In this document: one piece after another, positions 1-41,327 of the stretch
Layout: every line of letters starts with the position of its first letter
Position numbering within the stretch: position 1 is the stretch's first letter
From: Candidatus Brocadiaceae bacterium
Lineage (GTDB): Bacteria > Planctomycetota > Brocadiia > SM23-32
Assembly (NCBI GenBank): GCA_003551565.1
Contig: PUMZ01000378.1
Coordinates: 1 to 41,327 of the forward strand
Length of the DNA stretch: 41,327 bases
Direction: 5' to 3'
Translations under genes and position numbers: made by a program
Notes under the pieces: model-generated
Database searches by the model: none
Seen by the model: only the letters and a program-made list of their open reading frames with translations
What the model was told of the DNA's origin: nothing

Positions 1-129
1 ACGGTCCGGCACGGCAAACAATACAGCCTGATGGTGGATGGAGAACTGCAACAGGAACCCTTGATCGCCGTACCGCCTGCGGGGCTGGAAAAGCGTCAGG
101 TGGCCATCGAGGTGACCGTGCCACGCTGA
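1..129 (+). CDS. 3' end of a truncated upstream CDS, unknown function (TVRHGKQYSLMVDGELQQEPLIAVPPAGLEKRQVAIEVTVPR*)
   Basis: Open frame from the window edge to TGA at 127-129, followed by an RBS-like aaggaga and the next ATG at 158. Confidence 0.55.
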   Translation, partial: TVRHGKQYSLMVDGELQQEPLIAVPPAGLEKRQVAIEVTVPR

Positions 130-157
130 GGGAACCGTCCATTACAAGGAGAAAACA

Positions 158-2980
158 ATGAATACGCCGAGAGAAAACGTGTGTCTGAACGGAACGTGGC
201 AACTGGCTTTCGATCCCGCCAATCAGGGCAAAGATCAGGAGTGGTACAATTCGTTCCCCGACTCCGAACCCATCGAAGTGCCGGGGGTGTGGGAAATGGT
301 ACGGCCCGGTTACGACGGTGTCGGCTGGTACCGGACATCGTTCCCGGGCAATCCCGAATGGCGGGAACGCATGGTGCGTCTGAAGTTCGGAGCGGTCTTT
401 TACTTCTGCGAGTGCTGGCTCAACGGACAATACCTGGGCAGCCATGAAGGCGGATTCAGCCCGTTCGAGTTCGACATCTCCGACACCATCAGTGAAGGCG
501 GGAACGAGCTCGTGGTCCGGGTCATCAATCCGCCCATCAATCATGAGATCGAGGGATTCCGCGCCGGAGCGCCCCTGAACAAGAGCGATCTTCCCGTGGG
601 GAAAGCGGCCTGGTATTACAACTTCGGCGGGGTCTGGCAGGATGTGGCCATCGTCGTAAGCGATCCGGTAACCGTCATGGATATTTTCGTCTCTCCCCTG
701 CCCGACGAAAAACGCGCCGAGGTAACGGTTACCGTGCGCAACAAGGGCACGGCATGCGGGGGGCGGGCGAGTTGCAAGGTGGTGCCCGCCGCGGACGACG
801 GCCAGGTGGCCGCCGCAAAAGAACAGAGCGTGGAGTTCAAAGAAGGGGATCTCGATCTTCATTTCAGCATGGAGCTGGACGGATTCACAAGCTGGTCTCC
901 GGAGAACCCGTTCCTGTACTTTGCCGAGGTGTCCGTGGAGCGCGATGGCTCGGTGCTGGACACCGCCAGGGCGCGTTTCGGCATGCGCGAGTTTACAATC
1001 CATAACGACAAGTTTTTGCTCAATGGCAAGCCGATCATTCTCAAGGGAATGTTGCAGCAGGGCATGTATCCCCGGACGCTGATATTCCCCGAAAGCCGCG
1101 AGATGCTGGAGAAGGAACTGAGGCTGCTGAAAGACAACGGTTTCAACTTTATCCGCGCCCACCTTCGGCCATCCACGCCCGATTACCTCGACATGTGCGA
1201 TGAGCTGGGCATTTTGGTGGAAGGGGAGCCGGCCATCGGCTGGATCTACAATTCCCCCGAGATCGAACGCCGCTGTTGCAACGAGGTGGAGGGGATGATA
1301 CAGCGCGACCGCAACCATCCCTCGGTCGTTTTCTGGTGCCTTATGAACGAGGCCTACCACTTCGGCAGTTTCACCATGGAAGAGATCAAGGCGCTCACCG
1401 GCCGCATCGCGCGGCGGGCGCGCGAGCTGGATTCCACCCGCTTGCTTCTGGATACCTCCGGCGGGGCCGGCGGGAAAGGGGACTCCTCGGGCGGCACCTA
1501 CATACTGCTGCCGAATTCCAGCGATACGGCCGAAATCGGGGACTCCCACGCATACTGTTCCCTCCCTGTCGACCAGGCCGCCCTGGAGGATTATCGAAAG
1601 ATGGGGCGCGAGGGCGTACTCCTGTTCGTCAGCGAATACGGCGCGCCGCTTCTGCCCCCCGATTTCCACCGGGTGCTGGAAGGCTACCGTCCCGCCGAAC
1701 GCGAGCTGGGCCTGGAGGATTACCGGCTGCATAAAGATTTCTTCGAGTCCCTCCAATCCCGCTTCCGGCAGGCCGGGCTCAGTTCCAGCCTTGGATCGGT
1801 CGAGACGATGATCGAGCAGCTCAACGGGCTGAGGGCCGAAGATATCCGGCTTGTCACCGCGACCATGCGGGTCAACACCGTCCTGGCCGGACTGACCTTC
1901 TGCCAGCTGGCCGACGCCTCCGGCGAGCTGTTCGGCGCCACCGATGTCTGGCGCAATCCCAAGCCCGTATTTCAGGCTCTGGTGGACGCCTGCCGCACCC
2001 CGCTGCTGGTGCCCAGCCTGCCGGAACGCGTGCTGGACAAAGGTTCCGAAGCCTCCGTGGATCTTTCCCTCGTGAGCGAGGATAAACTCGGAACGCAGAT
2101 CAGCTATCAGGTTGAGCTCGACGGCGAGAACGTGCAGGCCGGCGAAGTACCCCCTGCCAACCCGGTGCAGCAGGTGGGCAAGACGGCGCTGCCCGGCGAT
2201 CTGCCGGTCGGGAGGCACTGTCTGGAAACCGTTGTCCGGCGCAACGGCGACGAAGTTTCCCGCCATCCGCTGTATTTCTCGGTGGTGGAGGGTGCTCCAC
2301 TGAATGCTTCCCGTGTGGGCGTCAAAGACCCGGCCGGTTCCATCGCGGAAATGCTGGAACCCATGGGAGCCGAAACCGTAAAGTTCACCAACGAATACCG
2401 CGACAAGGACATCCCGGTCCTGCTGGATTTGCGCCACAAGCTGCCTGGCGCCCAGTTGATGCTGGAGGAGTTCGGCCAGCTCAAAAAGGTCGCCCAGGTC
2501 GGCGGTTGTGCGGTGCTTTTTGAACCGAATGTTACGGCTCTGTATGATTTCCTGTTCCCATCGATCCTGCGCCGCGAGCCGACAATGCGCACCATTCCCT
2601 ATGTCAAGCGCCATCCGGTCTTTTCGGCCCTGCCCTCGGACTGCGTGCTGGGCCACGAGTACGCCGAGATCGCCCCACAACAGTTTGATTCGTCCGAAGA
2701 CGTCGTTGCGGCTGGGGGAACCGTGATCAGCGGGTGTTTCACGATGAATATGTGGACCCGTCCCGCCGCCTCCGGCTGGGGCGCCGCCCTCTATACCGTG
2801 CCGCTTGGCAGGGGCGAGATCGTGGTCTGCCAGTACAGGCTGCTGGATAAGCCCGGAGACAGCGCAGCCCGGGCGATGTTCGCGGACCTGATCAACTACG
2901 CCGCCTCGCGCATACGCCCCGGCGGTCACGAGAAACTGCTCTCGCGCTGTATTGATCCGCTGGATGAATCCGAACTTTGA
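158..2980 (+). CDS. Glycoside hydrolase family 2 protein (beta-galactosidase/beta-glucuronidase-like)
   Basis: 940 aa; N-terminal sugar-binding domain (LNGTWQLAFDP), acid/base region VVFWCLMNEAYHFG, candidate nucleophile region LLFVSEYGAP. Confidence 0.9.
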   Translation: MNTPRENVCLNGTWQLAFDPANQGKDQEWYNSFPDSEPIEVPGVWEMVRPGYDGVGWYRTSFPGNPEWRERMVRLKFGAVFYFCECWLNGQYLGSHEGGFSPFEFDISDTISEGGNELVVRVINPPINHEIEGFRAGAPLNKSDLPVGKAAWYYNFGGVWQDVAIVVSDPVTVMDIFVSPLPDEKRAEVTVTVRNKGTACGGRASCKVVPAADDGQVAAAKEQSVEFKEGDLDLHFSMELDGFTSWSPENPFLYFAEVSVERDGSVLDTARARFGMREFTIHNDKFLLNGKPIILKGMLQQGMYPRTLIFPESREMLEKELRLLKDNGFNFIRAHLRPSTPDYLDMCDELGILVEGEPAIGWIYNSPEIERRCCNEVEGMIQRDRNHPSVVFWCLMNEAYHFGSFTMEEIKALTGRIARRARELDSTRLLLDTSGGAGGKGDSSGGTYILLPNSSDTAEIGDSHAYCSLPVDQAALEDYRKMGREGVLLFVSEYGAPLLPPDFHRVLEGYRPAERELGLEDYRLHKDFFESLQSRFRQAGLSSSLGSVETMIEQLNGLRAEDIRLVTATMRVNTVLAGLTFCQLADASGELFGATDVWRNPKPVFQALVDACRTPLLVPSLPERVLDKGSEASVDLSLVSEDKLGTQISYQVELDGENVQAGEVPPANPVQQVGKTALPGDLPVGRHCLETVVRRNGDEVSRHPLYFSVVEGAPLNASRVGVKDPAGSIAEMLEPMGAETVKFTNEYRDKDIPVLLDLRHKLPGAQLMLEEFGQLKKVAQVGGCAVLFEPNVTALYDFLFPSILRREPTMRTIPYVKRHPVFSALPSDCVLGHEYAEIAPQQFDSSEDVVAAGGTVISGCFTMNMWTRPAASGWGAALYTVPLGRGEIVVCQYRLLDKPGDSAARAMFADLINYAASRIRPGGHEKLLSRCIDPLDESEL

Positions 2981-3100
2981 CGGCAAACAAGTCCTCAGGC
3001 ATGAAAAGCTTGGCGGGAAAACCTGAACTCAAACGTCTGGACGGAGGCCCCTGTGCATCGGTGCAGGCATAAAAAGATAACCCTCCCGACCATTTCTTCC

Positions 3101-4075
3101 ATGAAGCATTTACTGGGGGTTGATCCGGGCGGGACGAAGTGCGCCGCATTGCTGGTAGCGCCGGACGGGACCGCATTGAAATGGCACAGTTTTATGAAGA
3201 AAAGACTGACCGGCCGGCACTTATCGGCCATATTGTCCGCCAGCAAAGAGGTGCTTGCGGGCCATAGCGGCGAGATGCTATGTGCGGCCATGGGCACCAG
3301 ATCGTTCTTTAAACCGGAAGCCAGGCAGGCGTTCGGCCCGGATATCGAGTTCCTTCCGGTGCCGGTGCATGAGTATGAATCGGCCACGGCACTGGCCGAT
3401 GAAAAGCACGGGATCATACAGGTGGCCGGGACGGGTGCGTCCCTCCATTTGCTTGCCGAGGACGGACAGCGTGTGACCATGGACGGGGCGGGACCGCTCG
3501 TGGGAGATTTCGGCAGCGGCTTCTGGATCGGGCTCAACGCGCTGCGTGCCATGGCGCGCGGGCGCATGCACAGGCGCCATGCCACTTCGCTGTGCGAAGC
3601 GATCCCCTCCATCTTTTCACGCCATGAACTGGGAAGAATCCGTGTTTTAAAGATCGATGCGAATGACCGCATGACGGTCGCGGCCCTTGCCGAGGTCGTG
3701 GATGCGGAAGCGGAAGGGGGAGACAGGGTGAGCCGCGAGATACTGCACCGGGCCGCAGATGAACTCGCCGAAACTCTTTTCGAGCTGCTGGACAATGAGA
3801 ACATGCTGGAGGCAAAGCTCCCGTACATAGGAATCGGCAGCGTGGTCTGCAAATCCTCCATTGTATGGCATCAACTTGTCGAAAATATCAGGACTTTCGC
3901 ACCGAATCTGCGGTTCGTTCGGCTCTCGCAATGGCCCGCGGTGGTCGGCGTGGCACTGGCCGGAGCGCAGAAGGTGCTGAGCGAAACCGATTACCGGGCA
4001 TACAGGTTGCGTCTGTTGGCTTCGTTTTCAAAACTTCATGTGGGAGATGCAAATGATACCAGTAAAATATCTTAA
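3101..4075 (+). CDS. BadF/BadG/BcrA/BcrD-type ATPase, probable N-acetylglucosamine/N-acetylmuramate-type kinase
   Basis: MKHLLGVDPGGTKCAALL phosphate-binding motif, VAGTGAS and GPLVGDFGSGFWIG motifs typical of BadF-family sugar kinases. Confidence 0.8.
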   Translation: MKHLLGVDPGGTKCAALLVAPDGTALKWHSFMKKRLTGRHLSAILSASKEVLAGHSGEMLCAAMGTRSFFKPEARQAFGPDIEFLPVPVHEYESATALADEKHGIIQVAGTGASLHLLAEDGQRVTMDGAGPLVGDFGSGFWIGLNALRAMARGRMHRRHATSLCEAIPSIFSRHELGRIRVLKIDANDRMTVAALAEVVDAEAEGGDRVSREILHRAADELAETLFELLDNENMLEAKLPYIGIGSVVCKSSIVWHQLVENIRTFAPNLRFVRLSQWPAVVGVALAGAQKVLSETDYRAYRLRLLASFSKLHVGDANDTSKIS

Positions 4076-4787
4076 CAAGGTGAGAGGGATCCTGGAACAC
4101 CTCGAAACAACGCAATTGGAGGCCGTTGACGCGGCCGCCGACTTCATCGTGAATGCATGGGATTGCGGCGGTGTGATTTATTGCCATAAATTCGGCCACG
4201 GCATCGAAGGCGATTCCCGCAGTCGCGCGGGAGGGCTGGTATCCGTAAAGAGTTTTGACTGTCTGCTTCGCATCCGGGACGCCGTTCCCGAATGTCTGGA
4301 AAAAAAACGGCACGACCCCGAGCGCGATCTGAAGGAAATTCGGGCCGCCATTTCCCTGAGCAAACTCAGGGAAAACGATGTCCTGTTCCTCTCTTCGGTC
4401 TCGGGACGGAACCGGGGAAAAGTTGAGATGGCGCTGGCGTGCAGGGACAAAGGGGTCCGGACGGTCTCCTTTTCCTCGCTGGCCTATTCTTCACGGGTGG
4501 AATCAGAGCATCCTTCGGGCAAGAAACTCTGCGAGGTCAGCGACGTCAACATCGATATCGGGGCGCCATACGGCGATGCCGCCGTGGACATTCCCGGAAT
4601 CGAAGTGAAGGTTATGCCCGTATCCGGCGTTTCGATGGCTTGCAGCGCCTGGATGATATGGGGAAGGGCCATGGAAAAAGCGGCAGCCGACGGGAAACCG
4701 CCGAGCGTTCTGATCAGCCATAACAGTGAAGGAGGCCCGGAATACAACGAAAAAAGCAAGAAAATCTATGAAAAGAGGGGGTATTGA
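4053..4787 (+). CDS. SIS domain sugar isomerase-like protein (divergent UPF0309-like paralog)
   Basis: SSVSGRNRGKVEMALACRDKGV and HPSGKKL...GAPYGDAAV motifs shared with the next gene; start overlaps the upstream kinase. Confidence 0.75.
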   Translation: MIPVKYLNKVRGILEHLETTQLEAVDAAADFIVNAWDCGGVIYCHKFGHGIEGDSRSRAGGLVSVKSFDCLLRIRDAVPECLEKKRHDPERDLKEIRAAISLSKLRENDVLFLSSVSGRNRGKVEMALACRDKGVRTVSFSSLAYSSRVESEHPSGKKLCEVSDVNIDIGAPYGDAAVDIPGIEVKVMPVSGVSMACSAWMIWGRAMEKAAADGKPPSVLISHNSEGGPEYNEKSKKIYEKRGY

Positions 4788-4788
4788 A

Positions 4789-5526
4789 ATGTCGGCATCG
4801 CGTTATTTCTCCAGGGCAATAGAGGCAATAGAACAGGTCGCCGAGGACCAGGCCGACACTATCAGGGAGGCGGCCGCTCTCATGACTTCGGCAATCCAGA
4901 ACGACTGCGGGCTGTTTGCCTTCGGCGCCTCGCACTCGTTCATGATGGCAGAGGAAATGGTTTACAGGACCGGCGGACTGATGCTGATCAACCCGATCTA
5001 TCCCCATGGTATGAACCTTGGGGTGCGACCCCTTACCATGACATCCAAAATCGAACGGCTGACCGGACTCGGGGTCGAGTTGCTCGAAGGAGCGGGGGCC
5101 GTCGAAGACGACGTATTGCTCCTTTTTTCCACTTCGGGCAGGAACGCAGTCGCCATCGATATGGCCATCCACGCCGGCGAAAAAGGACTCAAAACCGTGG
5201 GCGTCACATCCCTGGCTTATACGGGCGCGGTCAGCAGCCGTCATCCGTCGGGCAAGAAACTTGCCGATATCTGTGATGTGGTTATCGACAACGGGGCGCC
5301 ATACGGCGATGCCGCCGTTGCAATCGACGGGTTCGACGGCAAGGTCGGCCCCCTCTCCTCGGTCACCGGCTGCGCGATTGTGAATGCGATCGTTTCCGAA
5401 ACGGTGAAGATGCTGGTCGATAACGGCGTGGTCCCCCCGGTTTTTGTCAGCGCGAATGTTGACGGGGGCGACGAACATAATGAACAACTTCTGGAAAACA
5501 ACGCGCACCGCATCCGGTATCTCTGA
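4789..5526 (+). CDS. SIS domain-containing protein, UPF0309-like
   Basis: FAFGASHSFMMAEEMVYRTGG, FSTSGRN, HPSGKKL, SANVDGGDEHN; ATG at 4789 one nt after the preceding stop. Confidence 0.85.
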   Translation: MSASRYFSRAIEAIEQVAEDQADTIREAAALMTSAIQNDCGLFAFGASHSFMMAEEMVYRTGGLMLINPIYPHGMNLGVRPLTMTSKIERLTGLGVELLEGAGAVEDDVLLLFSTSGRNAVAIDMAIHAGEKGLKTVGVTSLAYTGAVSSRHPSGKKLADICDVVIDNGAPYGDAAVAIDGFDGKVGPLSSVTGCAIVNAIVSETVKMLVDNGVVPPVFVSANVDGGDEHNEQLLENNAHRIRYL

Positions 5527-5559
5527 AAATGCCGGGCAACAGAAAAGAAGGGATTCTAT

Positions 5560-6774
5560 TTGATCGCCGGAAAACGAAAAATGGGTGACAACGAGTTGCT
5601 TTTTCCGATGGAGGAAACCGGCCCCGACCAGGTGGGAATGTGCCCGGAGCGGATGAAACGGGTCGGGAGGGTTGTAGCAGGAATGGTCGACCGCAACGAG
5701 GTTGCAGGGATGGTGGTTGCCGCTGTACGTCGCGGACGGCTCCTTTTTTTTGAAAGCTTCGGAATGCTGGATGCTGAGAAGGACATCCCCATGCGCAAGG
5801 ACGCGATCTTCCGCATCTATTCCATGACCAAACCGATCACGGCCGTTGCCACCCTGATGCTTTATGAAGAATGCGCCTTCTTTCTGGATGAACCGGTCAG
5901 CGCCTTCCTGCCCGAGTTCGCGAACCTCAAGGTGCGGGAAACGGCGCCGGACGGCACGGAGACTCTTGTCCCGCCCCAGCGGCCGGTGACCATCCACGAC
6001 CTGCTGACCCACACCGGGGGCTTGTCCTACGCAGCGGTGCATGAAGCGGAGGAAAAGGGCATCGATCTCGAACATTTCCCGGCCGAATTCTGCACCCATC
6101 CCCTGGATTTCCAGCCCGGCGCACGATGGCAATACAGCGCATCGAACGACGTGCTGGGCGCGCTGGTCCAGAAAGTGTCCGACCGTCCGTTCGACGAGTT
6201 TCTCCGCACGCGCATATTCGATCCGCTGGGTATGTCCGATACGGATTTCCGGGTGCCGGAGGAAAAACACAGCCGGCTGGCACGGATCTACCGGCTGGGC
6301 GAGGACGGACGGATCGTTCCGCTTGAAAAAGAAGACCGCCCCTACTGCGGCAATCCCGTCTTCCTCTCGGGCGGATCCGGACTGGTATCGACGGCCTGCG
6401 ATTATCTCCGGTTTGCCCGCATGCTGCTCCGGCGCGGGGAACTGGAAGGAACGCGTATTCTGAGCCCTAAAACCATCGACCTCATGGCGCAGGATCATCT
6501 TCCGCCCGGCAGCGGGTGCATCGAACCGTTCAAGATCGGCTACGGGCTCGGGGTTTCGGTGGTCCGCAGCCTGGCCGAAAAACAGGGTATCGCCTCGGTG
6601 GGAGAGTTCGGGTGGGGCGGAGCGGCGGGCACGGAATTCCGGGTCGACCCGCGGGAAAATATGGCCGCTGTCTTCATGTTGCAGTTGAAAAGTGCGGTCT
6701 CGGCCAGAACGGGCCGTGAGATCCGGCCGGCCAAAAGGGTTAAAAATGCCATCTACCAGGCGATCATCGAGTAA
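5560..6774 (+). CDS. Serine hydrolase, beta-lactamase/class C-like fold (possibly esterase or AmiE-like)
   Basis: SMTK (SxxK) active-site motif, HDLLTHTGGL, YSASND, no obvious signal peptide; TTG start with RBS agaaggga. Confidence 0.85.
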   Translation: MIAGKRKMGDNELLFPMEETGPDQVGMCPERMKRVGRVVAGMVDRNEVAGMVVAAVRRGRLLFFESFGMLDAEKDIPMRKDAIFRIYSMTKPITAVATLMLYEECAFFLDEPVSAFLPEFANLKVRETAPDGTETLVPPQRPVTIHDLLTHTGGLSYAAVHEAEEKGIDLEHFPAEFCTHPLDFQPGARWQYSASNDVLGALVQKVSDRPFDEFLRTRIFDPLGMSDTDFRVPEEKHSRLARIYRLGEDGRIVPLEKEDRPYCGNPVFLSGGSGLVSTACDYLRFARMLLRRGELEGTRILSPKTIDLMAQDHLPPGSGCIEPFKIGYGLGVSVVRSLAEKQGIASVGEFGWGGAAGTEFRVDPRENMAAVFMLQLKSAVSARTGREIRPAKRVKNAIYQAIIE

Positions 6775-6841
6775 CTATCGGCTTCCGCTGCGCCGGCGGC
6801 GCCATTGAACGTTTTTGTGAACCATTATCCGTTGCCATATC

Positions 6842-7321
6842 ATGGGTATGAAAAAGAAAATAATCGTTGCTTCCATGTGCCTGTTCATCGGCGCACTGAG
6901 TGCCATGCCCCTTTTCATGATCCTCACCGCCGTCGATGTCAGGTTTGTCGGTATGCCCTCCCATGGGGCAAGGGGAACGTCGCAGGCCATTCAAATCGTC
7001 CTCGGTCATTCTCTGATACTGTTTTTAGCCCTTGCATGGCTGGGTTTTCTCATTTATATCGCCGCCACATCATACAGGAAAATGGCAGAGGGCGGACTGT
7101 TCCGGTATTTTGCCCTGATCGCCGCGATCACGTTTTACCTTTTCCCTTTGACCGTCCTGATGTATCACGTTCTCTTCCCGCAACCATTTATGGTTTACCG
7201 TTACGTGCTGCCCGTTGCGCCGGTGAGAATCGACTGGCTTCTGGGGGGCGGCGGACTCCTTGCCGGGAGCATTTTGTTGTGTCTTTACCGGATTGTACCG
7301 GCAGGTAGGGGAAAACTCTGA
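6842..7321 (+). CDS. Small hypothetical membrane protein, about 4 TM segments
   Basis: 159 aa with several hydrophobic stretches (IIVASMCLFIGALSAMPLFMILT, ILFLALAWLGFLIYIA, ITFYLFPLTVLMYHVLF). Confidence 0.55.
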   Translation: MGMKKKIIVASMCLFIGALSAMPLFMILTAVDVRFVGMPSHGARGTSQAIQIVLGHSLILFLALAWLGFLIYIAATSYRKMAEGGLFRYFALIAAITFYLFPLTVLMYHVLFPQPFMVYRYVLPVAPVRIDWLLGGGGLLAGSILLCLYRIVPAGRGKL

Positions 7322-7374
7322 CCCCGGGATTTATTGAGTGGAATCTGTGGTTTTGAATCCGCTATTGTTCAGGA

Positions 7375-7884
7375 ATGTTTCCCATGGACCGCAGAGAACG
7401 GCTGAAAAGATGCTATGCCTGTGAAGAGACGGACAGGCCCGGCGTTTACAGCGGAACGCTTTTTCCGCTCGGCGATCCGGGATACGACAGGCCGCTCATG
7501 GACATGGTTCACAATGCCGGGGGATACGTGCACGTACACTGCCACGGTTCCGTAAAAAAGGTGCTGCGCCATTTCCTGGAAATGGACGTGGACGTCCTTC
7601 ATCCGTTCGAAGCGCCGCCCATGGGAGACATAACCCCTTCTGAAGCGAAGGAACGCATACGGGGCAGGATGTGTTTCGAGGGCAACATCCCGATACATCT
7701 CATGTGCGAGGCTGATCCGGATGACATACGAAGGATGACGGAAAAGTTGATCGAGGAGGTCTTCGACGACTGCAGGGGGTTGATCGTCAGCCCCACCGCT
7801 TCGCCGTATATTCGCGGGAGGGGGGAAGAATGCTTTCCCCGCTTCAAGGCCATGATCGACGCCGTACTGTCCGTCAATGGATAA
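7375..7884 (+). pseudogene. URO-D (uroporphyrinogen decarboxylase-like) family protein with apparent internal deletion, 169 aa
   Basis: N-terminus MDRRERLKRCYACEETDRP joined directly to a C-terminal URO-D segment (GGYVHVHCHGSVKKVLRHFLEMDVDVLHPFEAPPMGDITPSEAKERI...); the two URO-D-like genes nearby are 330 and about 420 aa. Confidence 0.6.
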
Positions 7885-7916
7885 AGGCTTTTTTTCAAGA
7901 TCAGGGGAGAAATTGT

Positions 7917-9182
7917 ATGCAGATTCAACCGAAATACGACGTCATTGTGATCGGAGGGGGCACGGCGGGGCTCGTCGCCGCCATTCAGGCCGGACGTGCT
8001 GGATCCACCACGTTGCTGGTGGAAAAAAACGCCATGCTCGGCGGCACGATGACCGTGGCAGGAATCAACCGCCCGGCTTTTTTCTTCGCCGGGGACCGTC
8101 AGGTCATCGGGGGTATCGGATGGGAGCTTTTCTGCAAAACCTGCGTTGAAACCGGTCGGCCCGTGCCCACGTCCGCTGAAGGAAAACATCATATGTACTG
8201 TGACGCCGCCATCTTCGCCGCCCTGGCCGACGAAGCGGCACTTGACGCCGGCGTTGACGTGGTGTTCCATGCCATGCCCGCAGCCTTAACCTTTGCCGAT
8301 CGGGCCTGGACGGTGCAGATATGCACGAAAACCGGGCTTCAAACCGTTCGTGCCGGGGCGGTCATCGACGCAACCGGCGATGCCAATGCCGTCGGGATTG
8401 CCGGGTTCGAACTGGAGCGTCCCGACGTCGTGCAGCCGGCAACCCTGACCTTCGGCTGCTCCGGTTACGACCCCGACTCGCTGGATTGGGCCGCTTTGAA
8501 AAAAGCTGCGGACGACGCTATTGCTGCTGGAGAGCTTCTTACCACCGACATCTCGTGGCGCGGGGACGGCCCGCGGGCGCTGTTGCAAAAACACGGGCAC
8601 AACGCAAACCACCTGCGCGCCCCGCAGGCGCAAACCAGCGAAGGAAGGTCCGCGGTCGAAATCGAGGGGCGCAGGGCGTTGCTGCGCATGTACCGCTTCC
8701 TGCGAAAACAACCCGGCCTGGAAGATTTTCGGATCGATCGGTTGTGCGCCGAAGCCGGCATCCGCGAAACGGTTACGATCAAAGGCAAAACAACGGTCAC
8801 GACCGACGATTACGAGTCGGGCAAGTTCTACGAAGACGCCGTTTGCTATGCCTTTTACCCGATCGACGAACATCTCAACGACGGCATGGGCATCAACGCC
8901 CGCCCGTTGAAAGAGGGAGTGCTTCCTACCATTCCGCGCGGGGCATTGTTGCCCGCAGACAGCCGCTTTTTGCTGGTGGCCGGACGTTGCCTCTCCAGTG
9001 AGCGCGAAGCGAACTCGGCCCTTCGCGTCGAATGTCCCTGCATGGCCATGGGCCAGGCCGCGGGCGCCATGGCGGCACTCAGTGCCCGGACCGGCACGGA
9101 CCCGGAAGAGCTCCCGATGGAGGATATCCGGGCTATGCTTCGCGAACATGGGGCAATTATCCCGGGCGATTCCACCGCATAG
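7917..9182 (+). CDS. FAD-dependent oxidoreductase (FAD_oxidored-like)
   Basis: DVIVIGGGTAGLVAAIQAGRAGSTTLLVEKNAMLGGTMTVAG dinucleotide-binding N-terminus; GRCLSSEREANSALRVECPCMAMGQAAGAMAAL C-terminus. Confidence 0.85.
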   Translation: MQIQPKYDVIVIGGGTAGLVAAIQAGRAGSTTLLVEKNAMLGGTMTVAGINRPAFFFAGDRQVIGGIGWELFCKTCVETGRPVPTSAEGKHHMYCDAAIFAALADEAALDAGVDVVFHAMPAALTFADRAWTVQICTKTGLQTVRAGAVIDATGDANAVGIAGFELERPDVVQPATLTFGCSGYDPDSLDWAALKKAADDAIAAGELLTTDISWRGDGPRALLQKHGHNANHLRAPQAQTSEGRSAVEIEGRRALLRMYRFLRKQPGLEDFRIDRLCAEAGIRETVTIKGKTTVTTDDYESGKFYEDAVCYAFYPIDEHLNDGMGINARPLKEGVLPTIPRGALLPADSRFLLVAGRCLSSEREANSALRVECPCMAMGQAAGAMAALSARTGTDPEELPMEDIRAMLREHGAIIPGDSTA

Positions 9183-9274
9183 GTGAGTGCGCCGCGAAAA
9201 AATGCAGCACTCCAGCGAGAGAGCGGAAATCTTTTTTGATACGGTGCTCTGATCCGTGCGCACCCGGCCCCGCT

Positions 9275-9446
9275 TTTCATGCGTGCTCGGTGGTGCAGAC
9301 GCGGCAGAAAGCAAACGCCGTTTGCCTGTGCACAGGCCCGAAGGGCCGATTTCAACAACCTGCCTGTGCGCCGTGCCTGCGCCATCGCATGGCAGGCAGG
9401 TCGCACCTGTCTGCGTCGCGGAAGCGACAGGCAGGCACAGACAGGT
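9275..9446. repeat. Dispersed intergenic repeat, copy 1 (expanded, two adjacent long hairpins)
   Basis: Shares a left block (20/23 nt with 18551-18573) and a 44-nt core (9403-9446, 43/44 identical to 18615-18658) with copy 2; palindromes ACCTGCCTG/CAGGCAGGT (9358-9401) and ACCTGTCTG/CAGACAGGT (9405-9446). Confidence 0.85.
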
Positions 9447-9448
9447 AG

Positions 9449-9557
9449 CCCCGGGCGACCAAAGCGAGCCCGGGGAAACAGAGAACACGCGATTCAACCA
9501 GCCCCGCAAGGGGCGAAACAAAATCCGGATGCGAAGGTTGTCGCGCCCCTCCGGGGC
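9449..9557. repeat. Cluster of short GC-rich palindromes adjoining repeat copy 1
   Basis: CCCCGGGC-N11-GCCCGGGG (9449-9475), GCCCC-GCAA-GGGGC (9501-9514), GCCCC-TCC-GGGGC (9545-9557). Confidence 0.75.
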
Positions 9558-9612
9558 TCACCCCAAAAGAGGGCCCGGGGTCATGTTTTTGCCCGCTCCA
9601 ATCGGTGCTCAC

Positions 9613-9641
9613 TTGCAACTCCTCGAACGACGGTGTATTAT
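9613..9641 (+). promoter_or_regulatory. Putative sigma70-type promoter for hisB
   Basis: TTGCAA - 17 nt - TATTAT, 56 nt upstream of the hisB ATG. Confidence 0.5.
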
Positions 9642-9696
9642 ACAACTTATGGTTGGACATTAAAGTGCGCACAATGGGAGGAGATAGCGACGAACG

Positions 9697-10299
9697 ATGA
9701 GCGAGCAAAAAAAAAGGAGCGGTGAAACAACCCGCAAGACCGAAGAAACGCAGGTCCGCCTGAGCATCCTTATCGACGGAACGGGCAAGAGCCATGTGGA
9801 AACGGGAGTGGGATTTCTGGACCATATGATCCGATTGCTGGCCGGGCATGCCGGATTCGATATCAACATCGGCGCCGAAGGCGACCTGGAGGTCGACGAT
9901 CACCATACGTGCGAAGATGTCGGTATCGTGCTGGGAGAGGCCTTCAGAGAGGCACTGGGCGACAAGTCCGGCATCACCCGCTTCGCCGACGTCGCGGCGC
10001 CGATGCAGGAAAGCCTTGTCTCCGTCGCACTCGATATCTGCGGCAGGCCCCATCTGGTCTATGACGTCGAATACCCCACGGAAAAAATAGGTGGGTTCGA
10101 TACGAACCTCGTCGAAGAATTCCTCCATGCTTTTGTCACCCATGCGGGAATCACCATGCATGTGCAGCGTGTGCGCGGGACCAACTCGCACCATATCGCC
10201 GAGGCCGTGTTCAAAGCCATGGCCCGGGCGCTCCGCACCGCGGTGGCGATCGACCCCCAATCGGCCGATACTATCCCGTCAACCAAAGGAGTACTCTGA
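9697..10299 (+). CDS. hisB: Imidazoleglycerol-phosphate dehydratase
   Basis: GVGFLDHMIRLLAGHAGFDI, DDHHTCEDVGI, RVRGTNSHHIAEAVFKAMARALRTAV hallmark motifs. Confidence 0.97.
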   Translation: MSEQKKRSGETTRKTEETQVRLSILIDGTGKSHVETGVGFLDHMIRLLAGHAGFDINIGAEGDLEVDDHHTCEDVGIVLGEAFREALGDKSGITRFADVAAPMQESLVSVALDICGRPHLVYDVEYPTEKIGGFDTNLVEEFLHAFVTHAGITMHVQRVRGTNSHHIAEAVFKAMARALRTAVAIDPQSADTIPSTKGVL

Positions 10300-10331
10300 T
10301 TTGTGACGGCTCACCACACAAAGGGGCCTTT

Positions 10332-11858
10332 ATGAAAAAAAGGAATGCAATACAACCCGCGATTCACTTTTCCATTCTGTTCCTGTTGCTGTGTTCGCTG
10401 TGGATCCAATCCGGCGCTGTTGTTGCGTCGCAGGACGGGACAATCCTCCAGGACCTCTGGATGAGGGTTTACATGGAGAACCAGCGGGTCGGATATGCCA
10501 ACTTCCGCACGACCGAAGTCGTCCAGGGCGGAGAATCCAATTACATAACAGAGGTCGAACAGCATTTTAAAATAAGCCGGGCGGGTGTTGAGCTCGAGTT
10601 CGATACGCGTCAGAAGATTACCGAGGACGCAGACGGCAATGTGCTCGCGTTCCGGCAGGTCATGGAGCAGGGCCCACTCCGCCAGGAGATGAGCGGAACG
10701 GTCGAAAACGACCGCCTGAAACTGGTGAGCGGCCGGGGGCCGGAGGCCGTCGAGCAGGTGATGGCCGCGCCGCAGGGACTCGGGCCCTGGGCGGTTGAGC
10801 TGCGCACCAGGGAATACGGCTTCGAAGAGGGAACTGCATACTCCATAGATATTTTTCTGATGGACGCTCCTTCAACCGCCGTGACCGCTGATGTGGAAGT
10901 CGGCGGAGAAGAAGAAATCCAGCTGTATGGAGTCAAGAAACAGCTCCACAAAGTGGAAACCGGCTATTCTATTATGCCGGGGGTGACATCGGTTTCGTGG
11001 GTTGACGCCGGGGGGCGGCTCTGGCTCTCGAAGATGGATATGGGGATTTTTGAACTGGAGATGCGCAAGGCGCCCCGATACGCCGCGCTCCGGCCCATCG
11101 ATGGAGCAGGGGTGGGCATGGATGTGTCGGTCCAGCCGCGGGGAACTCTGCCACAGGACCCTTCCGGGCTGCAATTCCTGAGGCTGAAACTGACTCCCAC
11201 CGATCCTGACTACAGTCTGCCGGAACTGCCTTCCGGCGTCTTCCAATCCGTCGAGCTGACTGATGATGGTATGATTGTCGAGATTACCAGGGCGGACGTG
11301 TCGGCTGAAACAAGCTACGAGCTGCCCTATGAGGGCCAAACCAAATCGGCGTTGCTGGCCGAGACCCCCTGGCTTGAGGTGAACTCGCCGATCATCCGTG
11401 ATATGGCCCGCGCGGCCGCGGGGGGGCGGAGCGATGCATACCGCGCGGCTGTCGAGATCGAGCGTTTTGTGTTCGCGCGGATTCAGGACAAAGGCCTTGA
11501 TCTTGGTTTTGCCACGGCGGCCGAGACCGCCCGCCAGCTTTCCGGCGACTGCACCGAACACGCCGTACTGACCGCCGCCCTGGCCAGGGCGGCGGGCATG
11601 CCCTCAAGGGCGGTTGTGGGGCTCTCCTACGGAGGGCCCATGCCGGGCGATACGGATCCCCGGTTCTATTACCACATGTGGACCGAGGTATGGGTGGGCG
11701 AGTGGCTCCCGCTGGATGCGGCGCTCGGTGCGCATAATGTGACAAATCTGGCGATTGCCCGCAGCGGGCTCTCCGGCCACGAATCGATCTTCGACCTCAC
11801 CAACGCGACCCTGGCGCTGATGGGCAGGGTGGATATCGAAGTGTTGGACTACCGGTGA
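10332..11858 (+). CDS. Transglutaminase-like domain protein with N-terminal signal sequence
   Basis: Catalytic triad motifs GDCTEHAVLTAALARAAGMPSRAVVGL ... YYHMWTEVWVGEWLPLDAALG; hydrophobic N-terminus. Confidence 0.85.
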   Translation: MKKRNAIQPAIHFSILFLLLCSLWIQSGAVVASQDGTILQDLWMRVYMENQRVGYANFRTTEVVQGGESNYITEVEQHFKISRAGVELEFDTRQKITEDADGNVLAFRQVMEQGPLRQEMSGTVENDRLKLVSGRGPEAVEQVMAAPQGLGPWAVELRTREYGFEEGTAYSIDIFLMDAPSTAVTADVEVGGEEEIQLYGVKKQLHKVETGYSIMPGVTSVSWVDAGGRLWLSKMDMGIFELEMRKAPRYAALRPIDGAGVGMDVSVQPRGTLPQDPSGLQFLRLKLTPTDPDYSLPELPSGVFQSVELTDDGMIVEITRADVSAETSYELPYEGQTKSALLAETPWLEVNSPIIRDMARAAAGGRSDAYRAAVEIERFVFARIQDKGLDLGFATAAETARQLSGDCTEHAVLTAALARAAGMPSRAVVGLSYGGPMPGDTDPRFYYHMWTEVWVGEWLPLDAALGAHNVTNLAIARSGLSGHESIFDLTNATLALMGRVDIEVLDYR

Positions 11859-11888
11859 GCTATGCGTGGTCGCGATTGATGGATGAGG

Positions 11889-12881
11889 TTATCGCTTATA
11901 GAACTCCCCGCCGTAATGGACGAATTCGTCGCACATGGCCCTGATCTTTTCCTCCGTATGCCCTACGGCCTTCGGTGAAGCATACCACTGGGCGATGAAG
12001 CCGCCGTTGAAACGCCCGAAATTGTCGATCAGTGCGCGTGCATATGCACGTATATCCTCCAGGGCGCCCCGGGACATCGTCTGCTGGATATCAACCGGAC
12101 ACCAGAAGCACAGCCGTCCTCCGAAACGCTCCGCCAGCATTTCCATCCCCATGTTCTCCTGCTGGTCCATCTGTATGACATCGAGTTCGGCATCGATGAA
12201 ACCGTCCAGCAACCCGGCGATATGCCCGCACGAGTGCAGGAAGTTCAGCAGGCCGCGCTTGTGCGCGTGGCGATAGATGCGCCTGTAGGCCGGAACCCAG
12301 AACTCATTGAAGATCCGCGGGCTGACCATGGGGCGGTCCTGCAGCCCCCAGTCATCGCAGGACAGGATCCCATCGGCGCCCAGTTCGGCGAAATTGTCGA
12401 TCGCATCGATGGCGATATCGGCGAGCCTGTCGAGCAGGCGGCGCAGTTGCTCCGGGTGTTCGTAAGGGTCCGTCCAGGCCGCCTGGTGGCCGCGCAGGTA
12501 CTCAAGACGGTGGATGAGACTCAGAGGAACGCCCGCCAGCACGAATTTATCTTCGGTGTTGTTCCCCACCTTCTCGCGGGCGCCTTCATAGCGCGCCGGA
12601 TTCGCGTAGTCGGGCCAGCGAAAGTCCTCCAGCATGGCGTAGTCGCCCAGCGGATGTTCGGTCACCTGCCCCATCGTGACGTCGTCTTCAAGCCTGGTCC
12701 ATATCGACCCGAATTCGTCTTCCCACTGTGTCGCGGTCCTGACGCGCGGACGCCAGTTTGGATCCTCTCCCGGTCCGATGGTCAGCAGGTCGGTCGGGTA
12801 TCCATCGGGCATCCTCCCCAGTGGCACACGGTCCGGTCCCCCGAACCGGACGGCTTTTTTTACGCGCTGTTTTGATGTCAT
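11889..12881 (-). CDS. URO-D (uroporphyrinogen decarboxylase/MtaA-CmuA-like) family protein
   Basis: MTSKQRVKKAVRFGGPDRVPLG N-terminus; ADGILSCDDWGLQDRPMVSPRIFNEFWVPAYRRI; FLHSCGHIAGLLDGFIDAELDVIQMDQQENMGME. Confidence 0.85.
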   Translation of the reverse strand: MTSKQRVKKAVRFGGPDRVPLGRMPDGYPTDLLTIGPGEDPNWRPRVRTATQWEDEFGSIWTRLEDDVTMGQVTEHPLGDYAMLEDFRWPDYANPARYEGAREKVGNNTEDKFVLAGVPLSLIHRLEYLRGHQAAWTDPYEHPEQLRRLLDRLADIAIDAIDNFAELGADGILSCDDWGLQDRPMVSPRIFNEFWVPAYRRIYRHAHKRGLLNFLHSCGHIAGLLDGFIDAELDVIQMDQQENMGMEMLAERFGGRLCFWCPVDIQQTMSRGALEDIRAYARALIDNFGRFNGGFIAQWYASPKAVGHTEEKIRAMCDEFVHYGGEFYKR

Positions 12882-13044
12882 CGAATGGCATTCTCCATGC
12901 GTTAATTACTGTCGCTGCTTTATCCCGCATATTTCATAAAACAAAGACAAACCGAGAACGCGTGAAAAAGCGGATTATGAGACATCCGGGGTGGTGTCAA
13001 AAAACCCCGATTGTTCAAGAAGAGCTTGAGAAAGAATTGAGCGC

Positions 13045-15297
13045 CTACTCCAGTATTGTGAGCACACCGTAATCCGGAAAATCGATCCGGAGCACCTTTC
13101 GCTTGCCCGCATTGCTGACGCTGACGATGGTGCCTTTTCCGTATTTGTTATGCCTGATCTCCTTGCCGGGCTGCATACCGCCGTTTTCGGCTGCAGGGAC
13201 GTCGGCGGGGACCTTTGCCGGGCGTCTTTTGGTTTTCGCTTTCTTCCCCCGCCTTTTCCAGGCTTTCGAGGCGGTCCCGTTTCCTTTCCAGCGTTTTGAA
13301 GGGCTCCGCCGCTGCCGGCCGCTGCCCCCGGACAAAGGCGTCAACGGGGCAGGCATATTTTGTTCCCACAAAACTCCCTCGTTGGGCAATTCCATCAGAA
13401 ACGGCGATTCCCCCGTCACCTCGAGTTTTCCCCGTATCATGCGCTCGCATGCGTAGCTGAGGAACAACTGTTCCCGGGCCCTGGTCATGCCAACGTGGAA
13501 CAGCCGCCGTTCCTCCTCCATGGCTTCGTCCTCATCCATGGTTCCCCTGTCTTCCAGGGCGCGCGGATGGGGCAGTATCCGGTCCTCGACCCCGGCCAAA
13601 AAAACAACGTCGAACTCCAGCCCTTTTGCCGAGTGGAGGGTGAGCAGGGAGACCGTGCCGGCGTCGGGTTTCCAGGCGTCCGCATCGCTGGCCAGTACGC
13701 TCTGTTCCATAAATCCCACCAGGCCGCCTTCGGGATTCTCTTGCTCGTACTGTTCGGCAAAGGCAAGGAAGTATTCCAGCAGTTCGCGGGTCTGTTTTTT
13801 TTCCTCCTGCTTGAACGCTGAAAGGTAATCGGTGGTATCGATCACCCGCTCCACCGCCCCTCTTACGTCCCCGGCGCCGGAGCAGGCGCGGGACAGTTCT
13901 TTCACCATCGACGCAAATTTTTCCACAGCTTTGCGTGCGCGTGTGGGAAGCCCGCTGATGCTCCCGGGGTCGAGTATGGCGTCATGCATCGTTTTGCCGG
14001 TCCCCTGCGCGATCTCCTGTATTCTCTGGATAGTTTTGGCGCCGATGCCTCGTGCCGGGACGTTGATGATCCGCCGCAGGGCGACCTCGTCCTTGGGGTT
14101 GACAACCAGATGCAGATAGGCGGCGATGTCTTTAACGGCCTTGCGTTCGAAAAAACCCGTGGTATCCACCACCTGGTAAGGGATTCCGTGCCTGGAGAAC
14201 ACGGCCTCGAATTCGCGGGACTGGTTTTTGGTCCTGTACAGCACGCCGATCCCGTTTTTTTCCGGGCCGTTATCCGTCAGTCCACGGATTTTTTCAGCAA
14301 TCCATTCCGCTTCTGCAACGGCGTCGGGACACCCTGCAATCCGTACGGGATTTCCCTGTTGCGCCTCCGTATAGAGCCTTTTCTTATGCCTCAGTTTGTT
14401 GAAACCCACTGCATGGGAAGCAGCTCTGAGGATGTTGGCCGTCGAGCGGTAGTTGCGCTCGAGCTTTATCACGGTCGCCGCGGGATACTCCCTGTCGAAG
14501 TGCATGATGTTCTCCATCCTTGCCCCGCGCCATGTATAAATCATCTGATCGGGGTCGCCAACGGCGGTAATATTGCGGTGTTTTCCCTGCAGGGCCCGGG
14601 CAATGACGTGCTGAGCCTGGTTCGTATCCTGGTATTCGTCCACGAGCAGGTATTGATAAAGCTGCTGATAATGGGCGAGAACGCGGGGGTGTTGATCGAA
14701 GAGGCGGACTGTTTGAACCAGCAGGTCGTCAAAATCAAGCGCATTGTTGGCGGCGAGTTCGGACTCGTATTGTTCGTAAATCCTCACCGCCTGCCCGTCC
14801 CACTTGCTTACGGCCCTTCGTGCTGCATCTGCGGGCGATTCAAGCCTGTCTTTATGGGCACTGATACTGTCGAGTATCTCGCCGGGTTTGTAGTAGTCGG
14901 GGTCGAGATTAAGGGCCTTGCACCTGCGTTTCACCACGCGCAGTGAATCGCTCCTGTCGTAGATCGTGAAGGAGTTTTCGCGGCCCATATGGTGGATCTG
15001 TCGCCGGAGCAGCATGGCGCAGAAGGCATGGAATGTTTTTATGGTCACCCCGCGCCCCACCATTTTCTCCACCCTTTGCTCCATTTCGGAGGCGGCTCTG
15101 TTGGTAAAGGTTATTCCGAGTATCCGGGAGGGGGGCACGGCGTTTTCGATCAGGTAGGCGATTCTGTGCGTGATGACCCGTGTTTTTCCGCTGCCTGCCC
15201 CCGCCACGACCAGCAGGGGACCGTCTCCGAACGTGACGGCGCGGAGCTGGCTCTCATTGAGACCGGCGGTGACGACTTGATCTGGTGTTGCGGGCAT
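13045..15297 (-). CDS. UvrD/PcrA-type ATP-dependent DNA helicase
   Basis: LNESQLRAVTFGDGPLLVVAGAGSGKTRVITHRIAYLI, LLVDEYQDTNQAQ, TLHSAKGLEFDVVFLAGVEDRILPH, EEERRLFHVGMTRAREQLFLSYA. Confidence 0.96.
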   Translation of the reverse strand: MPATPDQVVTAGLNESQLRAVTFGDGPLLVVAGAGSGKTRVITHRIAYLIENAVPPSRILGITFTNRAASEMEQRVEKMVGRGVTIKTFHAFCAMLLRRQIHHMGRENSFTIYDRSDSLRVVKRRCKALNLDPDYYKPGEILDSISAHKDRLESPADAARRAVSKWDGQAVRIYEQYESELAANNALDFDDLLVQTVRLFDQHPRVLAHYQQLYQYLLVDEYQDTNQAQHVIARALQGKHRNITAVGDPDQMIYTWRGARMENIMHFDREYPAATVIKLERNYRSTANILRAASHAVGFNKLRHKKRLYTEAQQGNPVRIAGCPDAVAEAEWIAEKIRGLTDNGPEKNGIGVLYRTKNQSREFEAVFSRHGIPYQVVDTTGFFERKAVKDIAAYLHLVVNPKDEVALRRIINVPARGIGAKTIQRIQEIAQGTGKTMHDAILDPGSISGLPTRARKAVEKFASMVKELSRACSGAGDVRGAVERVIDTTDYLSAFKQEEKKQTRELLEYFLAFAEQYEQENPEGGLVGFMEQSVLASDADAWKPDAGTVSLLTLHSAKGLEFDVVFLAGVEDRILPHPRALEDRGTMDEDEAMEEERRLFHVGMTRAREQLFLSYACERMIRGKLEVTGESPFLMELPNEGVLWEQNMPAPLTPLSGGSGRQRRSPSKRWKGNGTASKAWKRRGKKAKTKRRPAKVPADVPAAENGGMQPGKEIRHNKYGKGTIVSVSNAGKRKVLRIDFPDYGVLTILE

Positions 15298-15485
15298 TGT
15301 ATTGCATCCGGGAGATTTTAGTGAGATCGGAACACTGCGGAGAGGAAAAGTCCATGATACAGCATCGGGCCCCGGCGATCAAGTCATCCGCCCGAAGCCC
15401 GGCCGGCATTGGCCTTACCCGGGCGAACTTTGATATACTTCTATTGTCTGATATCGGAAGTTTCTGCTTTCTAAAGGAGGTTTTT

Positions 15486-16748
15486 ATGGCAGTTGGCGTT
15501 AACAGCGACAGGGACATTGTACGCGGTCTGGCCGGGGAGCTGGCCGAGATCGCCTCCCGGCCGTGCCAGCGGGAGAAGATCGAAGGCTGGAAAAAGATCA
15601 ACAGCCTCGGTACGCACCGCCCCATGCTCTGGATCACGGAGATCCCATGGGGCGAGCTGGAGGGTAAGGTGGAGGAGATTACCCCGGTTTGCAAAGACGA
15701 GCAACTCCGTGCGCTGGAGAGGGAACTGCGCCGGAAATTGTTCACCGCACGGCGCCTCTCCTGCGATGAGGTCGTCAGCCGCGTCTTTTATGTTCCCAGG
15801 GTCATTGCCGGTATGGATCGGGATTTTGGTGTTGAGGGACGTGAAGACGTTATCAATCAACCCGGCGGAACACACATCCGATCGCATCACTACCGGCCGG
15901 TGATTTCGGAGCCGGAAGATATCGAAAAAATAAAGATGCCCCGGCTCGCTTACGACCGCCGGCGGACGCTCGAACGCAGGGCTGTTATCGAAGACCTGCT
16001 GGGCGACCTGCTCGATGTCGAGATCAGCGGCCCGCGCGTCCACTGGTTCAATGGGTGGGATCTGCTCGTGCGATGGACGGGAGTGACCGAAGCGCTCACG
16101 GACATGGCCCTGCGCCCGGAGTTCATCCATGCCCTCATGAGGAGGCTGACCGATGCATTCCTCTCCCGCATGGATCAGCTCCAGGAGCTTGACCTGCTCG
16201 ACCATCCCCACCCGCAGGACCGTATCGGCTCCGGAGGGGCGGGGTATACCGATGAACTTCCGCAACCGGACCATGATCCCGACCATATCCGCACCATCGA
16301 CCAGTGGGGCGGTGCAACCGCCCAGATATTCAGTGAGGTCTCGCCAGCGATGCACGAGGAGTTCGCGCTGAAATATGAGAAGGAAATCATGCAGCGCTGT
16401 GGGCTGAACTATTACGGCTGTTGCGAGCCGCTGCACGCTAAAATGCATATTCTGGCCGGAGCGTCCCGCCTGCGGAAGATAAGCATCAGTCCGTGGTGTG
16501 ACGTTGAGAAGGCCGTCGAAAATGCCGAAGCCACGTACGTGTTCAGCCATAAACCGTCTCCGGCTGTTCTGGCGGAGGACAGCTTCAATCCTCAGCGCGC
16601 CGAGCGGGATATACGCCGGCGCATCGCACGCTCCGGCGGCATGCCCTGCGAGTTTGTGATGAAAGACATCAGCACGGTACGCGGCGATGTGGATCGCCTG
16701 ATAGCATGGTGCGAGATGGCTTATCGTATTGTTCGGGAAGGGGAGTGA
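15486..16748 (+). CDS. URO-D-like family protein
   Basis: Start at ATG 15486 after aaaggagg; ...YYGCCEPLHAKMHILAGASRLRKISISPWCDVEKAVENAEATYVFSHKPSPAVLAED resembles the C-terminal half of URO-D-like proteins. Confidence 0.7.
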   Translation: MAVGVNSDRDIVRGLAGELAEIASRPCQREKIEGWKKINSLGTHRPMLWITEIPWGELEGKVEEITPVCKDEQLRALERELRRKLFTARRLSCDEVVSRVFYVPRVIAGMDRDFGVEGREDVINQPGGTHIRSHHYRPVISEPEDIEKIKMPRLAYDRRRTLERRAVIEDLLGDLLDVEISGPRVHWFNGWDLLVRWTGVTEALTDMALRPEFIHALMRRLTDAFLSRMDQLQELDLLDHPHPQDRIGSGGAGYTDELPQPDHDPDHIRTIDQWGGATAQIFSEVSPAMHEEFALKYEKEIMQRCGLNYYGCCEPLHAKMHILAGASRLRKISISPWCDVEKAVENAEATYVFSHKPSPAVLAEDSFNPQRAERDIRRRIARSGGMPCEFVMKDISTVRGDVDRLIAWCEMAYRIVREGE

Positions 16749-16751
16749 GTC

Positions 16752-17342
16752 ATGGACCGAAGAACCGGATCGGAACCCGAAACCGGCGCCGGGCGAACGA
16801 TGCCGGAAAGCAGCATCGCCCTGCTGGGTTTGAAACACAGCGGGAAAAGCTCCGTCGCCGTCCGTCTGGCGGAAAGGCTGGACCTGCCCTGTGTGGATAC
16901 CGACCGGTTGCTGTCCATCGAATCCGGCTGTGCCGGGGCGAGGGATGCATATAAGACGCTGGGGAGGGAAGGTTTCAGGAAGATGGAGTACAGGGTGTGC
17001 GGGCGGCTCGCCCGCCGTGCTGCCAGGGAACTTGTGGTGATTGCTACCGGTGGCGGGATTGCAGACAACGAAAAGGCTCTCGATGTGCTCAGCCCTTCCG
17101 TCTGTTTTGTCTACCTGCGTGAGTCGGAATCGGTGCTTTACGAGCGTTTTATGGGGGGCGGACGCCCCGCCTTCCTGCCGGAGGACAACACAAGGGAAGC
17201 ATGGGCGCGCATCTACATGAGGCGTGACAAATGTTACCTTCGCCGGGCGTTCGCTGTCATCGATTGCCGCGGGCGCTCGATCCGGCAAATTACGGAGGAA
17301 GCCATCGGGTTACTTGTGCCCGACGGGCGCTTTGGTTTATAG
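16752..17342 (+). CDS. aroK: Shikimate kinase
   Basis: IALLGLKHSGKSSVAVRLAERLDLPCVDTDRLLSIESG; VIATGGGIADNEKAL; GRPAFLPEDNTREAWARIYMRRDKCY; located directly upstream of aroC. Confidence 0.85.
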   Translation: MDRRTGSEPETGAGRTMPESSIALLGLKHSGKSSVAVRLAERLDLPCVDTDRLLSIESGCAGARDAYKTLGREGFRKMEYRVCGRLARRAARELVVIATGGGIADNEKALDVLSPSVCFVYLRESESVLYERFMGGGRPAFLPEDNTREAWARIYMRRDKCYLRRAFAVIDCRGRSIRQITEEAIGLLVPDGRFGL

Positions 17343-17424
17343 TTTTGCTGCATTAGTAATGCCCGGCCTGCGGTTCCGGAGAGTGTGCTCCCGGGGCTGC
17401 ACCGATTCTATGTGGAGGGCGGTT

Positions 17425-18483
17425 ATGGGTGGAAATACTTTTGGAGAAGCGTTTTGCGTAACAACGTTCGGCGAGAGCCACGGTGGCGCCGTGGGTGCGG
17501 TGATCGACGGCGCATCTCCCGGAGTGGACGTATCCGTTGAGGATATCCAGGCGCAGCTCGACAGGCGGAAGCCGGGCCGGGGCGGGGTGAGCAGTACGCG
17601 GCGCGAACCGGATAAGGTCAATATATTGTCCGGGGTTTTCGGGGGCAAGACAACCGGTACGCCCATCCTGCTGATTCTTTACAATAAGGATGCCGATCCC
17701 GGGGCCTACGAGGAAATTCGTTCGCTATTCCGCCCCGGTCACGCCGATTACAGCTACAGGAAAAAATACGGGATCCGCGATTGGCGAGGCGGCGGACGCT
17801 CCAGCGGACGTGAAACGGCTGCGAGAGTTGCCGCCGGCGCCGTGGCCCGTCGCTGCCTGCAACAGCGCGGCATTTCGGTGCTGGCCTACACCCGTGCGGC
17901 CGCGGGCATATGGTGCGGGCATGTCAAACCGGAAGAGATCGAAAATAACGCGCTCAGGGCGCCCGATGCGGATGCAGCAGAGAAGATGGCGCAAAAGATA
18001 CATGAACTTCAGCAGCGGGGCGACAGTGCGGGGGGGATCGTCGAATGCCGCATCCACGGCGTTCCGCCCGGCCTGGGCGAGCCGGTCTTCGACAAACTCG
18101 ACGCCCGCCTTGCCGGGGCCATATTCAGCATCGGTGCGGTCAAAGGCGTGGAATTCGGCGCCGGCTTCCGTTCGGCCGACATGACCGGCAGCGAGCATAA
18201 CGACCGGATGGGTGAGGGCGAACGGTTCCTGTCAAATAACGCGGGCGGCATACTCGGCGGCATCTCCACCGGCGCCGATATCGTGTTCCGGGCGGCGGTG
18301 AAACCCACTCCCAGCATTTCTTCGCCCCAGCAGACGGTTGATACCGACGGCCAGGACGCTACCATTCGGATCCGGGGCCGCCATGACGCATGCATCTGCC
18401 CACGGATCGTGCCGGTTGTGGAGGCGATGTCGTGCCTTGTGCTTGAGGATCACTTCAAACGGCATGCAGCGCTTACGGCCTGA
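17425..18483 (+). CDS. aroC: Chorismate synthase
   Basis: MGGNTFGEAFCVTTFGESHGGAVGAVIDG, DWRGGGRSSGRETAARVAAGAVAR, KPTPSISSPQQTVD, RHDACICPRIVPVVEAM. Confidence 0.97.
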   Translation: MGGNTFGEAFCVTTFGESHGGAVGAVIDGASPGVDVSVEDIQAQLDRRKPGRGGVSSTRREPDKVNILSGVFGGKTTGTPILLILYNKDADPGAYEEIRSLFRPGHADYSYRKKYGIRDWRGGGRSSGRETAARVAAGAVARRCLQQRGISVLAYTRAAAGIWCGHVKPEEIENNALRAPDADAAEKMAQKIHELQQRGDSAGGIVECRIHGVPPGLGEPVFDKLDARLAGAIFSIGAVKGVEFGAGFRSADMTGSEHNDRMGEGERFLSNNAGGILGGISTGADIVFRAAVKPTPSISSPQQTVDTDGQDATIRIRGRHDACICPRIVPVVEAMSCLVLEDHFKRHAALTA

Positions 18484-18550
18484 GACGGACCGGCCCGAAA
18501 ACCCGCTCGTCGTGTGGACGCTTTCAAACGTCCCGGGATAGGCGCGCTTA

Positions 18551-18658
18551 TTTCACGCGTTCTCCGTGGTGCACTGATGTGGCAGAAGAGCAAACGCCAC
18601 CTGCCTGTGCGTGGGCACCTGTCTGCGTCGCGGAAGCGACAGGCAGGCGCAGACAGGT
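18551..18658. repeat. Dispersed intergenic repeat, copy 2 (compact form)
   Basis: 43/44 nt core identity with 9403-9446; 11-bp perfect palindrome ACCTGTCTGCG/CGCAGACAGGT around GTCGC-GGAA-GCGAC; 9-bp inverted CTCCGTGGT (18562) / ACCACGGAG (18726) around the region. Confidence 0.85.
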
Positions 18659-18818
18659 TGTCTTTGTGTACGCGATGCGCGGCAATCCCCGGACTCCGCA
18701 GCCTCTGAAGGCAAATCTTCAGTAAACCACGGAGTTTCCACACCGTGACGGGGTGCCGTTTTGGATCATTGCTTTGGCGCGCGGGCTCCCGGGTTGTGAG
18801 GTATGCCGGGTCGCTGTG

Positions 18819-21800
18819 TTACGTACCACCTTCTCGTGGTCCGGCCGCGGCAGCCAGCAAACCATCCGCCCGCTCAACCGCTTCATCATGACCGACCCCT
18901 GCCTCCACAAATGCATGGATGACCCGTCGGCGCACTTCATCCGGGTCAAGTGGCGGGATGTTTTCGGTATACCCTTCTGATTCCAGATAAGCGGCGAGTT
19001 CGTCGGCTTTCTTGCTGAGAAATCCGGAGACCGCCCCCCGGGAAAGTTGTTTTATCAATGCCTCGCCATCCCCATCGACCTCCTCAGCCAGTGATGCGAC
19101 TCTGTCCAGGAAAATATCACTGACAGCCCCGGACTCCTCCAGAACCTGCCTGTCCACCAGATCGCCGCGTCCGATCATCCATGCCCGGACAAAAGCTTCC
19201 AGCGCCGCACCGTTTTGCGATATTTCACGGATCCGTCCGGTGTCTTCAGAAATTAATTGTTCCTGGCCGCTCTCAATCATTGCCCTGAGCTGACCCCAGC
19301 GCTCAACCTGCAGCCGCAGCAATCTGCAGATCAATTCCGGGCTGTGGACTATGTACCAAATATGGGCCGCGCCCGCCCCCAGCCGGGGATTCAACACAGG
19401 CACTCCAACCATCTCGCCATAACTTTGATGGTCGCAACCCTCAGGGGCGGTGGGGGGTTCCAAATCATCTGTAAATGGTTCGATGTGCTTCCAGTCAATA
19501 TCTTTGGCCCGGTTGCTTTCAAACTCCAGCTCCTTCACCCGATACTCAATATCCGCAACCCTGTCAAGGGCGGTTTTCCACCGCCCGACTTCATCACTCT
19601 GAGCGGTCAGGTAGAAAATCTGCCGGCCGCGTTTTGCAAGTTCTATTGCAGCCCCGATGACCGCCCCCGACCTGGCATCGTCCGTATTGGCCAGCGTTTC
19701 ATCAAAAACAAGCGGTAATTGTATTGCACTTTCCTGGGTCTCGACAAAGGCCATCCGGACCGCCAGCAGCAATTGCACGCGGGTCGCACTGGAAAGCTCG
19801 TCTAAAGCAAACCAACCATCTTTTACGGTATCGTAAGCGCGGAAATCGACGGTCCCGCCCTCTCCCAGACTCAGTTTGTAACGCCCGCGGGTGATCGCAA
19901 CCAGGAGATCTTCCGCGCGCTTAAAAACCTCCGGACGACCGGCCCGGCCGCCGCTGTTGCGCAGGTATTCGCCCAGATGGAAGCCGACAACTTTCCGGCA
20001 ATCATCGTCATACCTGGCGTTCAGCTCATCCAACGCCCTTTCCTTTTCCGCCATTGCAAGTTCCAGCGTAGCGTTTTTCCCGGCTTCGTTGATTCGGGTG
20101 TTGATCTCGCTGATTTTCTGCTGCAAACCTTCTTTCTCGTTGGCTCTCTGGTTCAACTCATCAGCTTCTGATTTAAGCTCTCCCGGCGGGAGCTCTTTAT
20201 AGCCCGGGATCATGTCTTCGGCATCGTTCGCTTTTTGCTCCGCACTCCCGGATAAAGCGGCCTTAACCCTTTCCTCATCCTTCAATTCCTGGTAGTTGTC
20301 GAACAGATCGCAGAGGCGTTTTGCTCCGGTCTCGTCGTCATCCTGGAGGTTGAGCCGGGAGAAAATCTCGGAACGTTCCTCCTGCAAATGCCCGATAGCA
20401 GCGTCGGCATCCGCTACGATCTTCTTCTTCTCTTCCATTTCCCGCGAACTGTCCTCGAAAAGGCGCTGCCGCTGTTTCAAGCCGTCAACGTTCCCCAGGG
20501 CATCCGGGTAATCTGCGGGCGCATCATACCCAAAAGGATTCAGAACGCCGGCAATATTGGCCAGCAATGCATTTCTTTCACATTCAACAACCTCCCCACC
20601 CGCTTGCAATCGCTTCAGCTCCCCGTCTTCTTCCTGCCACTGAGATACTTTTTCTGAGAATCGCACCAGCGAAACGGGGTCATCACCGGGGGCCATGCCG
20701 AATGCCGCGGCCATTTGCCTCCTTTGATCCTCCAAATCCTCGATTGCTGCACGCACATCGTCCAGCTTCTGCTGGTTTCCTTTCCAGGCGTCACTGCGTA
20801 CCTTCCGTTCCTGCTCGACACAATATTGTTGATAAAGCTCCAGAACGCGATCGCACACGTCTTCACGTTCCCAGCTCGCAGGCGGTTCAAGATCGAGCCG
20901 TGTGAACCTGCGCTGTCGTTCCTGCCGTATCCGGCTCTCGTGCGAGAGCATGTTCTTCATCATCCGGTGCAGTAAGGCGCCGGCGACCGAAGCAACGAGC
21001 ACAACAATGCCTATGAACCCCGCCCCGCTCGTCAAAAGACCTGCCGTCATCGTCAGCAACGCCGCGGCCGCTATGATGACCAGAGACCGGCAGATCGGGC
21101 GCTTCGGCGCGACCGTATCCGGACGTGCGTTCAGCCAATCGACCAGGATCTCCGCACCGCTGATCAAATCCTGTGTTTGCCTATCGTCGTTATCGTCCGG
21201 CTCCAGAACCGATTTCAACCTTTCCAGCGCTTCACGTTCGGCAACGCATTTCAGATACCTTTGTGCAAAATCATGGAATCCTTGCCATTTCTTCACTGAA
21301 ATGCCGCGCAGCTCTTCTTCCTGCGGCGTAACGTCGAGCCGGCTATGAATCTCATCACGTTTTTTCTTCCGTTCTGCGCACTGCTGTTTGTTGTCCTTCA
21401 GTTCGCGATCGGCTTCCTGGAGCTGTTCGAGCAATTTATCGAGCCGGGAGAGGGTTTCAACCGTTGCACCATCCCCGCTCAATCGCGTTTGCTTTTGCCT
21501 GTTGCGTGCCTTTTCCAGCATCCCGAGGGCGTTTTTTTTCTTCTCGCGCTGTTTCAGCATCTCGCTGTTCGATGCCTGCAGTTTTTGATACTCATCCCCC
21601 TCCACCCGTTTCATCACGTCCGGATACGCATCAAGTTTTGCCCGGACGGCATCGAGTTCGGCCCTGGCCTCCAGAAAATCGATGGCCTTGTTGAGGTACT
21701 CCAGCCGTTGTGCAGCAGACCTGGCAATTTCGAGTTTTTTACAAAAAGACGGAAGCTCCGCTTTTTCTTCCTGCACCTCCTCCACCTTTTTTTCGGCATG

Positions 21801-22316
21801 TTTCAGTTTTTCGAGCGAAACTTTCACATTTTTCGTTTCTTTAATCGACGCTTTACGGGCATCTTTTTTGAAGCCCAGTTCATCCATTGCCTTCCGCAGG
21901 TCGTATCCGCCGGCGGTTTCGCGCTGAACGGCCTCCGCAAAACCGCGTCCGCGCGTATCGGCCTGCAGCATCTCATGCAATGAGAGCAGATAACGGTCAC
22001 TCATCTCCACGGCGGGGATCAGTGGTTCCGTCACAGGCTCGCCTTCCCGGGTGTAAGAGTACCGGGTCCCCTCGACCTCGGCACGCCAGGGCTCGCCTGC
22101 GAGCACAAAATCCGCCAGCAAATTCATGGTCCTTTCATTATCCTCCGGCCACAGCAACGTGAAAATTGCTCGAGAGAACGTGGTTTTCCCGGAAGCATTC
22201 GGGCCATAGATAATATTTACGCCATCGCAGAGGTTGTCAACGGCAAAACCCCCGTCCCGGAACCCCGGCGCCTTTTCGATTTTCACCGCACGCATCTTCA
22301 GTGACTTCTTGCTCAT
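18819..22316 (-). CDS. Large coiled-coil AAA ATPase, YhaN/SbcC(Rad50)-like, with central TM hairpin and about 230-aa C-terminal extension
   Basis: Walker A VNIIYGPNASGKTTFSRAIFTLLWP; signature DELSSATRVQLLLAVRMAF; Walker B LPLVFDETLANTDD; TM pair VIIAAAALLTMTAGLLTSGAGFIGIVVLVASVAGALL between coiled coils. Confidence 0.9.
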   Translation of the reverse strand: MSKKSLKMRAVKIEKAPGFRDGGFAVDNLCDGVNIIYGPNASGKTTFSRAIFTLLWPEDNERTMNLLADFVLAGEPWRAEVEGTRYSYTREGEPVTEPLIPAVEMSDRYLLSLHEMLQADTRGRGFAEAVQRETAGGYDLRKAMDELGFKKDARKASIKETKNVKVSLEKLKHAEKKVEEVQEEKAELPSFCKKLEIARSAAQRLEYLNKAIDFLEARAELDAVRAKLDAYPDVMKRVEGDEYQKLQASNSEMLKQREKKKNALGMLEKARNRQKQTRLSGDGATVETLSRLDKLLEQLQEADRELKDNKQQCAERKKKRDEIHSRLDVTPQEEELRGISVKKWQGFHDFAQRYLKCVAEREALERLKSVLEPDDNDDRQTQDLISGAEILVDWLNARPDTVAPKRPICRSLVIIAAAALLTMTAGLLTSGAGFIGIVVLVASVAGALLHRMMKNMLSHESRIRQERQRRFTRLDLEPPASWEREDVCDRVLELYQQYCVEQERKVRSDAWKGNQQKLDDVRAAIEDLEDQRRQMAAAFGMAPGDDPVSLVRFSEKVSQWQEEDGELKRLQAGGEVVECERNALLANIAGVLNPFGYDAPADYPDALGNVDGLKQRQRLFEDSSREMEEKKKIVADADAAIGHLQEERSEIFSRLNLQDDDETGAKRLCDLFDNYQELKDEERVKAALSGSAEQKANDAEDMIPGYKELPPGELKSEADELNQRANEKEGLQQKISEINTRINEAGKNATLELAMAEKERALDELNARYDDDCRKVVGFHLGEYLRNSGGRAGRPEVFKRAEDLLVAITRGRYKLSLGEGGTVDFRAYDTVKDGWFALDELSSATRVQLLLAVRMAFVETQESAIQLPLVFDETLANTDDARSGAVIGAAIELAKRGRQIFYLTAQSDEVGRWKTALDRVADIEYRVKELEFESNRAKDIDWKHIEPFTDDLEPPTAPEGCDHQSYGEMVGVPVLNPRLGAGAAHIWYIVHSPELICRLLRLQVERWGQLRAMIESGQEQLISEDTGRIREISQNGAALEAFVRAWMIGRGDLVDRQVLEESGAVSDIFLDRVASLAEEVDGDGEALIKQLSRGAVSGFLSKKADELAAYLESEGYTENIPPLDPDEVRRRVIHAFVEAGVGHDEAVERADGLLAAAAGPREGGT

Positions 22317-23596
22317 ACCTGCGCCTCCTTCTGCTTGATCAAGGTATCGAGCAAGAGGTAGGCGGTGTTTTCCAGGTAGCGCTTTGCCCGGGCGGCAACA
22401 GGTGGTTGGACGACGCCATCGGCATGGTGCAGGTCCACGTAGGTGCTCGAGCGGTATATGCTCTGTAAATCTTCGGTCACTTCATCAATGAGCGACGGCG
22501 GATATTTCCCGGAATGGATATCCTTCAAAAGCCTGGCCAGGCTGCCAACCGGTCCCTGCTCACGAGCCAGCCGTTCGATATCGAGAACAGGCTTTGTCAT
22601 GTGTTCGACACGATGCAGTTTTACCTCCGCTCCGCCGAAACTTTGCGAAAAATCTCCCAGCCAATCGGGACGCATAACCAGTTCAGAATGTGCACCGCAG
22701 CGCCCGGTCAAAGTCAGGCGAAGCAGCACGAGGTCCAGCACTTTATCATCCAGAGCTTCCGTTTCAACATATTTTTCCACGGCTGCATAAACGCATCGGT
22801 AAGCGCCCTTAACGTCGCCGGCCTCGCGCATGTCCACATCCAGGTCATCGTAGCGCAAAGCGGCCACGGGCATCATGCGGTATTGAACATTTCGTGAGCG
22901 ATCGATCTCAATCACGGCAGGCCCATGCGCTCCCGTTTCGCCGGGATCCAGCGGCTGGGGCGAGCCAGGATACAACACCATCTGGCGGGCTTGCTCCCGT
23001 ATTTGCCGCCCATGTATATGCCCCAGGACCCAGAGAATATGTGGAGTTCCGTGCAATTCCGCCGTATCCACGGGCGCATAATTGCTCTCAAGGCCGCCCA
23101 ATTCCGCATGGACTATGCCGATGGGCACGTGGTCGTTATGCGGTTTGTCGAGGTTGTATTTTTTGAGGGGCGAGCCGGGATAATGCCGGCCGGGAAACGA
23201 CCAGCCGTCGAGTGAGAGGATCCCGGAATCGGTTTCGAGAACAAACCGCTCCCACTGCCCGTCGACGCCCAGGAGGTGGATATTGTCAAGGCCGCAATCG
23301 CTGATGAGTCGCGGCAGCGTTTCGGCGTCATGGTTGCCGCAGACGGCAAACAGCGGAATGCCCGCGCCGTCAAGCAACTTTGCGCCTTCCATAAAAGCTC
23401 CGAAAGCTTCGACATACCGATCTTCCACATCGATAATATCACCGGAAACCATCACGGCATCGACCGCAGCATCCACGGATTTTGATGCAAGATTTTTCCA
23501 GACACGGCGCGGAGAAAACTGCTCCGGTGGATAGCCTTCCGGTATCCTGGCCGGCGCCCTGCCGAGATGAAGGTCTCCTGTGCATACGAATTTCAT
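22313..23596 (-). CDS. Mre11/SbcD/YhaO-like metallophosphoesterase (DNA repair exonuclease)
   Basis: CTGDLHLG, VSGDIID, CGNHD, GHIHGRQ metal-binding motifs; ATGA overlap with the downstream ATPase gene (22313-22316). Confidence 0.92.
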   Translation of the reverse strand: MKFVCTGDLHLGRAPARIPEGYPPEQFSPRRVWKNLASKSVDAAVDAVMVSGDIIDVEDRYVEAFGAFMEGAKLLDGAGIPLFAVCGNHDAETLPRLISDCGLDNIHLLGVDGQWERFVLETDSGILSLDGWSFPGRHYPGSPLKKYNLDKPHNDHVPIGIVHAELGGLESNYAPVDTAELHGTPHILWVLGHIHGRQIREQARQMVLYPGSPQPLDPGETGAHGPAVIEIDRSRNVQYRMMPVAALRYDDLDVDMREAGDVKGAYRCVYAAVEKYVETEALDDKVLDLVLLRLTLTGRCGAHSELVMRPDWLGDFSQSFGGAEVKLHRVEHMTKPVLDIERLAREQGPVGSLARLLKDIHSGKYPPSLIDEVTEDLQSIYRSSTYVDLHHADGVVQPPVAARAKRYLENTAYLLLDTLIKQKEAQV

Positions 23597-23796
23597 AATT
23601 GTTCGCAATGGGTTGGGGGGAATCGCGCTTCGCCCATTCGTTCTCTCTCATTCAGCATGTTTTTGCTGTTATGTCGGAGCTTTCCGATTATCGTACCCGC
23701 CCGTTATCGGCTTTGTCAAACGCGGCACAGGGATCTCCCGGGTCCGATGAATTTCATCCGGCGCCGTGGAGTCTCTTGCCCACTTTTTTACCCCAA

Positions 23797-25029
23797 TTAA
23801 AATTTTAAGAAGAAAACATACAGAGCTGCAAGCAGGCCCGCGAGGATCAGAAACATCCCGCCGATGGAGTAAACGTCCGCAACCAGTCCCAGCACCGGCG
23901 CCAGCACGACCACCGCCAGGGACCGCAGCTGGGATTCGACGGACAGCATCGTTGCGCGCTGGGCGGGCTCGACGCTTTCGGTGAGATAGTCCAGCAGCAT
24001 CGGCCGCCTCAGATTTTTCGAAACGAAAAGCAACGTAAAGAGCATAAAGACAATCGGAAGGCTCTCTGCGGCAAATAGTCCTGTCCCGCAAAAGAGCGCC
24101 ACGTTGGACAGGAAGAGGACATTCAGTGCCTTTTCCGGCTTCTTAAAAAGCTCCTCCACCTTGTAAGCCTTCTGAGCGCTCACAGCGCTTAAAAGGTAGA
24201 TGAGCAGATAAAAGGCGCTGATCAAAACAGTGCCGCTCCTTCCATCCGCTCCGATCCGCGTCCCCGGAGCCGCGGCGGCCAGAACAAAGGATTGGAGCAA
24301 AGGCTGTATGTAATCTTTACCGGCCTTGAAAGCGCCATCGTAGATGGCGGAATTGACAAGCGCAAGGCGGAGGTTTTTCACTTTTCTCAGCGCTGTCAGG
24401 CTTTGGGCCAGGTGCTTGCGGAGCCGTTCCCACAGCCGGCCCCGTCTGTTCACCGAAGCTTCGTGCGACGAAGAGGGATAGGTCAGCACAAGCCCGAATG
24501 CAAGCAAGTAGGGAATGATGGAAAACAGGAAGCCGGCGTGGTAATTTTCCCGCCACAGTACGATCCCGCCTGCGCCGAGGGCCGACAGTGCCAGGCCCAC
24601 CTGCGAGAGGGCCCGTGTAAATCCATAAACCCGCGTCCTGAGATGCCCCTTCCCCGTGTCGTCGAGGTAATCAAAAATGATGGCCTTGTGCGTGCCCAGA
24701 CGCAACGCATCGCCGAGGCCGAAGAGAAGACTGGCCGGGATGAGCAGCCAGAAGGCATGGGCGACGTAATACATTGCAAAAGACAGGCTGTACAGGGCAA
24801 AACACAGCAACATCGTTTTTTTCCGTCCCCAAAGATCGGCCACCACTCCGGTGGGGATCTCAAAAACATACGCGCTCAGCTCGCGCACGGAGAGGATGAG
24901 GCCGATCTGGAAGTAGCTCAATCCTATCGAGAGGAGGTAAAGGTAGAAGAACGGCTCGAAAAGCTTGAGGTTTTTCAGGAAACCGTAGAGGCCGAATTTA
25001 ACGATGTTGCGATCAATCACCTGGGTCAT
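23797..25029 (-). CDS. Major facilitator superfamily transporter
   Basis: 410 aa, about 12 hydrophobic segments, VVADLWGRKKTMLLCFALYSLSF (MFS loop 2-3 motif). Confidence 0.88.
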   Translation of the reverse strand: MTQVIDRNIVKFGLYGFLKNLKLFEPFFYLYLLSIGLSYFQIGLILSVRELSAYVFEIPTGVVADLWGRKKTMLLCFALYSLSFAMYYVAHAFWLLIPASLLFGLGDALRLGTHKAIIFDYLDDTGKGHLRTRVYGFTRALSQVGLALSALGAGGIVLWRENYHAGFLFSIIPYLLAFGLVLTYPSSSHEASVNRRGRLWERLRKHLAQSLTALRKVKNLRLALVNSAIYDGAFKAGKDYIQPLLQSFVLAAAAPGTRIGADGRSGTVLISAFYLLIYLLSAVSAQKAYKVEELFKKPEKALNVLFLSNVALFCGTGLFAAESLPIVFMLFTLLFVSKNLRRPMLLDYLTESVEPAQRATMLSVESQLRSLAVVVLAPVLGLVADVYSIGGMFLILAGLLAALYVFFLKF

Positions 25030-25155
25030 GAAGGTAATTTACCGGCAGGCGGATAGTTCTGTCAACCCCCGGCGCAATCATCGGTGCGGCGCCTGCCTTC
25101 TTTGGATCGGCGCCGCAGGAGGATTGTGGAGAAATCGGGGTCAGCGGCCCGGTCT

Positions 25156-26526
25156 TTATCGCGGAGGGCCATACGGACTGGTTTGATAATGATTTATAAG
25201 ACGTCGTTCCAGGTTATGGATCAGTTCCGGGTTTTCTGATTCCATTTTTTCATAGACATTGTTTTGTTCATGCGGGTCGTGCTGCAAATCATAAAGTTCC
25301 GCAAAGCTCCCCTCATTCAGTATCAACTTGTAACGTCCGGTACGTGCAGAGCGGCTGCCGCCGAATTCAGACACGGCTTCTTCCCGATGTCCGGCATCAG
25401 GACGTTCCAGCGTTTTTCTGAAAGAACGGGCATCGGCAGCCGGCCGGGGCGGCAGTCCGGCAACATCGCAAATCGTGGCGTTCAGGTCGATGAGTTCGAC
25501 GAGTGCATCGGAAATCTTGCCTTGCGGCACCCCCGGCCCGGCGGCCAGCAGCGGGATATGGGCGGATGGCTCATAAAGGTATTTTTTTGCAAAACGTCCA
25601 AGGTCACCAAGCATCTCACCGTGATCGGCCGAAAAGAATATGTAGGTGTTCGCCAGCCGCTTTTCACGTTCCAGCTTATCAAGAATTCGCCCGATCCAGT
25701 GGTCGATCAGCTCGATATAAGCGCAATACATCCTCCGGCACTGCTGAATAAAGTCAGGATTGAGTTTCTGATCCTCCCTGTCGGGTCTGGGATCCCATTC
25801 GGGTACCGGTACAGCCGGCGGCATGGTCCGACCTTCATACCGGTCGGCAAACTCTTGCGGCGGATCGTGCGGGACATGGGGGCCCGAAAAGGTCACGAAA
25901 AGATGCCAGGGATAATCTTCCCCCACATTGTCCAGCCACTCCAGCGCCTTCATGCCCTGAAAACTGTCGAGAAAGGTTGCGGCCGGAAGCGGCGTCGGGG
26001 TCACCCACTTGTCCGGCTCGTTCCAGTTGTTGACGGCATGCCGGCGGTATTCCTCCCACAGGCCCTGTTTTTTCAGCCAGAATCCATAGGGGCCATGGGG
26101 ATGGGAGTGATGTAATGAATGGACTTTCCCCTCGATTTCGACCGGGTGTGTAAAGCCCCACTGGTACAGGCACGGCCGATCACCTCTGCGACCGTTGAAT
26201 TCATCGGGTTTGGCCAGATCCAGCTTGCCGACTGCCCCTACCCGGTAACCGGCATCCCGCAGGCGTTGATAATATGTCGTCTGTCCCGGGAGCAGATAAG
26301 AGGAATTGTCGACTGCCCCTATCCTCTGCGGATGCATCCCGGTCGCCAGCCCTATGCGCGCCGGAGCGCACAGCGGTGAGTTGGAGTAGCAGTAACGGAA
26401 CCGCACGCCGCGTTCGGCTATCCGGTCAATATTGGGTGTGTTGACAAAATCGGCGCCGGCGCAGCCCATGTAATCGAAACGGAACTGATCGGTATTGATA
26501 AAAAGGATGTTTGGCCTGTTTTTCAT
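25156..26526 (-). CDS. Sulfatase (formylglycine-dependent, Cys-type)
   Basis: RPNILFINTDQFRFDYMGCAG; active site CAPARIGLATG (CxPxR-x4-TG); YIFFSADHGEMLGDLGRFAKKYLYEPSAHIPLL. Confidence 0.94.
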   Translation of the reverse strand: MKNRPNILFINTDQFRFDYMGCAGADFVNTPNIDRIAERGVRFRYCYSNSPLCAPARIGLATGMHPQRIGAVDNSSYLLPGQTTYYQRLRDAGYRVGAVGKLDLAKPDEFNGRRGDRPCLYQWGFTHPVEIEGKVHSLHHSHPHGPYGFWLKKQGLWEEYRRHAVNNWNEPDKWVTPTPLPAATFLDSFQGMKALEWLDNVGEDYPWHLFVTFSGPHVPHDPPQEFADRYEGRTMPPAVPVPEWDPRPDREDQKLNPDFIQQCRRMYCAYIELIDHWIGRILDKLEREKRLANTYIFFSADHGEMLGDLGRFAKKYLYEPSAHIPLLAAGPGVPQGKISDALVELIDLNATICDVAGLPPRPAADARSFRKTLERPDAGHREEAVSEFGGSRSARTGRYKLILNEGSFAELYDLQHDPHEQNNVYEKMESENPELIHNLERRLINHYQTSPYGPPR

Positions 26527-26634
26527 GGATTCCACCACATCGAACATTATGTGTTTTTATTTCATTGTGCCGGTCAGCCCCGCAACTACGAAAAAAAACA
26601 CCGGCTGCGATCTCCGCACCGACAAACTCCACGT

Positions 26635-27996
26635 TTAAAAAGGGACAGCCTCCGTGTCATCGACCTTGTAACCGAACCTGGACCTCAACATTTCCGGTTT
26701 TTCAAACGGATCCCCCCGTTGCCGGAGCATTTTTTGCAGAGACATCTCCAGTTTTCCCTGGACATTATCGCAGGCGGATTTATTCACGAGATTGATTGTT
26801 TGAAAGGTGTCCCTGAAGTTGTCGAAAAGCATCCATGGGCCGTTCAGGTCCCTGACAAATGTGTAGCGCTCCGTGCGTATTCCGCGGTACGGACGCCCGC
26901 CCCGTTCCGTCCTCCAATCCGCAAAGGGATGATAACTTGCAATGAGAACTCCCGTTCTCTCCGGTTTTCTTTCCCCGGAAATGACGGGAGTATAATCAAC
27001 GCCCTCTACGGTCGCGGGTATCTCGCATCCGCACATGCTGAGCAGCGTCGGCATGATATCCGGTGTTCCTATCGGTGTCTTTATCGTTCGGGATCGGGGG
27101 CCGTATTGTTCGGGGTAGCGGAGCAAAAAAGGAACCCGGATTGATTCGTCGTAGGGACATTGCTTTCGCACGCCCATATGTTGCCCGGAGCCCTGCCATT
27201 GTGATTCCACCATATCGCCATGGTCGGAGGTGAAAACCAGAATTGTGTTATTTTTGATGCCTTTCTTCTCCAGGATACAATCGATCGTTTCTACGCACGA
27301 ATCGAGTGCTGTAATATGCGCATAATATCCCTGTAACTGCCGTCTGGCAAGTTCAACGCGGTGGGGGGCGACATTGCTCCTGATAACCAGTTCCCCGGGG
27401 TTGTAAAGCGCCTTGAACTCTTCAGGGGCTGTTCCATACGGATCATGGGGCGGGCCGAACGAAAGAAAAAGGGCAAACGGATGGGAAGCGTTCTGGTCCT
27501 CCAGATACGATACTGCAGCTCTCGTCTGGGCGAAGGCATCGTATCCGTCCCATTTCTTCTTTCCGGGATCGTTCCCACTGTAGTAGGTTGAATCCCAATA
27601 ATTATGCGTGCATTCCTGGACGTTCCAGTCATCGAATCCCTGCCTTCTTTCCGGCGGGATGTGCGCGGTCCGGCCGTGGCCATCCAGATGCCATTTTCCG
27701 ATGTAAGCGGTTTGATAGCCGGATTTTTTTAACACCTGCGCGAGGGAACAACCGTTGTCCGGCAAACACAGGTCATTCATGAACAGACCATGCGTTAACG
27801 GATACTGGCCGGTGAACAGGCTTGCCCGGTAGGGGGTGCAAACAGGGCAGGTGGATATTGCGTGGGTGAAGACAAGGCTTTCCTGCGACAACCTGTCAAG
27901 ACAGGGGCTTTTTACGTTTGGATCGCCGGCATATCCGGTTGCCTGCGCCCGCATCTGATCTGCAAAGATAAACACTATATTCGGTGCCGGCGCCAT
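26635..27996 (-). CDS. Sulfatase (formylglycine-dependent, Cys-type)
   Basis: PNIVFIFADQMRAQATG; active site CTPYRASLFTG; TILVFTSDHGDMVESQWQGSGQHMGVRKQCPYDESIRVPFLLRYP. Confidence 0.94.
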   Translation of the reverse strand: MAPAPNIVFIFADQMRAQATGYAGDPNVKSPCLDRLSQESLVFTHAISTCPVCTPYRASLFTGQYPLTHGLFMNDLCLPDNGCSLAQVLKKSGYQTAYIGKWHLDGHGRTAHIPPERRQGFDDWNVQECTHNYWDSTYYSGNDPGKKKWDGYDAFAQTRAAVSYLEDQNASHPFALFLSFGPPHDPYGTAPEEFKALYNPGELVIRSNVAPHRVELARRQLQGYYAHITALDSCVETIDCILEKKGIKNNTILVFTSDHGDMVESQWQGSGQHMGVRKQCPYDESIRVPFLLRYPEQYGPRSRTIKTPIGTPDIMPTLLSMCGCEIPATVEGVDYTPVISGERKPERTGVLIASYHPFADWRTERGGRPYRGIRTERYTFVRDLNGPWMLFDNFRDTFQTINLVNKSACDNVQGKLEMSLQKMLRQRGDPFEKPEMLRSRFGYKVDDTEAVPF

Positions 27997-28175
27997 ACCG
28001 CTCTCCCCATCTTCATGGTGTTTTTGCCATTTTTTTGTCTTCCTTCTCTTCTCCGAAAGGAATCTGTGGCTCAGTTCTTTTTGATGTTGAGTGAAGCCGG
28101 GAACCTGATTGTTGAAGAGCACCTTCTCAGGAAGAAAAAGCGCCTTGCGTTAGTTCCCGCACTCCGCATTCGCCA

Positions 28176-30170
28176 CTATTCCTCCAGATCCAGCCATTTG
28201 ATCTGGTCGGGAGTCAGTTCGATATCCAGCGCATTAAAGCATGAAAGTGTCTCAAAAACGGACTTTGGTCCGATGAGGGGGAAGGTGGGGAAGGGCTGAC
28301 AGAGGACATAAGCGAGCGCAATATTGATCGTTTCCACCTCCATCTCGGAGGCAAGGCGCCGCGCACGTTCCAGCCTTTGAAAATTGTCATCGCTGTACCA
28401 GCATCGCACCATATCTTTATTGCCGGTATTCCCGGGATCGCCCACGGCATAAAAGCCCTGGGCCTGGCTGGACCACGGCATCAGAGGCATCTGGTTATCT
28501 TCCAGCCATCTGCGCCATTCGTTGCTGCTGGAAGCCATACATCCTTTCCATGGCGGCTGAAGCATGCGGGCGAGGCTGAAGTTATTGCTTATTGCGGAAA
28601 ACCCCTTGAGGCCGTTCGAGCTTGCATACCTGTTGAGCTCTTCGATTCGATCGATGCTCCAGTTCGAACCGCCGAAGGCATGGATTCGCCCGGCGTCATA
28701 ATGTTCGTTGAGGACGTCGGCAAATTCGTCCACGGGCACATCCGGGTTGTCACGGTGCAGCATATAAATATCGATGTAATCGGTTTGCAACCTTTCAAGG
28801 CTTTCCATGAGCTGATCGGTCAGAGATTGAGGATTACAATGCGGCGTATGGGCGCCTTTGTCCAGCAATACAACGTTGTCGCGCAGTTTCCGCATCCGAA
28901 TCCAGCGCCCGAGCTCTCGTTCGCACGCGCCGCCGCCATAGATGAAGGCACTGTCGAAACAATTACCGCCCCGCTCGTAATAATCATCGAACATCGCATT
29001 GGCAAAGTTCTGTCCGAAAACCTTATCCACTCCCATCACAAGCCGGGATATTTTCTTATCAATCCCTTCTATTTCCCCATACAGCATGCCGGCGTCCCTG
29101 CGGGGTGCCGGAGGCGTGCCGGTGGCCGGCGGAATCTCGCCTTCAGGTCGCTCGCTGTTGTAAAGGAATCCGAACGAATCACGCCAGGCATCGAGCGTTT
29201 TCATGTTGCCGAGCGTATCGTCCCAGCTCATGGCGGGAGAGGGCGCCTGGCGCCTCTCAACGTTTTCGGCGAGGGTGTCGGCCTCAATGCCGTATAACGG
29301 CCTGTCGGGTTGCACAGTTATTTCTTCTTCCTTCCCCCCCTTATGAAGCAGAATCGCGGACGATTCGCCTTCAATGCCCGGCGTCCACGGCAGGGGGACC
29401 ACGATATCCCCTTCCGTGCCATATATCCGGCAGATATTATCCTGGTTTACGCCGATTCCGCAGGATACCTGGGCGATGACGTCATTGGGAAAGTGCAGCA
29501 CCGCCGCCGCATAATCGTCCACACCCGTTTCACAGAGGTGCCCCGTTCCTTTCACATCCACCGGATCGAGAAAGGCTTTCCCTGCCGCAGATCCGGCTAT
29601 AAGACGAGCCATGGAGACAGGATAACATCCCACGTCAAGTATGCCTCCTCCTCCGAGCTCGTTGTTATACAATCTGCTGTCGGGATTAAATCCGGCATGG
29701 AAGCTGAACGAAGCCTGTATAACTTTCACCTCGCCAATGGCCCCTTCGCCTATCAATTCAACGGTTTTTGCCGTTTGGGGATGGCAGCGGTACATGAAAG
29801 CTTCCATCAGAGACACATCATTCTCCTTCGCGGCTGCCACAACCCGCATGGCTTCGGGGTAGTTGATGGCAAGGGGTTTCTCGCACAGGATGTGTTTGCC
29901 GGCACGAGCGGATTGTATCGCCCACCGGGCGTGGAAAGGATGGGGCGTAGAAATATACACCGCATCCACTTCGGGATCACCGAGCAAATCTTCATAATTT
30001 CCGTAACTCCCCGGTATGTCGAATTCGCGGGCGAAATTCTCCGCTTTCTCCTTTGACCGGCTGCCGATTGCAATGACATCACAATGGTAGGACCCTTGCA
30101 CTCCCAGAACAAATTTTTTCGCGATATTTCCCGCACCCAATATCCCCCACCGCAATTTCTCGCTCTTCAT
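28176..30170 (-). CDS. Fusion protein: N-terminal Gfo/Idh/MocA oxidoreductase and C-terminal aldo/keto reductase
   Basis: LRWGILGAGNIAKKF, AGKHILCEKPLAINYPEA, GGGGILDVGCYPV (Gfo/Idh/MocA) continuing in one frame to NCFDSAFIYGGGACERELGRWI, YIDIYMLHRDNPDVPVDEF, GRIHAFGGSNWS (AKR). Confidence 0.92.
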   Translation of the reverse strand: MKSEKLRWGILGAGNIAKKFVLGVQGSYHCDVIAIGSRSKEKAENFAREFDIPGSYGNYEDLLGDPEVDAVYISTPHPFHARWAIQSARAGKHILCEKPLAINYPEAMRVVAAAKENDVSLMEAFMYRCHPQTAKTVELIGEGAIGEVKVIQASFSFHAGFNPDSRLYNNELGGGGILDVGCYPVSMARLIAGSAAGKAFLDPVDVKGTGHLCETGVDDYAAAVLHFPNDVIAQVSCGIGVNQDNICRIYGTEGDIVVPLPWTPGIEGESSAILLHKGGKEEEITVQPDRPLYGIEADTLAENVERRQAPSPAMSWDDTLGNMKTLDAWRDSFGFLYNSERPEGEIPPATGTPPAPRRDAGMLYGEIEGIDKKISRLVMGVDKVFGQNFANAMFDDYYERGGNCFDSAFIYGGGACERELGRWIRMRKLRDNVVLLDKGAHTPHCNPQSLTDQLMESLERLQTDYIDIYMLHRDNPDVPVDEFADVLNEHYDAGRIHAFGGSNWSIDRIEELNRYASSNGLKGFSAISNNFSLARMLQPPWKGCMASSSNEWRRWLEDNQMPLMPWSSQAQGFYAVGDPGNTGNKDMVRCWYSDDNFQRLERARRLASEMEVETINIALAYVLCQPFPTFPLIGPKSVFETLSCFNALDIELTPDQIKWLDLEE

Positions 30171-30413
30171 GGCGTTCCTCCGGTTTTCTGAAGCAAAGGT
30201 TTTTGTCATAGGAAAGATGGCGGCATCCCAATGAACATCTGCTTTTTGAATGCGACTGTTTTTAAAAAGGCAAAGCCAGAATGACTCGCCATGGTAATTT
30301 TAAGGGAATGCCTGCTTTTTGGCAAGCAATGATCGAAAAATGTGGACGATCCGTTTGCGTGGTGTCGTTGAACACCACGGGCAATAGATGTTGGAAGCAG
30401 GTTGTACCGGATT

Positions 30414-30695
30414 TCATGAGGCGTCCATAAACTCTGCTGCCCGCTGCTTCCATCGCTCAAGCTCCTCGTGATCGAGGCTGTAGTGGACATAATACCCCCG
30501 TTTTTCGTCCGAAACGATGCCGGCATCCCGTAATATTCTCAGGTGTTGTGAGACCGCCGCCGGTGTAATGTCCAGCCTGCGGGCCAGTGCGTTGACACAG
30601 AGCGGGCCGCTTTTCAGCGATTGTATAATCCGCACCCGCGTGTCCACGGACAGAACTTTGAATATTCTCGATAATTCCCGTACATTATCAGCCAT
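30414..30695 (-). CDS. ArsR-family winged-helix transcriptional regulator
   Basis: IFKVLSVDTRVRIIQSLKSGPLCVNALARRLDITPAAVSQHLRILRDAGIVSDEKRGYYVHYSL. Confidence 0.9.
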   Translation of the reverse strand: MADNVRELSRIFKVLSVDTRVRIIQSLKSGPLCVNALARRLDITPAAVSQHLRILRDAGIVSDEKRGYYVHYSLDHEELERWKQRAAEFMDAS

Positions 30696-30722
30696 GGATT
30701 TTCTCCTCACGGTCAGGTGCAT

Positions 30723-30756
30723 AACGCTTTTTCAAGGAGGACCTTGAAAAAGTGTT
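30723..30756. promoter_or_regulatory. Candidate ArsR operator: long near-perfect inverted repeat
   Basis: AACGCTTTTTCAAGG-AGGA-CCTTGAAAAAGTGTT, 14/15 paired including an 11-bp perfect block, 28 nt upstream of the ArsR start. Confidence 0.6.
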
Positions 30757-30985
30757 AATACAAGGGACAAAAACAAAGGGCAAAAGAATTTATTTTTTGA
30801 GCACATATCAATTTGCTAACGATCTGAATATAAAGCACCTGCGCACATGCTATCGCAGCCCCGGGGGTGTTGTCAACTTTGATCACCTGGCATTTCACAA
30901 ACCAGCGAGGGTGCGAGCACAGAAAATGCAACAATCAAGGCCGGGATTGTTCATGGAAACACCGGGATAAAGTAAAAAAGGGGTA

Positions 30986-31015
30986 TTGCTTGTTCCTTCC
31001 AAATATTGCTATAAT
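30986..31015 (+). promoter_or_regulatory. Putative sigma70-type promoter for the Lrp-like gene
   Basis: TTGCTT - 18 nt - TATAAT, 51 nt upstream of ATG 31067. Confidence 0.55.
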
Positions 31016-31066
31016 GTTAGACAATGTGAACGTTTCATGGAATCTTGAACAGTCAGGAGGCTGAAT

Positions 31067-31345
31067 ATGGTAACAGCATTTGTTCTCATCAATGCAAGGC
31101 GCGACATGATTGGTGAGACCGCAGAAGCCCTCGAAAATCTCGATGGGATGAGTGAAGTATACTCTATTGCCGGAAAATATGACCTTATTGCCATTATACG
31201 AGTTGAATCCAACGAAAAACTGGCGGAGCTTGTGACCGGTCATATGCTGAAAATGGAAGGGATTGAAAAAACCGAAACCATGATGGCTTTTAAAACTTAC
31301 AGTCAATACGATCTGGAACGCATGTTTTCAATAGGACTGGACTGA
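31067..31345 (+). CDS. Stand-alone Lrp/AsnC effector-binding (RAM) domain protein
   Basis: 92 aa: VTAFVLINARRDMIGETAEALENLDGMSEVYSIAGKYDLIAIIRVESNEKLAELVTGHMLKMEGIEKTETMMAFKTY; no HTH. Confidence 0.88.
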   Translation: MVTAFVLINARRDMIGETAEALENLDGMSEVYSIAGKYDLIAIIRVESNEKLAELVTGHMLKMEGIEKTETMMAFKTYSQYDLERMFSIGLD

Positions 31346-31437
31346 ATCGTGGCGGGGATTGGCTCTGCGGGAGGGCCTTGCGGTTGGAAGGTTGTGACTT
31401 CAAAGCAATCCGTGAAGATTCCGAAGTGCTATCCCGC

Positions 31438-32052
31438 TTATTTCTGCTCCACACGTGTGAAACACGGTATGCACAGGATGCGGCCGTCAAAATGTCTCAC
31501 CCTGGATTCCATCACTGTTTCGCAGCAATCTTCGCATGCCATACTGTTGAGTATTCTGGCCGGATTGGGCGCCTGGAAGTGCGGTGGCTTGACTTCAAAA
31601 ATGTTCCCCAGCGATGCTCCCATTAATTGTACGCGCATCTCCTCACGGATTTTTTGAATTCGCTCTTTCTGCCGTTTCGGCCCGGGGCCGCCGGAGGATT
31701 CCGCACCGATCTTCTTCATTTCGGCCCGTTCTTTTTCCAGAAAATGCGGCCGAACTGCCGCGCGCAAAGCGTCGCCGGAACGCCGATGGAAAAACGAAAA
31801 AGCGTTCTTCCCGAAGTCGCGATGTATCAGGTTGCCTTTTCCAAACGTGCAGCCTGTGAGAACCTGGATGGCATCCACTGCACACATGTCGGTCTCGGTC
31901 ACGCAAACAACCGGATTCTCATCGGAATGCATCCCCAGTTTTCCCAGACATAACTCCGAAGCCCGCAGGCCGATCCACAGCCCCGGACAGGTGTGTCCGT
32001 GGAACTCCACAGCCTTTTTTATCTTCTCCTCATGAATATTGGCAGTCATCAC
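31438..32052 (-). CDS. FmdE family protein with C-terminal Cys-rich zinc-ribbon-like motif
   Basis: KAVEFHGHTCPGLWIGLRASELCL, VTETDMCAVDAIQVLTGCTFGKGNLIHRDFGKNAFSFF; C-terminal CEDCCETVMESRVRHFDGRILCIPC. Confidence 0.9.
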   Translation of the reverse strand: MMTANIHEEKIKKAVEFHGHTCPGLWIGLRASELCLGKLGMHSDENPVVCVTETDMCAVDAIQVLTGCTFGKGNLIHRDFGKNAFSFFHRRSGDALRAAVRPHFLEKERAEMKKIGAESSGGPGPKRQKERIQKIREEMRVQLMGASLGNIFEVKPPHFQAPNPARILNSMACEDCCETVMESRVRHFDGRILCIPCFTRVEQK

Positions 32053-32091
32053 CGGCTCCTTATTGAAAAGTTTTTAGGTTTCCGTAATACC

Positions 32092-32847
32092 TCAGTCTTC
32101 CGGCACGATCACGGGAAATCCCTCGCACTGCATTACCTTGACGTCCACTCCGTAAGCTTCTTTAATCATGGGCGCTCTTATCTGTTCGCAGGCGCCTTCG
32201 GCGTAGATCGCTCCGTCTTTCAGAAGGAGGAAGCGGTCGGCGAAACGCATCGCCAGATTCAGGTCGTGCATGGTCATAATTGCCCCGACTCTGTGGGTCG
32301 CTATGACGTCCTTGATTGTTTTCATGATATCGATCTGATTCTTGAGATCGAGGTTGCTGGTCGGCTCATCCAGCAGCATGACGGTGGGTTCCTGGACCAG
32401 AGCGCGGGCGATGCCGACTTTCTGGAGCTCTCCGCTGCTGATCCGGTCGGTATACCTTAAGGCGAGCTGTTGGAGTCCGAGTTTCCTGATCATTGCATCG
32501 ACCAGTGCGAGGTCCTTATCGCCGATCCGCCATCCCATATGCGGCTTGCGCCCGAGCAGTATGGAATCGAAAGCGGTAAGGCGCGCCGGTTCCGGTTTCT
32601 GGGCGACATAGGCTATTTTGCGTGCTATGGCGCCGGCATCGAGTTTGATAACATCTTCGCCTTCCACCAGCACCGAACCCGATGCGGGGCGGAGTATTCC
32701 ATTGATACACCGGAGCAGCGTCGTCTTGCCCGCACCGTTGGGACCCAGCACGGCGAGGAGTTCATGCCTGCGCAGAGAAAAATCTATGTCTCTGAAGACA
32801 CAGTGACTTCCATAGCTTGCTGCGAGCGATTGGATTTCGAGGATCAT
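32092..32847 (-). CDS. ABC transporter ATP-binding protein, FecE/BtuD-like
   Basis: Walker A GPNGAGKTTLL; signature ISSGELQKVGIARALVQEPTVMLLDEPTSNLDL; start overlaps the permease stop (ATGA). Confidence 0.95.
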   Translation of the reverse strand: MILEIQSLAASYGSHCVFRDIDFSLRRHELLAVLGPNGAGKTTLLRCINGILRPASGSVLVEGEDVIKLDAGAIARKIAYVAQKPEPARLTAFDSILLGRKPHMGWRIGDKDLALVDAMIRKLGLQQLALRYTDRISSGELQKVGIARALVQEPTVMLLDEPTSNLDLKNQIDIMKTIKDVIATHRVGAIMTMHDLNLAMRFADRFLLLKDGAIYAEGACEQIRAPMIKEAYGVDVKVMQCEGFPVIVPED

Positions 32848-33941
32848 CGACGGTACCCGCGGATTATCAACATGATAAATACCGGTGCGCCAAGGAATGC
32901 GGTCAGAATGGAAACCGGCAGAGAATGCGGCGACATGACCATGCGCGCGGCGGTATCGGAGGCAAGAAGCAGTGCTGCACCGGTCAGGCAGCTTGCCGGC
33001 ATGAGGAACCGGTGATCGTCTCCCACGATACGCCGCACCATATGCGGACAAACGAGACCTACGAAGCCTATAAGACCAAGAATCGCCACAACACAGGCGG
33101 TGACTAAAGAGGCCACCAGCATACCCATAAGCCTGACACGCGACACGTTGACTCCGAGCCCGCGTGCGGTCTCATCCCCGGCATCTATCGCATTGTAATT
33201 CCAGTTATTGGCTATAAAATACAGACAGGATCCGGCGACCACCGCTGCGAGGAACCCTATCTCGCTCCAGGAAGCTCTGGCAAGGTCACCGAAGGTCCAG
33301 AAAACCATTGCCGCCAGCTGGACATCATCGGCAAAATATTGCATGAACATGGTGGCGGCGGTGAAAAGCGATCCAAGCGCCACTCCGGTCAGCACCATCA
33401 CTTCGGGCGTAGCTCCTCGCAGTCGTGATACGGCGATAATAACAAAGGCTGCGCCCACGCAGCACAGGAAGGCAAATAACGCGGTAATGTACTGGTTGTT
33501 AAGGATGACAGCGCCGCCGTTGCCGCTGGCCATAGCGCCGGTTCCCAGGATCATCACGGCAAAAGCAGCGCCGAATGCGGCCGCATTGGACATCCCGAGT
33601 GTGAAGGGAGAGCCCAGCGGATTGCGCAATATCGACTGCATGGCTGCACCGGCTGCGGCAAGCCCCGCTCCCGCAAGAACGGCGGTCATCGCCTGAGGAA
33701 GGCGTATGTTCCAGATTATGCCGGCCGCCCGAGGGTCGGCCGGAAGGCCGGCTATTGCCCGCAATGTCTGTCCCAGCGGGATATTGACCGGTCCGATCGC
33801 CACTGCCGCCACCCAAAGTATCGTTGTCGCCAGCAACAGAATAAGCAAAAAAGCGAGCTTGTTGTGGATGTAGGACGTGTAACCGCGCGGTATTTTTCCG
33901 TTGTTAAAATGAGTCAATATTTTCCCTTCCCAACTGTTCAA
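32844..33941 (-). CDS. FecCD-family ABC transporter permease
   Basis: LAGAGLAAAGAAMQSILRNPLGSPFTLGMSNAAAFGAA; GFVGLVCPHMVRRIVGDDHRFLMPASCLTGAALLLASDTAARM. Confidence 0.94.
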   Translation of the reverse strand: MNSWEGKILTHFNNGKIPRGYTSYIHNKLAFLLILLLATTILWVAAVAIGPVNIPLGQTLRAIAGLPADPRAAGIIWNIRLPQAMTAVLAGAGLAAAGAAMQSILRNPLGSPFTLGMSNAAAFGAAFAVMILGTGAMASGNGGAVILNNQYITALFAFLCCVGAAFVIIAVSRLRGATPEVMVLTGVALGSLFTAATMFMQYFADDVQLAAMVFWTFGDLARASWSEIGFLAAVVAGSCLYFIANNWNYNAIDAGDETARGLGVNVSRVRLMGMLVASLVTACVVAILGLIGFVGLVCPHMVRRIVGDDHRFLMPASCLTGAALLLASDTAARMVMSPHSLPVSILTAFLGAPVFIMLIIRGYRR

Positions 33942-35079
33942 ACAGCCTGCCGCCGAAAGCGGCGTTCATCTCCCGGAAAACAGAATCGCCCAGCAGAAAC
34001 CTGTATATTTCATCGGCTTTGGCGACCGGGTCAACATCAGAAAAACCATCGGGATAAAGCACAGAACCGACGAAGTAGGCGTTGGCAAAGATCGATCCGA
34101 AGTTGGCGTGATACGAATTGTACGGTATGACACCATAAACCCGTCCCTGCCGCACCGCCTGCAGGTTGCGGTAGGCCCTTTCGGTCCTGATTTCATGAAG
34201 GGCGCCGGCCCCGTCCCCGAGCCAAATTGTTGACAGATCCAGAAACACCACCTCCGGATCCCATTCGATCAGCTTTTCTCTGGCGACCATTGCATGCGAT
34301 ATCCTGCTCCCATCCGCCAGTGCGCCGGCGACGTTATCGGCGCCTGTGAACTCGAACGGCGGATACCTCGGTTCGGTCGAATGAAAACCATGAGGCCCCC
34401 TCATAGCGATGCCGCCCACGTAGCAGGTGGGTCCCGCAGATCCTGTTTGGGGGGACGTGCGTTTGCCGAGGTCATCCACCATGTTGTCGAAAAAATCAAT
34501 AATTTCTTCAGCCCGCTGTTCGCGTCCGACAACCGCACCTGCAATACGCAGGGCCTGGTCCAAATCGCTGCGGGCATTGATCAGGTTCCCGTAGCGGACC
34601 ACAACCACCGGTATCCCCGTTTTCCTTTCCAGCCGATCGGGCGGATCCCCGCCCGCCATCTCCGTCCGCAATATGACCTGCGGCGCCGGATTCAGCGACA
34701 GTATGCGTTCCGGGTTGTCGTATCCCCTGAATTCTCCGAAAAGAGGCAGATCGGCAAATTGAGGATTGGCTATCGCATAAGGACGGGCATCGATTGCTGA
34801 GGTGCGTTTTTCTATACAGTCCACTCCCACGGCCTTTTCCTGAGCGTTCAGATAGGTCAGGAGCCGAAGTGCGCCTGCCCCGGAACATATCATATGCTCG
34901 ACGACCTCGGGAATAATGACTTCGCGTCCTGCGGCATCGGTTATGCGGCGTGCGTTATCTCCGGGGACAGGGTTGTCATTTATAGCGTAAACCATACCGC
35001 GTATTATAAAACCGGCCCCGGCAGCCAACAGCAAGCCGACAGCGATCATCATGATTTTGCATTTGGACGATGTGGACAT
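33904..35079 (-). CDS. ABC transporter substrate-binding protein, FecB/BtuF-like
   Basis: N-terminal membrane anchor; RRITDAAGREVIIPEVVEHMICSGAGALRLLTYL; NPERILSLNPAPQVIL; WDPEVVFLDLSTIW. Confidence 0.9.
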   Translation of the reverse strand: MSTSSKCKIMMIAVGLLLAAGAGFIIRGMVYAINDNPVPGDNARRITDAAGREVIIPEVVEHMICSGAGALRLLTYLNAQEKAVGVDCIEKRTSAIDARPYAIANPQFADLPLFGEFRGYDNPERILSLNPAPQVILRTEMAGGDPPDRLERKTGIPVVVVRYGNLINARSDLDQALRIAGAVVGREQRAEEIIDFFDNMVDDLGKRTSPQTGSAGPTCYVGGIAMRGPHGFHSTEPRYPPFEFTGADNVAGALADGSRISHAMVAREKLIEWDPEVVFLDLSTIWLGDGAGALHEIRTERAYRNLQAVRQGRVYGVIPYNSYHANFGSIFANAYFVGSVLYPDGFSDVDPVAKADEIYRFLLGDSVFREMNAAFGGRLFEQLGRENIDSF

Positions 35080-35254
35080 TTCAGTATATAAGTATATATA
35101 ATATATTGTTCAGCAGATTCCCGAAGGCGCGGTCCAGTGCATCTGCCTCTCCGGGCGTCAATCCCGCCGGACAATCGGGACATCTGTCGTTTCATCGCAT
35201 GGACGGAGAGGGTGACACAATGTTTAGAAGTGTAATATTTTTGGCGACCGAAGT

Positions 35255-35277
35255 CAAAGGCGTGCCTGCCGCCTTTG
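35255..35277 (-). other. Hairpin in the intergenic leader upstream of the ABC operon
   Basis: CAAAGGCG-TGCCTGC-CGCCTTTG, 8-bp perfect stem with 7-nt loop (plus-strand reading); adjoining GACTTCGGTC mini-hairpin on the minus strand. Confidence 0.45.
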
Positions 35278-35368
35278 CCCCCGCGGCATCACCTCCGGGA
35301 TCGCTGACAACGAACTCTTATTGCCCGCAGCCGTTCCGGCAGATTCATCCGGCCGGGAACCATTTCCG

Positions 35369-36106
35369 TTATTGTAACTGTTCCCCGCCTGCAAGCTTTT
35401 TCCCGGCAGTCGTCAGGAAGATTTTTTCGATCAGTTTCTGTTGTTCCTCCCCACCGGCGCCGGTATGTTCCTCGCAGAAGTCCACCAGCCTGTGCGCGTC
35501 CCACACGACCCTGAACTCCGGAGTTTCTTCCTCCTTCCCGCCGGGGCGGCCTGCTATAATGCGGCAAATGTGTTCAGTATCTTCTTCACTGAAATCAAAA
35601 TCTTCGAGCAGGCGGCGTGCCACAATCGGCCCTTCGGGTTCCTGACAGCGGGGCGCCCCGGAGCGGTGTTTTCTTTCGCCACCTCCTGTGCCTGTCCCGT
35701 GCAGGAGCGCAGCCGCGAGCACCACGCGTGGCGCGGCCTTTTCCTCTTGGAGGATCCTCTCCGCTTTCTCAAGCACCTTGATTGCATGGGATACACGCTC
35801 CGGATTGTCGCCGAACTCTTCCCCGATTTTATCCAGGAGTTTTTTCACCATCGGCTGCTCCTTGCCGGATTTCTGTCCGGCTGCAGCCGTCCGGGGATCG
35901 AAACCCAGGCACTCCCGGGCATACCGGCACCAACGGGCGCAACCGAGGCTGACAGAAGGGTTTGACACGCGGTCCCCACACCCGGGACATCTTCGCAAGG
36001 GTTCGGCTTTGAAAAACTCAAGCTCCCTGCCGCAGGATGCACAGTCGACGTCTATAATGTCCTCCGGCTTCCAGAACCGACGGTCCTGTCCGGGACACCT
36101 TCGCAT
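35369..36106 (-). CDS. HD-domain-like protein with N-terminal zinc-ribbon; HD metal ligands apparently lost
   Basis: MRRCPGQDRRFWKPEDIIDVDCASCGRELEFFKAEPLRRCPGCGDRV...LGCARWCRYARECLG; HD-like helices AALLHGTGTGGGERKHRSG, EHICRIIAGRPGG, FRVVWDAHRLVDF. Confidence 0.7.
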   Translation of the reverse strand: MRRCPGQDRRFWKPEDIIDVDCASCGRELEFFKAEPLRRCPGCGDRVSNPSVSLGCARWCRYARECLGFDPRTAAAGQKSGKEQPMVKKLLDKIGEEFGDNPERVSHAIKVLEKAERILQEEKAAPRVVLAAALLHGTGTGGGERKHRSGAPRCQEPEGPIVARRLLEDFDFSEEDTEHICRIIAGRPGGKEEETPEFRVVWDAHRLVDFCEEHTGAGGEEQQKLIEKIFLTTAGKKLAGGEQLQ

Positions 36107-36122
36107 GGGCTCCCCCTTCCAT

Positions 36123-36151
36123 TTGACAGCCTGTGCTAAAACGCATACTAT
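36123..36151 (+). promoter_or_regulatory. Putative sigma70-type promoter for the rrf2 gene
   Basis: Consensus TTGACA - 17 nt - TACTAT in the divergent intergenic region. Confidence 0.6.
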
Positions 36152-36205
36152 CGGACATACAAGATATATCAAATCCTATATGCTTTTTTTATTGTACCGG
36201 AAATT

Positions 36206-36661
36206 ATGGAAATTATCAAAAGGCATACCGATTATGCGCTCCGGGCGGCTGCACATCTGGCGGGGGCGGGGCAGAGGGCGCTTTCGACCTCTTCGCTGGC
36301 GGAGCAGGAAGGGGTGCCGGTGGCTTTTCTGAGGAAGATTATGCAGCGCCTGAAAAACGCCGGAATCGTTGAGTCGGTCAGGGGACCGGCGGGCGGATAC
36401 AGGCTGGCATGCAGCCCCGGAGATATTACGCTCAGAAACATAGTGACGGCAATTCAGGGGCCGATACATATGAATGCTTGTTTTAAGGAACCGCAGTTCT
36501 GCGAGTATTCAGGAGCGTGCGAGTTGCAGAATCTGCTCGGTGAAATCGACCGCGAACTGAAAATGCGTCTTGATAGCGTGACGCTGAAGACAATCGCAGA
36601 TCGGCTGGAGAGAAAAGACGCAAATGCCCTGCCGTCATCACCAGGCGGGATGGGAACGTGA
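36206..36661 (+). CDS. Rrf2-family transcriptional regulator, probably Fe-S cluster-binding
   Basis: HTDYALRAAAHLAGAG, VPVAFLRKIMQRLKNAGIVESVRGPAGGYRLA; three-Cys motif NACFKEPQFCEYSGACELQ. Confidence 0.93.
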   Translation: MEIIKRHTDYALRAAAHLAGAGQRALSTSSLAEQEGVPVAFLRKIMQRLKNAGIVESVRGPAGGYRLACSPGDITLRNIVTAIQGPIHMNACFKEPQFCEYSGACELQNLLGEIDRELKMRLDSVTLKTIADRLERKDANALPSSPGGMGT

Positions 36662-36911
36662 ACGATAAAGTGAAGGAAATTCTGTCTGCACATGCGGCTA
36701 AACAAGCGCATATTTGCAGCATCCGCATAAAGTGGTTAATATGTTGTGTTCTGTTAAGGAGCGTTGAACCGGTACCGGGAAAGTTCGCCTTTTCTGATCC
36801 ATGCAGACGCAGGATACGGCGGCCCGCTGAATCGGGCGGGAGAGGTTCCGGAATCAACGGGAACCGCAGGGCCGGTACAAATTGCCGCGGAGTTACACTG
36901 ACTCAAAAGGT

Positions 36912-38558
36912 ATGATTGTTATGTGCCGTGAAGATGGACACAATTTTGGTTCTTGCATCGGTAACCAACGTTACAAATTCCGGAAACTTTTCGGTCCGGA
37001 TGCCGTCTCCGCCCGGGAAAACGGCAACGATTCCGTGTGGGTGCCCTCGCAGGTGCTCAGGGACCTCTCCGCCGCAGCTTTTCGGGACCTCTCATTTTAC
37101 CTGCATTCCTCCCACCTCGATGCACTGGCCGAGGTCCTTCGCGACCCGGCCTCGGGTTGCAACGAACGGTTTGTCTGCAGTGCGTTCATAAAGAACGCCA
37201 TCGTCGCAGGGGAAGAGCTGTTTCCGCTCTGCCAGGATACCGGAACGGCGACCGTCTTCGCCTGGAAGGGGCACAGGGTGAGAACAGAAGGTGGAGACGA
37301 GGCCTGCATTGCCGGAGGCATCGGCGATACCTACCGCGGCTGCAATCTCCGCTACAGCCAGCTTGCCCCCGTTTCCATGTTCAAAGAAAAAAACACGGAC
37401 AGCAACATGCCGGCGCAGATTGACATCTACGCTGCGGACGGCGACGAATACCGGTTTCTTTTTATCGCCAAGGGCGCCGGGTCTTCGAACAAAACCGTTT
37501 TTTCCCAGGAAACACGTGCCTTGCTCTTCCCCGACGTCCTTGAAGACTTCCTGCGGCGCCGGATCGGCGCACTCGGAGCCGATGCCTGTCCGCCTTACCA
37601 TATCGCGGTCGTTATCGGAGGAACTTCGCCGGAACGGAACCTCACGACCCAGAAACTGGCCACGACCGGCTGGCTGGACGGGTTGCCGGCAAGCGGGGAC
37701 GAGCGGGGACGTGCGTTCCGTGACCTTTGCTGGGAGCAAAAGGTCCTGAAGATGGCTGCTGAAACGGGCATCGGCGCCCAGTTCGGCGGGCGCCATATGG
37801 CCCTTGACGCCCGGGTGATCAGGCTGCCGCGCCATGCCGGCTCATGCCCGGTATCGGTGGGGGTCTCGTGCAGTGCACACCGGAATATCGCAGGGAAAAT
37901 AACCAGGGAAGGCGTATTTCTCGAGGAACTGGACAAAAACCCCTCGAGGTTGCTGGATGTTCTGAATGAAGGCCGGGAATCCGAAGCCGGTACCCGTGTC
38001 GACCTCAACCGTCCCATGGACGAGATACTGTCGCAGCTTAAAGGGCTCGAGCCGGGCGCATTGGTCGTTCTCAATGGGCCCCTCGTGGTGGCCAGGGACC
38101 TGGCCCACGCCAGGATATTTGAAGCGCTCCGCAATGGCGGTGACATGCCGGCGTATATGAAACAACACCCCGTCTGCTATGCCGGCCCCGCCAAAACACC
38201 GCGGGGGAAGGTTATCGGCAGCTTCGGTCCCACGACTTCGCAACGTATGGATGGGTATCTTGCGGCCTTTATGGAGGAAGGTGCTTCGCTGGTGAGTGTG
38301 GGGAAAGGCTCGCGTTCCGAAACGGCCGGGCGGGCATGCCGCCAATATGGCGGTTTTTACCTCGGCACCATAGGCGGGGCCGCAGCGCTGATGGCGGAGC
38401 AGTACATCACTTCTTGCAAAATCATCGATTTCGAAGAGTTCGGCATGGAGGCAGTGCACCTTATCGGGGTCGAGAATTTCCCGGCCTTTGTGTTGTGCAA
38501 CGAAAAGGGAGAGAGTTTTTACAGCTCGCTTTCTGAAGGCGAACCCAAACCCTCTTGA
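36912..38558 (+). CDS. Class I fumarate hydratase, fused alpha and beta domains
   Basis: LCQDTGTATVFAWKG; NTDSNMPAQIDIYAADGDEYRFLFIAKGAGSSNKT; GGTSPERNLTTQKLAT; HPVCYAGPAKTPRGKVIGSFGPTTSQRMDGY. Confidence 0.93.
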   Translation: MIVMCREDGHNFGSCIGNQRYKFRKLFGPDAVSARENGNDSVWVPSQVLRDLSAAAFRDLSFYLHSSHLDALAEVLRDPASGCNERFVCSAFIKNAIVAGEELFPLCQDTGTATVFAWKGHRVRTEGGDEACIAGGIGDTYRGCNLRYSQLAPVSMFKEKNTDSNMPAQIDIYAADGDEYRFLFIAKGAGSSNKTVFSQETRALLFPDVLEDFLRRRIGALGADACPPYHIAVVIGGTSPERNLTTQKLATTGWLDGLPASGDERGRAFRDLCWEQKVLKMAAETGIGAQFGGRHMALDARVIRLPRHAGSCPVSVGVSCSAHRNIAGKITREGVFLEELDKNPSRLLDVLNEGRESEAGTRVDLNRPMDEILSQLKGLEPGALVVLNGPLVVARDLAHARIFEALRNGGDMPAYMKQHPVCYAGPAKTPRGKVIGSFGPTTSQRMDGYLAAFMEEGASLVSVGKGSRSETAGRACRQYGGFYLGTIGGAAALMAEQYITSCKIIDFEEFGMEAVHLIGVENFPAFVLCNEKGESFYSSLSEGEPKPS

Positions 38559-38611
38559 GCCCTCTTTCCAGCCGGGACGCGACAGCTCCCATGCTCAACA
38601 ACAGCATTTGC

Positions 38612-38641
38612 TTGCTTTCGTCGCTCCGACGGTTGTATAAT
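38612..38641 (+). promoter_or_regulatory. Putative sigma70-type promoter for the lipoprotein gene
   Basis: TTGCTT - 18 nt - TATAAT upstream of ATG 38684. Confidence 0.5.
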
Positions 38642-38683
38642 GTTATGCAATTATTTGATGTCTCTACATCACGAGGAGGAGAT

Positions 38684-39037
38684 ATGAGAAAATTGGCAGT
38701 CTTGATTCTGTTGGCAGTCGCAACCACATTGACTGGATGTGCCACGGTGACAGGTACTGCTTCGGGGGCCCCCATGGGGGCTATAGACGCCCCGGCGGAA
38801 ACCTATCGTCATAACCGCGAAGCCTTTGATCAATACCCGATATTGCATGGTTTGAACGTTGTCGTTATGGTGCCGGTCGGCGTGGTAACCGGTCCGGTGC
38901 TGGGGTTCGGGAAAGGCATCGCGCTCGATGTCCAGTGCGCGCTGGGGCATCAAACCTACGACAATGTTTTTGCCACATACGATGAGCCGAGCATCTGGCG
39001 CCCCTACACGATCAGGTGGGAGACCCTCAGACGGTAG
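38684..39037 (+). CDS. Predicted lipoprotein, function unknown
   Basis: MRKLAVLILLAVATTLTGCATV signal with lipobox; RBS acgaggagga. Confidence 0.75.
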   Translation: MRKLAVLILLAVATTLTGCATVTGTASGAPMGAIDAPAETYRHNREAFDQYPILHGLNVVVMVPVGVVTGPVLGFGKGIALDVQCALGHQTYDNVFATYDEPSIWRPYTIRWETLRR

Positions 39038-39095
39038 GCGCTATCGGCCGTACTTCGACGAGGCAATGACCGATTAGCACCCCTTTTGTTTTCGA

Positions 39096-40343
39096 ATGTT
39101 ACACGACCGCAAAAACGGGACGGCTGATTCGCTGCGGATCGGTGGACAGAACGTCCTGTCCGTCAGCGGGATCACGGCCCTTATTCGGGAAACGGTGGAA
39201 AGCCATTTCTCCGACATATGCGTGCAGGGGGAGATTTCCCAGTGCACCCGTGCTTCTTCCGGCCACGTTTACATGACGCTGAAAGACGACGGGGCGGTAT
39301 TGAAATCGGTCCTGTGGCGTTCAACGGCAGGGCGTCTGAAATTCGATCTCGAAGAGGGGTTGGATGTTATTTGCCGCGGCGGCATCGATGTCTACCCTCC
39401 GCGTGGAAGTTATCAATTGATCGTCCGCGAGGTACATCCCTGCGGATTGGGCTCGTTGCAGCTTGCTTTCAGGCAACTGGTTAAGCGCCTGGAAAAGGAG
39501 GGGCTGTTTGCGAAAGAGCACAAAAAGCCCTTGCCCGCCTTCCCCGAGAAAATCGGGATCATAACGAGTGCCGGCGGCGCGGCGTTGCGGGATATGTTGC
39601 GGATCTTAAGACGGCGCTGGCCCGTTGCAAGCATTCATCTCCTGGCCACGCCCGTACAGGGAGATGGAGCTGCCGCCCGGATAGCGGAGTGTGTGGATCT
39701 GCTGAATGATCAACGGCCGGACATCGATGTGATCATCGTCGGCAGGGGCGGGGGAAGCCTGGAAGACCTCTGGGCTTTCAATGAAGAATGCGTGGCCCGG
39801 TCCATATTCAATAGCAAAATACCGGTTGTGAGCGCCGTGGGCCATGAAGTTGATTTCTCCGTAGCCGATTTCGTGGCCGACCTGCGCGCGGCGACGCCCT
39901 CGGAAGCCGCGGAAAAGGCCGTTCCGAACCGGCCTGACCTGATGATCCGCAGCGGCGGGCTCGTCAAACGACTGGGTCGGGCCTTGCTTGGCAAAGTCGA
40001 AAGAGGCCGGGAGAGGTTGGAGGCGCTTGGCCGCCGCCATGTCTTCAGGCATCCGGAAACGCTTTTCCGGGATCGAACACTGCGGACCGACGAACTGTTG
40101 GAAAACATGAATTCGGCCGTTAACGTCCGAATGGAGCGGGACAAACAGCGTGTCGACTCGCTCAACGGGCGGCTCCGCGCCCTCAGCCCCGAGCAGGTAC
40201 TGCACAGGGGCTACAGCATGACGTTCGGCCCCGATGGAAAGGTCCTGCGCGACGGTGCGGCGATCAACAAAGGCGTGACGATCCTGACACGTCTGAATAA
40301 CGGCAGCCTCCGATCGAAAGTTCATGCTATCAATGTCCCTTAA
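39096..40343 (+). CDS. xseA: Exodeoxyribonuclease VII large subunit
   Basis: GEISQCTRASSGHVYMTLKDDGAVLKSVLWR; PEKIGIITSAGGAALRDMLRILRRRWP; DVIIVGRGGGSLEDLWAFNEECVARSIFNSKIPVVSAVGHEVDFSVADFVADLRAATPSEAAE. Confidence 0.96.
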   Translation: MLHDRKNGTADSLRIGGQNVLSVSGITALIRETVESHFSDICVQGEISQCTRASSGHVYMTLKDDGAVLKSVLWRSTAGRLKFDLEEGLDVICRGGIDVYPPRGSYQLIVREVHPCGLGSLQLAFRQLVKRLEKEGLFAKEHKKPLPAFPEKIGIITSAGGAALRDMLRILRRRWPVASIHLLATPVQGDGAAARIAECVDLLNDQRPDIDVIIVGRGGGSLEDLWAFNEECVARSIFNSKIPVVSAVGHEVDFSVADFVADLRAATPSEAAEKAVPNRPDLMIRSGGLVKRLGRALLGKVERGRERLEALGRRHVFRHPETLFRDRTLRTDELLENMNSAVNVRMERDKQRVDSLNGRLRALSPEQVLHRGYSMTFGPDGKVLRDGAAINKGVTILTRLNNGSLRSKVHAINVP

Positions 40344-40360
40344 CTAACGGGTCCCATCTT

Positions 40361-41209
40361 ATGCTTATGCTCTCCCGCTACCGGACGATGGTCTTTATCG
40401 CATTTTTTCTCGTGCCGCACATCTGCATCACGGGCAGTGCCCGGGGGGCCGCTGTCTTTGATCCCGAAACCAACGGCCTTGCAGCGTGGGAAGAAGACGG
40501 TCGGGTATGGATTGCGGACCGCAGTCAACAATACAAACTGGAGATACCCGCCCCTTACTGGACTTATAAGTCGCCGGTCCAAATTAAGAAAGAGGTGGAG
40601 GCCGCTCCCGGTGGGTGCGTTCCCGGCAGGAGCATCCCGGACAGCCTCCTGCTTGTGATCCAGAACAAAGACGCACCCACCACCGGGGCAAGCCTGGAGA
40701 TCATGCCGCACAGATTCAGGCTGCGCAACGAAGACGACCTGTTCAACTACCTCGAACGGGAGGAAAGTGCGCGCGCAGAACAGATGCGGGGGACCGGGGA
40801 TTTGACCCATTCGGACACGGAACGTCGCGATCACCTGTGGGTGCATACCTCCTATTATACCCTGGTGGAGAACAAAGAAGAAATTCAGGTGATTCTGGCC
40901 AATTTCCTGGTACGGCCACGGGACCGGGACGTGATGATCTACCGGCTGCAGGCGTTCGCTCCCTCCGAATGGTTTCACCTCCTTGAAGAGGATTTCGCAG
41001 CAATAATCAACAGTTTCCGTTACACGGGCGAGACGGCGGAAGAATTTTTTATGCCGGAAGCTTCCGAGGAAGAACTGCCTTTTGCCGACGGCGATCCCCC
41101 TTCCGCCGGAAGAGAACGCTGGAGCGGTGGCATTTCCGGCTTTGTGCTGACGCTGGGAGCCGTTGTGGTCGTTTATATCATGATAAAGAGAAAGGGGAAA
41201 CCCGAATAA
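40361..41209 (+). CDS. Hypothetical membrane-anchored protein (N-terminal signal, C-terminal TM)
   Basis: 282 aa; MVFIAFFLVPHICITGSARGA signal; C-terminal ISGFVLTLGAVVVVYIMIKRKGKPE. Confidence 0.6.
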   Translation: MLMLSRYRTMVFIAFFLVPHICITGSARGAAVFDPETNGLAAWEEDGRVWIADRSQQYKLEIPAPYWTYKSPVQIKKEVEAAPGGCVPGRSIPDSLLLVIQNKDAPTTGASLEIMPHRFRLRNEDDLFNYLEREESARAEQMRGTGDLTHSDTERRDHLWVHTSYYTLVENKEEIQVILANFLVRPRDRDVMIYRLQAFAPSEWFHLLEEDFAAIINSFRYTGETAEEFFMPEASEEELPFADGDPPSAGRERWSGGISGFVLTLGAVVVVYIMIKRKGKPE

Positions 41210-41211
41210 CC

Positions 41212-41310
41212 CAAATTGTGTCATTTGGCACATGGGCCAAAATGTGGTAAAAAAACAGTCTCCTTTCCTTCTTCCCGGGAGCCACATTATGCTCAAGATG
41301 ACACAATTTG
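41212..41310. repeat. Hairpin or MITE-like element with 13-bp perfect terminal inverted repeats
   Basis: CAAATTGTGTCAT (41212-41224) and ATGACACAATTTG (41298-41310); inner AATGTGG/CCACATT and TTTGGC-ACATGG-GCCAAA pairings. Confidence 0.65.
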
Positions 41311-41327
41311 AAAATGAAAGACAAAAA

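Follow-up and report, generated by a model that had tools for sequence, protein, structure and literature searches.

The two hairpins between positions 9358 and 9446 of the window (the whole 41,327-nucleotide stretch analysed here, from a Candidatus Brocadiaceae bacterium) belong to a family of palindromes of 27–33 nt whose outer sequence is shared across at least a dozen phyla and which has inserted, scarlessly and in frame, into defence and phage head genes. It is likely that the unit is a non-autonomous mobile palindrome, with a fixed outer stem and CG, that relies on an enzyme acting in trans, inserts without duplicating its target, and has been amplified in this genome as the cargo of a MITE. 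As a rule, small palindromic repeats are specific to a lineage and associated with RAYT transposases. The movement of gene-less palindromes, and their passage between phyla, here becomes testable, with the outer stem serving as bait for the enzyme and the empty and filled sites recording the reaction.

Nested palindromes in the window and their copies in the genome

The initial annotation had described two adjacent hairpins with a second copy of their core 9 kb away. Both hairpins fall exactly where it placed them and have the arms it gave, the inner part of hairpin 2 does read GTCGC-GGAA-GCGAC, and a repeat finder recovers the 44-nt core at 18615–18658 with 43/44 identity. The single difference (A9437 versus G18649) is a private change of the first copy, G being found at that position in the great majority of copies. 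The features concerned are as follows.

9358–9401, + strand: hairpin 1, arms ACCTGCCTG/CAGGCAGGT
9405–9446, + strand: hairpin 2, arms ACCTGTCTG/CAGACAGGT, equal to the 30-nt unit plus the outer arm of the enclosing palindrome
9406–9435, + strand: 30-nt palindrome unit found across phyla, CCTGTCTG-CG-TCGC-GGAA-GCGA-CAGGCAGG
9359–9445, + strand: nested palindrome block of 87 nt holding hairpins 1 and 2, inserted at TTTCAACAA^TAGCCC in the interior of a MITE
18600–18657, + strand: nested palindrome of 58 nt, in which a 28-nt outer palindrome encloses the 30-nt unit (18618–18647)

The adjacent hairpins are in fact a stack of nested palindromes, since the 58-nt form is itself nested and the 87-nt block adds one more hairpin. 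The precursor of the 58-nt form is preserved on contig C51 as the empty 28-nt outer palindrome CCTGCCTGTGCGTGCGCACGCAGACAGG, and insertion of the 30-mer CCTGTCTGCGTCGCGGAAGCGACAGGCAGG after GCGCA gives the 58-nt form exactly. In addition to this 28-nt/58-nt pair in the genome of the window, self-nesting of the unit was seen at three further loci (L170, L178 and L229). When folded as single-stranded DNA and compared with dinucleotide shuffles, hairpin 1 is modestly stable (z = -2.3), while hairpin 2 reaches z = -3.8 and -4.2 on the two strands and the hairpin of the second copy z = -5.3.

The assembly is a 3.8-Mb MAG of 416 contigs, with a completeness of 88% and a contamination of 6.5%. The hairpin-2 core occurs in it at 39 places with up to three mismatches, and the outer pattern CCTGYCTG...CAGRCAGG gives 162 strand-matches, with reversed controls of 0 in both cases; these copy numbers are pattern counts, as the genome searches (79 and 72 hits, with 40 candidates scored in each) missed the second copy. 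A family limited to the two copies in the window is thereby excluded, and the dispersed, multi-copy palindromic repeat that had been proposed is borne out.

Anatomy and covariation

The unit is laid out as CCTGYCTG-CG-(variable stem-loop)-CAGGCAGG and is mostly 27 or 30 nt long, with a range of about 27–33 nt. An inner stem of at least 3 bp is present in 108 of 117 contexts, compared with 15.7 after shuffling, and this inner part was not fixed by the search pattern. Among 35 distinct 30-mers, 97.4% of the cells in the 12-bp helix are paired, a value to which the outer 8 bp contribute no independent evidence because the search pattern largely fixes them; the three inner pairs show 10, 9 and 10 two-sided changes, and none of 500 shuffles reaches the covariation score. 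The pairing-preserving covariation noted earlier therefore stands for the inner stem, across copies and species, but not for the C-G/T-A difference that separates the two hairpins, which is one pair compared between two arms.

The unpaired CG on the 5' side is constant and pair 5 is mostly T.G, making the two strands unlike, and this asymmetry suggests that one folded strand is recognised. Lengths of 27, 30 or 33 nt account for 111 of 127 contexts, a bias that is suggestive only, as the search was restricted to 27–34 nt for most matches. Equal growth of stem and loop (3+3, 4+4, 5+5) alone yields multiples of three, and the bias may be structural. Similarly, the screen of open reading frames for cases within genes favours lengths divisible by three by construction. 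Stop codons are absent from all six frames in 42 of 57 variants, compared with 25% of shuffled sequences.

The host repeat is a MITE restricted to one genus

The window copies are cargo of a MITE bearing terminal inverted repeats and are not the repeat unit itself. The parts of this host element in the window are listed below.

9267–9592 (start near, end about), + strand: MITE copy 1, left end present and right end (M8–M9) lost, from the module map
9333–9357, + strand: M2, palindrome GGCCCGAAGGGCC, the first module of the M2–M7 palindrome array
9446–9592, + strand: M3, M4 and a partial M7, the remainder of the GC-rich palindrome array
12924–12974, - strand: solo MITE copy, about 50 bp long, that has both inverted ends and is flanked by the target duplication ATAA (TTAT on the + strand, at 12920–12923 and 12975–12978)
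18543–18690 (right limit approximate), + strand: MITE copy 2, consisting of the left end, the 58-nt nested palindrome and the beginning of the ancestral loop, with the right end lost

Pfam matches place copy 1 between an FAD-oxidoreductase gene (ending at 9182) and a hisB-type imidazoleglycerol-phosphate dehydratase (IGPD) gene (starting at 9697), and copy 2 between a chorismate synthase gene (ending at 18483) and a gene for an SMC-like ATPase. The intergenic bias expected for the palindromes thus applies to the copies in the window, but elsewhere the unit lies in frame within coding genes.

When aligned copies are cut into modules, the MITE is a mosaic of a left end (M1), optional palindrome-rich blocks (M2–M7), M8 and a right end (M9). 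Its termini (left CCCGCTTATTTCACGCG, right TTTGGTTTATGAAATATGCGGG) form inverted repeats of about 13 bp, the terminal inverted repeat CCCGCWTATTTCA being found at both ends. Identical 4-bp flanks were found in 14 of 40 two-ended copies, compared with 3.3% for pairs of mismatched copies, and these target duplications follow NTAN (for example, ATAG, TTAA, TTAG, TTAT, CTAC and CTAG). The right end occurs at about 105 places in the 3.8-Mb MAG (up to three mismatches; control 0). In a comparison of relatives it numbered 95 here, 97 and 2 in two congeners, and 0 in 26 others; the MITE, a new family, is confined among these genomes to one genus.

Around 110 right ends were inspected, and no transposase was recognised between matched ends, where only part of the open reading frames could be identified; nor, there or near cross-phylum hairpins, did any reading frame recur other than repeat translations and scattered pairs without relation to one another. 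IS1380 was considered as a source of the MITE and rejected (PF13701 is absent). GC-rich palindrome arrays of the M2–M7 type flank IS200-like Y1 transposase genes on two contigs, C48 (L082:760-1847) and C98 (L032), and the M2–M7 block may therefore be derived from an element of this kind, without its gene. These arrangements resemble TIRtrons/TIRYT, in which arrays flank Y1 transposases, although most copies of M2–M7 contain no gene. Tandem M2–M7 arrays with units of about 254 bp also lie near the ends of contigs C14 (L069:783-1546) and C273 (L104:221-1152). The host element shares terminal inverted repeats, 4-bp duplications, the lack of a gene and a modular interior with optional blocks with other MITEs, pneumococcal BOX and further mosaic repeats, but, unlike them, contains a GC-rich array of palindromes and a mobile palindrome that is independent of it.

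The hairpin is a unit separate from the MITE and is found at several positions within it as well as within its own kind. For example, four hairpin-free MITE copies of about 245 bp (L124, L127, L129 and L131) read CGCCG^CTGTA, or nearly so, where others hold the 58-nt palindrome, and the TTTCAACAA^TAGCCC site is empty in two copies (L065 and L099) and filled in four (L001–L004). A 19-nt relative, CCTGCCTGCAGCAGGCAGG, is located at GGG^TMAACCG in MITE copies. Another repeat of the same genome, GTGGACGCTTTCAA...CGTCCC (L395–L400), has a 20-nt palindrome, CCTGCCTGCCGGCAGGCAGG, in several copies, and positions 18505–18535 of the window look like the corresponding empty site.

Scarless insertion into phage and host genes

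Natural empty sites demonstrate that insertion of the unit is scarless. In a phage terminase gene, two loci (L402 and L403) carry the palindrome CCTGTCTGCGTGCAACGCACAGGCAGG between GAGGGAGCCCGA and AGGCGGTGG, while in viral contig L404 GAGGGAGCCCGA is followed directly by AGGCGATGG. The filled and empty forms differ by exactly 27 nt, with no duplication and the frame kept, and their flanks are about 95% identical (57 of 60 bases, counted by eye). The same 27-mer lies in the capsid-protease gene of the same phage, between the peptides LRFAF and GQNLQAAFS, which are joined in four other loci (L405–L408). Similarly, a 30-mer splits KPSG^VEW in frame in a verrucomicrobial hsdS, where the second repeat of the gene provides the empty site. 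No target-site duplication of the hairpin unit was found, empty and filled sites differing by the palindrome exactly.

Protein profile matches lead to the same reading: that of BrxC continues through an insertion of 11 residues, and a Mutator-type transposase and phage head proteins likewise have matches that run across their insertions. Where a protein of a bacterium or phage contains nine or ten odd residues, these may mark a recent palindrome insertion. An hsdM case (L212) was discarded as proof of tolerance, as the gene is broken further on. Bases and residues around the insertions were read from alignments. The insertion point is a purine^pyrimidine step in 89 of 117 contexts, most commonly G^C, with the best phage sites (A^A and T^C) among the exceptions.

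Two further observations concern the same genes. Near the C-terminus of the BrxC frame at L330, whose end reads KDLSAVPAQAGFPE, there is a second LSA...AQAG peptide that equals the signature of the palindrome in one frame, which suggests that this gene took up an earlier copy that has since decayed. In addition, a second and unrelated palindrome, CCCTTGACACTTCGCGTCAAGGG, forms a 27-nt in-frame insertion in the same phage capsid gene (L404:3001-5277), a few bases from the site of the first, and was found on three viral contigs (L404, L482 and L483), hinting at a wider class of in-frame palindrome insertions.

Distribution across genomes and phyla

The pattern CCTGTCTGCGT-N7..14-ACAGGCAGG is present in 31 of 58 relatives (reversed control 0), and copies per genome are patchy among relatives of one class, ranging from 0 to 73. 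Ca. Brocadia pituitae, a complete genome, has one unit, and Ca. Brocadia sp. WS118 has two, 2225 bp apart. A scan of 85,000 species genomes identified at least 116 stretches with the unit in at least a dozen phyla. The matches listed include Planctomycetota, Kiritimatiellae, Lentisphaeria, Verrucomicrobia, Deltaproteobacteria, Anaerolineales, WOR-3, Gallionella, Nitrospinota, Nitrospira, Methylomirabilota, Latescibacterota, Bipolaricaulota, Campylobacterota, Bacteroidota, Spirochaeta and Tectomicrobia, among others, together with one archaeon, a Methanosarcinales MAG. Most hosts are MAGs, and the single-copy cases in the archaeon and in CPR are weak; single-copy genomes (the archaeon, CPR, Actinomycetes) could reflect chance, binning error or contamination.

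Copies were counted in 30 of the genomes with matches, with a reversed control of 0 in all 30. Numbers reached 73 in Ca. Scalindua, 64 in Latescibacterota, 49 in Deltaproteobacteria, 44 in both Kiritimatiellae and Anaerolineales, and 18 in Ca. Thiosymbion oneisti, and every multi-copy genome had its own favourite inner sequences. The flanks of cross-phylum copies are not conserved, and no orthologous fixed positions beside the same genes were seen across species. Known phage and plasmid records held no convincing copy of the unit. The open-access literature (subscription papers were outside the scope) contained no description of its sequence, the string occurring in one irrelevant paper, and concept searches there returned only papers on REP, RPE and MITE elements.

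Relation to REP elements and other explanations

The initial annotation had implied a REP/RAYT system; the corresponding explanation is a conventional REP/REPIN family of the kind seen in E. coli or Pseudomonas, mobilised by a RAYT (a Y1 tyrosine transposase). The likeness to GTAG REPs is considerable: these are dispersed, bulged stem-loops of 20–40 bp with many variants per genome, frequently in pairs, clusters or nests and in some cases within genes, and the unit (27–33 nt, 39 core copies) falls within the size given for a dispersed imperfect palindrome of this kind. Y1_Tnp genes are also present in 53 of 58 relatives, and the genome of the window has two long RAYT-like reading frames of 260–270 aa. 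However, GTAG or its complement lies within 6 nt of the stem in only 1 of 117 contexts, and CGTC lies within 6 nt on the right in 4 of 117 and is absent from the consensus (both tags are defined in PMC3733652). RAYT genes in REPtrons are flanked by their own REPs (PMC3733652), whereas the hairpin was found within 1.5 kb of 1 of 34 Y1_Tnp loci in seven genomes. In addition, the number of Y1 genes is unrelated to that of hairpins (31 and 1 in one relative, 26 and 0 in a second, 0 and 1 in a third). The RAYT explanation, already weakened, is therefore unlikely, and the earlier idea was half right, in that a REP-like dispersed palindrome holds and the link to a RAYT does not. The unit also departs from GTAG REPs in that it has a single outer sequence across at least a dozen phyla and inserts into genes exactly and without a scar. 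CGTC-tagged REPs (Di Nocera et al. 2013, PMC3733652) are alike in their 8-bp stems, short loops, wide taxonomic range and the lack of a known dedicated transposase, but the unit has no CGTC at a fixed end, its outer stem is not A/T-ended, and it has a fixed internal CG bulge instead.

A conserved outer sequence with a covarying stem would also be expected of a functional structure, such as a terminator or protein-binding site maintained by selection in many bacteria. This is improbable given the patchy copy numbers within one class, the copies that sit without a scar within the hsdS, brxC, terminase and capsid genes, the absence of conserved flanks and the lack of any Rfam match in the window. 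In their position in frame within these protein genes, the copies resemble Rickettsia palindromic elements (RPEs). RPEs are about 100–150 bp long and not known outside Rickettsiales, and their description sets them apart from the unit, which is 27–33 nt long and cross-phylum.

An immobile hairpin that simply belongs to the MITE interior and is spread by it is less probable still. It would account for the finding that all but a few of 37 inspected genomic copies sit within MITE copies, and it is true of most copies in this genome. As a full account it is refuted, because the MITE right end is limited to 3 of 29 relatives, all of one genus, while the hairpin is found in many phyla without the MITE, occupies several distinct positions in the MITE, and also occurs in genes of phages and hosts. 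Finally, although many host records are MAGs, an assembly, adaptor or contamination artefact is scarcely credible for a unit with its own inner variants in many copies per genome, a copy in the complete Ca. Brocadia pituitae genome, nested and in-frame sites unlike those of adaptors, and covariation.

Proposed mechanism of movement

For a mobile palindrome acting as suggested above, the fixed 8-bp outer stem (CCTGYCTG/CAGGCAGG) and the unpaired CG would be recognised by an enzyme supplied in trans, likely on a folded single strand, leaving the inner stem-loop free to vary as long as it remains self-complementary. Cutting at R^CCTG and CAGG^ would then be followed by seamless joining into another R^Y step, such that no target duplication arises and purine^pyrimidine steps are preferred. 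The unit would accept its own kind as a target, giving nested copies such as the double hairpin of the window, as well as other mobile repeats and, in frame, genes, including phage structural genes. Copies inside MITEs would be amplified by transposition of the MITE, and those in phage genes may offer a route between hosts that could carry the unit between phyla.

The proposed chemistry resembles the single-strand transposition of HUH enzymes, although no Y1 gene is linked to the unit. Single-strand transposition by HUH enzymes leaves no duplication. Among the gene families around 80 cross-phylum loci none was recurrent, and neither a transposase nor any other enzyme could be linked with the unit. 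More tentatively, it is possible that all copies form one family of about 30 nt, moved without a scar, in the form of a folded strand, by an enzyme yet to be described, and spread across many phyla (perhaps including archaea), partly in phages; its usual lengths (27, 30 and 33 nt) and the scarcity of stop codons in its six frames would then be selected because they make insertions into genes tolerable.

Other repeats in the window

Two further repeats were observed in the window. A direct repeat of 117 nt (4509–4625 and 5242–5358; 73% identical, 733 nt apart) lies in a coding stretch and is probably a duplicated domain. At the end of the window, positions 41212–41310 contain a 22-nt inverted repeat that is 82% complementary, with 55 nt between its arms.
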